DNA of 64,000 nucleotides, taken from contig JAAZOD010000010.1 of NCBI GenBank assembly GCA_012797975.1, positions 1-64,000 on the forward strand. The letters run 5' to 3'. Below are positions 1-64,000 of this stretch, piece by piece. Under the pieces are notes generated by a model. It searched no databases, was not told the DNA's origin, and saw only the letters and a list, made by a program, of their open reading frames with translations. Every line of letters starts with the position of its first letter. Within the stretch, counting starts at the first letter, position 1. Made by a program: the position numbers and the translations under genes. This stretch comes from Pelolinea sp. (GTDB lineage Bacteria > Chloroflexota > Anaerolineae > Anaerolineales > Anaerolineaceae).

Positions 1-80
1 GACAGATGCTTCGCTTACGCTCAGCATGACAAAAATAGGGTGACGGATATTTCGCTGGCACTGGCCATGACAAGAGAAGA

Positions 81-112
81 CAGAGAGGATCTTTCACGTG
101 CGATCCTCTCTG
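81..112 (-). terminator. Hairpin terminator after clpB
   Basis: Arms CAGAGAGGAT (81-90) and ATCCTCTCTG (103-112) are perfect 10-bp inverted repeats separated by 12 nt. On the minus strand the hairpin follows the clpB stop and leads into a pyrimidine-rich stretch (TCTTCTCTTG). The poly-U tract is weak, so efficiency is uncertain. Confidence 0.55.
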
Positions 113-117
113 TGAAC

Positions 118-2706
118 TTAAGCGTTTTCCGTTCTCTTTTTCCCGGATGTCTTGAAACTCAATCCTTCCCCGGCAGGTTCCACCAGAACGGTATCTCCCT
201 CATGGAACTCGCCTGCCAGGATCTTCAGCGCCAGCGGATCTTGCAGTTCGCGTTGAATGGTACGTTTGAGCGGGCGGGCTCCAAAATCGGCGCTATAACC
301 CTTTTCCGCCAGATATGCGCGCGCCGCAGCACTCACTTTCAAATGATATCCTTTCTCCTCGAGCAGGTTCGCCACCCGTTTCAATTGAATATCCGCAATA
401 GCAGCCATGTGCTCTTTCAGCAAGGGATGGAAGACCACGATCTCATCGATACGGTTCAAGAATTCAGGCCGGAAGTGTTCCTTGAGGACCTGCGTGATCT
501 CATCGCGCGGCACCATTCTGCCGTTCTCCCATAACTGGCTGCCCAGGTTGGAGGTCATGATGACCACCGTATTACGAAAGTCCACCGTGCGGCCCTGTCC
601 GTCCGTCAGACGCCCATCATCCAGCAACTGCAGCAGGACATTGAAAACCTCGCTGTGCGCCTTTTCGATCTCATCGAACAAGATCACACTGTATGGTTTG
701 CGCCGCACCGCCTCGGTCAACTGACCGCCCTCCTCGTACCCCACATAACCCGGAGGAGCGCCGATCAAGCGGCTGACGGTGTGCTTTTCCTGATACTCCG
801 ACATGTCGATGCGCACCATGGCATGTTCATCATCAAAGAGGAAATAGGCCAGCGCACGCGCCAGCTCCGTCTTGCCCACACCGGTGGGCCCCAAGAAGAT
901 GAAGGAACCCATCGGGCGATCAGGGTCTTGCAGACCAGCCCGCGCCCGCCTGACGGCGTTCGAGACCACGCGAACCGCATCTTCCTGCCCGACCACCCGT
1001 TCATGCAGGCGTTCTTCCATGTGGATCAGTTTTTCCGTCTCGCCTTCCATCAAACGCGAAACAGGGATACCCGTCCAGCGCGCCACGATCTGCGCGATCT
1101 CCTCAGCATCCACCTCTTCTTTCAACAAGGCCTCAGTGCCCTGCAATTCACGGATGGACTTTTCTTGAACAGCCAAATCATTTTCCAAGTCCCGCAAGGT
1201 ACCATAGCGCAGGCGGGCAACCTTTTCCAGATCGCTCACCCGTTCAGCCTGTTCAATCTCATTCTTGGTCTGCTCGATTTGCTCCTTGGTCGCCTGCAAA
1301 GCAACAATGGCACTCTTCTCGGTTTCCCAGCGGGTATGCAACTGTGTAGACCTTTCGCGCAGGTCGTGCAGTTCCTTTTCCAGATGGACCAGGCGTTCCC
1401 TGGAAGCTGTGTCCTTTTCCTTTTTCAAAGCCTCCCGTTCGATCTCCAACTGCATGATGGAACGATCCACCTCGTCCAGCGCCCGCGGTTTGGAATCGAT
1501 CTCCGTGCGCAGGCGAGCCGCCGCTTCATCGATCAGATCGATGGCTTTATCGGGCAAAAACCGATCGGCAATATAGCGATGTGACAGCGTCGCCGCTGCG
1601 ATCACAGCCGCATCGGTGATGCGCACCCCATGATGCACCTCATAGCGCCCTTTCAGCCCACGCAAGATGCTGATGGTATCTTCCACGGAGGGCTCTTCGA
1701 CCAACACCGGCTGAAAACGGCGTTCCAGGGCGGGATCCTTCTCGATATACTTGCGGTATTCATCCAGCGTGGTCGCGCCGATCATGTGCAGTTCGCCGCG
1801 CGCCAGCAACGGTTTGAGCATATTGCCCGCATCCATGGCACCCTCGGCCTTCCCGGCGCCCACCACAGTGTGCATTTCATCGATAAAAAGCAGCACCTCA
1901 CCTTCCGATTCCGTGATCTCCTTTAACACCGCTTTCAAGCGCTCTTCAAATTCGCCCCGGTATTTTGCACCGGCGATCAGAGCGCCCATATCGAGCTGCA
2001 CCAGCCGTTTCTTTTTCAGCCCTTCCGGCACATCGCCTTTTACGATCCGCTGCGCCAGCCCTTCCACAATGGCGGTCTTGCCAACACCCGGTTCACCGAT
2101 GAGCGCGGGGTTGTTCTTGGTGCGCCGCGAAAGGATCTGCACCGTGCGACGGATCTCTTCATCACGTCCGATCACGGGATCCATCTTGCCCTGGCGAGCC
2201 AGCGCGGTCAGGTCAGTGCCGTATTTTTCCAGCGATTGATAGGTCCCCTCGGGATTCTCGGAGCTCACCCGCTGTGAGCCGCGCACCGATTTCAATGCCG
2301 CCAGGATGGCATCTTTGGTGATACCGTTCTGTTCCAGTCGTTTTCCTTCACCGGAATCGGTCAAGCCCAACAGAATATGTTCTGTTGAAACATAATCATC
2401 GCGCATGCCTTTGGCATAGCGCTCCGCCGCCTGCAGCACATCCACCGCGGAGCGTGAAAGCCCCACTTCCATGGTGGAACCGGTCACCTGCGGGCGACCG
2501 CCCAGGTCGTTCTTCACCTCCCTGAGCAATGTTTGAGGCGAACCGGCAATCTTGGTCACCAAAGCCGGAACCACGCCCTCCTCCTGCTGCAACAATGCCT
2601 GCAAAATGTGGGCCGGTTCAATGGTTTGATGGTTATAGCCCTGTGCCAGATTTTGAGCAGAAAGCAAGGCCTCCTGCGATTTTTGTGTGTATTTTTCCAG
2701 GTTCAT
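118..2706 (-). CDS. clpB: ATP-dependent disaggregase ClpB
   Basis: This is a cytoplasmic Hsp100 chaperone that threads aggregated proteins through a hexameric ring, normally together with DnaK/DnaJ/GrpE. At 862 residues it has full ClpB length. The order is a Clp N-domain (about 1-150), NBD1 with Walker [14 protein letters not shown] near residue 205, a long coiled-coil middle domain (about 400-530) that separates ClpB from ClpA/ClpC, and NBD2 with [13 protein letters not shown] near 605, followed by the D2-small domain. The start has a strong AGGAGG upstream (CAGGAGGATTCT before ATG). No CIRCE-like heat-shock operator was seen upstream, and no dnaK or grpE is adjacent, so it is probably monocistronic. 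Confidence 0.97.
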
Positions 2707-2860
2707 AGAATCCTCCTGTACCGATCATTCATTTTTCATCATTATAGAAGGTCCGTATATGAACAGAGTAAACAAAACATCAGCATTAAATATACGCTTT
2801 CCAACCCATGCATCGTTTTCATAGAGGAAGGTGTTGTATCCCATTAATTTGATATAATTC

Positions 2861-2885
2861 ATGATCTTGACACTGACCAGATCAT
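2861..2885. promoter_or_regulatory. Dyad upstream of aldehyde:ferredoxin oxidoreductase
   Basis: ATGATCT (2861-2867) and AGATCAT (2879-2885) form perfect 7-bp inverted arms separated by 11 nt. They lie just downstream of a TATAAT-like box at 2853-2858 and upstream of the next gene. The spacing suits a dimeric regulator or a short leader hairpin. The binding protein is unknown. Confidence 0.35.
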
Positions 2886-2951
2886 AAATTGCCCAACGAA
2901 AAATCCGAGGGTGGAAAAAAGAGCCATTTACCCAACAAGGAAAAATTCAGC

Positions 2952-4952
2952 ATGTCCTACGCTTCTATGGGAAAAATATTATCCATTGATCTGACCACCG
3001 GCAGCCACCACGTGGAACAGGTGCCCGATCCGATTTATGAACAGTTCCTCTCCGGTCTGGGATTGGGGGCATATTATCTGTATAAGAACATGCCGGCTGG
3101 CTGTGACCCACTGGGTCCCCAAAATATCCTGGGGTTTGTGAGCGGATTGCTGACCGGCACTGGCAGTTTGATGACCGGGCGCTGGATGGTGGTATGCAAA
3201 TCGCCATTGACCGGCGGCTGGGGTGACGCCAACTGCGGCGGAACCTTCTCGCCGGCCATCAAACGCTGCGGCTATGACGCCATCTTCATTTGCGGAAAAG
3301 CCGAGCGACCCGTTTATCTCTACATTGAGAACGATACTGTGATGATCAAAGACGCCAGTATGTACTGGGGTAAAGACGCCATTGAGACCGAAAAGGCATT
3401 GCTGGCAGAACATTCCGCTCCATCCAAAAAGCCAAGCGTGGCCGTCATCGGAGAAGCCGGGGAACGCCTGTCGCTGATCTCCGGCATCTGCAACGCTGGC
3501 GGACGCATCGCCGCCCGTTCGGGAGTGGGAGCGGTGATGGGTTCGAAAAACCTCAAGGCGCTGGTGCTGTGCGGGAACCAGCCCATTCCCGTACACGACC
3601 CTGAACGGATGAAAGCATTGAGCAAATCCTATTCGCAACGCCTGCGCGCGCAAAAGATCCAGGACTTGGTGAACGGAAGCATGTTCCCGCTGGTAGGAAA
3701 AATCCTGCTGGGCGGAAACCTCACCAAACGTTTCAACGGCATGTGGTACGCAGCGCTGCTCAAGAAATGGGGTACCAACATCAGCAACACGCTGGGCATG
3801 CTGGCAGGCGACAACCCGATCAAGAATTGGAAAGGGTCGGTCAAAGATTTCGACCATCGCGATTACCGGCATCTGAACCCGGACCTGGTAAAAAAGCGCG
3901 AACTGCGCAAATACAACTGTTATTCCTGTGCCATCGGCTGCGGAGGCATCTGCCAATTCAAGGATCCGGTCAGCGGAGAATGGAAGGAAACACACAAACC
4001 GGAATACGAATCGATCAACGCATTGGGCGGGCTGCTGTTGAACGATGACCTGGATGCCATTTTTCAGATCAACGATTTGCTCAACCGGGCCGGCATGGAT
4101 ACCATCTCCGCCGGTTCCACCATCGCGTTCGCCATGGAATGTTACGAGAAGGGCATCCTCACCACCCGTGATACCGGCGGATTGGAATTGAAATGGGGGG
4201 ATGCAGCCGTCATCCGCAGCCTGGTCCAATCCATGATCGAACGGGAAGGGATCGGGGATGTGCTGGCAGACGGTTCCTTAAAAGCCGCCCAACGCATCGG
4301 AAAAGGTGCAGAACAGTACGCCATTCAGGCAGGCGGGCAGGAACCCGGAATGCATGATGCGCGCCTTGACCCGCAAATGGGGCTGCAATTCAGCGTGGAT
4401 CCCACACCCGGGCGGCATACCATCGGCTCCGGCCTCTACTACAACATGGCGCAATTATGGCGCTTCAGCAAAACCGCCCCCAAACCAGCGGTGCTGTACC
4501 CGCGCAGCCATGAGTTCAAGGCCAGCACTGAAAACGCCATGATCTCAGCAAGCAGCAGTTGTTTGAAAATGGTGCTGGATGGAGCCGGCGGATGCCTTTT
4601 CGCGCTGATCAGCGGATTGCAAAACTGGCAGCTTTTCGAGTACTTGAACGCCGCCACCGGCTGGAACAAAACCCCGGATGAATACCTGGCCACCGGCAAA
4701 CGCATTCAAACCCTGCGCCAACTATTCAATATCCGCGAAGGCATCGATCCACGTGCGAACAGCATGCATTCGCGCGCTTTGGGCAATCCGCCCTTAACGG
4801 TTGGACCGTTGAAAAAGAGAACCGTTCCGGTGGATGCAATGCGCAGTATGCACTGGAAAGCAATGGGATGGAATGAACATTCGGGCATCCCCGAAAACGC
4901 CGCCATCGCCCAGGCAGGCCTGCCTGATCTCGATGCCACCGCTCGCCATTAA
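2952..4952 (+). CDS. Aldehyde:ferredoxin oxidoreductase (tungsten/molybdopterin)
   Basis: Members of this family oxidise aldehydes (or act in reverse on acids) with ferredoxin as partner, using a bis-pterin tungsten or molybdenum cofactor and one [4Fe-4S] cluster. Visible hallmarks are the N-terminal pterin-binding region with GKILSIDLTTG and GGWGDANCGG, the signature RSGVGAVMGSKNLKAL, the cluster motif CYSCAIGC with a following GGIC, and a late Cys region ending in GAGGCLFA. From ATG 2952 it is 667 residues, a little longer than the typical 600-630. That ATG is chosen because AAGGAAA precedes it; an upstream TTG at 2889 lacks a ribosome site. No pterin-synthesis or ferredoxin gene is adjacent, so the substrate cannot be named. 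Confidence 0.9.
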   Translation: MSYASMGKILSIDLTTGSHHVEQVPDPIYEQFLSGLGLGAYYLYKNMPAGCDPLGPQNILGFVSGLLTGTGSLMTGRWMVVCKSPLTGGWGDANCGGTFSPAIKRCGYDAIFICGKAERPVYLYIENDTVMIKDASMYWGKDAIETEKALLAEHSAPSKKPSVAVIGEAGERLSLISGICNAGGRIAARSGVGAVMGSKNLKALVLCGNQPIPVHDPERMKALSKSYSQRLRAQKIQDLVNGSMFPLVGKILLGGNLTKRFNGMWYAALLKKWGTNISNTLGMLAGDNPIKNWKGSVKDFDHRDYRHLNPDLVKKRELRKYNCYSCAIGCGGICQFKDPVSGEWKETHKPEYESINALGGLLLNDDLDAIFQINDLLNRAGMDTISAGSTIAFAMECYEKGILTTRDTGGLELKWGDAAVIRSLVQSMIEREGIGDVLADGSLKAAQRIGKGAEQYAIQAGGQEPGMHDARLDPQMGLQFSVDPTPGRHTIGSGLYYNMAQLWRFSKTAPKPAVLYPRSHEFKASTENAMISASSSCLKMVLDGAGGCLFALISGLQNWQLFEYLNAATGWNKTPDEYLATGKRIQTLRQLFNIREGIDPRANSMHSRALGNPPLTVGPLKKRTVPVDAMRSMHWKAMGWNEHSGIPENAAIAQAGLPDLDATARH

Positions 4953-5067
4953 GGTTGTGAAACCCGGAGCGGTGAATACCTCCGCAGGATGAAACGATTT
5001 CCGTCTGGTGGTGGATACCATTTCCCACGCGACCTTTTATCATGAAAGCATGAACGGAGGTCGCACC

Positions 5068-5928
5068 ATGCTTACCAGCCAACGTACGGTTGAGTCATTT
5101 TGGCTGCCATCACTTTTTTCACAAACCATGACAGCAATCGAACACATAACAGCGCTTTATCCGGCGGTAACGTTGAACGAAATGGATGAATACGCGCTGC
5201 TCGATCGCATCGATACCAAATATCTGGTGCGAGTGGACGATCTGCCAGAACTTTTATCTGCCCTCACCGGCAGCCATGCCATTCTGGAAACGGGGTCAAG
5301 CCGCATCAGCGAATACCGCACGCTGTACTTTGACACCCCCACCCTCAACTTCTATTTTGACCACCACAATGGGAAACGTCCACGCTACAAAATCCGCATG
5401 CGCGAATATCAGAACACCCAGGACGCGTTTTTGGAGATCAAAGAAAAAGTGCACGATCTGCGCACCATAAAAAATCGCATGCCCATCGCTTCCATCAGGC
5501 AGTCCTTCACCAGCGAAATGCACACTTTTCTGGAGCAGTTCTATCCCGGAGACAGCAGTACTCTTCGGCCCATCCTGTGGAATAATTTTAAAAGGATCAC
5601 CCTGCTCAACACCGGCTACTGCGAACGGATAACCATAGACCTGGGATTGAAATTTTTCAACGATTCCGATACGCTCCAGCTTTCGCATCTGGCAGTGATC
5701 GAATTAAAGCAAAAAGACCTTTCCAGGGATTCCATCATCCTCCAGGCCTTGAAATCCAAGGGATATCAGCCGCTTTCGCTCAGCAAATACTGCACCGGGG
5801 TAGCTTTTCTCAACCCCGAGATCAAACATAACCGTTTCAAGCAAAATTTTTTACAATTCAGAGCTTCAACCAAAAGGATCCATAAAAATGTCAACTTTTC
5901 TCCAGTACCTGCTTCACTTTCTCATTAA
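5068..5928 (+). CDS. VTC-domain protein (polyphosphate polymerase-like)
   Basis: The protein has the VTC/CYTH-like tunnel fold used by eukaryotic polyphosphate polymerase Vtc4. Visible features are a basic start of the fold (LLDRIDTKYLVRVDDL), SEYRTLYFDTPTLNFY, the basic strand KRPRYKIRMREY, and acidic FLEIKEK, matching the alternating Lys/Arg/Glu lining of the tunnel. ATG 5068 (about 287 residues) is preferred over GTG 5008 because GGAGG lies at 5056-5060. It overlaps the DUF4956 gene by 41 bp; such pairs are frequent in bacteria, often also with CotH, which is absent here. Activity on phosphate is inferred from the family and not shown. Confidence 0.85.
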   Translation: MLTSQRTVESFWLPSLFSQTMTAIEHITALYPAVTLNEMDEYALLDRIDTKYLVRVDDLPELLSALTGSHAILETGSSRISEYRTLYFDTPTLNFYFDHHNGKRPRYKIRMREYQNTQDAFLEIKEKVHDLRTIKNRMPIASIRQSFTSEMHTFLEQFYPGDSSTLRPILWNNFKRITLLNTGYCERITIDLGLKFFNDSDTLQLSHLAVIELKQKDLSRDSIILQALKSKGYQPLSLSKYCTGVAFLNPEIKHNRFKQNFLQFRASTKRIHKNVNFSPVPASLSH

Positions 5929-6472
5929 TTTTCTGACTGCTTTTGTGATCGTGCGTTTTATCTACTATCCACAGCGCGGATCGCAGAAGTTTGTGCTCAC
6001 TTTTTTGGGCTTCAACACCATCATCTTCATCCTGTTCAACTACATGGCAAGCATCGAGTTGAGCATGGGAGTGGGATTTGGGCTTTTCGCCATTTTTTCC
6101 ATCCTGCGCTACCGCACCGATCCCATGCCATCGCGCGAGATGACCTACCTCTTCATCCTGACCGCCCTGCCCATGATCAATTACGTCATGTTCAGTCAGA
6201 ATGCCTATCTGGAACTGGGTTTGACCACCGTGTTGATCGGTCTGGTGCTCATTTTTTTGGAAAAAGGTTGGGGATTTCATTTCACCTCTTCCAAATCGAT
6301 CACCTATGAAAAGATCGATCTGATCCATGCGGCCCACCAAAAAGAACTGATCACCGATCTCGAAGAGCGTACCGGGTTGGATATCCGGTACGTGGACATC
6401 AACAAGATCAACTTCCTCAACGACACAGCGGAGATCAAAGTTTACTATGACGAAACCAGGAATGACCGATGA
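5888..6472 (+). CDS. DUF4956 membrane protein
   Basis: This 194-residue protein has about four hydrophobic segments (near residues 5-22, 30-45, 48-65, 78-120) followed by a soluble C-terminus of about 75 residues with a conserved-looking ISYEKIDLIHA-like stretch. The motif ILRYRTDPMPSREMTYLF is typical of DUF4956. The gene starts inside the 3' end of the VTC-domain gene, with AAGGA 9 nt upstream of the ATG, so the two are probably translationally coupled. It is presumed to be the membrane partner of the VTC-domain protein; its molecular role is unknown. Confidence 0.85.
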   Translation: MSTFLQYLLHFLINFLTAFVIVRFIYYPQRGSQKFVLTFLGFNTIIFILFNYMASIELSMGVGFGLFAIFSILRYRTDPMPSREMTYLFILTALPMINYVMFSQNAYLELGLTTVLIGLVLIFLEKGWGFHFTSSKSITYEKIDLIHAAHQKELITDLEERTGLDIRYVDINKINFLNDTAEIKVYYDETRNDR

Positions 6473-6543
6473 AGGAATCAGCAAACAGGCGGACGCCGGG
6501 TTGAACTTTTAGCGTTATCCCCCGCGTTCGAAAAACCCCTTGC

Positions 6544-6581
6544 ATCAGGCAGTTCTCATTTGAAGGACTGCCTGATCTTTT
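6544..6581. terminator. Bidirectional terminator
   Basis: ATCAGGCAGT (6544-6553) pairs with ACTGCCTGAT (6567-6576), extendable by three more pairs towards the loop, followed by CTTTTC. It sits between the convergent DUF4956 gene and the response regulator and probably serves the plus-strand transcript best. Confidence 0.75.
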
Positions 6582-6590
6582 CATTTAGCG

Positions 6591-7256
6591 TTACTTTCTT
6601 TCAAGATGGTGTTGGACAGCATAAATGGCGGCCTGGACACGATCGCGCAAGTGCAGCGTGTTGAGAATCTTGGAAACATAATTCTTCACGGTGCCTTCGG
6701 TAAAGAACAATTCTTCGGCGATCTCGCGATTGGAATACCCTTCGGCGATCATGCACAGGATCTCATATTCCTTTTCATTGAGCAGCTCAATTTCCTCTTC
6801 CGGTTCGGGAGATCCATCCGTATCGCGCAACAGATTGCGTTCCACCAGCATGCCAATGGTATCAGAGGAGAACTGCGAAACACCCCGATATGCCAGGCGG
6901 ATGGCTTCAGCCAGATCATCTTTGGGAATATCCTTCAGCAAATAACCATTGGCGCCGGCTTTGATGGCTTTTACGATGTAGTCATCATTGTTGAAGGTGG
7001 TCAACATGATGATGCGAATATCTTTATTGAATTTTCGAATTTGGCTGGTGGCTTCAATGCCTCCCAAGCCAGGCATGCGAATATCCATGAGAACAACATC
7101 GACGGGTTTTTTTTGCAGGACCTCGATCGCTTCCTGACCATCCGAAGCGGTGCCCACAATGGTGAAATCATCCTTGATCTCCAGCAACGCCTTGATCCCA
7201 TCACGAACAAGCTGCTGATCATCCACAATCAGAACATTGATCTTTTCACTCATCAA
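6591..7256 (-). CDS. NarL/LuxR-type response regulator
   Basis: The 221-residue regulator has a receiver domain (about 5-120) with the DD acidic pair (IVDDQQ), phospho-acceptor Asp in VVLMDIRMPG, and Lys in YLLKDIPK. A C-terminal LuxR helix-turn-helix follows (about 155-215: LNEKEYEILCMIAEGYSNREIAEELFFTEGTVKNYVS, split here as two overlapping recognisable segments). It starts directly after the histidine kinase gene stop, so the two are one operon and cognate partners. Target genes and signal are unknown. Confidence 0.93.
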   Translation of the reverse strand: MMSEKINVLIVDDQQLVRDGIKALLEIKDDFTIVGTASDGQEAIEVLQKKPVDVVLMDIRMPGLGGIEATSQIRKFNKDIRIIMLTTFNNDDYIVKAIKAGANGYLLKDIPKDDLAEAIRLAYRGVSQFSSDTIGMLVERNLLRDTDGSPEPEEEIELLNEKEYEILCMIAEGYSNREIAEELFFTEGTVKNYVSKILNTLHLRDRVQAAIYAVQHHLERK

Positions 7257-8468
7257 TCATCCTTCTTTGCTGATATTCTCCTGCTTCAGCGGAATATGTA
7301 CCTCAACGCAAGTACCTTTCTTTTTATTGCTGGCGATATTCAGCGTGCCATTCAGCAATTCCACACGCTGGTGCATGCTTCCAAGTCCGTAATGGCCGGA
7401 TTGGTCGGTACTTTTCCCCACCTTGAAGCCAAGACCATCATCTTTCACCTGCATGATCGCTTCGCGCGCTTTGAAATTGATCGACACGCTCACATTTTCA
7501 GCATGGGCATGTTTTTGAACATTGGTCAGGGATTCCTGCAAAATATAGAATAGATTGCGCCGGATAATCTTCGCGAAGGCGAACTCATTTCCTTCATACT
7601 TGAAATCGAGCGTTTTAAATTCGTCCTTATACCCATTCACCAGCTCCTGTGCCTTATCGCGCAAGCTGTAAATATCCTCATGGTCATGCAAGCTATCCAC
7701 AAAGCGACGGACCTCCCGCAGGGCCTGTTCGACCGAATATTTGGCATTGATGATGGCCTCATCCACTGTTTCCGAAGAAATGGAGCGGTAGGCAAGCGCT
7801 TTTTCCAATTGAATGTTGATCGCCACCAGATAATGTCCGATGGAATCATGCAAATCATTGGAAAGCTGTACACGTTCTTCCATGACCGACAAGCGAGACA
7901 GGTCTTCAATATAAGTGCGCAGTTCAATGTTGGAACGCGACAGATCTTCAATGATCTCCCGATTTCGAAAAGTGGCCCTTTTATCCTGATCTGCAAACAC
8001 GGCGGTGAGCTGGAAGAACAGCACACTGCCCAAGGCCGGCAAAAAATCAGCAGAAAAAATAGACGTAGCAACGGTGTAAAAATAATACACAACCACCACG
8101 GTGGTCAATAAACTGATCACCAACCCGAAGATCAAATAGGCATGATAGGGCAAAATTCCAAACAAAATACGGGAAAAGTGGGTGACATCGATACCCTGGA
8201 TGAACCCAATGACAATAACACGTAAAATAAAAAAGAGCGTGTGCATGAACAAGTTTGCCTTGGAATAGAAGATCATATCAAAAAGGTCAAAAGCAGCCAG
8301 CAGAAAATAACCGGAAAAGAGCACCCATTTCTTCCAATGCGGTTCCGAAGCCGTTAATTGCCCTTTAAAATAAAAATAATCCACGGCGCTGATAATGCCC
8401 AGAACAAGCACTGCGAACATGGAAATCGCATAAGGCAAACGGCTGGTAAGCATGTGTCTATTTTTCAT
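7257..8468 (-). CDS. NarX-family sensor histidine kinase
   Basis: The 403-residue membrane kinase has about six hydrophobic N-terminal segments (residues 10-175) with almost no extracytoplasmic domain, a short coiled segment, and a HisKA_3 dimerisation domain with phospho-acceptor His in NDLHDSIGHYL. A HATPase domain follows, with N-box LQESLTNVQKHA and G-boxes DDGLGF and YGLGSM. Lack of a periplasmic sensor suggests sensing in or at the membrane, as in DesK-like kinases. It is co-transcribed with the downstream response regulator. A plsC-like acyltransferase is divergent, which makes a membrane-lipid signal conceivable but unproven. Confidence 0.92.
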   Translation of the reverse strand: MKNRHMLTSRLPYAISMFAVLVLGIISAVDYFYFKGQLTASEPHWKKWVLFSGYFLLAAFDLFDMIFYSKANLFMHTLFFILRVIVIGFIQGIDVTHFSRILFGILPYHAYLIFGLVISLLTTVVVVYYFYTVATSIFSADFLPALGSVLFFQLTAVFADQDKRATFRNREIIEDLSRSNIELRTYIEDLSRLSVMEERVQLSNDLHDSIGHYLVAINIQLEKALAYRSISSETVDEAIINAKYSVEQALREVRRFVDSLHDHEDIYSLRDKAQELVNGYKDEFKTLDFKYEGNEFAFAKIIRRNLFYILQESLTNVQKHAHAENVSVSINFKAREAIMQVKDDGLGFKVGKSTDQSGHYGLGSMHQRVELLNGTLNIASNKKKGTCVEVHIPLKQENISKEG

Positions 8469-8645
8469 CGTGTTCGATTATATTCTTAAAAACCTTTCTC
8501 CCATATTGCTTCCGTCATCTTTTATCAGCCATGAGTAATCTAAATCATACACCACTTCAATTCCAGTTCTCTTACCATTTATACTGGAAGAGGTCCATGC
8601 ATATACTTAGAATACATGGAAAATAGAACATTGTTAAGGATAAAA

Positions 8646-9371
8646 ATGAACTGGAAAAAAAGATTCCTATTAAATACCGGCAGAACCATTATGAATATCT
8701 TTGCCAGATTCTTTCTGGAATTTAATGTTCATTATGAAGCTCCGTTAGCTCAAGGAGCCAAGGTCTTTGCTCCCAACCATCCCACCACCACAGATCCATT
8801 CTTACTCAGTCTGGTTACCGAAGAACCATTGATCATTCTGGTAAATAAAAAGATCATGCAAATTCCATTCATCGGGAAGGTTATTGAACAGGCGGGCACG
8901 ATCCCGGTGGATAAAGAAAATGGGAATGGTGAAGAGATCATCCACCGTTCGATCCAAATATTACAGCAGAATTTTCCCATTGCGATCTTTCCGGAAGGGC
9001 GGCTAACCCCGGAGGTGAGTCATCTCTCAGACCTCCATACCGGAGTCGCCCGCATCGCGCTGAGCGCCGAGGTGCCGATTGTGCCCGTGGGAATCTATGT
9101 GAACCCCCAATTCATCCGCAGGTACTTTTTTCACAGGAAATATGAATTGGACGAATCACGCTGGCTGTTACATGGGAAATACTACATCACCATTGGCCAA
9201 CCCCTGTTTTTCGAAGGCGACGTGGAAGACAGGGAATTGGTCAGGGAGTTCATCCACAGGGTCAGTTTAGAAATCGAACGGCTCATGCTGGCCAGTGAAA
9301 GGCGGGCGGTACAGAAAAGCATCGCCTGGAACCCGATCATCCCCTTCGCATCGCAGCTACCGCACGATTGA
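8646..9371 (+). CDS. 1-acylglycerol-3-phosphate acyltransferase family protein (PlsC-like)
   Basis: This enzyme class transfers an acyl chain to lysophosphatidate or similar lysolipids at the membrane. The acyltransferase motifs are clear: NHPTTTD (the HX4D catalytic motif) and FPEGRLTPE (substrate phosphate binding), with VPIVPVGIY as motif IV. ATG 8646 (about 241 residues) has AAGGA at 8636-8640; an ATG at 8616 lacks a ribosome site. It is divergent from the sensor kinase operon and convergent with a second regulator. The exact acceptor lipid is not predictable from sequence. Confidence 0.88.
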   Translation: MNWKKRFLLNTGRTIMNIFARFFLEFNVHYEAPLAQGAKVFAPNHPTTTDPFLLSLVTEEPLIILVNKKIMQIPFIGKVIEQAGTIPVDKENGNGEEIIHRSIQILQQNFPIAIFPEGRLTPEVSHLSDLHTGVARIALSAEVPIVPVGIYVNPQFIRRYFFHRKYELDESRWLLHGKYYITIGQPLFFEGDVEDRELVREFIHRVSLEIERLMLASERRAVQKSIAWNPIIPFASQLPHD

Positions 9372-9386
9372 CCGAGCACAACTTTC

Positions 9387-9416
9387 AAAGAAAATACCGG
9401 TTCAGGTATTTTCTTT
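9387..9416. terminator. Bidirectional terminator overlapping a stop codon
   Basis: AAAGAAAATACC (9387-9398) and GGTATTTTCTTT (9405-9416) are a perfect 12-bp stem with a 6-nt loop, T-rich on both sides. It covers the last codons and stop of the minus-strand response regulator and also ends the plus-strand acyltransferase transcript. Confidence 0.75.
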
Positions 9417-10067
9417 TTTAATGATCCCTTCCCGCCAAGCGAACACTGCCGCCTGAGTACGATCGGCAAGGTGCAATTTGCTGAGAATATTGCTGACATG
9501 GCTTTTCACCGTTTTCTCGCTGATCACCAGTTTATCGGCGATCTCGGCATTCGATAACCCTTCGGCGATCAATCCCAGCACCTCCTGTTCCCGTTCAGTA
9601 AGCTGCATATAATCCTGCATGCCTTCGCTGCGATCATCGCGCCATTCACCGATCAAACGCGACGCGACTTTGGGAGAAAGGGTGGCTTCTCCCCGCGCAG
9701 CCGCACGAATGGCATTCGCCAACTCTTCGGGGCCGATGGTTTTCAAAATGTACGACAGGGCACCCGCCTTGATGGCTGGGAAAATATGTGAATCTTCATG
9801 GTAGGAGGTGAGAATGATGATCTGAGAACGCGGGCTGACCTGACGCACCCGCCAGGTGGCTTCCACACCATCCATTTCGGGCATCTTCAGATCCATAAGA
9901 ACCACATCCGGCGCAAGCTGTTCAGCCTGCTTCACGGCCTGCGTACCTGATTCGGCTTCGGCGATGATCTGGATATCAGGCAACACTTCCAAATATGCCC
10001 GGATGCCGCTGCGCACAATGGCATGATCGTCAACCAGCATGACGGTGATCTTTTCATTTGTCGCCAT
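9402..10067 (-). CDS. NarL/LuxR-type response regulator
   Basis: The 221-residue regulator has a receiver domain (LVDDHAIVRSG at the N-terminus, acceptor Asp in VVLMDLKMPE, Lys in YILKTIGPE) and a LuxR helix-turn-helix (LTEREQEVLGLIAEGLSN then AEIADKLVISEKTVKSHV). The gene overlaps the upstream HAMP-containing kinase gene by 14 bp, so they form one transcript and a cognate pair. This pair is distinct from the one at 6.6-8.5 kb. Targets are unknown. Confidence 0.94.
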   Translation of the reverse strand: MATNEKITVMLVDDHAIVRSGIRAYLEVLPDIQIIAEAESGTQAVKQAEQLAPDVVLMDLKMPEMDGVEATWRVRQVSPRSQIIILTSYHEDSHIFPAIKAGALSYILKTIGPEELANAIRAAARGEATLSPKVASRLIGEWRDDRSEGMQDYMQLTEREQEVLGLIAEGLSNAEIADKLVISEKTVKSHVSNILSKLHLADRTQAAVFAWREGIIKKENT

Positions 10068-11616
10068 TTTGATGCTCCTTCTTGTTCAGGGGGATGGTAA
10101 TGGTGATGGTCGTGCCACTGGAAGAGGAATCTACCTTGATCGTTCCATCCAATTCTTTCACCCGCTCTTCCATGGAATGCAAACCCAACCCTTGTTTCAC
10201 TTTATCCTTTTCAAAACCCACCCCGTTATCATTGATCTGCAGGGTCAGGTGGTTGTTTTCGAAGGCCAAAAAGACACTGGCAGCCGAAGCCCGGCTGTGG
10301 CGGCTGATATTGGAAAGGGCTTCCTGAATGACCCGGAACAGGGACTGCTCCGCTTCCTGCGGGATGTTTTTCTCTCCACCTTCCAGCCGGAACACGACAG
10401 AAACACCGCTTTGTTTTTCCCAAACTTTCAGATAATCGCGCAGTGCCACCTGCAGCGATTGATCACCGAGCTGCACGGGGCGCAGGGTGTTGATCAGCGT
10501 GGTCAACTCATCCAGCGCCTGTTGGGCAAGTTTTGAGGACATTTCAACCTGCAGAATCGCCTTCTGAACATCCGATTTCAGCAGCGTTCTAACCGCACCC
10601 AGGTTCATGGAGATGGCAAAAATTTGCTGTTTCACGCTATCGTGCAGGTCACGCGCCAGGCGGTTGCGCTCTTCCACGGTCGCCAGCATCTGCTCTTTCT
10701 CAAGCAATTCCTGGAACTGGTCAGCCATACGATTCAAACTCACCGCCAGCGTGCTGATCTCGTCATTTCCTTTCACTTCCGCTTTTTTTGAAAAATCACC
10801 CAGCCCCCATTGTAAGGTGGTCTCCTCCATGTGGTCCAAGCGTTTGGTAAAACTGCTGGCAATGATGAACCCAAACAGGATACCGATCACCGAGGAGATG
10901 ACCAGAAACACCGGAAGTTCCGGCAAGAAACCGGAAACCGCCGCTTTCACCTGCTCCCAAAAAGTGGGTGCATAATATTGCGCCAGGATGGCGCCGAGAT
11001 ATTGATCGCCCTGCCGGATGGGCAACAGGAGTGTAGTGATATTCTCTTCCATGATGGAAAATTGCGGCGCAGGGATGAAAGTGGAAGACACGCTGCTGAG
11101 CATGGTGTTTTCGTCAGCGCTGATATACGTCGCGATGGATTGCCCTACGGGGAAGATGAACGGCCGGTTGGTCGCAAGGATAATGCCGTTAGCATCCACA
11201 ATGGTGAGAGTGCTTTTCGAAGTACTGAACGCAATGGTCTTGGGGGTCAGGTCAACGATGGTATTATCCTCTGCCGGCGGAGGAGTATCCTTTCGATCGG
11301 AACGACCTCCCTTGGAATCCACGCGCAAGAAAGTTTGCTCATTATTCTCGATCCAGCTTTCCAGGTAATCCATATCAATGGGGTCCTGCAACGCTGCAGC
11401 CAGAGAATAATTGGATTCACTGAGCGATTGGGCAGAACTGTACACGAAATTAATCGACGTGAACGCATAGCGGTTGCCAGAAATGGCAATCAACACTTCC
11501 ACCAAAAACAACATTAAAAGCGTTGCCAGCATGTAGGTAATGGTCAGCTTCCACTTGATACCCGAAAAAGCTTTTTTCACAAAATTCGTTCCTTTTGATA
11601 AATTCAGATGTTTCAT
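10054..11616 (-). CDS. HAMP-containing NarX-family sensor histidine kinase
   Basis: The 520-residue kinase has an N-terminal membrane segment (about 18-42), an extracytoplasmic sensor of about 200 residues, and a second membrane segment (about 230-255). HAMP follows (KRLDHMEETTLQWGLGDFS), then HisKA_3 with His in ARDLHDSVKQQIF, and a HATPase domain with N-box IQEALSNISRHS and DNGVGF. The architecture matches NarX/DegS/LiaS relatives. The extracytoplasmic part resembles no ligand-binding family I can name. The response regulator downstream overlaps the 3' end. Confidence 0.93.
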   Translation of the reverse strand: MKHLNLSKGTNFVKKAFSGIKWKLTITYMLATLLMLFLVEVLIAISGNRYAFTSINFVYSSAQSLSESNYSLAAALQDPIDMDYLESWIENNEQTFLRVDSKGGRSDRKDTPPPAEDNTIVDLTPKTIAFSTSKSTLTIVDANGIILATNRPFIFPVGQSIATYISADENTMLSSVSSTFIPAPQFSIMEENITTLLLPIRQGDQYLGAILAQYYAPTFWEQVKAAVSGFLPELPVFLVISSVIGILFGFIIASSFTKRLDHMEETTLQWGLGDFSKKAEVKGNDEISTLAVSLNRMADQFQELLEKEQMLATVEERNRLARDLHDSVKQQIFAISMNLGAVRTLLKSDVQKAILQVEMSSKLAQQALDELTTLINTLRPVQLGDQSLQVALRDYLKVWEKQSGVSVVFRLEGGEKNIPQEAEQSLFRVIQEALSNISRHSRASAASVFLAFENNHLTLQINDNGVGFEKDKVKQGLGLHSMEERVKELDGTIKVDSSSSGTTITITIPLNKKEHQNGDK

Positions 11617-11733
11617 CGATTCACTATACTATAAACCAAAGCGACCCATCCCGCGACTCATCTGCAGAAGGAATTTTTCTCCATCTCCAGGTGGGTATCC
11701 GCAATCCTGACCCATGGACAAGGTGGGAAAAAA

Positions 11734-12273
11734 TCACATTCCTTTTTCAATCTTCTGAACTTTCGCCCATATACGAACGATATTTATCATCAAAATCAAC
11801 CAAACTATAAACAGGAGAAACTGAATGAGGGACATCATCAAGAAAGGAACACTCGAGCCCCTTGCTGCAAATGACCGGAAATAGAAAACCAAATAATAAA
11901 CAAGGGGAAAACTGGCAACCAGCAAAGTGCGCATCACCCTTTTATATTTCGCAACCTTTGAGTGGGCATCGGTATAAATTTCGACGGCCGTACTCTCTTT
12001 TGCGGCAAAGTAGAACCAATTGTTCAGGCGGCCTATATATTCCCAGCCCGCATCGGCAAAAAGCAGCAAATACTCCTGCAACTCATTTTGTTTCACATCC
12101 TGATAGTCCAAGCGATAGCGAATGGCCTGGGGTTGTTCCTTGCGAAAGGTATATTGGATGAACCCAACCTCATCCAATATCCAGCCATGGGCAGCCATCT
12201 GTTCCAACCAGGCCTGTTCTTTTTCATCTTGCCAGGCAAAGAACAACCGAAAAATCCTCTTCTTTTCCATCAT
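11734..12273 (-). CDS. DUF2812 membrane protein
   Basis: The 179-residue protein starts with the typical DUF2812 region (FRLFFAWQDEKEQAWLEQMA, then GWILDEVGFIQYTF), and ends with two membrane segments (about 112-130 and 145-168). It lies 10 bp downstream of a PadR-type regulator and is in the same transcript. DUF2812/PadR pairs recur in Gram-positives and Chloroflexota. The protein is probably the regulated membrane partner, but its function is unknown. Confidence 0.85.
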   Translation of the reverse strand: MMEKKRIFRLFFAWQDEKEQAWLEQMAAHGWILDEVGFIQYTFRKEQPQAIRYRLDYQDVKQNELQEYLLLFADAGWEYIGRLNNWFYFAAKESTAVEIYTDAHSKVAKYKRVMRTLLVASFPLVYYLVFYFRSFAARGSSVPFLMMSLIQFLLFIVWLILMINIVRIWAKVQKIEKGM

Positions 12274-12283
12274 CCTGCTCCAA

Positions 12284-12610
12284 TCATTTCTCTATTTCTC
12301 TCCGGGCATTCACCAGCAATTCCTCATAGCGATCGACCTCTCTGGTAACCTGTGCACGACCGGTTTCGGTGATCTGGTAATTACGGCGCCGTTCCGAATC
12401 GCTCTCGACTTCCACGATCAATCCATTTTCAACAAGGTTTTTCAGAGCACCATACAGCGTACCCGCCCCCATGAGAATGCGCCCATGGGTCATTTCCTCG
12501 ATCTTCTTCAGGATACCATACCCGTGCAACGGTTCCATCAGAGAGATCAAGATATAGAAGGACGTTTCTGTCAGAGGCAGCAAATCCTCAGCATTTTTTG
12601 ATTTGTTCAT
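12284..12610 (-). CDS. PadR family transcriptional regulator
   Basis: The 108-residue protein is almost entirely a PadR winged helix: LTETSFYILISLMEPLHGYG, ILKKIEEMTHGRI, GTLYGALKNLVENGLI, and ESDSERRRNYQITETGR. The short C-terminal helix is typical of subfamily 2 PadR proteins, which bind DNA as dimers. The promoter just upstream carries two copies of a 19-bp dyad, so autorepression of the regulator and the DUF2812 gene is likely. The inducer is unknown. Confidence 0.93.
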   Translation of the reverse strand: MNKSKNAEDLLPLTETSFYILISLMEPLHGYGILKKIEEMTHGRILMGAGTLYGALKNLVENGLIVEVESDSERRRNYQITETGRAQVTREVDRYEELLVNARREIEK

Positions 12611-12620
12611 CGGCCATCCA

Positions 12621-12669
12621 TATATCGGTATTCGTTATATTGTGTTTCTATATATCGTATTTCGATATA
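12621..12669. promoter_or_regulatory. Two operator-like dyads (putative PadR sites)
   Basis: Site 1 at 12621-12639 has arms TATATCG and CGTTATA (one mismatch). Site 2 at 12651-12669 has perfect arms TATATCG and CGATATA. Both have 5-nt centres, and the site starts are 30 bp apart, about three helical turns. Site 2 overlaps the -10 box of the padR promoter, an arrangement suited to repression. Confidence 0.7.
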
Positions 12670-12695
12670 ATAAGACATCAGAAAAATTTTGTCAA
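12667..12695 (-). promoter_or_regulatory. Promoter of padR-DUF2812 operon
   Basis: Read on the minus strand, TTGACA (12695-12690) is followed by a 17-bp spacer and TATTAT (12672-12667). This is a near-consensus housekeeping promoter whose -10 box shares bases with the downstream dyad. Confidence 0.75.
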
Positions 12696-12808
12696 GCATG
12701 AAACCCGATCCCTTGACAATCTTGCAGGGCCCTTTTCCCGGGATATCTCCATACGCATTTTTTCAAAATCTATGATAGGATTAGAGCCTGTGTAAGTTAT
12801 CGCAAGGT

Positions 12809-12833
12809 TCTAAATAGAAAGATTTTCTTTAGA
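12809..12833 (+). promoter_or_regulatory. Leader hairpin upstream of cold-shock gene
   Basis: TCTAA (12809-12813) pairs with TTAGA (12829-12833), and inside it AGAAA pairs with TTTCT around a GAT loop. It lies about 55 nt before the cold-shock start codon, in an AT-rich leader. Such leaders often act as temperature-responsive RNA structures; that role is inferred. Confidence 0.35.
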
Positions 12834-12887
12834 TTTGGAAATCCTGAGTAACCCAAGCAATAAATATGAAGAAAGGAGTTCCAAATC

Positions 12888-13100
12888 ATGTCTGAAAAAG
12901 AACAGGGCACCGTCAAGTGGTTCAACGGAGCCAAGGGATACGGTTTCATTGAACGTGAATCTGGCGAAGATGTTTTCGTCCACTACAGTGCAATCGTAGG
13001 ATCTGGCTTCCGCAATTTGGAAGAAGGCCAGCGCGTTCAATTCATCGTAACGCAAGGTCAAAAAGGTGCGCAAGCCGAAGAAGTTGAACTTTTGAAATAA
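12888..13100 (+). CDS. csp: Cold-shock protein (CspA family)
   Basis: This single cold-shock domain of 70 residues binds single-stranded RNA and DNA and acts as an RNA chaperone. RNP-1 (GAKGYGFIE) and RNP-2 (DVFVHYSAI) are both intact. A strong AAAGGAG lies about 10 nt before the ATG. The long AT-rich leader with a hairpin is consistent with post-transcriptional control. The gene is monocistronic, ended by a strong terminator. Confidence 0.96.
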
Positions 13101-13117
13101 TTCGGATAAAAAAGAAA

Positions 13118-13150
13118 CGGCAGTGATTTTGGAATCACTGCCGTTTTATT
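13118..13150. terminator. Bidirectional terminator (csp / add)
   Basis: CGGCAGTGATT (13118-13128) and AATCACTGCCG (13133-13143) form a perfect 11-bp stem with a 4-nt loop, followed by TTTTATTTT and preceded by an A-rich run. It can end both convergent transcripts. Confidence 0.9.
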
Positions 13151-13172
13151 TTAAATCCCACGTTCCACGAAA

Positions 13173-14195
13173 TCAACGATCATCCAACTCATTCACAAGG
13201 CCAGTCTTTTCCCCTTCCGATAAAAAGCTGGCCTGAATCCCGTTTTTAACCAACTGCCGAACTTCCTGTTCCGTACACTCGAGCTCTTGCATGATCTTTC
13301 GATATTCTTCATTCAGACAGGTGGAAAACAGGGCCGGATCATCCGAATTGACGGTCACGTACAACCCTTCCTGGATCAAGCGCGGCAAGGGATGGCTTTT
13401 CCAATCGCGCACAATGCCAAGGCAGACATTGCTGGTGGGACAGACTTCAAGCGGGATCTGCCTTTCGCGCAATTCCTTGACCAAGGCCGGGTCTTCCAAG
13501 CAGCGAACACCATGCCCAATGCGCAGGGAATGACCGATTTCCAACGCCTCCCAGATGCTGGCCGGGCCGGCAGTCTCACCGGCATGCAGGATGCATGGCA
13601 GACCGGCTTCCCGTGCAACGGAAAAAGCCTTACGGAACTTCGAAGGCGGATTCCACACCTCGTTCCCTCCCAATCCCAGGGCGATCACGCCCTTTTCCCT
13701 GTTTCGAACCGCCGCTTCGGCGACCAGCACTCCTTCTTCGGAAGATGTTTCGCGGGCGATATCAAGGATCATCTGCATGCGCGTATGCAGGGTCCGTTCA
13801 CCCCATTGAATCGCCTCTTGCAAGGCATCCATCTGGTCAGAAATGGGCAAGCCCGCCTGTTTGCAATGGGTATAGGCAGTATAGGTCACCTCGCTATAGC
13901 GGATATTCTGGGCGGCCTGCCCCTCCAAAAATTCCCGGGCAATAGCGTAGATATCCTGTTCGGTCTGAATGCTGCGCGAGATCAAGATATATTTTTCATT
14001 GAAATCAGGAAAACCGGTAAAAACGGTCCAGCGTTTGATCTCATCCAAAGTCCGCACCGGCAGATCAATATGGTTCTTTCGCGCCAATTTCTGCAACGTT
14101 TCCGCCCGCATCGCCCCTTCCAAGTGCACATGCAATTCAACCTTTGGAATATTGGCAATGAAATCAGAAAGATCCGTTCGGTCTGCGTACAGCAT
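13173..14195 (-). CDS. add: Adenosine deaminase
   Basis: This enzyme hydrolytically deaminates adenosine to inosine (or 2'-deoxyadenosine) in purine salvage. The 340-residue TIM-barrel protein keeps all metal and catalytic motifs: ELHVHLEGAM with two zinc His, ILHAGET with zinc His and catalytic Glu, IGHGVR, and NSDDPALF with the zinc/catalytic Asp pair. Length is normal for bacterial Add. It lies 43 bp downstream of uvrA and may share its transcript. Adenine deaminases of the same superfamily are a less likely alternative. Confidence 0.92.
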   Translation of the reverse strand: MLYADRTDLSDFIANIPKVELHVHLEGAMRAETLQKLARKNHIDLPVRTLDEIKRWTVFTGFPDFNEKYILISRSIQTEQDIYAIAREFLEGQAAQNIRYSEVTYTAYTHCKQAGLPISDQMDALQEAIQWGERTLHTRMQMILDIARETSSEEGVLVAEAAVRNREKGVIALGLGGNEVWNPPSKFRKAFSVAREAGLPCILHAGETAGPASIWEALEIGHSLRIGHGVRCLEDPALVKELRERQIPLEVCPTSNVCLGIVRDWKSHPLPRLIQEGLYVTVNSDDPALFSTCLNEEYRKIMQELECTEQEVRQLVKNGIQASFLSEGEKTGLVNELDDR

Positions 14196-14238
14196 TTTTC
14201 CTCTTTTTTCAGAAAATCAATCGAAAAAAGTGCTTCTC

Positions 14239-17133
14239 CTACTTATGGCCGTAAAAATCCTGGATATATTCCTTCAACACTTTTCCAGTATAGGAATGTG
14301 CCGAAGCGCAGATCTCTTCAGGGGTACCCTGTGCAACGATCTCCCCACCCCGGTCTCCACCTTCGGGTCCCATATCGATGATGTAATCGGCGATCTTGAT
14401 GATATCCAGATTATGCTCAATGATCAGCACGGAGTTTCCCGCATCCACCAACACCTGCAGCACATCCACCAGGCGGTGCACATCGGCAGCATGCAGGCCG
14501 ACCGATGGTTCATCCAGCACATACAGCGTTTTACCGGTTGCGCGGCGGGAAAGTTCACGCGAAAGTTTCACGCGTTGTGCTTCTCCGCCAGAGAGTGTGG
14601 TGGCAGACTGCCCGATGCGGATATATCCCAGGCCGACATCCTGCAGGGTTTTCAATTTACCAACGATGCGGGGAATGTTTCCGAAGAAATCAATCGCAGA
14701 ATCGATGGTCAAGTCCATGACTTGCGCGATATTCAACCCTTTATACTTCACCTGCAACGTCTCGCGGTTGAAACGGTCACCATGGCAAACCTCACAGGGC
14801 ACGAACACATCAGGCAAGAACTGCATTTCGATACGGATCTGGCCGTTTCCCTGGCAGGCTTCACAGCGCCCTCCTTTAACATTGAACGAGAATCTCCCCG
14901 AGGTATACCCGCGCATCTTGCTTTCAGAAAGCTCAGCGAACAAACTGCGAATCTCATCGAACACTCCCGTATACGTGCCAGGGTTGGAACGCGGGGTGCG
15001 GCCAATGGGGGATTGGTCGATATTGATGATCTTATCCAGATATTCCGTCCCATCGATACGCTCGTGCTGGCCGGGAATGGTTTGGGCACGGTTAAGTTTG
15101 CGCGCCAGGGCATTAAAAAGAATATCCACCATGAGGGTCGATTTTCCAGAGCCGGAGACGCCGGTGATGCACACCAATTTTCCCAATGGGATCTTCACAT
15201 CGATATTCTTCAAATTATTTTGTTTGGCACCCATCACCGTCAGCGCATGACCATTTCCATTACGGCGCTTCTTCGGCAGCGGCACCACTTTCTTTCGGGA
15301 CAAATAAGCACCGGTCAAAGAAGAAGGATGGGCCAGGATCTCTTTGAGCGTGCCTTCCGCGATCAATTTTCCACCGTGTTCGCCAGCCCCGGGACCCAGA
15401 TCGATGATCCAATCTGCCGAACGAATGGTTTCTTCATCATGTTCCACGATCAGCACGGTATTGCCGATATCGCGCAATTCCTTGAGCGTTTTCAACAGGC
15501 GGGCATTATCGCGCGGGTGCAATCCGATGGATGGTTCATCCAACACATACAGCACTCCCATCAAACGGGAACCGATCTGGGTAGCCAGGCGAATGCGCTG
15601 TGCTTCGCCCCCCGAAAGGGTGGCGGCGGAGCGCTGCAAGGTCAGATAATCCAACCCCACATCCACCAGAAAGCCCAATCGATCGGTGATCTCCTTCAGG
15701 ATACGATCGGAAATGATCTTCTCTTTCTTCGAAAGGGGTGAGTTCTCCAAAGCGAGGTGGTTAACCCATTCCAGGGTACGGATGACCGGCCATTCGGTCA
15801 CCTCCAGAATATTCGAGCCATTCACCGTAACCGCCAGCGATTCTTTACGCAGGCGGGCGCCATTGCACTCGGTGCAGGGCTTATCGCTCATGAAAGTGGC
15901 AATCTTATTGCGAATATAATCGGATTGCGTTTCTTTAAAGCGCCGCATCAGGTTGGGGATCACACCTTCGAAGGCCGAATCCACCTCATAAACGCGATTC
16001 TCACGGCTGAAGTTCATGCGCACTTCCTTGCCCTGCGTTCCATAGAGAATCACGTTCAATTTTTCTTCGGGCAATTCGCTGACCGGTTTATCCAAATCCA
16101 CTTTAAATTCCCTGGCAGCCGCTTCGAGCATTTGCCAGTAGTAACCACCTTCTTCACGCGGCCCGTTCCATTCCATGGGGGTCAAAGCACCTTCGCGCAG
16201 CGACAGGTCACGGTCAGGGATGATCAAATTCACATCAATTTCCTGCTTCACTCCCAAGCCCTGGCAAACCGGGCAAGCACCCTGGGGGGTGTTGAAGGAA
16301 AAACTGCGCGGCTCAATCTCGGGCAGCGATACTCCATGCTCCGGACAGGCCAAATGTTCGGAGAAGAACAGATCCCGTGAAGCCTCTTCTGAAAGGACCT
16401 GAACCACCAAGTATCCCTCCCCCACCTTCAAGGCAGTCTCGATCGAGTCGTTCAAGCGCGAAAGAAAAGCCTTTTGCTCATCTTCCGTCTCATTCTTTCT
16501 GACAACCAATCGATCTACCACCGCTTCAATATCGTGAAGCTTGTAGCGGTCCAGGGTGATCTCATCATCCAGGTTGACCACCTCGCCATCCACGCGAGCG
16601 CGCACAAAACCGGCTTTGCGGATCTCTTCAAAGACCGCCTGATAGGTGCCTTTGCGCCCGCGCACCACCGGCGCCAGCACGTAAAACCTGGTATCAGCGG
16701 GCAAGGCAGCGATGATATCCACGATCTCCTGCACCGATTGCTTGATCACTTCCTTCCCGCACACCGGGCAGTGAGGTATTCCAATGCGCGCATACAGCAG
16801 GCGCAAATAATCGTAAATCTCCGTGACCGTTCCCACGGTGGAGCGAGGATTATGCGAAGTGGCCTTCTGGTCGATCGACACAGCCGGTGAAAGTCCTTCA
16901 ATATAATCCACATCCGGTTTGCTCATCTGCCCCAGAAATTGACGGGCGTAAGCCGAAAGAGATTCCACGTAGCGGCGCTGTCCCTCGGCAAAAATGGTAT
17001 CGAAAGCCAAGGAACTCTTGCCGGAGCCGGACAAGCCGGTGATCACCACCAGTTTATCGCGCGGAATATCGACCGATATATTCTTTAAATTATGTTCCCG
17101 TGCGCCAACCACACGGATAAAATTTTGATCCAT
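14239..17133 (-). CDS. uvrA: Excinuclease ABC subunit A
   Basis: UvrA is the damage-recognition ATPase of nucleotide excision repair; it loads UvrB. The 964-residue protein has two ABC-type ATPase modules with Walker [15 protein letters not shown] near residue 30 and [14 protein letters not shown] near 650, two LSGGEAQR signatures, and zinc modules including CPVCGK and the CEACQGNG...CEVCHG pair. Length is typical of class I UvrA. No uvrB or uvrC is nearby. The downstream adenosine deaminase may be read through. Confidence 0.97.
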
Positions 17134-17289
17134 TAACCGTCGTCCTGATCTTTTGGAGTAGGGAATTATTATATCATTTGTTCTATTAATTATTTCTTAA
17201 AGGTTGTCTGCCATACAGCGAACATTGAATCAAAAATCCCCCAGCATCGGTGATGTGGAGGATCCTAGAAACGATGCGGCATATCTTTT

Positions 17290-18171
17290 TTACAGTTGGA
17301 TGGGTTCAGCGGGTTTAATGACCGGCTTGGAGAAGAAGAAACGCTCTTTGAGGGCTTTCTTCAATTCCGGCATGATATCCCAAGTGGCTTTTGCGCCGGC
17401 CGCGATCACCTGTCCGACCTGGTTGAAACCACCCAAGGTGGCCACATCCGAGCCGATGTCAGGACGGATCAGAAAATCGACTTTGGCTTTCTGCAACTTC
17501 GCTTCAGTTATATTGGCGCCCATCATGGCATTCGCGCGCCAGTAACCGCTGGCAATACCGGGCAACTTTTGATTCTTCCAATACGATGCATCTTCGATGG
17601 TCGGGCTCACATCCACCGCGATCACAATCTCCGCGCCCATGGTACGCACATAATCCGCAGGTACGTTGTTCAGCGATCCGCCATCCACCAGGATGCGGCC
17701 ATCAATCTTCACTTCTTCCACAATGCCCGGCAGCCCCATGGTGGCATTGACCGCCGGAACCAATGCTCCGGCTTGCAAAACCACTTCCTTGGCCAGGTCA
17801 AAATCCACCGCGCACAGCGCCAGAGGGATCTTCAGGTCAGAAAACTGTTTGTCTTCTCCAACAATCCCCGCGAAGAATTCCTGGATGCTTTCGGATTTGA
17901 AAATATGATCCAGTTTCGTGATGCGGGCATCCATCAATTTTGCCAGTTCTCCCAACTTGGAAACTCGCTTGGCAGTATCCTCGATCTCATCCACACTCAT
18001 CCCGCAAGCGGTCAACGCGGCAATGATGCCACCCATGCTGGTGCCGCTCAGGCAATCAATTGCAATCCCCTCCGATTGCAGTGTTTTTAAAACACCAATG
18101 TGCGCGAAACCGCGTACACCCCCACCGCCCAAAGCAAGACCCAGAACTGGTTTTCGCATCATGTTTTTCAT
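17290..18171 (-). CDS. Patatin-like phospholipase family protein
   Basis: The 293-residue serine hydrolase has the patatin dyad: an oxyanion glycine run GGGGVRGFAH near residue 16, nucleophile Ser in GTSMGG near residue 45, and catalytic Asp in DGGSLNN. These are the marks of the bacterial RssA/YchK-like group. It has no signal peptide, so it is likely to act in the cytoplasm or on the inner membrane face, hydrolysing acyl esters. An AAGGAT sequence lies just before the ATG. Natural substrate is unknown. Confidence 0.9.
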   Translation of the reverse strand: MKNMMRKPVLGLALGGGGVRGFAHIGVLKTLQSEGIAIDCLSGTSMGGIIAALTACGMSVDEIEDTAKRVSKLGELAKLMDARITKLDHIFKSESIQEFFAGIVGEDKQFSDLKIPLALCAVDFDLAKEVVLQAGALVPAVNATMGLPGIVEEVKIDGRILVDGGSLNNVPADYVRTMGAEIVIAVDVSPTIEDASYWKNQKLPGIASGYWRANAMMGANITEAKLQKAKVDFLIRPDIGSDVATLGGFNQVGQVIAAGAKATWDIMPELKKALKERFFFSKPVIKPAEPIQL

Positions 18172-18224
18172 ATCCTTTTTGATAGATTCCCATCTATTAT
18201 ACGATCGACTTCAAGTTCAGGCAA

Positions 18225-18267
18225 AAATAAAACAAAAACTGCCCGTTCCGGCTGACAGAACAGGCAG
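18225..18267 (-). terminator. Terminator of gyrB
   Basis: On the minus strand CTGCC and GTTC (with one bulge) pair with GAAC and GGCAG (plus-strand arms 18239-18248 and 18258-18267). The stem is followed by TTTTTGTTTTATTTTTG, a strong U-rich tail. Confidence 0.85.
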
Positions 18268-18291
18268 CTTCCATCCAGAGGCAGCACCGGT

Positions 18292-21254
<2,963 letters not shown>

Positions 21255-21449
21255 TTTACCATACTGGCAAGTTTTCCTGCTTTATAAGCCACATATTTGA
21301 ATGGGAATAAAGGTTCCCTACTTAAAATAAGATCTTTTATAAGGTTATTCTTAGTAATTAAATCAAGTCTAGAGATGATTGAGATATGATTTAAATTAAT
21401 ATAAAATTACTTATCATTAAAATGAATGGGGGGATGGGAATATAAATAT

Positions 21450-22295
21450 ATGTGGAATAAATTTGAAATTCACGATAAAGATGGAAACAAAATTGGAACG
21501 GCAGAAAGAGAACCTAGCACATTTGAACAAGTAATAGGTTATTTCATTTTATTCTGGTTAATTTGGAAACTTATCGAGGGATTTATAGCATTATTCATTT
21601 TACTTATCCAGTTCTTGCTTGATCACCCTAAGTTTGCATTGACTGTTGTAATCATTAGTTCATTGTTTGCAATTGGTTTTTGGGGAATATATAAACCTAT
21701 AAAGAAACGCAATAACCAACAAGCGACTGAAGAATTTCTGATCAACCAACAAATATATCAATCCACCGAATCTGCAGGTATTCAAGCAACAATTACTTCA
21801 GTTAGCCAAGCAACGCAATCAACATTTCAGTACCTTGTCGATTCACTTGACTCTCAAATGCCAATTCAAATTAATAAACGGAACTCAAGGACTGACTCAG
21901 CGTGGGTACATAATTCAGATCCACGACAAGTTGTATCGATTGAAATTTTTTCGGAGATCACATGGGTAGATATAATTTCGGAAGGTATTGCCATCCATGA
22001 TGAATTTGTCTGTTCTTTCGACAATTCTTATTCGCAAATTTCAGAATGGGCAAAAACCCAATGTATTATTTATGGAGATACTTCACAAAGAGCTTCCCAA
22101 ATGACTACCGAAATTGATGAAAAACTTGATTTTGATGGGGGTGGATGGACAAGATACTATCACTTTTCTGGAGTACTTTTCTTCCCAATTGAGATAATTG
22201 AACCCAATATGGACTACTATTTCTCTCCAAATTGTAATTACGAAATAAGTGATTATTCAATAGCGAATCCTGTTTTTCTATTTTCTACAAAATAG
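21450..22295 (+). CDS. Unrecognised AT-rich membrane-anchored protein
   Basis: No family is recognisable. The protein has about 281 residues from ATG 21450; an in-frame ATG at 21426 is possible, and neither has a good ribosome site. Two hydrophobic segments (about 22-50 and 56-80) are followed by a soluble region of about 190 residues with scattered Trp, Tyr and three Cys. Base composition and A/T-ending codons differ sharply from the genes on both sides, suggesting recent acquisition. Flanking intergenic DNA is equally AT-rich. Confidence 0.65.
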   Translation: MWNKFEIHDKDGNKIGTAEREPSTFEQVIGYFILFWLIWKLIEGFIALFILLIQFLLDHPKFALTVVIISSLFAIGFWGIYKPIKKRNNQQATEEFLINQQIYQSTESAGIQATITSVSQATQSTFQYLVDSLDSQMPIQINKRNSRTDSAWVHNSDPRQVVSIEIFSEITWVDIISEGIAIHDEFVCSFDNSYSQISEWAKTQCIIYGDTSQRASQMTTEIDEKLDFDGGGWTRYYHFSGVLFFPIEIIEPNMDYYFSPNCNYEISDYSIANPVFLFSTK

Positions 22296-22527
22296 AAAAA
22301 CCATCTTGAAATCTGAATAATAATAGGATCGACTTTAGCACAGAGCCATACTAAAAACAATTAGTGATCTGTTTCTGTATTTCATTCATGTCATCAAACA
22401 AAGATAAAAACATAAAATTGTGAATGGATTTGCCACCGCAATAAGTTGAATCGTTCCCAAGTCATTCGGGTCGGTGATGGAAAAATCGCCAAAGAGTTTC
22501 TCAACGTGGAGTACAATCGAACATGCC

Positions 22528-23334
22528 ATGAAGAACCCATCCATCCCCACCGATCGATTAAGCATCATTTCAGCTTTGATCATCCTCAATTATGCGCTGA
22601 TGCCGTTCATCTATTCCCCTGCCATCCCGATCAACCTTTCCATATTGGGGATAAATTTTGATCTTCAATTACAGTATGCCGATCTCATGGTGCTTTCCGC
22701 TTCTTCCTTTGCTGCAATCGGAACTTACTGGCTGATCTACGATCATCCGAACATGAAACGCAGCGACACGTTGATCCATCTCATCCTGCCCACACTGGCA
22801 GCCGGGGCGATGAGCATCCCGCTGAATGTCATCAGCATCGGTCCCGCCTGGTGGGTTGTATTCGCACTGGTCAGCATCCTGATCATTTTTACGCTGGTCG
22901 CGGAGTACTACAGCATCGACCCTGAACATTCCCTTTTCGCCCTCTCCAAGATCATCCTGGTCCCACTTGCCATCAGTTTGCTGCTTTTAATTTCCATCTC
23001 TGCAAGGAGCGCGGGATATCGACTGTATCTAGAGATCGCTGTGTTGGGAATCGCATTCGCCATCATCCTCATCCGCTTGAACTCCCTCTTCCCCACTGTG
23101 GAAAGGAAAAGCAAAACATTCCTCTCCACCTATCTTTTCATTCAAATTTTAGTGGTCTGTCACTATCTTCCTTTGAGTTCGATCCCGTTTGGGCTCATGC
23201 TTACCGGATTCGCTAGTTTTCTCATCAACCTTTCCTTCGCATCCGATCCGCAGAAAAACCAGTTTGCAATCATCTGGGATGCGACGTATTACGCCCTTCC
23301 TTTCCTGATCAGCGCTTTTTTTTTCTTTAGATGA
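22528..23334 (+). CDS. Unrecognised multi-pass membrane protein
   Basis: This is a strongly hydrophobic protein with about eight or nine predicted membrane segments across some 268 residues and no motif I can assign. The start is uncertain: ATG 22528 puts the first hydrophobic segment near the N-terminus, whereas GTG 22474 or ATG 22477 would add a polar leader. Composition matches the core genome, unlike the AT-rich gene upstream. It is convergent with the metallo-beta-lactamase-fold gene. Confidence 0.6.
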   Translation: MKNPSIPTDRLSIISALIILNYALMPFIYSPAIPINLSILGINFDLQLQYADLMVLSASSFAAIGTYWLIYDHPNMKRSDTLIHLILPTLAAGAMSIPLNVISIGPAWWVVFALVSILIIFTLVAEYYSIDPEHSLFALSKIILVPLAISLLLLISISARSAGYRLYLEIAVLGIAFAIILIRLNSLFPTVERKSKTFLSTYLFIQILVVCHYLPLSSIPFGLMLTGFASFLINLSFASDPQKNQFAIIWDATYYALPFLISAFFFFR

Positions 23335-23364
23335 ATTGATCTTGTGCCGGACGAAATCGGTCCC

Positions 23365-24210
23365 TTAAGAACCGGGAGTCAACTTTGCCAACTCCTGTTG
23401 ATAGAGGTGAAGCAGATTGCGGCGATGCAGTTCTTCAACCAACCCGCTCAGCAAAACACGGCTTTTCCCGCAAGATTCTACGCTGGCTTCTTCCAGCACT
23501 TTTTGCGGATCTTTGCGTTTCAAGGCAGTGGCAACCACTTTCTTGATTTCATTTAGATATCTGAGGTTTGAGTCGATAGCCCCTTCGATCTCGCCGCGCA
23601 AGATCACATCTCCATGACCCTGAACAATATTTTCCAAGCCCAAATCTTTAAAGGATTCGATGGTCTGAACCAACTGGTCGACATCGCCTTCAACGATGAC
23701 CGGCAAAGGGAGAAATGAATCACCGGTAAACAGGATGCGATCTTCCCGTACAAAAACAGAAATTCCATCCGGGCTGTTACCGGGGGTGGTGAAGATCTTC
23801 AAACTTTTCTTGCCGACCTTCAGGTTGATCGCTCCGGCATCCAGTGTAATCTGTGGAAGGATGATCTTGGTTTTCAAGTAATCCTCCCCCACCCTCTGCG
23901 CATTTTCCAAAGCAGGGACATTTCGTTCTTTAACAAGTTTTCTTCCCAACGTATGGGCAATCACGCCAGCGCCCGGGAAAAAACAGTTTCCCCACGTATG
24001 GTCGGCATGGTAAATGGTATTGATCACAAAACGCACAGGCACTTTCAGGTGGTCTTCGATAAATTCCCGTATCTCCAGGGTTTCTTCCTGAACGGGCAGG
24101 GTATCAATGACCACCGCCCAATCGGTACCGATCACAGCGCCTGCGGCGACCTGCGCATAAACATCACTTTGGAACCAATAGACATTTTCTGAAATGCGTT
24201 CGCGTATCAT
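23365..24210 (-). CDS. MBL-fold metallo-hydrolase
   Basis: The 281-residue protein has the metallo-beta-lactamase fold. The metal motif reads NTIYHADHTWGN, where family members usually have THxHxDH, so the first metal-ligand His is Ile here. Other ligands appear kept: the second-strand TPGNSPDG region (usually TPGHSPG, so His is Asn), the FTGDSFL Asp, and the late VQGHGD His. Loss of two His suggests altered metal binding or changed activity. It has a good promoter of its own. Substrate is unknown. Confidence 0.82.
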   Translation of the reverse strand: MIRERISENVYWFQSDVYAQVAAGAVIGTDWAVVIDTLPVQEETLEIREFIEDHLKVPVRFVINTIYHADHTWGNCFFPGAGVIAHTLGRKLVKERNVPALENAQRVGEDYLKTKIILPQITLDAGAINLKVGKKSLKIFTTPGNSPDGISVFVREDRILFTGDSFLPLPVIVEGDVDQLVQTIESFKDLGLENIVQGHGDVILRGEIEGAIDSNLRYLNEIKKVVATALKRKDPQKVLEEASVESCGKSRVLLSGLVEELHRRNLLHLYQQELAKLTPGS

Positions 24211-24250
24211 CGTTCTTCTCTTTTAATAAAGGAAATCCATTCAGAATTGA

Positions 24251-24279
24251 AGAATAGCATAAATTTTTTGAAAAGTCAA
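24251..24279 (-). promoter_or_regulatory. Promoter of the MBL-fold gene
   Basis: On the minus strand TTGACT (24279-24274), a 17-bp spacer and TATTCT (24256-24251) give a good housekeeping promoter 40 nt before the start codon. Confidence 0.7.
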
Positions 24280-24472
24280 AATTTTAGAACTTTTGTCCAT
24301 ATAATTCCTCTTTCCAATTTCTCATCCCTGAAATTTCTTGAATGCAATTCCCAACCTTTCTTTAATTATCGACATATTGACACGAAAAACAACAAGGGAT
24401 TTTTGCAATCCAAGAATGTGTTTGCCCGCCACAGGCAATATTGACGAATGGCCAAATTAATTTGATTTATAA

Positions 24473-24523
24473 AACCGGAAACGGTTATCCAAGTCCTTAT
24501 TCATTTTAAAACCATGAATAAGG
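24473..24523. repeat. Two dyads in the 404-bp gap before the ROK regulator
   Basis: The gap 24211-24614 has no gene. It holds AACCG-GAAA-CGGTT (24473-24486), a stem with a GNRA-type loop that also resembles a LacI-type half-site pair. It also holds perfect 10-bp arms CCTTATTCAT (24495-24504) and ATGAATAAGG (24514-24523). Either could be an operator or the terminator-like end of a leader; no function is shown. Confidence 0.4.
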
Positions 24524-24531
24524 AAATCGTA

Positions 24532-24559
24532 TTGACAGAAGAATATAAATTGTTATACT
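24532..24559 (+). promoter_or_regulatory. Promoter of the ROK regulator
   Basis: TTGACA (24532-24537), a 16-bp spacer and TATACT (24554-24559) lie 56 nt before the start codon. The same -10 hexamer and following sequence recur at the ROK kinase promoter near 32.0 kb. Confidence 0.8.
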
Positions 24560-24562
24560 CCT

Positions 24563-24583
24563 TTAGTTAGTACAATCAACTAA
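24563..24583. promoter_or_regulatory. Putative ROK-repressor operator, copy 1
   Basis: TTAGTT (24563-24568) and AACTAA (24578-24583) are perfect inverted arms around a 9-nt centre, three bases after the -10 box. The arms resemble the TTAGTTTG/CAAACTAA pattern of Bacillus XylR operators, and XylR is a ROK regulator. It probably mediates autoregulation. Confidence 0.65.
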
Positions 24584-24614
24584 TTAATCGTCGATCATTC
24601 TGGAGCTGACTATT

Positions 24615-25805
24615 ATGGAAAAAGCTACCCGGCAGCACACAAAAGATCATAATCGGGCCCTTGTTTTAAAAACAATCTTCGCAAATAACCAGATAAGCAG
24701 GGCAGAAATCGCCCGTATCACGAAATTAACCCGAACAACCGTATCCAATATCGTTGCCGATATCATTGCCGAAGGATTGGTCCATGAAGCGGGCATAGGG
24801 ACTTCTTACGGGGGGAAGAACCCTATTCTATTGAGTTTGGTTGAAGATTCGCGATGGATGATCGGCCTTGATTTATCGCACAACCAATTTCGAGGTGCGA
24901 TTGTCAATTTACGCGGAGCGATGCGCGATGTAATTACCATACCCATGGATGGGCATGACGGCGAAGATGCTTTAAAACTGCTTTATCAAATCGTCGATCA
25001 ATTGGTCAATAAAGTAAATCACCCACTTTTAGGCATTGGCGTAGGAGCTCCGGGGCTGGTGAACACACAAGAAGGGATCATCATCAATGCGGTAAATCTT
25101 GATTGGAAAAACCTCCCCCTGACCCAGTTGCTTCAAGATCGCTATCACATCCCCGTATCCGTCCTCAATGACAGCCAAGCGGCCGCGATCGGAGAAAAAA
25201 CATTTGGTGCCGGGTATTCCGGCGAAGAAAGCATGGTTCTCATTAATGTGCGACATGGAATTGGAGCAGGGATCGTAATCAACGGAACATTGTATCAAGG
25301 GGACGGCGGTTGTGCAGGTGAGATCGGGCATATCGTAGTCGTTCAGGAAGGCGGTGAATTATGCCGCTGTGGAAACCATGGATGCCTGGAAACCGTCGCC
25401 AGTGCGCAAGCCCTGATCCGCAAAGCAAGGAAAGGTGTGAAGGATTTTCCAGACAGTATTTTGCCGCACGACCCCGCTCTGATTGATCTGAAAGAAATAG
25501 AAAAAGCATTCGCTGCCAATGATCCCTTTGTGAGAGATATCGTTCTGGACACCTCAAAATACATCGGCATGGTCATTTCCGATATTGTCAGCGTGCTAAA
25601 CATTCAAAAGATAATCCTGGTTGGTGACATGACCTGCTTCGGGGAGCCATGGTTAAATGCAATTCACGAATCCATGCTGACCCATTCATTACAAAAACCG
25701 TTGCTCAACACCAAGGTTGAAATTGGCAAAACTGGTGAAAACAGCATCATTCTTGGTGCCACAGCAATGCTGGTAAATAACTATTCACTGCTTTTTTCCC
25801 ACTGA
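24615..25805 (+). CDS. ROK family transcriptional regulator (XylR/NagC type)
   Basis: The 396-residue protein has an N-terminal winged helix (about 20-75: ISRAEIARITKLTRTTVSN) fused to a sugar-binding ROK domain with GVGAPGLVN, LNDSQAAAIGE and the zinc motif CRCGNHGCLE. It most likely represses the adjacent convergent sugar operon and itself, since the same element follows the -10 box at both promoters. ROK regulators usually release DNA on binding a sugar or sugar phosphate. The effector is unknown. Confidence 0.92.
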   Translation: MEKATRQHTKDHNRALVLKTIFANNQISRAEIARITKLTRTTVSNIVADIIAEGLVHEAGIGTSYGGKNPILLSLVEDSRWMIGLDLSHNQFRGAIVNLRGAMRDVITIPMDGHDGEDALKLLYQIVDQLVNKVNHPLLGIGVGAPGLVNTQEGIIINAVNLDWKNLPLTQLLQDRYHIPVSVLNDSQAAAIGEKTFGAGYSGEESMVLINVRHGIGAGIVINGTLYQGDGGCAGEIGHIVVVQEGGELCRCGNHGCLETVASAQALIRKARKGVKDFPDSILPHDPALIDLKEIEKAFAANDPFVRDIVLDTSKYIGMVISDIVSVLNIQKIILVGDMTCFGEPWLNAIHESMLTHSLQKPLLNTKVEIGKTGENSIILGATAMLVNNYSLLFSH

Positions 25806-25830
25806 TCATACAATATTTTTTTAATCACAA

Positions 25831-25865
25831 ATATTGGCAGGTGATGAATAATCACCTGCCAATAT
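25831..25865. terminator. Hairpin between convergent ROK regulator and sugar operon
   Basis: A perfect 15-bp stem is formed by 25831-25845 (ATATTGGCAGGTGAT) and 25851-25865, with a 5-nt loop. On the minus strand it is followed after about ten bases by a run of A/T. It probably stops both converging transcripts, although no immediate T-run is present. Confidence 0.6.
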
Positions 25866-25881
25866 ACAATAATGATGCCAT

Positions 25882-26583
25882 CTACTCATCAATTGCTTTT
25901 CGAAACTCCCGAATGCTCCTGCTCCAGCTATCCGTCGTTGAACCTGCAACAACCGCACCGATCATCAATCCCTCAATCCCAATCTGCACCAAATCCGGCA
26001 CAGACTCAGGAGTGATGTAATGCTGCGACGGGACTACCAGCGGGAGCGTCGTTCGAATACGAATGGCAGAATAGCGCAGCAGATCATGAAACGTGAAAGG
26101 TTGACCATATGTGTTGCCGTTCATAATGGACAGTTCACATACCTGAACTGACAGACGATCCAAACCACTGGCCAGTTCCACAGGATCATCCGCAGCCAAT
26201 GCAAGCATCCGAGAAATCTTCTCAGGCCCAGGGAAACAACCAATGACCGCATGCCCCAAGTATTGAGAATAAAAATCAAACCCCATATCTGCAAGCTCCC
26301 GGAAAGTTTGCGGATCATAAACGGGCGCCGCGTACGGCATGATCCCGGTCAGTTTTCCTTCCCAAATTTTTAAAATTGCGGCAAGATTTTTCTTTTCCTC
26401 CTCCAAAGTGCCAAACGTGGTATTACTGGCATGATGATGCACATTGATATGGATCTTCACCGCATCCGCACCCGCATCCAAAGCAGCCTTAGCCAGATCA
26501 CCATCGTTACGAGGAAGACTGGCAATTAAAACCAGTTTCTTTTCCTTTCTTGCATTCGTTAATGCCTGAACAAAACGTGACAT
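25882..26583 (-). CDS. TIM-barrel protein of the sugar operon, function unknown
   Basis: From ATG 26583 (GAGAGGA six bases upstream) the protein has about 233 residues with a ribulose-phosphate-binding-barrel look: LIASLPRNDGDLAKAALDAGADAVKIH (seen as two pieces), a central DFYSQYLG, and a C-terminal GIEGLMIGAVVAGS phosphate-site-like glycine stretch. It resembles the HisA/NanE group in layout but I cannot assign a reaction. It is the last gene of the operon after the Gfo/Idh gene, so it may process the oxidised or phosphorylated sugar. Confidence 0.75.
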   Translation of the reverse strand: MSRFVQALTNARKEKKLVLIASLPRNDGDLAKAALDAGADAVKIHINVHHHASNTTFGTLEEEKKNLAAILKIWEGKLTGIMPYAAPVYDPQTFRELADMGFDFYSQYLGHAVIGCFPGPEKISRMLALAADDPVELASGLDRLSVQVCELSIMNGNTYGQPFTFHDLLRYSAIRIRTTLPLVVPSQHYITPESVPDLVQIGIEGLMIGAVVAGSTTDSWSRSIREFRKAIDE

Positions 26584-26593
26584 AGCATCCTCT

Positions 26594-27601
26594 CTATTCC
26601 ATATTGGGTAATAAAATCGGCTTTCCCGTTTTTGCCGATTGCATGATCGCCTCGGCAACTTCCAATGCGCTTAATGCTTCTTCTCCACTGATCTTGGGTT
26701 CCGCGCGGCCATCCAAATAACATGCCAAATGGGTATATTCGTCAAACAGAAAATGTTGATCGGGCAATTCGTAGATCAAATCAGGTTGTTTCAACTTTCC
26801 ACCCGAGAAAATTGAAATAGACTGGGACCGCAAATCAAGGTAAGCGGAACCTTCCGTGCCCACCACTTCCAATTCCACATCCAGCGCAGATGGCACACCT
26901 GCAGGCAGTGCCCATGACTGCTCCAGCAACCCGATCACTCCATTTTCAAAGCGCAAAGTTGCCATGGTGGTATCGTTTACATTCAAATCTTTCAAGACAT
27001 TGGAAGTGGCTTCTGCATACACCTTAACCACCCTGGAATCCGTCAACCACTGCAAAAAATCAAGATCATGGACCCCTTGAAAAATCATCGCATCAACACG
27101 CCCCTGCAACCGCCGTCCACTGGTTACTGTTGCGTTCCTTCGCGCGTAAACATGAATGATATCCCCCAGTTTTCCATCCAGCATCGTTTGCTTAATGGCA
27201 ACATAACGGGGATCATACCGAAGGGTATGCCCAACCATTAGTTTAATATGATGAGCTTCTTGATCCCGAATGATCTCTTTTGCATGCATACTGGTATCTG
27301 CAATGGGTTTTTCAAGAAATATATTGATCCCCTTTTGTGCCGCATCTTTACACGGACCATGATGAAATTGGTCAGAGGTAGCTACTGTGACCACCTCAAT
27401 ACCAGGCATTGCCAACAGATCATGGTAATCGACAAAACCGGGCACACCCAGTTCCTTCGAATATTTTTCCACCAGGTCCTGCCGAACATCCACCACCCCA
27501 ACCAGCTGAAAATTTGGATGGCGCAAGCAAACGGATGCATGACGTGCTCCAAACACTCCCAAACCGATCACACCAATGGAATATTTTTTTTCAGGTTTCA
27601 T
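26594..27601 (-). CDS. Gfo/Idh/MocA family oxidoreductase
   Basis: Such NAD(P)-dependent dehydrogenases oxidise sugars or inositols. The Rossmann domain begins IGVIGLGVFGARHA, and the active-site lysine motif FLEKPIADT (the EKP signature) is intact. The C-terminal alpha/beta domain carries the usual GVHDLDFLQWL with the catalytic Asp/His region. ATG 27601 is chosen because GAGGAG precedes it by nine bases; an upstream Met at 27628 would overlap the permease gene. Length of about 335 is normal. The sugar substrate is unknown. Confidence 0.92.
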   Translation of the reverse strand: MKPEKKYSIGVIGLGVFGARHASVCLRHPNFQLVGVVDVRQDLVEKYSKELGVPGFVDYHDLLAMPGIEVVTVATSDQFHHGPCKDAAQKGINIFLEKPIADTSMHAKEIIRDQEAHHIKLMVGHTLRYDPRYVAIKQTMLDGKLGDIIHVYARRNATVTSGRRLQGRVDAMIFQGVHDLDFLQWLTDSRVVKVYAEATSNVLKDLNVNDTTMATLRFENGVIGLLEQSWALPAGVPSALDVELEVVGTEGSAYLDLRSQSISIFSGGKLKQPDLIYELPDQHFLFDEYTHLACYLDGRAEPKISGEEALSALEVAEAIMQSAKTGKPILLPNME

Positions 27602-27624
27602 GTAAACAATCTCCTCGTTTCTCA

Positions 27625-28491
27625 TCAACCTTTCACCCCTGACATGGCAAAACTCTCAACGACCTGTTGTTGAGCAAGGATGAAGAAAATTAAAACTGGC
27701 AACACGGACAAAGTAGTGGCAGCCATTTGCACTGACCACATCGGCGCTCCGTAGGCATCGATATATCCGGTAAGCGCCAATGGCAAAGTATATTTTGATG
27801 AATCACTCAAGTAAATCAATGGTTCAAGATAACTGTTCCAGCTGTTCAAGAAAGTAATAATTGCAACAGCCGCAAGAGGCGCTTTAGCCAAAGGAAGGCC
27901 TATCTTCCAAAAGATGCCCCACCAGCCCAATCCATCAATCTTTGCTGCATCTTCCATATCCTTTGGAATCGTGATAAAAAATTGACGCATCATGAACGTT
28001 GTAAACACACCACCGGAACCCAAGATCGGTATCACAATCAATGGAAGATGAGTATCGGTCCAACCCAGCTTGTTCATAATGAGGTAATTTGGAATGATCG
28101 TCACCTCCGGCGGCATCATCAGAGAACTTAATAACAAAATGAAAAAGAAATTCCGCCCCTTGAAATCAATTCGTGCAAAAGCGTACCCGGAAAGAGAAGA
28201 AATGATCAGAACGCCCACTGTCACCAACAGCGCGATATACAAACTATTAAAATATTGTTTTGCAAATGGTTGATAGGTAAAAGCCGTAATGAAGTTTTCG
28301 AAATGCCACTCTTCAGGGAACAAAGCCGGCGGATAAGCAAATATCTCTTTATACGTCTTAAATGAACTGGTAGCCATCCACCAAAATGGGAAGATGAATG
28401 GGATCGCCAACAACAGTAAACCAAGGTAGAAGAGGAACCTACGGAACCATTTTGGCAACAGTTTCAGTTGGTGGTGTGGTTTATTGCTCAT
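27625..28491 (-). CDS. Carbohydrate ABC transporter permease (MalG type)
   Basis: The 288-residue inner-membrane permease has six hydrophobic segments. The cytoplasmic EAA loop appears as DAAKIDGLGWWGIFWKIGLPL, where it docks with the ATPase. It overlaps the upstream permease gene by 11 bp, so the pair is translationally coupled. No ATP-binding subunit is encoded in the operon, so a shared MsiK/MalK-like ATPase elsewhere is likely. Confidence 0.94.
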   Translation of the reverse strand: MSNKPHHQLKLLPKWFRRFLFYLGLLLLAIPFIFPFWWMATSSFKTYKEIFAYPPALFPEEWHFENFITAFTYQPFAKQYFNSLYIALLVTVGVLIISSLSGYAFARIDFKGRNFFFILLLSSLMMPPEVTIIPNYLIMNKLGWTDTHLPLIVIPILGSGGVFTTFMMRQFFITIPKDMEDAAKIDGLGWWGIFWKIGLPLAKAPLAAVAIITFLNSWNSYLEPLIYLSDSSKYTLPLALTGYIDAYGAPMWSVQMAATTLSVLPVLIFFILAQQQVVESFAMSGVKG

Positions 28492-29380
28492 AATATACCC
28501 ACTTCTTTCTCATATTCCACTGCAAGAAAGTTAAGCCAAGGATCACAATGAAAAGCACCACGGCCAAAGCACTGGCATATCCAATTTCGTTCGTTAAAAA
28601 CGCCTGATAATAAACATAATACGAAAGCACCAAAGTTGAATTGGACGGCCCACCAGCAGTGAGCAACATGATATGGTCGAACACATTCATCGAGCCAATC
28701 AGCGTGATGATCACGACCAACAGAATTGTTGGTGCAATCAACGGAATGATAATCTTGCGAATGTACTGCCAAGTGGTAGCTCCATCAACTTTCGCCGCTT
28801 CAATCATTTCATGGGGCACATCCTTCAACGCGCTGATCAAGATAACCATGTTCAAACCAACATTCTTGATAACGCGGACAAAAATAACCGAGAACATCGC
28901 CCATTCCGGGCTGCTCAACCACTTAGGCCCCTGAACACCAACAAGTTTCAAAAACTGGTTGATCGTGCCCTGTTCTCCCTGGAGCATAAAGCTCCACACC
29001 AGTACCCAGGCAACCGTTGACGTCACGACCGGTGAAAAAAACAATGTACGAAAAAAAACCATCCCCTGAATATTCCGATATAAGACCAATGCAAGAAACA
29101 GCGCCAGTGAAACGTTCATGGCAATCAGGCCAAAAGAAAAAACCAGACTATTACCAATCACTTTGTAGAAATACGGATCCCGGGTGAACATGAACGTGTA
29201 ATTATCCAACCCAATCCATTCCCATTTACCGGTCAGCAAATTTCGATCTTGAAAACTAAAAACGATCACGGTGATGATGGGAATGGCTACAAACAGAAGG
29301 AATCCAATGAATTGTGGAGCAATAAAAAGATGGCCAGCCAAATTATCCTGTTGTGATTGTGAAAGTGACTTGTGTTTCAT
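28481..29380 (-). CDS. Carbohydrate ABC transporter permease (MalF type)
   Basis: The 299-residue membrane protein has six segments and the EAA motif EAAKVDGATTWQYIRKIIIP. It is the first permease after the substrate-binding protein gene, separated by 90 bp that contain a stable hairpin. It pairs with the overlapping MalG-type permease to form the channel. The sugar transported is unknown. Confidence 0.94.
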   Translation of the reverse strand: MKHKSLSQSQQDNLAGHLFIAPQFIGFLLFVAIPIITVIVFSFQDRNLLTGKWEWIGLDNYTFMFTRDPYFYKVIGNSLVFSFGLIAMNVSLALFLALVLYRNIQGMVFFRTLFFSPVVTSTVAWVLVWSFMLQGEQGTINQFLKLVGVQGPKWLSSPEWAMFSVIFVRVIKNVGLNMVILISALKDVPHEMIEAAKVDGATTWQYIRKIIIPLIAPTILLVVIITLIGSMNVFDHIMLLTAGGPSNSTLVLSYYVYYQAFLTNEIGYASALAVVLFIVILGLTFLQWNMRKKWVYYEQ

Positions 29381-29423
29381 CCTTCCTCGCTCTGACCATA
29401 GAAATAAGACTTTTTTAATTCAT

Positions 29424-29457
29424 GATAGTGTATCCGGTTTTACCCGGATACACTATC
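29424..29457 (-). other. Stable hairpin between binding-protein and permease genes
   Basis: A perfect 14-bp stem is formed by 29424-29437 (GATAGTGTATCCGG) and 29444-29457, with a 6-nt loop. It has no immediate U-run on the minus strand, so it looks more like an mRNA-stabilising or partial-termination element. Such elements raise binding protein over permease levels in many sugar operons. Confidence 0.65.
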
Positions 29458-29470
29458 CGTTTGCAATTCT

Positions 29471-30799
29471 TTATTGATTCAAGTAGGGGGTCATCGCTTC
29501 ACAGGCAGCATTCATAATGGCTGTGACATCGACATCCGCAGTCCACAATTTGTCCAACTCTGCTCGAACAGCCAAGTCGATCTTGGAATATTCCACATGG
29601 CTGGGCAGGACCGTTCCATTCTTGATCTGATCGATAATTGCGGTCCGAATGCTTTCAGGATTGAGGTTGGGATTGGTAGCTTCGATCGAACCTGCATCAA
29701 GAACAGATGCGCGCGCTTGCGGGAAGAATTGAGATAATTTTGCACTATTCTCCGAATTCATCAAGAATTTCAAGAAATCAATCGCCACTTCTTTGTTCGG
29801 GCTGGAATTGAAAACAACCACTGCGGCCTGACCAACAATTGGTTTTGCCCCGTCCGGTCCACTGGGAAGCGGTGCAAAATCCCATTGGAATGAAACGTCT
29901 GCCAAAGAACTAAGCCAACTTAACTGACGCATAGTCATACCAACTTTTCCCGACGTAAAATCGACCTTTTCATTTGGCTTCACAATGCTGTTATCAACAT
30001 ACATCATGTCATGGATCAAAGTTGCAGCTTCGACGGATTCATCCGTATTCATTAAACAAGTTGTTCCTTCCGCATTCCACGAGCCACCACCGTATGCCTG
30101 CATCACGGGCACTAATAAACGCCAGGGATTGGTGCTGATCTCATCAATATGCACATACCCGATATTACCATCCCCAAGATCCGTGATCGCTTTCGCATCC
30201 TCTGCAAATTTTTCCCATGTCCATTCACCTTTTGCAAATGATTCTGAGGGAGTATCCAATCCTGCAGCTTCAAAAAGGTCAGCATTATACGCGATGAACA
30301 TCGGCGAAGTAGAGAATGGGATACCATACAGGGCTTCATCTTGTTTCCAAAGGGAAAGGGAAGAATCAGAGAAATCTGCGAGATTGAACTCTGCATCATC
30401 TTTCAAATATGGGTAGAGGTCAACCAGTGCCCCCGCATCTTCCCATCCAAGAGCGGGTGATTCAAGCATCCAACCCATGTCGGGTTGGTCATTTCCTGCC
30501 AACTGTACGGCAAGTTTAGAAACATAGTCGGTAACGGGAATGCTCACAAATTCAAAGGTCACATTTGGATGGGTCTGCCGGTATTCTTCAGCAATCTCCG
30601 TCAGAAGTGCGATATGAGCATCGCTTCCCCATAATGTGAATTTAATATTTACAGGTTCCGTATTTTCTTCTGCAGCAGATTCAACTGCGGGCTCGACCGT
30701 TGTTGTTTCTGTCTTGGAATTACTGCATGCAGAAAAGAGCATAGATGCCACAATCAAAACAGCCAAGATACTAATCAATCTATTCTTTTTTGTTTTCAT
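29471..30799 (-). CDS. Extracellular solute-binding lipoprotein of sugar ABC importer
   Basis: From ATG 30799 (preceded by GGAGGAAAAG) the protein has about 442 residues. It begins with a lipoprotein signal: KTKKNR, a hydrophobic stretch, and the lipobox LFSAC. The mature part is a family-1 sugar-binding fold (INIKFTLWGSDAHIALL-like start, the mid DLYPYLKDD and the late AAVVVFNSSPNKEVAIDFLKF region, quoted in parts). It captures the sugar outside the membrane for the two permeases downstream. A longer reading from 30883 lacks a ribosome site. Confidence 0.94.
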   Translation of the reverse strand: MKTKKNRLISILAVLIVASMLFSACSNSKTETTTVEPAVESAAEENTEPVNIKFTLWGSDAHIALLTEIAEEYRQTHPNVTFEFVSIPVTDYVSKLAVQLAGNDQPDMGWMLESPALGWEDAGALVDLYPYLKDDAEFNLADFSDSSLSLWKQDEALYGIPFSTSPMFIAYNADLFEAAGLDTPSESFAKGEWTWEKFAEDAKAITDLGDGNIGYVHIDEISTNPWRLLVPVMQAYGGGSWNAEGTTCLMNTDESVEAATLIHDMMYVDNSIVKPNEKVDFTSGKVGMTMRQLSWLSSLADVSFQWDFAPLPSGPDGAKPIVGQAAVVVFNSSPNKEVAIDFLKFLMNSENSAKLSQFFPQARASVLDAGSIEATNPNLNPESIRTAIIDQIKNGTVLPSHVEYSKIDLAVRAELDKLWTADVDVTAIMNAACEAMTPYLNQ

Positions 30800-30835
30800 C
30801 TTTTCCTCCAAATAGCAATATTCATAACATTTTTT

Positions 30836-30847
30836 TCGATATATCGA
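30836..30847. repeat. Short perfect palindrome before the binding-protein gene
   Basis: TCGATATATCGA is a perfect 12-bp palindrome, 37 nt upstream of the binding-protein start. It could be an internal operator or chance in AT-rich DNA. Confidence 0.25.
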
Positions 30848-30879
30848 TGAATAAGTTTTTTCCCAAGCATCCTCCTTGA

Positions 30880-31893
30880 TCATGAACTATTTTTATGAAT
30901 CGACTTCGGCAAAAGTCCATTGAAATACCAAACCATAGCGGCCGCGCCCATTGCACTTGTCTTCAGACTCGATTGGAAAAATTGAATCTTCCGATTATCC
31001 AATTTAAGAACGCGACTGTACATCTCTTTTTCAACTTCGAATCGTAAAAAATGAAAAATAGCTTTTCCGAGCCCGCCCCCTATAATGAAACGTTCAGGAT
31101 CAAGGATCGTTTTCAACATTGCGCAGACAAAACCCAGTGATTTCGACATGTGCTGCAACAATTCTTCTGCGATCGGATCATGTTCCTTTGCACGCTCCAG
31201 TATCCACTCAGCAGTTATGGAATCAAGCATTTGCGAATATTCCAGGTTCGATGAGGAAGAATATAGATCTCTGGCACGATTTACCAGGCCTTTTCCCGAC
31301 AATACTGTTTCGATACAGCCCATATTCCCACAAGCACAAACCGGTCCATGTTGATCAACCGAGAGATGTCCGATCTCCAGCGCCATATTGTTCACTCCGG
31401 TTAATAAATGGCCTGAGGTCATTGCACCTGCACCGAAGCCTGTACCAATGCCTAAAAACACAAAGTCCTGACAATCTTTTCCAGCGCCAAAATAATGTTC
31501 ACCCAATGTTTCGGCCGCTGTATCCCTCTGCAAATAGATCGGAATTGACGCTGTGATCGAATTCTTCAAAATGGCAACCACATTCACATCTTTCCAGTTC
31601 AAGTTCACAGCATTTTTCACAATTCCAGTTCTTGTATCAACATATCCAGGCGTCGCCAAACCAATTCCTGAGATATTTACTCCGTATTCTTTTATTAACA
31701 GATTTATCTGTTTTCCAATTTCAACGAGGATCATTTCCGGTCCACTTGTTAACTGCGTCGGGATTCGTTTATTTTCAATCACTGATCCTGTATCATCGAT
31801 CAATGCGAAAGCTATCTTTGTACCCCCAATATCGACACCGATTGTATAATTTTTTCTTTGAGGTAAAGGTTTTACAGTTGTCAATGTTTTCAT
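30880..31893 (-). CDS. ROK family sugar kinase
   Basis: The protein phosphorylates a hexose or aminosugar in the cytoplasm; the exact sugar is unknown. It has the ATP site DIGGTKIAFALID, catalytic-region RDTAAETLGE, and the zinc motif CACGNMGCIETV, without any DNA-binding domain, so it is a kinase rather than a regulator. The start is unclear: the TIR of the promoter excludes the longest reading (32004), ATG 31989 would leave an 8-nt leader, and ATG 31893 gives the usual ROK N-terminus but no good ribosome site. It is the first gene of the sugar operon. Confidence 0.85.
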   Translation of the reverse strand: MKTLTTVKPLPQRKNYTIGVDIGGTKIAFALIDDTGSVIENKRIPTQLTSGPEMILVEIGKQINLLIKEYGVNISGIGLATPGYVDTRTGIVKNAVNLNWKDVNVVAILKNSITASIPIYLQRDTAAETLGEHYFGAGKDCQDFVFLGIGTGFGAGAMTSGHLLTGVNNMALEIGHLSVDQHGPVCACGNMGCIETVLSGKGLVNRARDLYSSSSNLEYSQMLDSITAEWILERAKEHDPIAEELLQHMSKSLGFVCAMLKTILDPERFIIGGGLGKAIFHFLRFEVEKEMYSRVLKLDNRKIQFFQSSLKTSAMGAAAMVWYFNGLLPKSIHKNSS

Positions 31894-31987
31894 CCAATGA
31901 TCGTTTTCATGGTCAAAAAAGCCAGCACATTCTTTTGCTTTGCAGGAGATCGGTCTTGCAATCTCTTCTACCGGTAATTGTAAAGTC

Positions 31988-32001
31988 ATTGTACTTACTA
32001 A
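31988..32001. promoter_or_regulatory. Putative ROK-repressor operator, copy 2
   Basis: On the minus strand TTAGT, one base, then AGTACAAT (32001-31988) match the copy at 24563-24576 in 13 of 14 positions, and both begin exactly three bases after a TATACT -10 box. Copy 2 lacks the perfect AACTAA right arm. It also sits next to the divergent FAD oxidoreductase promoter region. Confidence 0.7.
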
Positions 32002-32004
32002 CAT

Positions 32005-32033
32005 AGTATAATAATGATCAAAAACAATGTCAA
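32005..32033 (-). promoter_or_regulatory. Promoter of the sugar operon
   Basis: On the minus strand TTGACA (32033-32028), a 17-bp spacer and TATACT (32010-32005) form a full-consensus -35 with a near-consensus -10. A plus-strand TATAAT (32007-32012) overlaps the same bases and may serve the divergent FAD oxidoreductase gene. Confidence 0.85.
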
Positions 32034-32070
32034 GGTTAATTTACAAAAGAGGATCAACGGAGTTCACAGA

Positions 32071-33399
32071 ATGAAGAACAAATATGATGTGATTATCATC
32101 GGTGGAGGCCCTTCGGGTATAACCGCTGCCCTTGCGGCGGGCCGTTTAAATGTATCGACCCTTCTGGTAGAAAGATATGGATTCCTGGGAGGTATGTCAT
32201 CCTCTGCCCTGGTTTATCCCTGGTTCACTTTTCACGATTTAAGCGGGAATCAGGTCATCAACGGAATTGCCCAAGAGATCGTTGATGAACTGAAGATGAA
32301 AGGGGGATCGCCAGGGCATATGCGGGATAGTTCCGGCTTCGTCTGGTCGATCACCCCTTTTGATAAAGAAACCCTCAAATCCGTGGTTCTAAGCATGCTT
32401 TCCAACTCAAATGTGGATATCTTGCTCCATTCCTTCGTTTCCGAAGTGCAGATCGTTGATCAAACCATCACAAAGTTAAAAACCGTTGGGAAATACGGAA
32501 ATTCGGAATTGGAAGGGAAAATAATCATCGATGCGACCGGAGATGCCGATATCGCTTTCTTATCAGGAGCGCCAGTCACCTTGGGCCGTTTTGGCGATGG
32601 GAAAGTGCAAGCCCTTTCTTTGATCTTTCGATTGGGTGGAGTGAAAACGGAACCCATACAAAGATATTACATTGAACATCCCGATGAATTCTATACCCCT
32701 GCAGTTCCCATCGATCGAGAAAAGCTTCCCTTGACCGGAGTTTCAGGGTTCTTTGAACACTGGAAAAACGCACCCGCAGGCATACCCAGAGACCGTTTTC
32801 TGTTTTTTGTTGGACCACGCAAAGACGAAATCACGGTCAATACCACAAGAATACTGGATATCAATCCAACGCAACCGGAGCAAATCACCCAAGCTGAGAT
32901 CAGCGGCAGGCAGCAGGTTGAACAGCTCACTGTGTTCATGAAGGATTCTCTACCCGGTTTTGAAAATTCTTATCTTCTTGAAACCGCAACTCAGGTTGGG
33001 GTTCGCGAAAGCCGTCGAATTGTGGGGCAATATAGCTTGAATGAAACCGATGTAATAAATGGCCCATTTTTTCCAGATGTGGTTGCACGATGTGGTTACC
33101 CTATTGATATTCACATGCCGGATGATGCGAGCATGAAACTGGTCGATTTTAAAACCTCCTATGGCATTCCATACAGGGTCATGCTTCCTCAAAAGATCAA
33201 AAACCTGCTCGTCACCGGTCGGGCTGTATCCTGCACACACGAGGCATTTTCTTCTCTGCGTGTTACCGCGCCGGTGATGGCACTTGGCCAAGCTGCAGGA
33301 ACAGCCGCGGCGCTCTCCATAAAAAAGAGCGTTTCACCCACTTTTATCAATGTCAGCCAACTTCAAGCCTTGCTTCTTGAAAGCAAAGCCATTCTTTAA
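32071..33399 (+). CDS. FAD-dependent oxidoreductase
   Basis: The 442-residue protein (ATG 32071, GGAG nine bases upstream; ATG 32014 is inside the promoter) begins with the dinucleotide fold KYDVIIIGGGPSGITAA and ends with the conserved LLVTGRAVSCTHEAFSSLR and LGQAAGTAAAL. These are marks of the FAD_oxidored family (PF12831). Such proteins often lie in carbohydrate loci. It shares a promoter region with the sugar operon, so it is probably co-regulated. Its redox partner and substrate are unknown. Confidence 0.88.
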   Translation: MKNKYDVIIIGGGPSGITAALAAGRLNVSTLLVERYGFLGGMSSSALVYPWFTFHDLSGNQVINGIAQEIVDELKMKGGSPGHMRDSSGFVWSITPFDKETLKSVVLSMLSNSNVDILLHSFVSEVQIVDQTITKLKTVGKYGNSELEGKIIIDATGDADIAFLSGAPVTLGRFGDGKVQALSLIFRLGGVKTEPIQRYYIEHPDEFYTPAVPIDREKLPLTGVSGFFEHWKNAPAGIPRDRFLFFVGPRKDEITVNTTRILDINPTQPEQITQAEISGRQQVEQLTVFMKDSLPGFENSYLLETATQVGVRESRRIVGQYSLNETDVINGPFFPDVVARCGYPIDIHMPDDASMKLVDFKTSYGIPYRVMLPQKIKNLLVTGRAVSCTHEAFSSLRVTAPVMALGQAAGTAAALSIKKSVSPTFINVSQLQALLLESKAIL

Positions 33400-33497
33400 G
33401 AAGGGTCTTTAGACAATGGAACCAGGTCGATCGAATCACAACCTGCTTTACGCCATTTTTCGTCCGTTCCAATGGGCAGGTTTTTTCCGTGGAAAAC

Positions 33498-33526
33498 TTG
33501 CCGCACCTGTCAAACCATGTTAGAAT
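33498..33526 (+). promoter_or_regulatory. Promoter of the nusA operon
   Basis: TTGCCG (33498-33503), a 17-bp spacer and TAGAAT (33521-33526) give a good housekeeping promoter about 100 nt before nusA. Confidence 0.7.
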
Positions 33527-33562
33527 AAACACTGTTCGTTCCAGCATCGTAGTAAATACCGG

Positions 33563-33583
33563 AAAGTGGGCAACCCCCACTTT
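33563..33583 (+). other. Leader hairpin of nusA operon
   Basis: AAAGTGGG (33563-33570) and CCCACTTT (33576-33583) form an 8-bp stem with a 5-nt loop, followed by TCTTC. Leaders of rimP-nusA operons often carry a similar G/C-rich AAAGTGGG hairpin; here the leader remains although rimP is absent. Confidence 0.5.
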
Positions 33584-33627
33584 TCTTCATATTATTGAAG
33601 AGCAATCAAAGTGGAGAATAAAAAGTC

Positions 33628-35514
33628 ATGAAGAATGAAATCATTCTGGCCTTCAACGAGGTGCTTGAAGAGAAGGGGCTTCCAAAAGAAGTCATCTATC
33701 ATGCACTGGAATCTGCGATGGTTTCAGCCTATCGCAAATCTGTAAACGCATCCAGCGCCCAACAGGTTGTGGCGAAAATAGACCTTGATAAGGGTGATTT
33801 CCGCATCTTTGCAGAAAAAGAAGTGGTGCAAAGTGTACAGGATGACCGAACCGAGGTTCTTCTTGAGGTAGCGAGGGAATACGATGCCAACGCCAATCTC
33901 GGGGATATGGTGCTTGTGGAAAGCACGCCGGAGAACTTCGGCCGTGTGGCGGCCCAAACCGCCCGTCAGGTTATTCAACAGAAGATCCGCGAAGCCGAAC
34001 GCCAGATGCAACTTGATTATTACGCCAAGCAGATCGGCGAGATCATCAGCGGTGTGGTCCAAGCCACCGGTTCCAACGGTTTGACCATCGGTTTGGAGAT
34101 GAAAGCCGAAGGAACCATGCCCCGCAAAGAAATGATCTCCTTCGAACGTTTCCGCATTCATGACCGCGTGCGCGCTCTGGTGGCCGAAGTAAAAGATTCA
34201 CCGCGCGGACCGCAAATCATCCTCTCCAGAACCCACCGCGATTTCCTGCGCCGCCTGCTGGAAAATGAAGTGCCCGAGATCTTTCACGGCATCGTCGAAA
34301 TTCGTTCGATCGCCCGCGAGCCCGGGCAGCGCGCCAAGGTAGCCGTTTCAGCCACCCAGCAGGGTATCGACCCCGTGGGCGCCTGCGTTGGCCAGCGCGG
34401 GGTGCGCATCCAGGCCATCGTACGGGAGCTGCACGATGAAAAGATCGATGTCATTGAATGGAACAAAGATCCGCGCATTTACATCGCCAAGGCGCTCAGC
34501 CCGGCACGTGTGAACGGCGTGTACTTGAATGAAACCAACCATGAAGCAAAGACCGCACTGGTAGTGGTGCCCGAAGATCAGCTTTCTCTTGCCATCGGCC
34601 GGGACGGACAAAATGCCCGCCTGGCAGCACGCCTGACCGGGTGGAGAATCGACATCAAGAGCCTCTCTGAAGCGGTATCCGACTGGCTGTTCGCCCTGAA
34701 AAATGAAGACAAGTACGCAGAAAAGGCACAACAATTCAAGGATGAAATTGCCAAAGCTGAAGAGATCATGGCCCGCAAGACCGAGGGTCGTATTTTGAAC
34801 ATGGATGATTATGATAGGCTGGCAAAATTTGTCGATCTGATGGAAAGAGGTCTGTACGCGGAACGTCAGGAGATCATTGCCGCTCGAGAAAAAGCAGTGC
34901 AGGAAGCATTGCAAACCATTCCAAAAGCTGCCTTCAACATATCCCTGAGCGCAGAGATCTTGCCGCAGGCAATTCTCACCATCCTGACAGACAGCGGCAT
35001 CCAGAACCTGGGTGATCTGGCATTGGAATACAAGACCAATCCCGATTCCATCCTGGGTCTGCCCGGCATCGGTCCCAAAGCGCTTGAAAAGATCGATGAC
35101 GTGGTAAAGGACATTGCCCGGTTCATCCCGGCTGAACCCGAACCTGTTGAAGAAACAGCGGAAGTTCCCGAAGAAGCCGCTGTTGAGAAAACAGAACTGG
35201 AAATGGCCACCGAAGAGAAACTGGATGGCGTCACCAAACCAGAGGAAGAAACCGTCGAAGCAGAAGCTGAAACCGGACAGGTCAAGGATAAGGAATTATC
35301 CTTTGAAGAAATGTTCAAATTGGAAAGCCAAAAGATCAGCGGAAAACCCTTTGAAGAAGAGGAAGAGCCCGACGAGGATTCCGACAAAGAAGACAAAAAG
35401 AAAAAGAAAAGAAAGTACCACGAAATCGAGTATGATCCCGATCGTGATATGACCCTTGTCAAAAAGAAACACAAACGTGGAGACGGTGACTGGGGCATGG
35501 ATGACGAAAGCTAG
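33628..35514 (+). CDS. nusA: Transcription termination/antitermination factor NusA
   Basis: NusA binds RNA polymerase and nascent RNA to control pausing, termination and antitermination. The 628-residue protein has a NusA N-domain (1-135), an S1 domain (about 135-200), two KH domains (about 200-345, with [11 protein letters not shown] and [19 protein letters not shown]), then a helix-hairpin-helix ([16 protein letters not shown] near 480). The last 120 residues are a low-complexity acidic then lysine-rich tail (KKKKRK), longer than in most NusA proteins. It heads a seven-gene translation/RNA operon. Confidence 0.96.
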
Positions 35515-35526
35515 AAAAAGAGAACG

Positions 35527-35832
35527 GTGGTGAAAAAACAAAAGCTGCCAAGAAAACATATTCCACAACGGACCTGCGTTGGATGCAGAGAAGTTCTCTC
35601 AAAAAAGGAACTGGTCCGCATCGTACGCACTTCCGAAGGGATTTTGGTGGATCCAACGGGAAAACTGAATGGACGTGGTGCTTACATCCACCTGCAAAAG
35701 GAATGTTGGGAACGGGCGTTGAAGGGAAGCTTGTCGAAAGCATTGAAAACCGAACTGAGTGAGCAGGATAAAAAATATCTGGAAGCTTATGAACTGAACC
35801 TGCCGGAGAGCACTTCGAGATTGCAGGATTAA
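35527..35832 (+). CDS. ylxR: YlxR/RnpM RNA-binding protein (DUF448)
   Basis: This is a small nucleoid- or RNA-associated protein found between nusA and infB in most bacteria; recent work links the family to RNase P. The hallmark RTCVGCREVLSKKELVRIV is present near the N-terminus. The start is GTG (35527 or 35530). At 101 residues it is normal in length. The ribosomal-protein-like YlxQ gene that often follows is absent. Confidence 0.92.
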   Translation: MVKKQKLPRKHIPQRTCVGCREVLSKKELVRIVRTSEGILVDPTGKLNGRGAYIHLQKECWERALKGSLSKALKTELSEQDKKYLEAYELNLPESTSRLQD

Positions 35833-35918
35833 ACACAGTCTTCCACTCAAGAACCCTTGCTCACGAATAACCCATGAAATCATGCAAGTTCAGGGGAGCA
35901 GCATCAACGGAGGTAAAT

Positions 35919-37703
35919 ATGAGTGAAAACGAAAAAAAGACTGTGGAACTACCTACCAGTATAACGATCAGAGATCTGGGTGAAAGAATTGGCTCAAGCC
36001 CCATTCAGATCATCAAGATTTTAATGTCCAACGGTGTGATGGCCAATATCAATCAGATCATCGATTTCGACACCGCCGCCATCGTGTGCGCCGAATTGGG
36101 CATCGATGCCACCCTGGAAATACCCGAAGTAAAAGAGGAAGAGTTCGGTGAAGTTCCCCTGTGGAGAAAATTGATCGAAGACGAGGACGCTGCCAACCTT
36201 GAAAAAAGGCCTCCGGTCATCACCATTCTGGGGCATGTAGACCATGGAAAAACCACCCTGCTGGATGCCATCCGCCACACCAATGTCGCCGGGGAAGAAT
36301 CGGGCGGCATCACCCAGCATATTGGTGCTTATCAGATCGTTCACAAAAATCAAAAGATCACCTTTTTGGACACACCCGGGCACGCTGCTTTCACAGCCAT
36401 GCGGGCGAGAGGAGCCCAAGGCGCCGATATCGTGATCCTGGTGGTGGCTGCCAATGATGGCGTAATGCCGCAAACCAGAGAAGCCATTGCCCATGCCAAA
36501 GCCGCACGGGTGCCGATCATTGTGGCATTGAACAAGATCGACCGGGATGACGCCAATCCGGACATGGTGAAAAAGCAACTGGCCGATAACGGCTTGGTGC
36601 CCGATGATTGGGAAGGCGATACCATGGTTGTGCCCGTCTCGGCAAAAACCAAAAAAGGCCTCGACGACCTGCTGGAAGCCATCTCACTGGTTGCAGATTC
36701 CAGCAAGATCCTGGCAAATCCCAAAGGAAAAGTGATCGGGACGGTGATCGAAGCGAAAATAGATAAAGCGCGCGGCGTGATCGCCACCCTGCTGGTACAA
36801 AACGGCACCCTGCATCAGGGTGAAACCGTGGTAGTCGGACTGGCGCACGGCAATATCAAGGCCATGTACAACTTCCTCGGTGAAAAAATCGAGGAAGCCG
36901 GACCTTCCACACCCATCCAAATTTTGGGATTGAACGAAGTCCCCCAAGCCGGAGATATTTTCCAGGTGGTCCCATCGGAAAAGGACGCACGGGCGATCGT
37001 TGCCGATCGTAAAGCCAAATTGAACGAAGCCAAACAAAATAAAAAACAAGCCAGCCTGGAAGACCTTTTCAACCGTTTCCAAGCAGGCGAAGTGCGCGAA
37101 CTGCGCCTGATCATCAAAGCCGATGTGCAGGGTTCGCTGGACCCGATCATTTCCACGATCAATGAGATCGATCAAAAAGAAATCAAGATCAACATCCTGC
37201 ATGCCGAAACCGGCAACATCAGCGAGAGTGATGTCATGCTCGCCTCCGCTTCCAATGCCATCATTGTCGGCTTCAACGTAGAAGCGGAATCCGCTGCCTA
37301 TAAGCTGGCAGAAAGCGAAGGCATTTCTATCCGCCTGTACGACATCATCTACCGGCTTACGGAAGATATCGAAAAGGCGCTCAAAGGCATGCTTGAACCG
37401 GAAAAACAGGAAGTTATACTTGGAAAAGCACAAATATTAACGGTGTTCTCTTTCTCAAAAGTTGGTAAAATAGCTGGCTGTAAGGTAATCGAAGGAACGA
37501 TACGCCGAAATGCCATGATGCGCGTGGTGCGCAACGGAGCAGTGCTTGCAGATAATGAAGTCGCATCTTTACGACGCGAAAAAGAAAATGTACGTGAAGT
37601 GCGTGAAGGTTTTGAGTGTGGAATTAGAGTGAAAGGATTCAATGATTTTGCCGAAGGAGATACATTGGTCTGTTACACCTTCGAAGAAAAGCCGGCAATC
37701 TAA
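35919..37703 (+). CDS. infB: Translation initiation factor IF-2
   Basis: IF-2 is the GTPase that recruits initiator tRNA to the ribosome. From ATG 35919 (GGAGG upstream) it has about 594 residues, so it lacks the long N-terminal extension of E. coli IF-2 and starts almost at the IF2_N helix (ITIRDLGERIGSS). GTPase motifs are complete: GHVDHGKTTLLDAIR, DTPGHAAFTAMRARG, NKID and SAKTKKG. C-terminal C1 and C2 domains follow. It lies in the nusA operon. Confidence 0.97.
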   Translation: MSENEKKTVELPTSITIRDLGERIGSSPIQIIKILMSNGVMANINQIIDFDTAAIVCAELGIDATLEIPEVKEEEFGEVPLWRKLIEDEDAANLEKRPPVITILGHVDHGKTTLLDAIRHTNVAGEESGGITQHIGAYQIVHKNQKITFLDTPGHAAFTAMRARGAQGADIVILVVAANDGVMPQTREAIAHAKAARVPIIVALNKIDRDDANPDMVKKQLADNGLVPDDWEGDTMVVPVSAKTKKGLDDLLEAISLVADSSKILANPKGKVIGTVIEAKIDKARGVIATLLVQNGTLHQGETVVVGLAHGNIKAMYNFLGEKIEEAGPSTPIQILGLNEVPQAGDIFQVVPSEKDARAIVADRKAKLNEAKQNKKQASLEDLFNRFQAGEVRELRLIIKADVQGSLDPIISTINEIDQKEIKINILHAETGNISESDVMLASASNAIIVGFNVEAESAAYKLAESEGISIRLYDIIYRLTEDIEKALKGMLEPEKQEVILGKAQILTVFSFSKVGKIAGCKVIEGTIRRNAMMRVVRNGAVLADNEVASLRREKENVREVREGFECGIRVKGFNDFAEGDTLVCYTFEEKPAI

Positions 37704-37723
37704 GGGATAGAAAACAAAAAGAA

Positions 37724-38116
37724 ATGCCATCAATAACCAGATTGAAAAGGATTGCCGACCGCATGCAGCAGGACCTTTCTGAAATGCTGATGCGCGGTGA
37801 TATCCATGATCCACGATTGGAAGGGATCTTCATCACCGATATTCGCGTTGACCGCGAACTTGCTTATGCCAATATTTTCGTCTCTGCCCTCGAAGGGAAG
37901 GAACGCGCAGACGAAGTGCTGGATGGTTTAAACCACGCAAAGGGTTTTCTACGCAAACAACTGGCAAGCCAGATCCAGCTGCGCACTTTTCCAGAATTGC
38001 GCTTTTTCTGGGATCCCACCCCGGAACGAGCAGAACGAATTGAAAAACTGATCGACTCCATCCAGGCTGAAAGGGAAAAGAAAGAATCTGACAATGTGCA
38101 AGAGTCCCTTGATTAG
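37724..38116 (+). CDS. rbfA: Ribosome-binding factor A
   Basis: RbfA helps mature the 30S subunit and aids growth at low temperature. The 130-residue protein has the KH-like fold with RADRMQQDLSEML-type start (RLKRIADRMQQDLSEML), VRVDRELAYANIFVS region and the terminal LRFFWDPTPERAERI that fits the family signature. Its gene overlaps the next by 23 bp. Confidence 0.94.
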   Translation: MPSITRLKRIADRMQQDLSEMLMRGDIHDPRLEGIFITDIRVDRELAYANIFVSALEGKERADEVLDGLNHAKGFLRKQLASQIQLRTFPELRFFWDPTPERAERIEKLIDSIQAEREKKESDNVQESLD

Positions 38117-39059
38117 CCAGAGCATCAAGCAAAAGATCGATGACGCCAAGCTGATCACCCTGGTTACTCATATTCGGCCGGATGGTGATGCTGTGGGCTC
38201 TGTTATCGGATTCGCAGAAACCTTGCGTGGAAACGGCAAGGAAGTTCATATTGCATTTGAAGAGACCCTGCCGGTCCGTTTTCGTTTTCTAAAGGAAAAG
38301 GAAGAAAAGAAGCAATCGGCACAAAAGGGGATCATCCTTACTGTAGACTGTGCAGATCAAGGCCGATTGCCGAAAGCATTTGCAGAGCAGCATATTGACA
38401 TCAATATCGATCATCATGCCACCAACACCAATTTTGGGGAATTGAATTACGTAAATCCAAAAGCAGCGGCTACGGCCGAAATCATCACGGACCTGCTGAT
38501 GGAATGGGAAATGCCTATCTCACCCACCGCCGCCAACGCTTTGCTGATGGGAATCATCACCGACACCATCGGTTTTCGCACTCCGAACACGACCCCGCAC
38601 ACCCTGAACACCGCCGCAGCCCTGATCGAAAAAGGCGCATCCCTTACCGACATGTATCAGCGCTCCTTATCCGACATGACCTGGGAAGCAAGTTTGTTGT
38701 GGGGATTTGCATTAAATAAACTTCAAAAAGAAGGGAAAATCATTTATACTGTTATTACCTGTGAAGATCGTAAAAAATCCGGGTTCACAGGCAGAGATGA
38801 TGCCGATCTCACAAACTTTCTTAGCAGTATCCAAGAAGCAGAAATATCAATATTATTCAATCAACAAAACGAAAATTTAGTAAAAGTAAGCTGGCGTTCT
38901 CGTTCGAATGTGAATGTGGCCAATCTCGCATCGCAATTTGGCGGGGGTGGTCATCCAGCTGCGGCCGGAGCTGAAATCAAACTATCATTGCAGGAAACTC
39001 AGCAAAAAGTCTTAGCAGTAACCAAATCTTATTTATTACAATATGAAAATCAGGAGTGA
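38094..39059 (+). CDS. nrnA: DHH-family phosphoesterase (NrnA-like)
   Basis: NrnA proteins degrade short RNA oligomers and also hydrolyse pAp. The 321-residue protein keeps the DHH motifs THIRPDGDAVGS, VDCADQ, NIDHHATN and the DHHA1 end GGGGHPAAAGA. Metals are bound by the DxD and DHH residues. Position between rbfA and truB is common in Firmicutes and Chloroflexota. The start overlaps rbfA by 23 bp, so coupling is likely; no strong internal start is evident. Confidence 0.93.
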   Translation: MCKSPLISQSIKQKIDDAKLITLVTHIRPDGDAVGSVIGFAETLRGNGKEVHIAFEETLPVRFRFLKEKEEKKQSAQKGIILTVDCADQGRLPKAFAEQHIDINIDHHATNTNFGELNYVNPKAAATAEIITDLLMEWEMPISPTAANALLMGIITDTIGFRTPNTTPHTLNTAAALIEKGASLTDMYQRSLSDMTWEASLLWGFALNKLQKEGKIIYTVITCEDRKKSGFTGRDDADLTNFLSSIQEAEISILFNQQNENLVKVSWRSRSNVNVANLASQFGGGGHPAAAGAEIKLSLQETQQKVLAVTKSYLLQYENQE

Positions 39060-39063
39060 ATGA

Positions 39064-39972
39064 ATGGATGATAGAAGAACTCAACTCAAAAACACCGTCT
39101 CCGGTGTCCTGGTAGTTGATAAACCGATCGGAATTACCTCCCATGATGTAGTTCAGATTGTCCGAAACGGGACCCATATCAAACGAGCCGGCCACACCGG
39201 AACCTTGGATCCGCGCGCATCGGGAGTGCTGGTAATCTTGTTAGGTCCTGCTGTGCGTTTGAGTGAGTATGTGTCAGCGGAAGATAAACGGTATCATGCC
39301 GTTATCCAACTTGGGAAGAAAACGGATACTTTCGACGAAGAAGGTTCCATCACCGGAACCGCTCCGGTGGATATCACCGCCGAGCAATTTGAGGAAGCGC
39401 TGAAAGGATTCATCGGTGAAATCGAGCAGGTTCCACCACCCTATTCAGCCGTGAAAGTAAACGGACGAAAAGCGTACGAATTCGCCCGCGAAGGGGAAGA
39501 AGTGGAATTGGAACCGCGCATCATCCATGTCCATAACCTGGAACTTCTCGAATGGGATCCTCCACAAGCACTGGTGGATGTTCATTGCTCCTCAGGGACC
39601 TACGTGCGTTCCCTTGCCAACGACCTGGGTGAAAAACTCGGCTGTGGAGCCATGCTGGCAGGCCTGCGCCGTACCAAGAGCGGCAAGTTCACACTCAACG
39701 ACGCCATTCCTCTTCGAAAATTGAGCGAGGCATTTCAGGATGGAACCTGGTACAAGTATCTCATCCCTGCAGCCGACGCATTGGGTGAATGGCCTACCAT
39801 TTATCTCACCGCAGAAGAAGTGGACCTTGTCAGACATGGTCATCGCATCCACCGCGATGAAAAGATCGGCGATATGGCCCGAGCCATCACCGAGCAAGGC
39901 GAACTGGTGGCATTGATGCAGTTCGATGAAGAAAGCGGAGAGTATCAACCGAAAAAAGTATTTTTCTCCTAG
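39064..39972 (+). CDS. truB: tRNA pseudouridine(55) synthase
   Basis: TruB makes pseudouridine at position 55 in the T-loop of nearly all tRNAs. The 302-residue enzyme has the catalytic Asp in GHTGTLDPRASG, the RYHAVIQLGKKTDTFD region, the YSAVKVNGRKAYEFAREG motif, and a C-terminal PUA-like segment. ATG is six bases after the nrnA stop. It is in the nusA operon. Confidence 0.97.
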   Translation: MDDRRTQLKNTVSGVLVVDKPIGITSHDVVQIVRNGTHIKRAGHTGTLDPRASGVLVILLGPAVRLSEYVSAEDKRYHAVIQLGKKTDTFDEEGSITGTAPVDITAEQFEEALKGFIGEIEQVPPPYSAVKVNGRKAYEFAREGEEVELEPRIIHVHNLELLEWDPPQALVDVHCSSGTYVRSLANDLGEKLGCGAMLAGLRRTKSGKFTLNDAIPLRKLSEAFQDGTWYKYLIPAADALGEWPTIYLTAEEVDLVRHGHRIHRDEKIGDMARAITEQGELVALMQFDEESGEYQPKKVFFS

Positions 39973-39974
39973 AC

Positions 39975-40886
39975 GTGCCCAACCATAATCCTTCATCACT
40001 TTCTCGAATCACGATCGGATCGTTTGATGGCCTGCATGCAGGCCATCAAACGATCATCCAACGTCTTGTTGCCGATGCACACCAGGCCGGGCAACAAGCA
40101 GTGCTGGTGACCTTCTTCCCGAACCCGGTAATCTACTTCAAAAAGATCACAACCCCTTTTTACCTGACCACCAATGGCGAGAAAACCGCGCTGCTGCAGC
40201 GGTTCGGTGTCGACCAAACCCTGATCCTCCCATTCAATAAAGAACTGGCGGAATGCAGCGCCGAACAATTCATTAAAAACCTATACCAACAGATCCCCTT
40301 CAATGCGATCTACATTGGATATGATTTCCATTTTGGAGCAAATCGCGAGGGGAATAGAGATACATTGGCAGCGTTCGGCAAGCAAATCGGTTTCGAGGTC
40401 CATATTCAAGAACCTGTTGGCCGTGATTCCATTCCCGTCTCTTCCAGCTTAATCCGCTCGTTTATTTCCGAAGGCAAGATGGACGAGGTATACCCGCTCT
40501 TGAACCGTTGGTATTCACTGACCGGTGAAGTGGCCCATGGAGATGGCAGGGGAAAGAAAATGGGCATACCAACCGCGAACATCGCCTACGAACCGCAGAA
40601 GCTGCTGCCTCCCAACGGCATTTATGCCGCTCGCATCCATATCGATGATGAAGTACATCCCGCCGCGACCAATATTGGATTCCGCCCAACATTCTACGAA
40701 ACACCAACCATCAAAACCGTGGAAGCCTTCATTTTAGATTGGGAGCGCGACATCTATGGAAAAACCGTCACGCTCGAATTTGTACGCAAACTGCGGGATG
40801 AGATACAATACAAAGACAAGCAGTCGCTCACTGCTCAAGTTCAAAAGGATATCCAAGCAACCAGGGAAATCATCAACCATGAATGA
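39975..40886 (+). CDS. ribF: Bifunctional riboflavin kinase / FAD synthetase
   Basis: RibF phosphorylates riboflavin to FMN and adenylates FMN to FAD. The 303-residue protein has the adenylyltransferase HxGH motif in GSFDGLHAGHQ (about residues 14-24) and a C-terminal kinase domain with GRGKKMGIPTANI and TNIGFRPTF. GTG at 39975 is the likely start, two bases after the truB stop. The first 80 bp contain a perfect 38-bp palindrome over the HxGH codons. ribF supplies FAD for the downstream ThyX-like and other flavoproteins. Confidence 0.95.
   Translation: MPNHNPSSLSRITIGSFDGLHAGHQTIIQRLVADAHQAGQQAVLVTFFPNPVIYFKKITTPFYLTTNGEKTALLQRFGVDQTLILPFNKELAECSAEQFIKNLYQQIPFNAIYIGYDFHFGANREGNRDTLAAFGKQIGFEVHIQEPVGRDSIPVSSSLIRSFISEGKMDEVYPLLNRWYSLTGEVAHGDGRGKKMGIPTANIAYEPQKLLPPNGIYAARIHIDDEVHPAATNIGFRPTFYETPTIKTVEAFILDWERDIYGKTVTLEFVRKLRDEIQYKDKQSLTAQVQKDIQATREIINHE
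40018..40055. repeat. Perfect 38-bp palindrome inside ribF
   Basis: Bases 40018-40055 are self-complementary over all 38 positions, centre between 40036 and 40037, core GGCCTGCATGCAGGCC. It lies 43 bases after the ribF start codon and encodes the HxGH nucleotidyl-transfer motif. In RNA it would fold into a very stable hairpin. Confidence 0.9.
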
Positions 40887-42300
40887 AAAACGGCGTGTCT
40901 ATCTCCTTGATAACAAAAAGCTGAACCCTGAAACGATCGCCGTCACCTTTGCCAAAACCTCCCGCTCTTCCGAATCATTTGACCAAATAGCCCAAGAATT
41001 ATCGGATGAAAAAAGCGCCCAATTCCATGAACGCTGGGTGGTGGGGTATGGGCACGCTTCGATAGCCGAACACGCTGTTCTGCATATCGCCGTTGAAAAT
41101 ATCTCGCGCCTGGCAGTGGAATGTCTTGAATCGAACCGCCTGGCTTCCTACACAGAGAAATCTTCGCGCTACCAGGTATGGGATGAAGATTGCTTTTTCA
41201 TCCCACCCGAGATCAAAGGCACCAACCTGGAAGAAACTTACTGCCATACGATCAGCACGCTCTTCAAGAAGTACACACACGCACTGCCCATGGTACAGGA
41301 GACCCTTGAAAAAATGGCAGCGTGGGAAGGCGAACAGCTCAGCGAGCGCGAGCTGCACACCCGCTGCATGGATGTTTGCCGCTACTATCTGCCCGCAGCC
41401 GCCACCGCCAATGTTGGCATCACCATCAACGCGCGCGCTTTGGAGCACGCCTTGCGAAAGATGCTCTCCCATCCGCTCGAAGAAGTGCGCCAGCTTGGGC
41501 GGGAGACCAAAGAAGTTGCCATCACCCACCTGCCAACCCTGATCAAATATGTGGATGAAGTTCCCTATTTGACACAGGCAGAAAAGCGAACCAGAGACCT
41601 TTGTGCCAAGGATTCTGAAAGAATCGAAGATGAGGATTGGTGCACCCTGGTCGATTATGACCGCCAGTTTGAAACGCACATCCTTTCGGCATTGATGCTG
41701 CGTTACGGCCAGGCCAGCTACAGTCAAATGGAAGAGAGCCTGCAGAATTTTTCCAAAGAACAAACACAGACACTGCTGAATATCCTATTCGGAAAACTGG
41801 ACAGCCATGATATTCCACTGCGGGAACTGGAATACAGCCACTTCCTCTTCGACCTGCTCATGGACCAGGGGGCATATTTCGAATTCAAGCGTCACCGCAT
41901 GATGACGCAGACTGCGCAACCCCTTTCATCCCATTACGGTTACGCTGTGCCAAAGTTGATCCATCAGGCCGGTTTGCAAGCGGACTATATCGAAGCGATG
42001 GAACTGGCAAAATCGACCTATGAAGCGATCGCGCCTACCCTGCCGGCGGTGGCTTCGTATGTCATCCCCAACGGCTATAACCGCAAGGTGCTGGCAGGCC
42101 TCAATCTGCGCAGCGCCATCCATTTCGTCAATCTACGCACCGCCCCGAACGCTCATTTTGCCATTCGCCGGGTAGCAAACCGCATGGCGGAAGAGATCAG
42201 GCGGACCATGACCCTGTTCAAGCCATATTTCTATACCATGTCCACCGAGAACTGGCAGAACATTGAAGCGGAATTTTTCACAGACCCGATCCGTTATTAA
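40879..42300 (+). CDS. Tandem ThyX-like protein (flavin-dependent thymidylate synthase family)
   Basis: The 473-residue protein contains two ThyX-like domains, while a normal ThyX chain has about 220-250 residues and acts as a tetramer converting dUMP to dTMP. The N-terminal half keeps YGHASIAEHAVLHIAVE and the later ASYTEKSSRY, but has SNR where RHR is expected. The C-terminal half keeps EFKRHRMMTQTAQPLSS, but has YGQASYSQMEE in place of GHxSxxEH. ATG 40879 overlaps the ribF stop by eight bases, which fits FAD supply. Whether it makes dTMP or has another role is unknown. Confidence 0.85.
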   Translation: MNEKRRVYLLDNKKLNPETIAVTFAKTSRSSESFDQIAQELSDEKSAQFHERWVVGYGHASIAEHAVLHIAVENISRLAVECLESNRLASYTEKSSRYQVWDEDCFFIPPEIKGTNLEETYCHTISTLFKKYTHALPMVQETLEKMAAWEGEQLSERELHTRCMDVCRYYLPAAATANVGITINARALEHALRKMLSHPLEEVRQLGRETKEVAITHLPTLIKYVDEVPYLTQAEKRTRDLCAKDSERIEDEDWCTLVDYDRQFETHILSALMLRYGQASYSQMEESLQNFSKEQTQTLLNILFGKLDSHDIPLRELEYSHFLFDLLMDQGAYFEFKRHRMMTQTAQPLSSHYGYAVPKLIHQAGLQADYIEAMELAKSTYEAIAPTLPAVASYVIPNGYNRKVLAGLNLRSAIHFVNLRTAPNAHFAIRRVANRMAEEIRRTMTLFKPYFYTMSTENWQNIEAEFFTDPIRY

Positions 42301-42404
42301 AGCTGCGGAATTCTCTTTTTTCTCCTTTCCATTATTTCCCTTTTTTCTTATACAATAGGGAAAAGAATCAGTTCCCTTGCCACGGATTTCAAAAAGAGGA
42401 CGAA

Positions 42405-43748
42405 ATGGGCAAAATTGAATTTGTGATCAAACGAAATGGGGCGGTTGTTCCCTTCACCCCTCAACGTATCAGCAATGCCATCTATCGGGCAGCCGTTGCA
42501 GTGGGAGGGCGGGATAAAGCCATTGCAGAGAACCTTGCCCAACAAGTGGTTGCCTATCTGGAAACAAACTACACAGCACCCAAGTATCCCACCGTTGAAG
42601 AGATCCAGGACGCAGTCGAAAAGGTCCTGATCGAAAATGGACATTCCAAGGTCGCCAAAGCCTACATCCTGTACCGGGACGAACGGGCGCGCATGCGCAC
42701 GGGGCGCAAAGAGCAAACAATCCAGCCCTCGCAAAACATTCCCTGGGCAAAAATCTGGCAGGTGCTTGACTGGGCTTCATCGTGTGATGTGCATACGGTC
42801 GAACGCTACAATCAGCGTATTCGTAATGGCGAAGCTCACGATATCATCCGCGATTCCGAGATCTTCTATGAGGAAGATATCAAGATCGCTGCCCGCATGA
42901 TCCTGGAACGCCGCGATGTGGTGAGGATCGTTTTAATCACCGGCCCCTCCTCTTCCGGCAAAACCACCACCACCATCAAACTGGGCAACATCCTGCAACA
43001 GAGCAACATCAATCTGGTCACCCTGAACGTGGACCATTACTTCTTTGATCTGGAAGAACACCCGAAGGACCAATTCGGCGATTACGATTATGAAACCCCC
43101 CAGGCACTGGATCTCAATTTAATCAGCGAGCATCTGGTCGATCTGATCGCCGGGAAAGAAGTGTTCATTCCTTTCTACAACTTCAAAACCGGAAAACGCC
43201 TGCTCAACCACACCCCCATGAAGTTGAAAGAAAACGATATGATCCTGATCGACAGCCTGCATGGTCTGTTTCCCGCCATGACACAAGGGGTGGAGGAAAA
43301 CCGCAAGTTCAAGTTATTCCTTGAACCGCTCCTGCAGATGAAAGATGAGGAAGGAAAATATATCCGCTGGACCGACATCCGCTTGATGCGGCGCATGCTG
43401 CGCGATTCCGCTTTCCGCGCGCTTGATCCCGAAGGCACGCTCACCCACTGGCATTACGTGCGCACCAGCGAACTGCGCAACATCATCCCCCATATCAATT
43501 ATGCTGACTACGTCATCAACAGTGCCATGCCCTATGAGCTTTCCATCTACAAACCCAAACTGGTGCATCTCTTTGAAAAATGGCCCGACAAATTCAAAGA
43601 TGATCCACTGCGGGAAGACGCGTTCGAACGTTCCACACGCATCTGTTCCCTGCTGCAAAAAATCGAGCCGTTGGATGACGATTCCATCGTCCCCAGCGAT
43701 TCGGTCATCCGTGAATTCATCGGGGGCAGCAGTTTGGACTACCACTAA
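42405..43748 (+). CDS. ATP-cone fused to a uridine-kinase-like nucleoside kinase
   Basis: The 447-residue protein begins with an ATP-cone (about 5-95: FVIKRNGAVVPFTPQRISNAI), the nucleotide-sensing domain known from class I ribonucleotide reductase and NrdR. A linker follows, then a P-loop kinase domain with Walker A GPSSSGKTTTT near residue 185, NVDHYFFD, and IDSLHGLF. Its closest layout is uridine kinase/phosphoribulokinase. Such a fusion suggests allosteric control of a nucleoside kinase by ATP or dATP. It follows the ThyX-like gene by 104 bp. Confidence 0.85.
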   Translation: MGKIEFVIKRNGAVVPFTPQRISNAIYRAAVAVGGRDKAIAENLAQQVVAYLETNYTAPKYPTVEEIQDAVEKVLIENGHSKVAKAYILYRDERARMRTGRKEQTIQPSQNIPWAKIWQVLDWASSCDVHTVERYNQRIRNGEAHDIIRDSEIFYEEDIKIAARMILERRDVVRIVLITGPSSSGKTTTTIKLGNILQQSNINLVTLNVDHYFFDLEEHPKDQFGDYDYETPQALDLNLISEHLVDLIAGKEVFIPFYNFKTGKRLLNHTPMKLKENDMILIDSLHGLFPAMTQGVEENRKFKLFLEPLLQMKDEEGKYIRWTDIRLMRRMLRDSAFRALDPEGTLTHWHYVRTSELRNIIPHINYADYVINSAMPYELSIYKPKLVHLFEKWPDKFKDDPLREDAFERSTRICSLLQKIEPLDDDSIVPSDSVIREFIGGSSLDYH

Positions 43749-43751
43749 GCC

Positions 43752-44288
43752 ATGACCTACGCGGTTGTCTTTTATCTGGACCCCCTCCTTTCGCTGCCCA
43801 TCCACCACACCATCCAGGAACTGGCGCGAAAAAAGATCGCCCCGCTCCTGCAGAGCGAGGGCATACAGCCCCACATCACACTGGCGATCTTTGACACACT
43901 CGATTGCCAAACCTGCGAGACAAAAGTTGCCGGGTTGGCAAAACGATTAAAAGGGGTCAACCTGGAATTCGTTTCGGTGGGCATCTTCCATACGGAAAGT
44001 CCCGTCGTATATCTGGCTCCCACCGTTACCCAGGAGCTGCTTGCCAGCCACCTTGAACTGCATAGCATGCTGGCAGGGCATGCCACACATGCCTGGGAGC
44101 TCTACCTTCCGGGCAACTGGGTGCCGCACTGTTCGCTGGCAATGGAATTTCCTCCCAGAAAACTGCACAAAGCCATTCAAATTTGCATGCGGATAAAACT
44201 GCCGCTTAGCGTGCCGGTCGCAGCGCTGGGCGTAGTGCAATTCGAACCGCTCCAGCCAGTGTATGATTATGCCATTGAGGGAAAGTAA
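43752..44288 (+). CDS. 2'-5' RNA ligase family protein (2H phosphoesterase)
   Basis: The 178-residue protein has the two His-x-Thr/Ser motifs of the 2H superfamily: PHITLAIF (about residue 41) and PHCSLAME (about 125). Members act on 2',3'-cyclic phosphates or 2'-5' bonds. It starts three bases after the kinase stop, so it is in the same transcript. The substrate is unknown, though a nucleotide role fits its neighbour. Confidence 0.85.
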   Translation: MTYAVVFYLDPLLSLPIHHTIQELARKKIAPLLQSEGIQPHITLAIFDTLDCQTCETKVAGLAKRLKGVNLEFVSVGIFHTESPVVYLAPTVTQELLASHLELHSMLAGHATHAWELYLPGNWVPHCSLAMEFPPRKLHKAIQICMRIKLPLSVPVAALGVVQFEPLQPVYDYAIEGK

Positions 44289-44300
44289 GGAAAGAGGGTA

Positions 44301-45113
44301 TTAATTCTTCGGGAGCTGGTTGCGCAACCGTTCCTCGGCGATCGCCTTTACCCGCGGGTGCATGACAAAGTACTGCCGGCCCTGCTGCATGTGCTGCGGA
44401 TGGCCTTGCAGGGTGCCTGCAGCGATCTGCCGCACACCCTCCAGCATGGTCCTGACCATCTCCACTTCCAGGCGCATACGGATGGTGGAAAAGGTATCAT
44501 CCTCCGCAGGCTGGATTTTCTTGACCAGCAGGATCGGGCCGGTATCCACCCCTTTATCCATGTAATGCAGGGTCACTCCAAAACCAGCCGTCCCAACTGC
44601 CCGCTCCATGGCAGTCCATTCCACCACATCCATTCCACGATAAGCCGGCAACACTCCGGTATGGCAGTTCAACACGCCCAAGCGAACAAGTTGCAAAATA
44701 TTCTGCCGTATCAATCCGCCACCGGTGAAAACGATCACATCGGCCGTCTGCCGGCGGATAAAATCCTCGCATAGCGGATCACTGAGATCACGGCAGACGA
44801 GATACGGCATATCCTGCGCACTTGCCAGATCCCTCAGCGTTCCGTGCGGCAAATGAACCTCGCTCGCCAAGTGCGCCAGATTCTCACATGTCTGGCCTGC
44901 AAATGCTTTCTCACGCAGCAAATATTTGCGGATGAACTTTTGCACCAGACGGTTTCCGTCGCGCTGCCATTCCGATCGAGCACGTTGCACATTCCAGGGT
45001 GTGCGCACCGCCACACCGGTCACCTGCACGTCCGGTTCCTGCAACAGGCCATGCAGCACCAGGCGGGAATACAGACTGCTCTGAATCGGTGAAAAAAGGA
45101 TCACTTTCAGCAT
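44301..45113 (-). CDS. Formyltransferase family protein
   Basis: The 270-residue protein has the formyltransferase fold of methionyl-tRNA and sugar-amine formyltransferases, using N10-formyl-THF. The catalytic triad is visible: Asn and His in LNCHTGVLPAYRG and Asp in GVDTGPILL. The N-terminus is ILFSPIQSSLYSRLVL. It lacks the C-terminal tRNA-binding domain of Fmt, so a sugar or small-molecule amine is the likelier substrate. It is the last gene of a three-gene overlapping cluster. Confidence 0.8.
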   Translation of the reverse strand: MLKVILFSPIQSSLYSRLVLHGLLQEPDVQVTGVAVRTPWNVQRARSEWQRDGNRLVQKFIRKYLLREKAFAGQTCENLAHLASEVHLPHGTLRDLASAQDMPYLVCRDLSDPLCEDFIRRQTADVIVFTGGGLIRQNILQLVRLGVLNCHTGVLPAYRGMDVVEWTAMERAVGTAGFGVTLHYMDKGVDTGPILLVKKIQPAEDDTFSTIRMRLEVEMVRTMLEGVRQIAAGTLQGHPQHMQQGRQYFVMHPRVKAIAEERLRNQLPKN

Positions 45114-45787
45114 GTCTGCATCTCCTGCAGAGCGGCTTCCTGCTCCACCAAAGCCATCAATAGATCCAGCGCATCAAGCGTAGAGAACGGCCGCCGGTAT
45201 TCCTCCCACAGCCATCCGCTCAATTTCAGGGCAGCGTTCAAAAAGCGCCAATCATCCTTTCGTTGGGCATAGCGGCAGAAAAGCACCACAAAACTGCAGC
45301 GCTCCTGCCAGTGTTCTTCTTTGGAAACCGATCGAGAAAAGTGAGCAAGCGCCCCCTCCCGTTTCACCTCCACATGGCGCAGCAACAGCTCCATATTCTC
45401 ATCAAGAAAAACGTTCTTCCCTTTCCCCGATTCCAATATGGCGAGCAAATTTCCGGCACACGGATAGACGAGAACGCCTTTGTTGATCACCCTGCCATCG
45501 GGCAGGGCAGTCCGCCAGTTCTCCCCTTCCGGCACAGTACTCGTTACATTTTTTTTATCGGGCTGATCAGGCAAAGAGAACTCCACCCCCAAACTTGGCA
45601 TGAGCCGCTGAATGCGCAAAATCCTCTCCTGCTCCGCAGGCAAAAAGGAAGAAAAACCCTTTTGTCGTATCTCTCCAAGCAGCGACCGGCTTTCACTTTG
45701 CACGAACGCATCGATCTGATCGGATCGCAGGTATTTTTCGGAAAAGGCATTGCTGAGGGAGAGTAGAAACCTGCCCATCAATCCCAT
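45107..45787 (-). CDS. Unrecognised protein between formyltransferase and propeller-like genes
   Basis: No family is recognised for this 226-residue protein. It is mixed alpha/beta by appearance, with a Phe/Leu-rich N-terminal helix, a central stretch with VINKGVLVYPCAGNLLAI, and a helical C-terminus. It overlaps both neighbours by about 7-10 bp, and a TGATG overlap would allow start at 45778. The tight overlaps suggest that it works with the formyltransferase. Confidence 0.7.
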   Translation of the reverse strand: MGLMGRFLLSLSNAFSEKYLRSDQIDAFVQSESRSLLGEIRQKGFSSFLPAEQERILRIQRLMPSLGVEFSLPDQPDKKNVTSTVPEGENWRTALPDGRVINKGVLVYPCAGNLLAILESGKGKNVFLDENMELLLRHVEVKREGALAHFSRSVSKEEHWQERCSFVVLFCRYAQRKDDWRFLNAALKLSGWLWEEYRRPFSTLDALDLLMALVEQEAALQEMQTC

Positions 45788-46848
45788 CCCTGATCCCCTT
45801 TCCTCTCCATAATATCTATGCGCATGCTGCTGCCGTCCAAACCCACCAACCCTTCGCCGCTGATATACAGATCATGCTGGCTCATCAGTCCTGAAGGACA
45901 GTTGACCACACCGTATTTAAAGAGCTGCACCGGCCTATACCAGTCCTTTTTAAAGGCATAGATCGACTCCCAATGGAAAGCGTCTCGGCTGACCAGTATT
46001 TCGCTGAAGCGGGATGTGATACCCGGACCTTTTTCCACCGTGGTGAAAGCCACATGCAATCCTTCACGGGTGGTGGTGCCATACCACCCGGAATTGGCGA
46101 TATCCATACCGATCTCCAATTTGCCAGTGCGGCGCTGCATGCGGCAGGCATGGTTGAGCTCCAGATTGGAATCGGTCAACCAGCATACATGGTCTTCGGT
46201 AAAAAAGAGTTTCACCGCCCGCCAGATCTGTTCTCCATCACCATAGCGTTCCAGGGTCTTGAAAGCATCCTTTGTGCGCAGAATGAAACATTCCCCGCGA
46301 AAGTCACCCACCGCCACCCACAACCCTTCTTCGTCATACGGGTCACGGTACACTCCGTGAACATGGCGGATGCTTCCGGCAGGAAATTCATAGGCAATCT
46401 CCCATGTATCCAACGCCGCAGCCACCCGCCAGATACGCACGGCACCTCGCTCCGAGTTCATGAAGTATTCTCCAAAATAGACGTTCCCAGCAGCATCTTC
46501 ACCAATAGAGCCATGCAGCACACAATCACCCTGGATGGTAAACAAGGGTTGGGGTTGCGGAACCACCCCCACGCTTATCCGGTACACCTGTCCGGCACGA
46601 ATGCCCAAAACGGCTCCCAAGCGGTTGCGATACACATTACATTTATCTGCCCGAAAAAGACGGGCTGTGGGACGCGAAAAATCGAAATAATCGCGCGGGG
46701 CATGAAAGGGAAATTGTGCCACCCGTTGCCAGCTTCCATCCTTTCGAACGCAAACATGTCGATGGAATGTACCCCACAGTTGACCATCGCCATCGACATG
46801 ATGCAGGATGGTCATACGGGGATATCGCTCAAGGATTCTCAATTTCAT
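45778..46848 (-). CDS. Propeller-like protein of unknown function
   Basis: This 356-residue protein (ATG 46848) shows repeated blades with Trp and Asp-rich turns: HRHVCVRKDGSWQRVAQ, GSIGEDAAGNVYFGEY, GVYRDPYDEEGLWVAVGD, LHVAFTTVEKGPGITS and SRDAFHWESIY. This suggests a beta-propeller related to sialidases or exo-glycosidases, without a clear catalytic Asp-box set. There is no signal peptide. It begins a gene trio with the formyltransferase; a surface-glycan role is only a guess. Confidence 0.65.
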   Translation of the reverse strand: MKLRILERYPRMTILHHVDGDGQLWGTFHRHVCVRKDGSWQRVAQFPFHAPRDYFDFSRPTARLFRADKCNVYRNRLGAVLGIRAGQVYRISVGVVPQPQPLFTIQGDCVLHGSIGEDAAGNVYFGEYFMNSERGAVRIWRVAAALDTWEIAYEFPAGSIRHVHGVYRDPYDEEGLWVAVGDFRGECFILRTKDAFKTLERYGDGEQIWRAVKLFFTEDHVCWLTDSNLELNHACRMQRRTGKLEIGMDIANSGWYGTTTREGLHVAFTTVEKGPGITSRFSEILVSRDAFHWESIYAFKKDWYRPVQLFKYGVVNCPSGLMSQHDLYISGEGLVGLDGSSMRIDIMERKGDQGWD

Positions 46849-46883
46849 GGGCAACCGTTTCGCTCGAATCGTTTTCTTCCTGC

Positions 46884-47645
46884 TTATTCCGGATGATGCA
46901 TTTGCATCCAGTGATCCACTGCCTTGCGGGTCACCGCCGGATTATTGGTGATGATCGCATCGCAGCCCCTCTTTAAATAGCCTGCCAGCCGCGGTTCAGG
47001 AGTTGGGTCCAACGGGCACACCAACACCCCCTTCCGATGGGCCGCCCGGATGTACCAGGGGTTCATCCACAGGATCGGGAAAAATGGACCCACCATATCA
47101 AACCCAAGCGGAGGCCCCAGCTTTTTCATGGTGATCAATCCAACTGGAATCCCATCTTCCACTTTCTTGACCGAAAAAACGCGTTCGGCGTTGAAAGAGA
47201 GCACAATGGTGCGCTCCAATACCCCATAACTCTTCAGTTCATCCACCAACTTGCGGCAGACCGCCTCTTCAAGAAAGCGATCGGTCTTCAATTCCAGAGC
47301 CAACGCCACATCCGGCGGAAGGATCTCAGCGGTCTCAGCAAGCAAGGGAACGCGTTCCTTTTCAAAACCTGCCTTCCGGTTGAAGGCAGAAACTTTTTTA
47401 ATTTCTGCAACAGTCAGATCAGCGATGGCACCACTGCCATCGGTCGTGCGGTCAAGCGTGCCATCATGGATACAAATGAACTGTCCATCTTTGCTCAAGT
47501 GCAAATCCGTCTCCAGGATATCCGTCCCATCCTCAAAAGCATGACGAAAAGATGCCAGCGTGTTCTCAGGGCAAAGCACCTGGTTTCCGCGATGTGCCAT
47601 CAGATATGGTTTTACTTTTCCGGGGAGCTCCAATTTCTTTTGCAT
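46884..47645 (-). CDS. Glycerophosphodiester phosphodiesterase
   Basis: The 253-residue TIM barrel hydrolyses glycerophosphodiesters to glycerol-3-phosphate and an alcohol, using a Ca or Mg ion. Key residues are in AHRGNQVLCPENTL, ETDLHLSKDGQFICIHD (with the HD catalytic pair) and DVALALELKTD. No signal peptide is seen, so it is likely cytoplasmic. It is 30 bp downstream of nothing related; the propeller-like gene follows on the same strand. Confidence 0.92.
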   Translation of the reverse strand: MQKKLELPGKVKPYLMAHRGNQVLCPENTLASFRHAFEDGTDILETDLHLSKDGQFICIHDGTLDRTTDGSGAIADLTVAEIKKVSAFNRKAGFEKERVPLLAETAEILPPDVALALELKTDRFLEEAVCRKLVDELKSYGVLERTIVLSFNAERVFSVKKVEDGIPVGLITMKKLGPPLGFDMVGPFFPILWMNPWYIRAAHRKGVLVCPLDPTPEPRLAGYLKRGCDAIITNNPAVTRKAVDHWMQMHHPE

Positions 47646-47735
47646 TCCAGTGCCTTTCTAAACTGATTTTAACACCAGAAATTGCTGCAATAGTTTTTCA
47701 TTTTCCTGTATACTACAAATGGAGGATATCTAGCG

Positions 47736-49970
47736 ATGAAAGCGATACCCTTCCTGCCAACCGGGGAAACCAATTTCCGTTACCCACTGAAACGATATCT
47801 TCCCTTCTATCATGCAGGGGTCATTTCCAACTGGCTGCAACAAAATTCAAAACCGAAAGGAAATGTGCTCGACCCCCTGGGTTCCAATCCCTGCTATGCA
47901 CTGGAAGCCGCTGAAGGTGGTTTTCGCGTCTTTCAAGCCCAGAAAAATCCCATCCTGCAGCTCATGACCCAGGTGCTTGCCAAAGGGTATAGCGAAAAAC
48001 AGTTCCAGAATGCCATCCGTTTGCTGCTGGATCAGGAATGGCACGGGGAAAAACTGGGAAACTACATTCAAAAAGCGTATCGCACCGAATGCAGGAATTG
48101 CGGGAAATCCGTCGATGCAGAAGGCTTTGTTTGGAAGAAGGACTCGAAAGAACCCGCCTCGGTCGTTATCCTGTGCCCATACTGCGGAGAAGGCGGCACT
48201 TACCCCACCAATGAAGCAGACATCGCCCACCTGCAGCAGCTTGGAAACACGGCCATCTACCATTTGCGGGCCTTGCAGCGCTGTCTGGTAGAAGGAATCG
48301 ATGTTCAGAAGAACCTGGAATATGCGTTGGCCTGTTATACACCGCGCGCCCTGCACCTGGTAGTCATTCTCTTCAACGCGCTGGACCAATTGATGATCCC
48401 AGCGGAAGAGCGCTCCATGATCTCGGCGGTATTGTTGGAGGTATTCGACCAGGCCACCTCGCTCTGGCATTGGCCAGCCCGTGATTTTCGACCGCAGCAG
48501 CTTGTGCTGCCCAGCAGTTATTTTGAGAAGAACATCTATCGCATCATCCCTCAAGCCATCCGGACCTGGACGGACTTCAAGAAAACCTGCGAAGTTGTAA
48601 ACTATCCGGTCATCCCTGACCAGCCGCGCAGCATCTGCCTTTTTGAAAGAAAAACAACCAACGCATTGGTTTCCATACAGACCGATCAACAGGGATTGCC
48701 GGTCTTCTGCAGCTTTCCCCGCCCCAACCAGGCGTTCTGGACCTTTTCCGCCATCTGGTCTGCCTGGCTGTTCGGCAAAAAAGCCGCCACAGGCATGCTT
48801 TCAACCCTTGCCCGCCAGCGTTACGGATGGTACTGGTTCGCCCAGGCGATCGCCACCAGTTTTTCCTCGGTCAAAAATGAGATCACGGAAAAGGATAGCG
48901 TCTTTGGAATTTGCACAGACTTCACTCCCTCTTACCTGCTGGCTATCCTTCTAGGGGCAAGCGATGCTGGTTTCACATTGACCGGCGGCGCTTTTCAGAG
49001 CAGCGCGAACGTCCTGCAACTGGTCTGGAAATACACGCAGGAAGAGGGCGAAGCGAAAACATCCGCCGAACTGGAAACGGCCCGACCATCGCTCATCCGT
49101 TACCTAGATGAGCGGGCCGAGCCAGCCACCTTTCGCGAGCTTTTCTCCGTTTACTGCACCTCCCCCGCCATCCACGCCGCCTCCCCCGTCACCTCCGAAG
49201 GGGAAACCTCAGACTATTACAATAAAGTGCTCAATGATCTGCACGGCGAACTGGGGAATACAGCGTTGTACCGTTCCATCACAGGATCGAACATCTCCTC
49301 CACCCGCTGGATGCTGGCAGACCGAAAAAATGAAAGCCAACCGCTGGATGACCGCATCGAACAGGAGATCGTGAATGCCATCCGTCAAAATGCCCAATTG
49401 AACTTTCGCGATCTGTATGCTCATCTCTGCCAGGTGTTCCCCGGCTTTCTCACCCCTGACCGCGAATACTGCAAAGCCTGTCTTGAATCGTATGCGACCC
49501 GCACCAATCTGGCACTGCAGGAATACGAGCGAGACGAGGATGAAGAGCCGGCAAAAAGGGCGCGGGAAGAAAAAGAGATCGGCGAGTGGATCGGCCAGAT
49601 CGGAAGAAAAATCGGGGTCACGGTCCAGTTCGACCAAGGAATTCGCTGGCTGGACGCAAAAGGGAAACCCCTCTATCGTTTCCACATATCCACCACAGCC
49701 ATCTTCTCTGAACTAATGCGCACCTTTGTTGGAAAAGATCAGGGTATGCCGGTGTTTGTTTTTCCAGCCAGCCGCTCCCGCCTGATCGTGCTGAAAAAAG
49801 GACGGAATCCATTCTTGAGCGAAACGATCGAGCAAGGAGGACATCTTGTCAAATTCCGCCACATCCGCAAGATAACAGAGCAGGAACAATTTACCTTGCA
49901 GGCCTGGCAGGACATCCTGGATGTTGACCCGCCCCTGTGGGACCCCCCTGCACAATTGAAATTCCTTTAA
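47736..49970 (+). CDS. Large protein with degenerate DNA-methyltransferase-like fold and zinc ribbon
   Basis: No family can be named with certainty. The N-terminus resembles an N4/N6-type DNA methyltransferase: VLDPLGSNPCYALEAAEGGF at residues 44-63 stands where VLDPFxGSGTT is expected, and QKNP (69-72) where DxNP is expected. Two CxxC pairs (C119/C122 and C147/C150) form a zinc ribbon. No DPPY/NPPY motif is seen, and the helical C-terminus has a winged-helix-like segment. It starts with GGAGG 11 bases upstream. It may be an inactive relative of the DUF1156-type methyltransferases that binds DNA or nucleotide. Confidence 0.6.
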   Translation: MKAIPFLPTGETNFRYPLKRYLPFYHAGVISNWLQQNSKPKGNVLDPLGSNPCYALEAAEGGFRVFQAQKNPILQLMTQVLAKGYSEKQFQNAIRLLLDQEWHGEKLGNYIQKAYRTECRNCGKSVDAEGFVWKKDSKEPASVVILCPYCGEGGTYPTNEADIAHLQQLGNTAIYHLRALQRCLVEGIDVQKNLEYALACYTPRALHLVVILFNALDQLMIPAEERSMISAVLLEVFDQATSLWHWPARDFRPQQLVLPSSYFEKNIYRIIPQAIRTWTDFKKTCEVVNYPVIPDQPRSICLFERKTTNALVSIQTDQQGLPVFCSFPRPNQAFWTFSAIWSAWLFGKKAATGMLSTLARQRYGWYWFAQAIATSFSSVKNEITEKDSVFGICTDFTPSYLLAILLGASDAGFTLTGGAFQSSANVLQLVWKYTQEEGEAKTSAELETARPSLIRYLDERAEPATFRELFSVYCTSPAIHAASPVTSEGETSDYYNKVLNDLHGELGNTALYRSITGSNISSTRWMLADRKNESQPLDDRIEQEIVNAIRQNAQLNFRDLYAHLCQVFPGFLTPDREYCKACLESYATRTNLALQEYERDEDEEPAKRAREEKEIGEWIGQIGRKIGVTVQFDQGIRWLDAKGKPLYRFHISTTAIFSELMRTFVGKDQGMPVFVFPASRSRLIVLKKGRNPFLSETIEQGGHLVKFRHIRKITEQEQFTLQAWQDILDVDPPLWDPPAQLKFL

Positions 49971-50000
49971 AAAAAAGAGAACCGGCCGGTTCTCTTTTTT
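49971..50000. terminator. Bidirectional terminator
   Basis: Perfect 15-bp arms (AAAAAAGAGAACCGG at 49971-49985 and its complement at 49986-50000) fold with a CCGG loop and T-runs on both sides. It ends the convergent methyltransferase-like gene and ptsI. Confidence 0.9.
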
Positions 50001-50015
50001 CAAAATGCTTTCTTC

Positions 50016-51749
50016 CTAAGAAATCACTTCCGCAATGAAAGGTATTTCCCGCTTCACAAAAACCTGGATTTCTTTGGGTGAACCAAGCTGCAGAGCGTTC
50101 TCTGCCAGTTTGACCAAGTCTTCTGCCGTTAAATTGCGGATGATCTGTTTCACCAGCGGGATGAAGGGTGGGCTCATGCTGAACTCGTCCAAACCAAGCC
50201 CGACCAGGATAGGAGCAGCCAGAGGTTCGCCTGCCAGCTCCCCGCACATGCCAACCCATTTATGTTCCGCATGGGCAGCATCGATGACCATCTTGATCAG
50301 CCGCAGAACGGCGGGGTGAAAGGCATCGGAAAGCTCCGCCACTTTTGGATTGGTTCGGTCAGCCGCCATGGTGTACTGGCTGAGATCATTGGTACCGATG
50401 GAGAAGAAATCTACTTCCTTTGCCAGCTGGTCTGCAATGACCGCCGCAGAGGGGATCTCGACCATGATGCCGATCTCCGCATCTTCCGCAAAAGGAATCC
50501 CTTCTTTTCTCATTTCATCCTTACACTCATTGACGACCTTCATGGCCTTGCGCACGCAGGAAACGGTTGCCACCATGGGGAACATGATCTTGAGATTATG
50601 CCCCACCCCGGCGCGTAAAGCAGCGCGCAGTTGCGGTTTGAAAATATCAGGGCGATTCAAGCACAGCCGCAAGGCGCGTTCACCCAGAAATGGGTTCATC
50701 TCTTTTTCCAGGTGCAGATACGGAATTTCCTTATCCCCACCCACATCCAGAGTGCGCAGTACCACCGGATGTTTGCCAAACACATCCATGATCGCTTGAT
50801 AGGCCTGGTACTGTTCTTCTTCGGTAGGGAGCGCATTTCGCTCGAGATACAAAAATTCAGTACGCAGCAGACCAACCCCCTCTGCGCCGTTTTCCACCGC
50901 AAATTTTGCATCTTCCACATTGCCGATATTGGCAACCACCTCAAATTCGATACCATCCTTGGTATGCGCTTTTGACTGAGCGAATTTCAACGCTTCGCTC
51001 TGAATCTTCTTGCTGGTTTCCATACGCTGATGGTATTGTTTTTCAATGGCTTCATCGGGTTCAATGATCACCACGCCATTACTTCCGTCCACCACCATGG
51101 TGGCTCCGGTCTTGACATCCATCACGTCCAGCCCAGCACCTGCCACAGCCGGCAGCCCGAGGCCGCGCGCCAGAATGGCAGTATGGGAAGTGGCTGAACC
51201 CCGTGCAATGCAAAAGCCCAATACCTTGCTCTTATCCAGCAAAACCGTATCGGATGGAGTCAGATCATCCGCCAGAATAATGGCCGGTTCTTTCAGGTCG
51301 GCGGTCGGTGAATCAGCCACGTTCATCAGGACGCGCACCACCCGGTTGGCAACATCCATGATATCGGTCGCGCGGGCGGCAAAATACTCGTCTTCCATGG
51401 CCGCCATGGTTGCAGCGAACTGCTCGGCGGTCTCCGAAACAGCACATTCGCTGTTGATCCTTTCACACTGGATACGATTTTTAATGGTGGAAATCAATTC
51501 CGGGTCATCCAGGATCATCTTGTGAGCCTGGAAAATCTCCGCATCGGCCTCACTGGCTTCCGTGAGCGCTTTTTGATAGATCAAATCGATTTGGGACTTG
51601 GCAGAAGCAAGAGCAGCATCCAGACGGGCTACTTCAGCATTCGGATCACTGATCTCTTTTTTTTCTGTGTCTAATTCTATACGGTGAAATTGAAAAGCTG
51701 GACCGATGCAAATTCCGCGGGAAGCTGCAACGCCATTCAGCTTTTTCAT
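50016..51749 (-). CDS. ptsI: Phosphoenolpyruvate-protein phosphotransferase (enzyme I)
   Basis: Enzyme I takes phosphate from PEP and passes it to HPr. The 577-residue protein has the phospho-His motif GSATSHTAILARG near residue 190 and a C-terminal PEP-binding barrel with LRTEFLYLERNALP, GERALRLCLNRPDIF and ending ELAGEPLA. Overlap of four bases with ptsH (ATGA) indicates a coupled pair. No EII sugar transporter is in the window, so the pair may serve regulation or a distant EII or DHA kinase. Confidence 0.96.
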   Translation of the reverse strand: MKKLNGVAASRGICIGPAFQFHRIELDTEKKEISDPNAEVARLDAALASAKSQIDLIYQKALTEASEADAEIFQAHKMILDDPELISTIKNRIQCERINSECAVSETAEQFAATMAAMEDEYFAARATDIMDVANRVVRVLMNVADSPTADLKEPAIILADDLTPSDTVLLDKSKVLGFCIARGSATSHTAILARGLGLPAVAGAGLDVMDVKTGATMVVDGSNGVVIIEPDEAIEKQYHQRMETSKKIQSEALKFAQSKAHTKDGIEFEVVANIGNVEDAKFAVENGAEGVGLLRTEFLYLERNALPTEEEQYQAYQAIMDVFGKHPVVLRTLDVGGDKEIPYLHLEKEMNPFLGERALRLCLNRPDIFKPQLRAALRAGVGHNLKIMFPMVATVSCVRKAMKVVNECKDEMRKEGIPFAEDAEIGIMVEIPSAAVIADQLAKEVDFFSIGTNDLSQYTMAADRTNPKVAELSDAFHPAVLRLIKMVIDAAHAEHKWVGMCGELAGEPLAAPILVGLGLDEFSMSPPFIPLVKQIIRNLTAEDLVKLAENALQLGSPKEIQVFVKREIPFIAEVIS

Positions 51750-52033
51750 GCTTCTTCTCCAAAATTTTTCTTCACCAGCTCCACCAGAGCGTCGGCCGCT
51801 TCACATTCATCCGCGCCTTCTGCCTTAATGGTAATTTCAATCCCTTGAAAAACGCCCAATGTCAAAATACCCAAGATGCTTTTGGCATTGGCAGTGCGTA
51901 ACTTGTTCTCTTTGGGGTCGATGCACGAAACATTGACCTCACTTTGGAATTTGGATGCAGTTTGTACAAAGAGTGCTGCGGGGCGAGCATGCAATCCAAC
52001 TTTGTTATTGACGACGACTTTGGCTTCCTTCAT
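51746..52033 (-). CDS. ptsH: HPr phosphocarrier protein
   Basis: HPr carries phosphate from enzyme I. The 95-residue protein has the active His15 in GLHARPAALF and a serine site (Ser52) in KSILGILTLG like the regulatory Ser46 of Gram-positive HPr. That suggests possible control by HPr kinase, which is not in the window. It is translationally coupled to ptsI. Confidence 0.95.
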   Translation of the reverse strand: MKEAKVVVNNKVGLHARPAALFVQTASKFQSEVNVSCIDPKENKLRTANAKSILGILTLGVFQGIEITIKAEGADECEAADALVELVKKNFGEEA

Positions 52034-52089
52034 CTTCTTCTCCTAAAAATCAAAATAATAAACCGACAAAAATCGGCAAACACCATTTT

Positions 52090-52121
52090 AAAAAATCCCG
52101 CAACCATACAGGATCACGGGA
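52090..52121 (-). terminator. Terminator of the penicillin-binding protein gene
   Basis: On the minus strand CCCG and CGGG arms around a 16-nt loop (52097-52120) are followed by ATTTTTT. The stem is short, so strength is uncertain. Confidence 0.5.
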
Positions 52122-52170
52122 ATCAATTTTATCACATGTCCCTTAATAAATCAGAAAACATCACATTTGG

Positions 52171-55100
52171 TTATGTGCCCATAGTACTCGTTGGAGCTGC
52201 CGTTGAGGTCTCGGTCGGGGTGGGTGTCTCCGTTGGCATGGGCGTATCCGACGGCAACGGTGTTTCCGTTGGCGTATTTTCCGGCGTGGGAGTCTCTGTA
52301 AGAGTAGGGGTAAGCGTTGGTGTGAGCGTTGGTGTGAGGGTCGGGAGTGTGAAAGACAGGGTCACTTTCCTCTCCGCATAGCCGTTCATGTCATTCTCCA
52401 CATATAAACGCAATGTGATGGTCTTGCTGCCGAGTTCGTACAGGTCCAGGGTATAGATCACCGTCGCATCCGGGTAGGTCATCCTGCCATTTTCGATCAA
52501 CACTTTCCATGCTTTCGGATCGCTCCCCTCACCCATCATTAACTGGTAGCTTTCGAAATGAGAAGGAGCATCGAGAATGACCTTGATCTCCAGGGGGCTT
52601 TGGTTGAGGACCATGCCATTGTTCAGCCCCACAAACTCAAGAGTGGGCTGAGAATCTTTTTCAGAACATTTTTCGGAGGGGGTGAAGATAACCGGATCAG
52701 AGAAACCCATTTCCTCCGCCCATTCTTTCCCGGCGTCAGTGTCCGTGATCCATTTCTGCCCCCATTTATCGCTGATATTCAATGTCCATTTCTTTTCGTT
52801 GAACTCCGTACAGTAAAGGGAAGCTTCTTTGTTCGTCCAGGTATCCAGGTTCACTTTCTTCCACAAATCGTTTTCCGCAGAAAGCGGCAGTTGAGAACTG
52901 TTGAAGATCTCGCTTTTTTCATTGGGGCATTTTTCCGATGGTTTGGTGCCGCTGACAGCGCACACGATCTCGCTGACGATCCCTGCGGGCTGCGGCAAGT
53001 TGCTGGGTGTGCCCCCCTTATAATGCTGAACAGCATATTGAATAACATCCGCCCAAATGGGAGCTGCACCGGTAAGGCCGGTGGTATTCTGCATGGGCGT
53101 GTAATCGGCATTACCCACCCACACACCCACCGCAATATCGGGAGTGTATCCCAAGGTCCAGTTATCGCGAAAATCGTTGGTCGTCCCCGTTTTCACCGAC
53201 ACCTTGAAAGGCAGTTTCAGGATCGAGTTCGCACCGAAAGCCGGTGTACGGGCGGAGTTATCCGCCAATATATCACTAATCAAATAGGCATGTTCGGCGC
53301 TGATAACCTGTTCCGTTTTCGCGGAATGTTCATAAACGACATTCCCCGCATGATCCACAATCCTTGAAATGGCAAACGGCTCCGCCCTGACCCCTTGGTT
53401 GGCAAAAATGGCATACGCCGAAGTCAGCTCCAACAGCGAAACATCTCCCCCACCCAGAGTAAGCGCCAGACCATAGTCGTCACGGGTGAGGGTGGTAATA
53501 CCCATTCTCTTTGCAAAATTGACAAATCCATCGGCTTGGGGTGTATCCGGATCATCATAGATGCCCACAAACTGCAAGGTCTTTACAGCCGGAATATTAT
53601 AGGAACTGCCCAAAGCAGTGCGCACCAGCACGGGCCCGTGGTATTTTCCATCATAGTTCACCGGTATATAAGGATCGCGGGGATCATCTTCATTCCCGGA
53701 GGGGGGAAATTCGCTTTTGACATCCCAGATCAATGTGGAAGGAGTCCATCCTTTTTCAAACGCCGCGGCGTAGGTGAGCGGCTTGATGGAAGAACCGGGT
53801 TGGCGAGGAGAAACTGCCATATTGACCTGTCCGGCGATCGCTTCATTATTAAAGTCCGCCGAACCAACCATGGCAAGGACCTCCCCCGTTTGCGGCTGCA
53901 CGGCCACCAAGGCCCCATCGGAAGCATTATTCCCGGTCAGTTTTGCCACCTGTTCCTTCACCGCATTTTGGGCATACTTCTGCAGATCAGGGTCCAGCGT
54001 CGTGTATACACTGAAACCGGAGCGGTAGATGGTCTGTGCATCGAACTGATTCTCGAGCAAAGCGCGGATGTGGCTGACCCAATGCGGGAAGGGTATATTG
54101 ATCTGTTTTTGCTGAAACGGGTACCCTTCGATCTCCAGTACGGACGCAACCGCCTCATCCATGCTGACACAAACGGGCGCTGCGCTGTTGCTCACATCGA
54201 TACAGCCTTCTTCGGCGCTCAATTGATACATCAGGTTAAGAACATCCTGATGGCGCAGCAAAGCAGCTTGTTTGTTGGCAAAAACATCGTAGACGGCGGG
54301 CGCCTGGGGCAACCCAGCCAAGAAAGAGGCCTGGGCAAGGTTCAGTTGATCGGCTGAAGTGTTGAAATAGGTTTCGGCCGCTGCCTGGATACCGTAGGCC
54401 AGATTGCCGTAATAGATTTCATTTAAGTACAGTTCAAGGATCTCATCCTTGCTGTAGCGGCGGGTAATCTCGGCCGCCAGAATGATCTCCTTGGCTTTGC
54501 GTTGAACCGTTTGCTGATTGCGTTCTTCCGGTGATAACAGCAGCGTTCGCGCAAGCTGCTGGGTGATGGTGGACGCGCCGGAAACGATCTCCCCGGAGGT
54601 ATAGTTCTGCCACAGCGCGCGCACAATGCCAAAGAAATCGAAGCCGGGATTTCTGTAAAAATCCTTATCCTCCGTTGCAATGGTCGCAGCCACAATATAG
54701 GGCGACATATCTTCCAGAGAAACATAAGTGCGAAATCCGGCATTGGGGTCCAGGATCTCATAGATCATGTTCCCATTGCGATCATAGATGCGGGTGGTTT
54801 CAAATTGAGAAGCATTTGCCCTCAAGTCCTCCACGCTGGGCAACGTAGCTGCAATGGCATAATACTGCACCAGCAGAAAAACAGAAAAGCCAGCGAAAAT
54901 GATCAGCAGCCCCAGCAGCCCTCCAATGAGAGCTTTGGGAAAACAACCCTTTCCTTTTTCTTCCCGTGGCCGCTCTTTTTTTATTTTCCGTTTTTCTTTC
55001 CATCGGTTAAAACTGGCCTTCAAAAAAGACATACAGGAATGGATGCCCTTCTTGAAAGCATCCAATATTCTTTTAAAAGAATGTGTAGATTCTTTTCTTT

Positions 55101-55788
55101 TTACAGGAATGGGGCGTGTCCGCTCCTTGCGCGGAATCTGTTTGGTTGACTCCATGGAGGAGGAGCCCGGCGAGCTTGAAGACGGTTTGAGGTCAGCTAG
55201 ATCCTTTTTTTTTACTTCGCGGAATTCTTCCACGCTGTAAATCCCCACCTTCAACACCTTTTCTCTCCAAACATTGCCTGACGAGCCCATTTTCAAGCAC
55301 AGATGGGTCAAGAATTCCTGCGGGTCAGGGAGCTGTTCCCATACCTGCGGCAAAAAAGTGGCTTTCCGGTGATCATCCTGCAGCACCACCCCATCTTTGA
55401 ATGGCTGCAGCAAGCCGGGCAGGTCCATCGGATTTTGATAGGAGAGCGGCTGGGTGGGCGTCAGACGGGAGACCTCGATCTCCACTTCTTCCAATTCCGG
55501 TTCCGAGAGGGGAGAAAAACGATAATCCTCCAGCGCAGCAGCAATGGCATGCTCGCGCACATCTTTCGCCAACGGTTGGTACGCTTCCAGCGTCCCGATA
55601 CACCCGCGCAGCCGGCCGGCGATGGTCAATGTCACAAAGCTGGCTCCGTTCTCGCGCAACGCAGGGGTCAATGTATCAAGATCGATCTCCGGCAGCGGCA
55701 AGTTTCGAACCGCCGCTTCAATGGAAGTGCGAGCGATCTGCAGCAGAATCGTTCTTTCCGACTGGGTCAATTCAGGCTTTTTAATCAT
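52171..55788 (-). CDS. AMMECR1 domain fused to class A penicillin-binding protein
   Basis: The 1205-residue membrane protein starts with a cytoplasmic AMMECR1 domain (about 5-190; LRGCIG at 60-65, ATFLPQVWEQ near 143), a basic linker, and one membrane segment (about 284-310). Then come a GT51 glycosyltransferase (EDKDFY 373-378, GASTITQQ 404-411) and a transpeptidase (Ser666-Lys669, SYN 729-731, KTG 866-868), an Ig-like domain and a Pro/Thr-rich tail. All catalytic motifs are intact. ATG 55788 is preferred over 55821 because GAGG precedes it. Peptidoglycan synthesis is the clear role; that of AMMECR1 is unknown. Confidence 0.9.
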   Translation of the reverse strand: MIKKPELTQSERTILLQIARTSIEAAVRNLPLPEIDLDTLTPALRENGASFVTLTIAGRLRGCIGTLEAYQPLAKDVREHAIAAALEDYRFSPLSEPELEEVEIEVSRLTPTQPLSYQNPMDLPGLLQPFKDGVVLQDDHRKATFLPQVWEQLPDPQEFLTHLCLKMGSSGNVWREKVLKVGIYSVEEFREVKKKDLADLKPSSSSPGSSSMESTKQIPRKERTRPIPVKRKESTHSFKRILDAFKKGIHSCMSFLKASFNRWKEKRKIKKERPREEKGKGCFPKALIGGLLGLLIIFAGFSVFLLVQYYAIAATLPSVEDLRANASQFETTRIYDRNGNMIYEILDPNAGFRTYVSLEDMSPYIVAATIATEDKDFYRNPGFDFFGIVRALWQNYTSGEIVSGASTITQQLARTLLLSPEERNQQTVQRKAKEIILAAEITRRYSKDEILELYLNEIYYGNLAYGIQAAAETYFNTSADQLNLAQASFLAGLPQAPAVYDVFANKQAALLRHQDVLNLMYQLSAEEGCIDVSNSAAPVCVSMDEAVASVLEIEGYPFQQKQINIPFPHWVSHIRALLENQFDAQTIYRSGFSVYTTLDPDLQKYAQNAVKEQVAKLTGNNASDGALVAVQPQTGEVLAMVGSADFNNEAIAGQVNMAVSPRQPGSSIKPLTYAAAFEKGWTPSTLIWDVKSEFPPSGNEDDPRDPYIPVNYDGKYHGPVLVRTALGSSYNIPAVKTLQFVGIYDDPDTPQADGFVNFAKRMGITTLTRDDYGLALTLGGGDVSLLELTSAYAIFANQGVRAEPFAISRIVDHAGNVVYEHSAKTEQVISAEHAYLISDILADNSARTPAFGANSILKLPFKVSVKTGTTNDFRDNWTLGYTPDIAVGVWVGNADYTPMQNTTGLTGAAPIWADVIQYAVQHYKGGTPSNLPQPAGIVSEIVCAVSGTKPSEKCPNEKSEIFNSSQLPLSAENDLWKKVNLDTWTNKEASLYCTEFNEKKWTLNISDKWGQKWITDTDAGKEWAEEMGFSDPVIFTPSEKCSEKDSQPTLEFVGLNNGMVLNQSPLEIKVILDAPSHFESYQLMMGEGSDPKAWKVLIENGRMTYPDATVIYTLDLYELGSKTITLRLYVENDMNGYAERKVTLSFTLPTLTPTLTPTLTPTLTETPTPENTPTETPLPSDTPMPTETPTPTETSTAAPTSTMGT

Positions 55789-55875
55789 GTTACCTCTACC
55801 TTCCTTAAAGTATAATTTCAAAATGGATATTTTTCATGGAGAGATCAAGGTTTAAGGCAGCTTATCAAAACAACG

Positions 55876-56628
55876 ATGCGAAAAGATCCTGAAGTGCAAT
55901 CGAGCTCTGAAAAAAAAGAAACCAGCTCTTCCTTCAATACGAGCCGGGTTCTGCAAACTATTGTATTGGTGGCGGCCGTGCTGGCCACCCTTTTCACTTT
56001 CTGGAATCCCTATAAACTGTTTTCTCAGCAAGAAGTGACCCAGGCCACCTATCCGGTCAACGCCGACGGAAGTTCTGCCGAATATTCCACCATTGGAATT
56101 CTGGTAGGGCACTGGAAAGTTGACAGCGGGAACATTTGCGAAAATGATATTGTGGAAGCCAATGTTACCGAAGCCATAGCCAATCAGGTCAGCGTAAAAT
56201 TGAACGCGCTCGGTTATCCTGTGAAACTGCTGGCTCAAACGGATCTGGATCTGGTCAATTTCCGCGGACCGCTGCTGATCGCCATCTTTACCGGCTCCTG
56301 CGAAGATACACCCGAAAATAAAAGCGGATTCAGCATCGGGACCACCCTATCCGCAACTGACCTGAATTCTTCCAATGCCCTGGCGGTGTGCATGGGCGAG
56401 GTTTATCAGGCGGCCACCAATCTGGATTTCAGTTATGAGATCATCGCTTCGGATCAGCCGGCGTACACCTATTTTCAAATGGTCAATCCGAACACTCCCA
56501 TGATCTATCTTGAAATGGGGTCTTTGCTGTATGACCAATCGGTTTTAATAGAAAATTCTGAAAAAGTAGCCAACGGCATTGTCAATGGCATTCAATGCTA
56601 TCTGGATACGCTGGAACCTGCCCAATGA
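55876..56628 (+). CDS. Membrane-anchored amidase-like protein with altered zinc site
   Basis: The 250-residue protein has one membrane segment (about 24-43) and an extracytoplasmic domain resembling N-acetylmuramoyl-L-alanine amidase (Amidase_3). Matches are LVGHWKVDSG with zinc His79, the Glu94 of the EANVTEAIA helix, and the late YLEMGSL with Glu213 as in catalytic VEVGFL. The third zinc ligand, usually in SIHAN, is Phe138 here (AIFTGSC). It is divergent from the penicillin-binding protein and overlaps the next transpeptidase gene by ATGA. Activity is uncertain. Confidence 0.65.
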   Translation: MRKDPEVQSSSEKKETSSSFNTSRVLQTIVLVAAVLATLFTFWNPYKLFSQQEVTQATYPVNADGSSAEYSTIGILVGHWKVDSGNICENDIVEANVTEAIANQVSVKLNALGYPVKLLAQTDLDLVNFRGPLLIAIFTGSCEDTPENKSGFSIGTTLSATDLNSSNALAVCMGEVYQAATNLDFSYEIIASDQPAYTYFQMVNPNTPMIYLEMGSLLYDQSVLIENSEKVANGIVNGIQCYLDTLEPAQ

Positions 56629-57638
56629 GTGAAATCACAAAACAAACCATTACTGTTATGCTTGAAAAAGCCCAAAGCGCTTTGAAAGCCGGGGATAAAA
56701 AAGAAGCGCGCGCCTGGGCACAGAAAGTTTTACACGCATCCGCAGACAATGTGGACGCGTACCTAATCCTGGCATCCATCAGCGCACCCAAGGAAAGTTT
56801 GAAATATCTGAAGCGCGTTTTGGAGCTGGATCCGAAAAACCAAAAAGCGCGCAGCGGAATGCGCTGGGTCGCCGAAAAATTAAAAGAGGAAGAAACACAA
56901 AAGAAGCAAAATTCTGCTCAAGAAGATACGCAAGCGATCAAAGTAAAAGCAGCGCAAAAACGACCCCAGAAAAAGAACGGCAGCCATTCCTCCATCTGGG
57001 GCATCCTGCTCTTTTCCGCCATCGTCCTGGCCGGTCTGGCAGCTTTCAGCTGGTATGGATTACCCATCCTGAATTCCACTTCCAAGGATATCAAGGATCC
57101 ACGCCCGGCGGGAGTGGTGGTCAAACCCACCCTCACACCCACCGCCACAGCCACCCCCACTCCCACATTGACCCCGACGGCCACATCCACCCCGCTGCCC
57201 ACCTCAACGCCCAAACCGACCGAAAAAACATACATGGACTATTTTGCCCATTCCTGGGATATCCCGGATGAGGTGAGCGGAAGTGATAAATTCTGGATCG
57301 AAGTGGATTTGAGCGAACAAATGGTATATACCTACCGTGGTGATACTTTCCTGCAGTCATTCCTGGTATCCACGGGGACCAGCGCACACCCCACAGTAAC
57401 CGGCACCTTCAAGATCTATGCCAAATATCCCGCCTATCTCATGGTTGGTGATGGGTATTACCTGCCCGATGTGCCTTATTCCATGTTCTTCTACAAGGGT
57501 TACAGTCTGCACGGCACCTACTGGCACAGCAATTTCGGCACCCCCATGAGCCATGGTTGTGTTAATATGAGAACAAGCGATGCCGAATGGGTATATGAAA
57601 ATGCCCCGATCGGCACCTATGTCTATGTCCATGATTGA
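56625..57638 (+). CDS. L,D-transpeptidase with membrane anchor and Pro/Thr linker
   Basis: The 337-residue protein has an N-terminal cytoplasmic TPR-like helical part (about 1-85, KAGDKKEARAWAQKVLHAS), one membrane segment (about 125-147), a Pro/Thr/Ala linker, and a C-terminal YkuD domain with catalytic His and Cys in MSHGCVNMRTS. It forms 3-3 or 1-3 peptide cross-links or attaches proteins to peptidoglycan. ATG 56625 overlaps the stop of the amidase-like gene. The next gene is a second YkuD enzyme. Confidence 0.9.
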   Translation: MSEITKQTITVMLEKAQSALKAGDKKEARAWAQKVLHASADNVDAYLILASISAPKESLKYLKRVLELDPKNQKARSGMRWVAEKLKEEETQKKQNSAQEDTQAIKVKAAQKRPQKKNGSHSSIWGILLFSAIVLAGLAAFSWYGLPILNSTSKDIKDPRPAGVVVKPTLTPTATATPTPTLTPTATSTPLPTSTPKPTEKTYMDYFAHSWDIPDEVSGSDKFWIEVDLSEQMVYTYRGDTFLQSFLVSTGTSAHPTVTGTFKIYAKYPAYLMVGDGYYLPDVPYSMFFYKGYSLHGTYWHSNFGTPMSHGCVNMRTSDAEWVYENAPIGTYVYVHD

Positions 57639-58699
57639 TGATGTACAGATACAGTATGAAAAAGAACATCAACAGAAGAGATTTCCTAAAGTATGCACTG
57701 CAAGGGGTATGTGGCGGATTCTTTCTCGTCAACTCTTTTCCAAAGCATGCCAGTTTTCTGGAAACCGATCCGGCTACCCCTCTGCTGGGAAGGGTCTTCA
57801 AAGATGATGCCATCCTCTATAAACAACCCTCTTTTTCTTCAGGCACGAAGTACATCCTGAAAGCGAACAATGTGCTTCCTTTGGCCGAAGAGGTGATCGG
57901 CGACCCCATCAATGAACACAGCAAATTGTGGTACGAGGTCACCGATTACGGCTACATCCCCGCCAACAGCATCCAGCCGGTACGGCAGCGCATCAATCCA
58001 CCCAAGACACAGATCAGCTCCAACGGCGAATTGGGGACCATCACGGTGCCTTATACCAAAGCCTGGCGTACAGACCTGACTTCCGTATCGGAAGATTTCC
58101 AGTACTTTTATTACGGGTCAACCCATTGGATCAGAGGAAACTACACCGATGCGAAGGGGAACATCTATTACAAAATCGTTGAAGATCGCTGGGGGGATAT
58201 TTATTATGTTCTGGCAGAACACATTGAGATCATCACAGAGGACGAGTTGAAGGCTTTTGCCAGCGCGGTACCGGCGGAAGAAAAGACCCTGGAGGTCAGC
58301 ATCGCCGACCAGGCGGTGATCGCCTACGAATATGGAAAAGCCGTTTTCTTTTCCCAGGCATCCACCGGCCTTTTCAACAACGAACTCGATTATTCCACAC
58401 CCCCGGGAAACTACCAGATCAATTACAAACGCCCCTCCCGCCACATGGTACACACCGATAAAAGTGGCGATGATGACAGCGAATTGTATGGAGTGCCCTG
58501 GGTAAGTTATTTTACCGATAGCGGCATTGCCTTTCACGGCACGTACTGGCATAACGATTTCGGCGTTCAGCACAGCCACGGCTGTGTGAACCTGCCCATA
58601 CCGGCTGCCAAATGGATCTATCTGTGGAGCCAACCGGTCGTCCCCTTCGGGCAGGAGAAGTATGTCACCAACAGCGGCACCAGGGTAAAAGTGATCTAA
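57638..58699 (+). CDS. L,D-transpeptidase with Tat-type signal
   Basis: The 353-residue protein begins with NRRDFLKYALQG, a twin-arginine-like signal, then a hydrophobic stretch. Two SH3-like segments may precede the YkuD domain; the domain ends QHSHGCVNLPIPAAKW with catalytic His and Cys. It overlaps the upstream gene by one base (TGATG), so the two are coupled. Tat export suggests that it folds in the cytoplasm first, which is unusual for YkuD enzymes. Confidence 0.88.
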   Translation: MMYRYSMKKNINRRDFLKYALQGVCGGFFLVNSFPKHASFLETDPATPLLGRVFKDDAILYKQPSFSSGTKYILKANNVLPLAEEVIGDPINEHSKLWYEVTDYGYIPANSIQPVRQRINPPKTQISSNGELGTITVPYTKAWRTDLTSVSEDFQYFYYGSTHWIRGNYTDAKGNIYYKIVEDRWGDIYYVLAEHIEIITEDELKAFASAVPAEEKTLEVSIADQAVIAYEYGKAVFFSQASTGLFNNELDYSTPPGNYQINYKRPSRHMVHTDKSGDDDSELYGVPWVSYFTDSGIAFHGTYWHNDFGVQHSHGCVNLPIPAAKWIYLWSQPVVPFGQEKYVTNSGTRVKVI

Positions 58700-58772
58700 A
58701 AAAATTTAGATTTCGTTAAGATACATGCCTGCTCTTTCTGGTTAGAATTTCCAGCATCTATGAGGTTTTCGA

Positions 58773-59189
58773 ATGAGTCAGCGAGCGGTTTTTGAAGGAT
58801 TGATCGTCGATGAAAAAGATAGATCGGTAGCCACCGAATATGTGGGTGCGGAAGCAACCTACGTGGTGGATGACGACGGTTTTATGCGCCATATAGCCAG
58901 CGAATATGTTGATCGCCAGGTGCTCAATTTTTTAAAAGAACAAATCCTGCAGAACAAGGACATCTTGGCTGATCAGGCCACCAAGATGTTAGGGCAGGAA
59001 GATATCTTTTCACGAGCGGTGATCGAAAACCAGCTCGAAGATGTGGACAAACAGATGGACATGCTGTTGAACACCGGGCTGCCCACGAGCAATCGCGAAT
59101 ATCTGGGAATGATGGGCTTCAAAGTACGGATCGACGTGCATGGAGATATTCTGGAGATCGTCCAACCGGTGGCCAGCGACGAAGACTAA
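58773..59189 (+). CDS. Small protein of unknown function
   Basis: No family is recognised for this 138-residue protein. It is acidic and helical in its middle (QVLNFLKEQILQNKDILADQ), with a beta-like N-terminal VFEGLIVDEKDRSVATEYVG and a C-terminal FKVRIDVHGDILEIVQPV. GAGG lies eight bases before the ATG. It lies between the transpeptidase gene and the thioredoxin gene and may belong to their transcript. A cytoplasmic location is likely. Confidence 0.7.
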   Translation: MSQRAVFEGLIVDEKDRSVATEYVGAEATYVVDDDGFMRHIASEYVDRQVLNFLKEQILQNKDILADQATKMLGQEDIFSRAVIENQLEDVDKQMDMLLNTGLPTSNREYLGMMGFKVRIDVHGDILEIVQPVASDED

Positions 59190-59242
59190 CACTCGTTTTC
59201 CCTTTGTAAGGGTACAATTAAAAAAATCAATATGGTGGAGCC

Positions 59243-60076
59243 ATGACTTCAGAATTCATCATTCACGCCAATGAGCTTAATTTCGAATATGAAGTGATTT
59301 CATTTTCGATGAACACCCCAGTGGTGGTCGATTTCTGGGCGGAATGGTGCCAGCCATGCAAGACGCTGGGGCCAATTCTGGAGCGTGCCATCCAGGAAGC
59401 CGGCAATTCCATCCGCCTGGCAAAAGTGAACATCGACCAAAATCCCAATCTGGCCATCCAGTATGGAGTGCGCAGTATCCCAACGGTCAAGGCATTCGTG
59501 CAAGGTGCGGTAGTTGCCGAATTCGTTGGCATGCAACCTCCCGACCGGGTGCGTGCGTTCCTGGACCAGCTCACTCCCCCCAGCCCGATCGACCTGGCCG
59601 TGGAGAAAGCATCCAACCTGTTGACCCTGGGAAATTGGGCAGAAGCCGAGGGCATCTTCCGGGATGCGTTGACCAATAAACCCAATTCCAGCTCGAGCAT
59701 TCTCGGATTATGCAAATCTCTACTGGCACAGGGAAAAGCCAGTGAAGCGCTGGAACTGCTGCGCGAATTCCCGGCCAGCCGCGAATTCAGCCATGCCCAG
59801 GCCTTGCTCCCCCTGGCAGAATGCATGCGCAACTCCATGCAGAAACCAGTGCCGGAAGGGGATGAGAATGATGCCGCTTTTCGCAACGCCCTGCGCCTGA
59901 TCAGCAAAGGAAATCTGGAAGCCGCCATGGACGGGATCATTGGCATTTTACGCCGCAATAAACATTATCAAAATGGAAAAGCCCACCAGATCGCACTGGC
60001 GATCATCGAACTGTTGGGTGAAGGGAATCCCCTCACCTCCCAATACCGGCGCGAACTCGCCAGCGCGCTTTTCTAA
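59243..60076 (+). CDS. Thioredoxin-TPR protein (CnoX/YbbN-like)
   Basis: The 277-residue protein has an N-terminal thioredoxin fold (about 1-110) with WAEWCQPCK (Cys36 and Cys39; CQPC instead of CGPC) and cis-Pro SIPTVKAF, then a helical repeat domain (about 120-277: NWAEAEGIFRDALTNKP, ASEALELLREFP). This order matches CnoX, a chaperone that protects and hands clients to GroEL. Redox potential may differ because of the CQPC motif. It has no signal peptide. Confidence 0.9.
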   Translation: MTSEFIIHANELNFEYEVISFSMNTPVVVDFWAEWCQPCKTLGPILERAIQEAGNSIRLAKVNIDQNPNLAIQYGVRSIPTVKAFVQGAVVAEFVGMQPPDRVRAFLDQLTPPSPIDLAVEKASNLLTLGNWAEAEGIFRDALTNKPNSSSSILGLCKSLLAQGKASEALELLREFPASREFSHAQALLPLAECMRNSMQKPVPEGDENDAAFRNALRLISKGNLEAAMDGIIGILRRNKHYQNGKAHQIALAIIELLGEGNPLTSQYRRELASALF

Positions 60077-60091
60077 TTCTCAAAAACTCGA

Positions 60092-60982
60092 TCAATCCAG
60101 AATCATTTCACCCCAGGTGGTCGGATCCAAAAAGCCATGTGTTGGGATATTGGAAATCAGGGTCTGCTGAACGTTTTCTGCCGGATTATCGTTGTCAGAA
60201 ACGGAAAATTCAAATCCCAAGCGCATCCCTTTCTGCGGGGTGATCTCCAGCACGCTCCAGGGAATACGCACCTCCAACCGATAGATGCCAGCCGTACTGG
60301 TCGAGGTGATATCGATCTGATCTGTGATCGATCCCTTCTTCGAGATCGGGTACCACAGATAGGCCTCTTTCGGACCGTTGATGCTACCCCTGCCGGGGGC
60401 AATCCCAATCTGGTAATCGTCTTCGTTCAAACTGGCGGTATGAAAATCACCCGCCAGGTCGGTATCGATCAGCAGTTCAATGCTGTCACCACGGAAAAGC
60501 AACTCGCCACTGGCGTTTTGAACATACGTATCATCTTTCACTTTCACACCGACGTAAAGAAAGCTCTCATCCCAACCCAGAATGAATGAACCCTCACAAT
60601 CAGAGTCATTCTCCCAGGCCTTCAGTCCATAGACCACATAATAGGCCGGGTAGGCAAGCGTGCTTTGTTTCCAATCCCCCCAATCGCCATCCAGCACCGG
60701 TTTCTTGGAGAGGTATTTCGCAACCACCTGCTGAGCGCCGCGTTGATCGTTCGCTGCGGTGGCGGAAGGGATGGCAGTAGAGGATGCCTGAACAGCCGCG
60801 GTAGCACTTTGGCCTGTCGCCGCCGCAGTGGGGGTAGGGAAAGCAGCGAACATGGCGGTCAGGGTTTGCGCAGGTTGATCAAAAATATTTTCCGGTTCTT
60901 CCTCTTTGAAAAAGGGAAAATTACAGGCCGTGATCAGAACCAGCAGCGCAATAACCAGAAAAATCTTTTTCTTCATTTTCAT
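60092..60982 (-). CDS. CBM9-like carbohydrate-binding lipoprotein
   Basis: From ATG 60982 (GAGGA upstream) the 296-residue lipoprotein has a KMKKK start, a hydrophobic stretch and the lipobox LITAC. A low-complexity Ala/Thr/Pro linker is followed by a family 9 carbohydrate-binding-like domain (about 105-296: PVLDGDWGDWKQS, LYVGVKVKDDTY, DSIELLIDTD, RLEVRIPWSVL). Such domains bind sugars or cell-surface glycans. The ligand is unknown, and it is convergent with the thioredoxin gene. Confidence 0.82.
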   Translation of the reverse strand: MKMKKKIFLVIALLVLITACNFPFFKEEEPENIFDQPAQTLTAMFAAFPTPTAAATGQSATAAVQASSTAIPSATAANDQRGAQQVVAKYLSKKPVLDGDWGDWKQSTLAYPAYYVVYGLKAWENDSDCEGSFILGWDESFLYVGVKVKDDTYVQNASGELLFRGDSIELLIDTDLAGDFHTASLNEDDYQIGIAPGRGSINGPKEAYLWYPISKKGSITDQIDITSTSTAGIYRLEVRIPWSVLEITPQKGMRLGFEFSVSDNDNPAENVQQTLISNIPTHGFLDPTTWGEMILD

Positions 60983-61077
60983 TATCATTTCCTCGATCAC
61001 CCATATACTATCATAATCAACTTTGTTTCAATACCATGCTTTACATTCCGACACACAGACAGGCCGCTGCAAACCAT

Positions 61078-61701
61078 CTATTGAAAATCCTCTTCTTTTA
61101 GCTGCGTATCCGTAACCAACTTTTCCTTCGGCGGGAACTGGCCGTCGAACAATTCACATTGTTCTTGGTCGACCTTGAACACACCACTATCCAGGAATCT
61201 TCCAGAAATTCCCTGCAAACTGCCTTCATAGAGTTCCTTGGCCATGAATGCATCAAAATTCTTCCCATCGGCAGTGCAGATCTGAAAGCATTTTGCATTC
61301 TTAAATCCAAAACGCCGATAGTAGGCAGGGTTGCCAAAAATGAGAACGGCTTTAAAACCCATGGTCCGGGCGACTGCACAGGTATGCTCCACCAACCGGC
61401 TTCCTATTCCTTTATGCTGATAGGCAGGCAGAACGCTGAGCGGGCCAAAGCAGATCACAGGTTTCTCCGTACCATCTTCACCCACAACTCTTGCCCGGGT
61501 ATAGGCAATATTACCGACCACCTCCCCATTCATCTCCGCGACAAAATCGAGTTCCGGAATGAAATCTGCAGAACGGCGCATTTGATGAAGGAGAAAATGT
61601 TCGTCACAGCCGGGCTTGTATACATTCCAAAAGGCCTCACGGGTAAGGTTTTCAACCGTTCGAAAATCTTTTTCTTCTTCAAGACGCAAGTGAATATGCA
61701 A
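61078..61701 (-). CDS. GNAT family N-acetyltransferase
   Basis: The 207-residue enzyme transfers an acetyl group from acetyl-CoA to an amine. The acetyl-CoA site is visible as GPLSVLPAYQHKGIGSRLVEH (the Q/RxxGxG/A signature, quoted in part) and a following YYRRFGF. It lies 16 bp downstream of the RNA methyltransferase gene and is likely co-transcribed. The YhbS-like layout gives no acceptor. Confidence 0.88.
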   Translation of the reverse strand: MHIHLRLEEEKDFRTVENLTREAFWNVYKPGCDEHFLLHQMRRSADFIPELDFVAEMNGEVVGNIAYTRARVVGEDGTEKPVICFGPLSVLPAYQHKGIGSRLVEHTCAVARTMGFKAVLIFGNPAYYRRFGFKNAKCFQICTADGKNFDAFMAKELYEGSLQGISGRFLDSGVFKVDQEQCELFDGQFPPKEKLVTDTQLKEEDFQ

Positions 61702-61717
61702 ACTGATCTCCTCTCAT

Positions 61718-62959
61718 CTACTCCTCAAAATGCTTCAGTAAAACCACCGTCTCAAAATGATAAGTTTGCGGGAACATATCGAACAGCACGATGCTCTCGA
61801 GCGCAAAACCCCTGTCGATCAGGCGGCGGATATCCCTGGCCAGCGTCGCCGGGTCGCAGGATACATACACCAGCGCAGTACAATCGCTCTGTGCCAGTGC
61901 CTGCAAGACATTTTCATGCAATCCAGCCCGCGGCGGATCGCACACCACCAGATCCGCTTTCCACTGCAAAGCTGGCAGGATCGCTTCGGCAGCCCCCTCG
62001 TATAACGATACCTGTGCAAAAGCATCCAGGTTCACCACAAAATCGCGGCAGGCACGCGGGTCGCTTTCCACCGCCACCAGTGCGCTGGTTTGGGGCGCCA
62101 GAAAACGGGAAAAAAGACCCACACCCGAGAACAGATCCAGCGCCGTGCGGGAAGCCTTCTTTTGAACAATGTCCATCAAAAGCGAAACCATCTTTTCCGT
62201 CACGCCATCGTTGACCTGAAAGAAGGAACCAGCCGAAAGATGGAAAGGTACGCCCTTCACACCCATGGTCAGAGCGTCTTCCCCACTCAGCACCACATTC
62301 TCATTTTTGCTGCAGTACACCAGATTCACCGGTACGTTCAGCTCAACTTCCGGAATATCCCCTTCCTCCCCTTCGAGGGTGATCAACACTTCCTCCGCCT
62401 CATTCTGGCGCATTTCGACGCGCGTGATGCCAGATTGCGGTTCCAGTGCAAGAGTCTGCCAGAGCTCCTGAATGGCCTGACCCGGCAGCAGACACCGGGA
62501 GAGCTCAAAGCCCGCATTGGAATTGCGTTTCATGAACCCCAGTTTTCCGCTAGCAAGCGGATGAAACTGCAGTACATTGCGATATCCATAAGGCAGGTCA
62601 GAGGGGAGTACCTGCATGGGTTGGATCAGGTCCACATGCCCCAGCCGCAGGAGCTGTTCGCGCAGGATGTGCTCTTTATATTCAATCTGGGCAGGATAAT
62701 CGATATGCTGATACTGGCAGCCGCCGCACACTCCAAAATGCGGGCAGGGTGCCGCCACACGCTGCGGCGAGGGAGACAGCAACTCCACCATTTCACCGCG
62801 CGCATACTTTTGCTTGTCATCCACAATACGGATGGCTACCTTTTCACCGGGAATGACATAGGGGATGAAAACCGCTCTGCCGTCAGACAGGCGTGCCAGC
62901 CCGTCTCCGCCATACGCAAGCCGGTCAATAATCACTTGCTGGATATTTGTTTTTTCCAT
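61718..62959 (-). CDS. rlmD: 23S rRNA (uracil-C5)-methyltransferase, RlmD/TrmA family
   Basis: The enzyme methylates C5 of a uracil in rRNA or tRNA with SAM. From ATG 62959 (or 62971) it has about 413 residues: a TRAM domain (about 1-55), a [4Fe-4S] cysteine motif CPHFGVCGGCQYQH (near 70-85), and a SAM domain with DLFSGVGLFSRFLA and DPPRAGL. The catalytic Cys is in VSCDPATLARD. RlmC or TrmA are close alternatives. No strong ribosome site distinguishes the starts. Confidence 0.9.
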   Translation of the reverse strand: MEKTNIQQVIIDRLAYGGDGLARLSDGRAVFIPYVIPGEKVAIRIVDDKQKYARGEMVELLSPSPQRVAAPCPHFGVCGGCQYQHIDYPAQIEYKEHILREQLLRLGHVDLIQPMQVLPSDLPYGYRNVLQFHPLASGKLGFMKRNSNAGFELSRCLLPGQAIQELWQTLALEPQSGITRVEMRQNEAEEVLITLEGEEGDIPEVELNVPVNLVYCSKNENVVLSGEDALTMGVKGVPFHLSAGSFFQVNDGVTEKMVSLLMDIVQKKASRTALDLFSGVGLFSRFLAPQTSALVAVESDPRACRDFVVNLDAFAQVSLYEGAAEAILPALQWKADLVVCDPPRAGLHENVLQALAQSDCTALVYVSCDPATLARDIRRLIDRGFALESIVLFDMFPQTYHFETVVLLKHFEE

Positions 62960-63105
62960 TGGAGAAATCATACCCGAAGAAACCAAAAAATGCTGTGAGA
63001 ACTTATCCCTGCTGGTCTTTGGGGGATTTTAGGTTAAAACAGTCTTTTTACTTATACCATAATTAATTTTATAAATTTTTATATCAATATTATTCAAATG
63101 TACTA

Positions 63106-63133
63106 TTGCAATATTTTAATTATCTGCTATTAT
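63106..63133 (+). promoter_or_regulatory. Promoter of the MFS transporter
   Basis: TTGCAA (63106-63111), a 16-bp spacer and TATTAT (63128-63133) lie 43 nt before the start in a strongly AT-rich gap. A typical housekeeping promoter is likely. Confidence 0.6.
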
Positions 63134-63175
63134 TTCTGCATTATTAACAACTTCGCTTTAATGTTTGGAGGAAGC

Positions 63176-64000
63176 ATGCTGGCATCGATCAAAAAAACCT
63201 ACCAAGAATTTCCCAAAGCATTCTGGAATGTCATTTTGGGGATGTTCATCGACAACATCGGCGGCTCCCTTCTTTTCCCTTTCCTTACCCTGTACGTCAC
63301 CCAGAAATTTGGCGTCTCCCTGATCGACATTGGCTGGATCCAGGTGGTCAGCACAATGGTGAACGTGGTAGGCACCAGCATTGGTGGCGCGTTAGCAGAC
63401 CGTTATGGGCGCAAGACGATCGCTCTCATCGGTTTGTTCGGCAGCGCCCTGATCACCCTGCCATTAGGGCTCACCAACCGGTGGGAGCTTTTCATCCTCT
63501 TTCGCCTGCTGACCTCTTTCATGGGCAATTTTGCCGGCCCCGCGTTCAATGCACTAATGGCCGACCTGCTGCCATCCGCAAAACGTTCCCAGGGCTATGC
63601 CATCCTGCGCATTATCGGAAACCTCTCCGCCGCCATCGGCCCATTCCTGGCAGGTTTTCTGGTAGGCCGTTCCTTCCTGCCGCTGTTCATCGTGGATGTC
63701 GTGTTGAGCGTGGCAACCGGTATTTTCCTCCTCTTCAAAATGCCGGAAACCAAACCGGAAGAGGCCAGCCATGCCTCCCAACAGAGTCTCAAGGAAACCT
63801 TCGGCGGTTATGGCGCAGTTTTGCGCGACCGCCTGTTTGTAACATTGGTCTTCCTGATCGTCCTGACCATGATGGTTTATATGAATTACAACACCACCCT
63901 TTCCGTCTACCTGAACCGCATGCACGGCATCAGCGCCAGGCAATTCGGCTATCTGCTCACCCTCAACGCTGTGATGGTGGTGGTGCTCCAATTCAGCGTC
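63176..64000 (+). CDS. MFS transporter (partial, cut by window end)
   Basis: The 275 visible residues start at ATG 63176 with GGAGG four bases upstream. They show at least seven hydrophobic segments and the MFS loop motif GGALADRYGRKT after the second segment, the hallmark of the family. The C-terminus lies beyond the window. Drug/proton antiport or sugar export are possible; no substrate can be named. Confidence 0.88.
   Translation, partial: MLASIKKTYQEFPKAFWNVILGMFIDNIGGSLLFPFLTLYVTQKFGVSLIDIGWIQVVSTMVNVVGTSIGGALADRYGRKTIALIGLFGSALITLPLGLTNRWELFILFRLLTSFMGNFAGPAFNALMADLLPSAKRSQGYAILRIIGNLSAAIGPFLAGFLVGRSFLPLFIVDVVLSVATGIFLLFKMPETKPEEASHASQQSLKETFGGYGAVLRDRLFVTLVFLIVLTMMVYMNYNTTLSVYLNRMHGISARQFGYLLTLNAVMVVVLQFSV

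What the first reader, a model, noticed from the sequence alone, without database searches (positions are those of the whole stretch)
52171..55788. AMMECR1 domain fused to a class A penicillin-binding protein
One continuous reading frame joins a full AMMECR1 domain (LRGCIG, ATFLPQVWEQ) to a complete PBP1A with intact GT51 and transpeptidase motifs. AMMECR1 proteins are normally small and stand-alone, linked to Memo and radical-SAM partners, so this fusion puts a domain of unknown chemistry on the cytoplasmic side of a cell-wall polymerase. It might sense or control cell-wall synthesis.
Basis: partly seen in the sequence, partly recalled or inferred. Interest (0 to 1): 0.78.

Follow-up and report, generated by a model that had tools for sequence, protein, structure and literature searches.

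The report
AMMECR1 domain fused to wall synthase
In one genus of Chloroflexota bacteria, a small and ancient protein whose job is still unknown (AMMECR1) has become joined to an enzyme that builds the cell wall, which offers a handle on what AMMECR1 does.

Summary
The fusion is real. ORF 52171-55788 (-), 1205 aa, carries a complete AMMECR1 domain and an intact class A PBP in one frame. All five genus genomes held have the same open frame, despite a 37%-identical linker and in-frame indels. No full-length match appeared among 142 other family genomes. In class (396) and phylum (400) samples only the window's genome has one. The A9 run beside the joint is missing in three of the five, so the join is not a sequencing slip. 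The history is readable: outside the genus AMMECR1 lies within 15 kb of this PBP in 22 of 45 genomes. Five sister genomes have separate genes -4 to +11 nt apart, and the genus then lost the stop codon. The fused domain is the only AMMECR1 found in each genus genome. It keeps all 50 residues conserved in 30 unfused copies. I favour a retained ancestral activity, tethered by a disordered linker to the cytoplasmic face of the PBP. Control of wall synthesis by AMMECR1 is possible but untested. Its chemistry is unknown, so mechanism confidence is moderate.

The parts
52171..55788 (-). Fused ORF: AMMECR1 - linker - TM - GT51 - transpeptidase - C-terminal region - Thr/Pro-rich tail, 1205 aa
   Evidence: full length in 5 of 5 genus genomes
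55222..55743 (-). AMMECR1 domain (residues 16-189), LRGCIG at 60-65
   Evidence: PF01871 150.9 bits; TIGR04335 AmmeMemoSam_A 196.8 bits, cut-off 99; model pLDDT block means 88-98 over 11-190
55205..55213 (-). A9 homopolymer (coding strand) three codons after the AMMECR1 profile end
   Evidence: in G000 and G003 only. First stops after the run in the two other frames: 1 and 3 codons on in G000, 18 and 3 in G003
54940..55215 (-). Linker, residues 192-283: disordered 200-237, helix 238-270, basic stretch before the membrane
   Evidence: mean identity 0.37 among five genomes for residues 192-290; pLDDT <50 at 200-237 and 270-281
55153..55155 (-). Conserved internal ATG (M212 of 'MEST'), probably the former PBP start codon (inference)
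   Evidence: present in 5 of 5 fused genes; upstream anti-SD energy -2.5 here, -0.2 to -3.0 in the five; random 20-mer median -2.7
55102..55125 (-). Conserved linker motif ERTRPIPV (residues 222-229; DETQPIPV, EETQPLPV, EETKPVPV, EETKPIPI in the other four), candidate Ser/Thr-kinase site
   Evidence: kinase site is inference
54844..54939 (-). Transmembrane helix, residues 284-315
   Evidence: helix in model; N-side charge +6, C-side -1
54229..54771 (-). GT51 glycosyltransferase domain (340-520)
   Evidence: PF00912 199.7 bits
53041..53916 (-). Transpeptidase domain (625-916)
   Evidence: PF00905 87.2 bits; SSIK, SYN, KTGT
51746..52033 (-). HPr-like gene downstream (named from its GLHARPA motif, recalled; no family search run)
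   Evidence: ORF
50016..51749 (-). PTS enzyme I-type gene downstream
   Evidence: PF02896 400.7 bits
55876..56628 (+). Divergent amidase_3-like gene; a similar gene flanks AMMECR1 in unfused relatives
   Evidence: PF01520 28.3 bits, cut-off 27; synteny by eye
56595..58699 (+). Two L,D-transpeptidase (YkuD) genes
   Evidence: PF03734 85.6 and 68.1 bits

Best explanation
A genus-specific gene fusion. Shown by sequence: AMMECR1 and this class A PBP gene are neighbours in many genomes of the order; in the window's genus and its two nearest sister genera the genes between them are gone and the two abut; in the genus the AMMECR1 stop codon is lost, giving one frame of about 1200 codons that has stayed open. 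Inferred: this happened once for each step; the product is one membrane protein; AMMECR1 keeps its ancestral, still unknown, activity in the cytoplasm and hangs by a ~90-residue, partly disordered linker from the transmembrane helix of the PBP. The main effect is to fix AMMECR1's amount and location (membrane, sites of wall synthesis) to those of the PBP, rather than to turn AMMECR1 into a new allosteric switch.
For: Full-length frame in 5 of 5 genus genomes. Junctions of 20, 34, 30, 29 and 38 codons without a stop, all length changes in frame. AMMECR1 dN/dS 0.08 and 0.09 in the 2 of 10 pairs with finite dS (0.81 and 2.77; the other 8 saturated); linker identity 0.37. Five sister genomes with separate genes at gaps 8, 2, 5, 11 and -4 nt. 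FastTree support 1.00 for the fused clade and for fused + abutting. Linkage <15 kb in 22 of 45 non-genus genomes, 21 of 22 on the same strand. One AMMECR1 place per genus genome. All 50 residues at least 95% conserved in 30 unfused copies are kept in 5 of 5 fused, with no fused-specific fixed residue. P0001 finds one place per genus genome and more in most others (there the separate AMMECR1 counts as one), so this may be the only class A PBP. Disordered stretch and cytoplasmic topology from model and charge.
Against: No transcript or protein data. The conserved internal ATG (MEST) could still start a free PBP, and G001 has a further in-frame ATG207 with a strong upstream site (-8.1). AMMECR1 differs 1.61-2.05 times as much as the PBP core between fused pairs, more than most of the 12 closest unfused pairs (1.24-1.79), though ratios may rise in less diverged pairs. 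Part of the linker (MEST..QI..ETQPIPV) is conserved, so it may do more than tether. The flavin-reductase neighbour and the linked cyclic-di-AMP receptor genes are not found in the fused genus, so the ancestral pathway may itself have changed. About half of non-genus genomes do not show the linkage.
Confidence: 0.55

Rival explanations
1. AMMECR1 is a cytoplasmic sensor or regulator in cis: it binds a ligand or partner and alters PBP polymerase activity through the transmembrane helix, as MacP is thought to do for pneumococcal PBP2a.
For: Fusion to what may be the only class A PBP; linkage with this PBP in 22 of 45 non-genus genomes; window genes around it include an amidase-like gene and two L,D-transpeptidases. 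Precedent: a mainly cytoplasmic, kinase-regulated activator proposed to act at the TM-polymerase interface (PMC10746261, passages). Conserved linker block with candidate phospho-sites; kinase-family matches in 5 of 5 genus genomes.
Against: A disordered stretch in the linker is poor for allostery. No AMMECR1 residue changed consistently after fusion. Fusion is found in one genus only and follows from prior adjacency, so proximity explains the partner.
Confidence: 0.2
2. Functionally neutral fusion: the stop codon was lost, but the two parts work independently, through internal initiation at M212, proteolysis of the linker, or simply without interaction.
For: The unfused sister pairs abut or overlap; M212 is conserved in 5 of 5; the linker is divergent and partly disordered.
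Against: Upstream of M212 anti-SD energies are at random level (-0.2 to -3.0; random median -2.7), though the separate PBP genes of sister genomes are not uniformly strong either (-1.3 to -6.4). The frame stayed open and in phase across five diverged genomes, which a neutral join need not do.
Confidence: 0.23
3. Assembly or sequencing artefact at the A9 run, joining two adjacent genes.
For: The A9 run sits beside the end of the AMMECR1 domain; in G000 the other frames stop 1 and 3 codons after it.
Against: Five assemblies agree, and three have no such run at the joint.
Confidence: 0.01

Closest known systems
AmmeMemoRadiSam system protein A (TIGR04335) / AMMECR1 family (PF01871)
   Same: Full-length domain over both cut-offs, LRGCIG and ATFLPQVW, fold of 1zq7/1wsc/1vaj
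   Different: Fused to a class A PBP and membrane-tethered; Memo and a radical-SAM homologue are in the genome but on other contigs
Memo-AMMECR1 two-domain proteins of other Anaerolineae
   Same: AMMECR1 joined to another protein, probably membrane-associated
   Different: AMMECR1 is C-terminal and the partner is Memo (4 of 4 checked); 22 of 23 long frames carry a lipoprotein-type signal, which predicts the other side of the membrane
Class A penicillin-binding proteins (PBP1A-like)
   Same: One TM helix, GT51 and transpeptidase with intact motifs
   Different: A folded ~190-residue cytoplasmic domain added before the tail; just under the PBP_1a_fam cut-off
MacP-PBP2a of Streptococcus pneumoniae (PMC10746261, passages)
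   Same: Cytoplasmic module acting with a class A PBP; kinase input
   Different: MacP is a separate protein; relatedness to AMMECR1 was not tested, and no regulatory role is shown here

Membership tests
AMMECR1 (PF01871) | Profile match over curated cut-off, full domain | tested here: met
   150.9 bits, cut-off 25, positions 1-168 of 168
AMMECR1 (PF01871) | Residues conserved in unfused relatives retained | tested here: met
   50 of 50 columns kept in 5 of 5 fused
AmmeMemoRadiSam system | Protein A profile TIGR04335 | tested here: met
   196.8 bits, cut-off 99
AmmeMemoRadiSam system | Memo and radical-SAM partners present in the genome | tested here: inconclusive
   Memo at G000:C32 (180 bits, cut-off 27). 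The radical-SAM match at C1 is over the cut-off (289, cut-off 220) but may be a paralogue, since those beside Memo in G041 and G054 score 624 and 644
AmmeMemoRadiSam system | The three genes clustered | tested here: not met
   Contigs C26, C32 and C1; the genome is in 35 contigs, and AMMECR1 lies over 50 kb inside a 150-kb contig
Class A PBP | GT51 plus transpeptidase in one membrane protein, motifs intact | tested here: met
PBP_1a_fam (TIGR02074) | Score over curated cut-off | tested here: inconclusive
   508.2 against 508.75, just missed
Class A PBP | Glycan polymerase and transpeptidase activity | not testable with these tools
   needs purified protein and lipid II

The most novel reading that the evidence does not exclude
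AMMECR1 in Anaerolineae is an envelope-biogenesis factor: its linkage to a class A PBP across the order, its place beside amidase-like and L,D-transpeptidase genes, its predicted export as a Memo-AMMECR1 lipoprotein in other families, and its fusion to what may be the sole class A PBP here all reflect one function on a wall or lipid-linked substrate, and the fusion channels or gates that substrate at the synthase.
Probability: 0.17. Interest if true: 0.82.

Novelty: new variant of a known kind. Interest (0 to 1): 0.55.

Why it matters
[quoted passage not shown] The three distinct solved sequences found by sequence search are called hypothetical proteins. A fusion kept under selection in a genus is a 'Rosetta stone' clue, and here the partner is one of the best-assayed kinds of bacterial enzyme. 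If AMMECR1 acts on or near the envelope, that becomes testable by swapping or deleting the domain and measuring PBP activity, wall composition and localisation. If not, the case is a clean example of how neighbour genes fuse: linkage, deletion, abutment, stop loss.

Tried and rejected
Artefact at the A9 run: rejected. Slippage at A9 making free AMMECR1: possible in G000 and G003, but the run is missing in the other three, so it is not a shared mechanism. Wider spread of the fusion: searched 147 family genomes and samples of 396 (class) and 400 (phylum); full-length matches only in the genus. These searches score 2-4 candidates per genome and print the best rows (down to E about 4e-70, 2e-203 and 1e-151); a full-length fusion would rank above that, but one split over contigs would be missed. 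One search prints only the best rows, so it cannot by itself exclude other long AMMECR1 frames. Two rows that ran past AMMECR1 with stops inside (G028, G086) were checked and are stand-alone AMMECR1 genes not next to a PBP.

Function from fold: Foldseek gives only AMMECR1 chains (1zq7, 1wsc, 1vaj) at E <= 0.001. Literature: the listings (40 of 162 shown; 20 of 4,090) show no paper on an AMMECR1-PBP fusion. One listed paper holds both AMMECR1 and peptidoglycan (PMC7772410); its AMMECR1 passage speaks of a phosphomevalonate decarboxylase, a claim I did not test. The library is open-licence only. A Memo-AMMECR1 paper recalled as Burroughs 2019 is not held. Relaxed selection on the fused domain: not supported, with a mild rate excess.

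The first tail scan caught 17 tails because its anchor was too strict; one search replaced it with 41. Motif patterns were chosen after seeing sequences and tails are related, so shuffles overstate the evidence. The first lipoprotein pattern gave 15 of 23; a broader one, set after seeing the sequences, gave 22 of 23, against 16 of 306 other ORFs and 0 of 39 AMMECR1 N-termini without Memo. The IQ-TREE step failed; only FastTree support is used.
Full report
OBSERVATION. The minus-strand frame 52171-55788 encodes 1205 residues without a stop. Pfam finds AMMECR1 (16-189), Transgly (340-520) and Transpeptidase (625-916), each far over cut-off. NCBIfam gives AmmeMemoSam_A 196.8 bits (cut-off 99) and PBP_1a_fam 508.2 (cut-off 508.75, just missed). 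GT51 and transpeptidase motifs are intact.

NOT AN ARTEFACT. Three codons after the AMMECR1 profile ends lies an A9 run (55205-55213). In G000 the other two frames stop 1 and 3 codons after it, in G003 18 and 3, so an indel there could join or part two genes. But the five genus genomes held (G000-G004) all have a full-length match with no stop; G001-G004 are 73-81% identical to the window. Only G000 and G003 have the run; the others are joined in frame without it. By equal contig length, G003, G002 and G001 are the public records DHHD01000096 (Anaerolineaceae bacterium UBA4781), JAAZNC010000006 and JAAZOK010000156 (identity by length is my inference). From the last AMMECR1 codons to the conserved MEST the junction is 20, 34, 30, 29 and 38 codons, without a stop. 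AMMECR1 synonymous sites are saturated in 8 of 10 pairs, linker identity averages 0.37, and gaps keep the frame.

SPREAD. In 147 family genomes, full-length matches occur in the 5 of the genus and in no other; in the other printed rows the PBP match begins at query residue 192 or later, and AMMECR1 matches are separate. In samples of 396 (class) and 400 (phylum) genomes only G000, the sole genus member sampled, is full length. A gene split over contigs would be missed. AMMECR1 occurs in 51 of 61 relatives, with one place in each of the five genus genomes; of the printed matches only those five have open frames over 1000 aa.

ORIGIN. In the nine unfused regions read first, a common order is: amidase-like gene (divergent), flavin reductase, AMMECR1, oppositely oriented genes (DUF4013, cyclic-di-AMP receptor family, an MGH1-like glycosidase), then the PBP, with variations (families on one example each). 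Of 50 genomes tabulated (one of 51, with a fragmented AMMECR1 match, was left out), 27 have AMMECR1 and the best PBP match within 15 kb; outside the genus 22 of 45, 21 of 22 on the same strand; 2 are far apart, and 21 are on different contigs or lack a PBP match, some perhaps through fragmented assemblies. A PBP-core tree puts the fused genomes in one clade (1.00) and fused plus abutting in one clade (1.00); order among the abutting ones is unresolved (0.10). A relative of the flavin reductase is found in 23 of 41 genomes and in 0 of 5 of the genus. The cyclic-di-AMP receptor family has no match in G000 and G003 and one weaker match (50-53 bits) each in G001, G002 and G004, away from AMMECR1. 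So: linkage, loss of the block, abutment, stop loss.

WHAT THE FUSED DOMAIN IS. Fifty alignment columns are at least 95% conserved among 30 unfused AMMECR1s; all 50 are unchanged in the 5 fused, and no residue is fixed in the fused and absent elsewhere. dN/dS is 0.08 and 0.09 in the two pairs with finite dS (0.81, 2.77). Between fused genomes AMMECR1 differs 1.61-2.05 times as much as the PBP core; the 12 closest unfused pairs give 1.24-1.79, so a mild acceleration cannot be excluded. The domain matches three distinct solved sequences, all called hypothetical (same entries by fold). A model of residues 1-345 from 8 sequences has a confident AMMECR1 fold, a disordered stretch (200-237), a helix (238-270) and a TM helix (284-315); charges place the N-terminus inside.

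TRANSLATION. Upstream of MEST anti-SD energies are -2.5, -0.8, -0.2, -3.0 and -2.0, near the random median of -2.7; four of the five AMMECR1 starts are stronger than that (-3.9 to -9.3, the fifth -2.4). This is weak evidence: of 48 other starts in the region half are weaker than about -4.4, sister PBP starts range from -1.3 to -6.4, and G001 has one in-frame ATG with -8.1.

MECHANISM. Shown: gene structure, conservation, history. Inferred: one polypeptide, cytoplasmic AMMECR1, PBP domains outside. Since the domain is the only AMMECR1 found in each genus genome and is unaltered at conserved sites, the simplest reading is that its ancestral activity continues, now at the membrane and in fixed ratio to a PBP. 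A regulatory role is a real rival: in the pneumococcal MacP-PBP2a case a mainly cytoplasmic, kinase-regulated partner is proposed to act at the TM-polymerase interface (PMC10746261, passages).

LINKER MOTIF. The block MEST-x-x-I...ETQPIPV is conserved in the linker of all five, with ERTRPIPV in G000. In 41 distinct PBP tails, five of them fused linkers, TQ occurs 88 times against a shuffle mean of 32.9 (max 48 of 500); [DES]TQ.[IVLM] is in 17 of 41 tails against 1.0 (max 5). Of seven control dipeptides QT (44, mean 33, max 45), SQ (53, mean 40, max 60) and TP (104, mean 91, max 116) ran high but within the shuffles; ST, TN, NQ and TE were near or below expectation. M. tuberculosis PknA-dependent sites favour acidic -1, Pro +2 and hydrophobic +3 (PMC7164672, passages), which DETQPI and EETQPL fit. 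Kinase-family matches occur in 5 of 5 genus genomes. That these are phospho-sites is inference.

WIDER AMMECR1. Memo is present in 55 of 61 relatives and the radical-SAM profile in 53 of 61 (50 over cut-off), but in G000 both lie on other contigs than AMMECR1. In other families of the class long AMMECR1 frames are Memo-AMMECR1 (4 of 4 checked by Pfam). I fetched 26 such loci, picked from the printed rows; 23 gave a frame with AMMECR1 far from the start (L143, L147 and L164 did not). A simple lipoprotein-signal pattern matches 22 of 23 (a stricter first version 15 of 23), against 16 of 306 other ORFs and 0 of 39 AMMECR1 N-termini without Memo. This predicts extracytoplasmic Memo-AMMECR1. Together with the PBP linkage it motivates, but does not show, an envelope role.

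Noticed in passing
L142, L144-L146, L148-L163, L165-L167 (long AMMECR1 frames in other Anaerolineae): Memo-AMMECR1-type proteins carry N-terminal lipoprotein-type signals in 22 of 23 frames, against 16 of 306 control ORFs; Memo was confirmed by Pfam in the 4 checked. This predicts export of the domain pair.
   Followed up: partly
Cytoplasmic tails of class A PBPs, loci L001-L121; window 55102-55125: TQ-type motifs are enriched in otherwise divergent PBP tails (88 against a shuffle mean of 32.9): candidate Ser/Thr-kinase or FHA sites.
   Followed up: partly
L080:687-1753, L088, L093 and others: A flavin-reductase-like gene sits directly upstream of AMMECR1 in many Anaerolineales, a partner other than Memo or radical SAM. 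It was not found in the fused genus.
   Followed up: partly
window 55205-55213: A9 run beside the joint in G000 and G003 only; slippage there could release free AMMECR1 (other frames stop 1 and 3 codons on in G000, 18 and 3 in G003).
   Followed up: partly
window 47736-49970: 744-aa protein with no Pfam match; similar-looking proteins lie near the PBP in several other family genomes (by eye).
   Followed up: no
L080:2490-2876, L084:7593-8218: Cyclic-di-AMP receptor family genes (often in pairs) between AMMECR1 and the PBP in the unfused arrangement, not at that place in the fused genus.
   Followed up: partly
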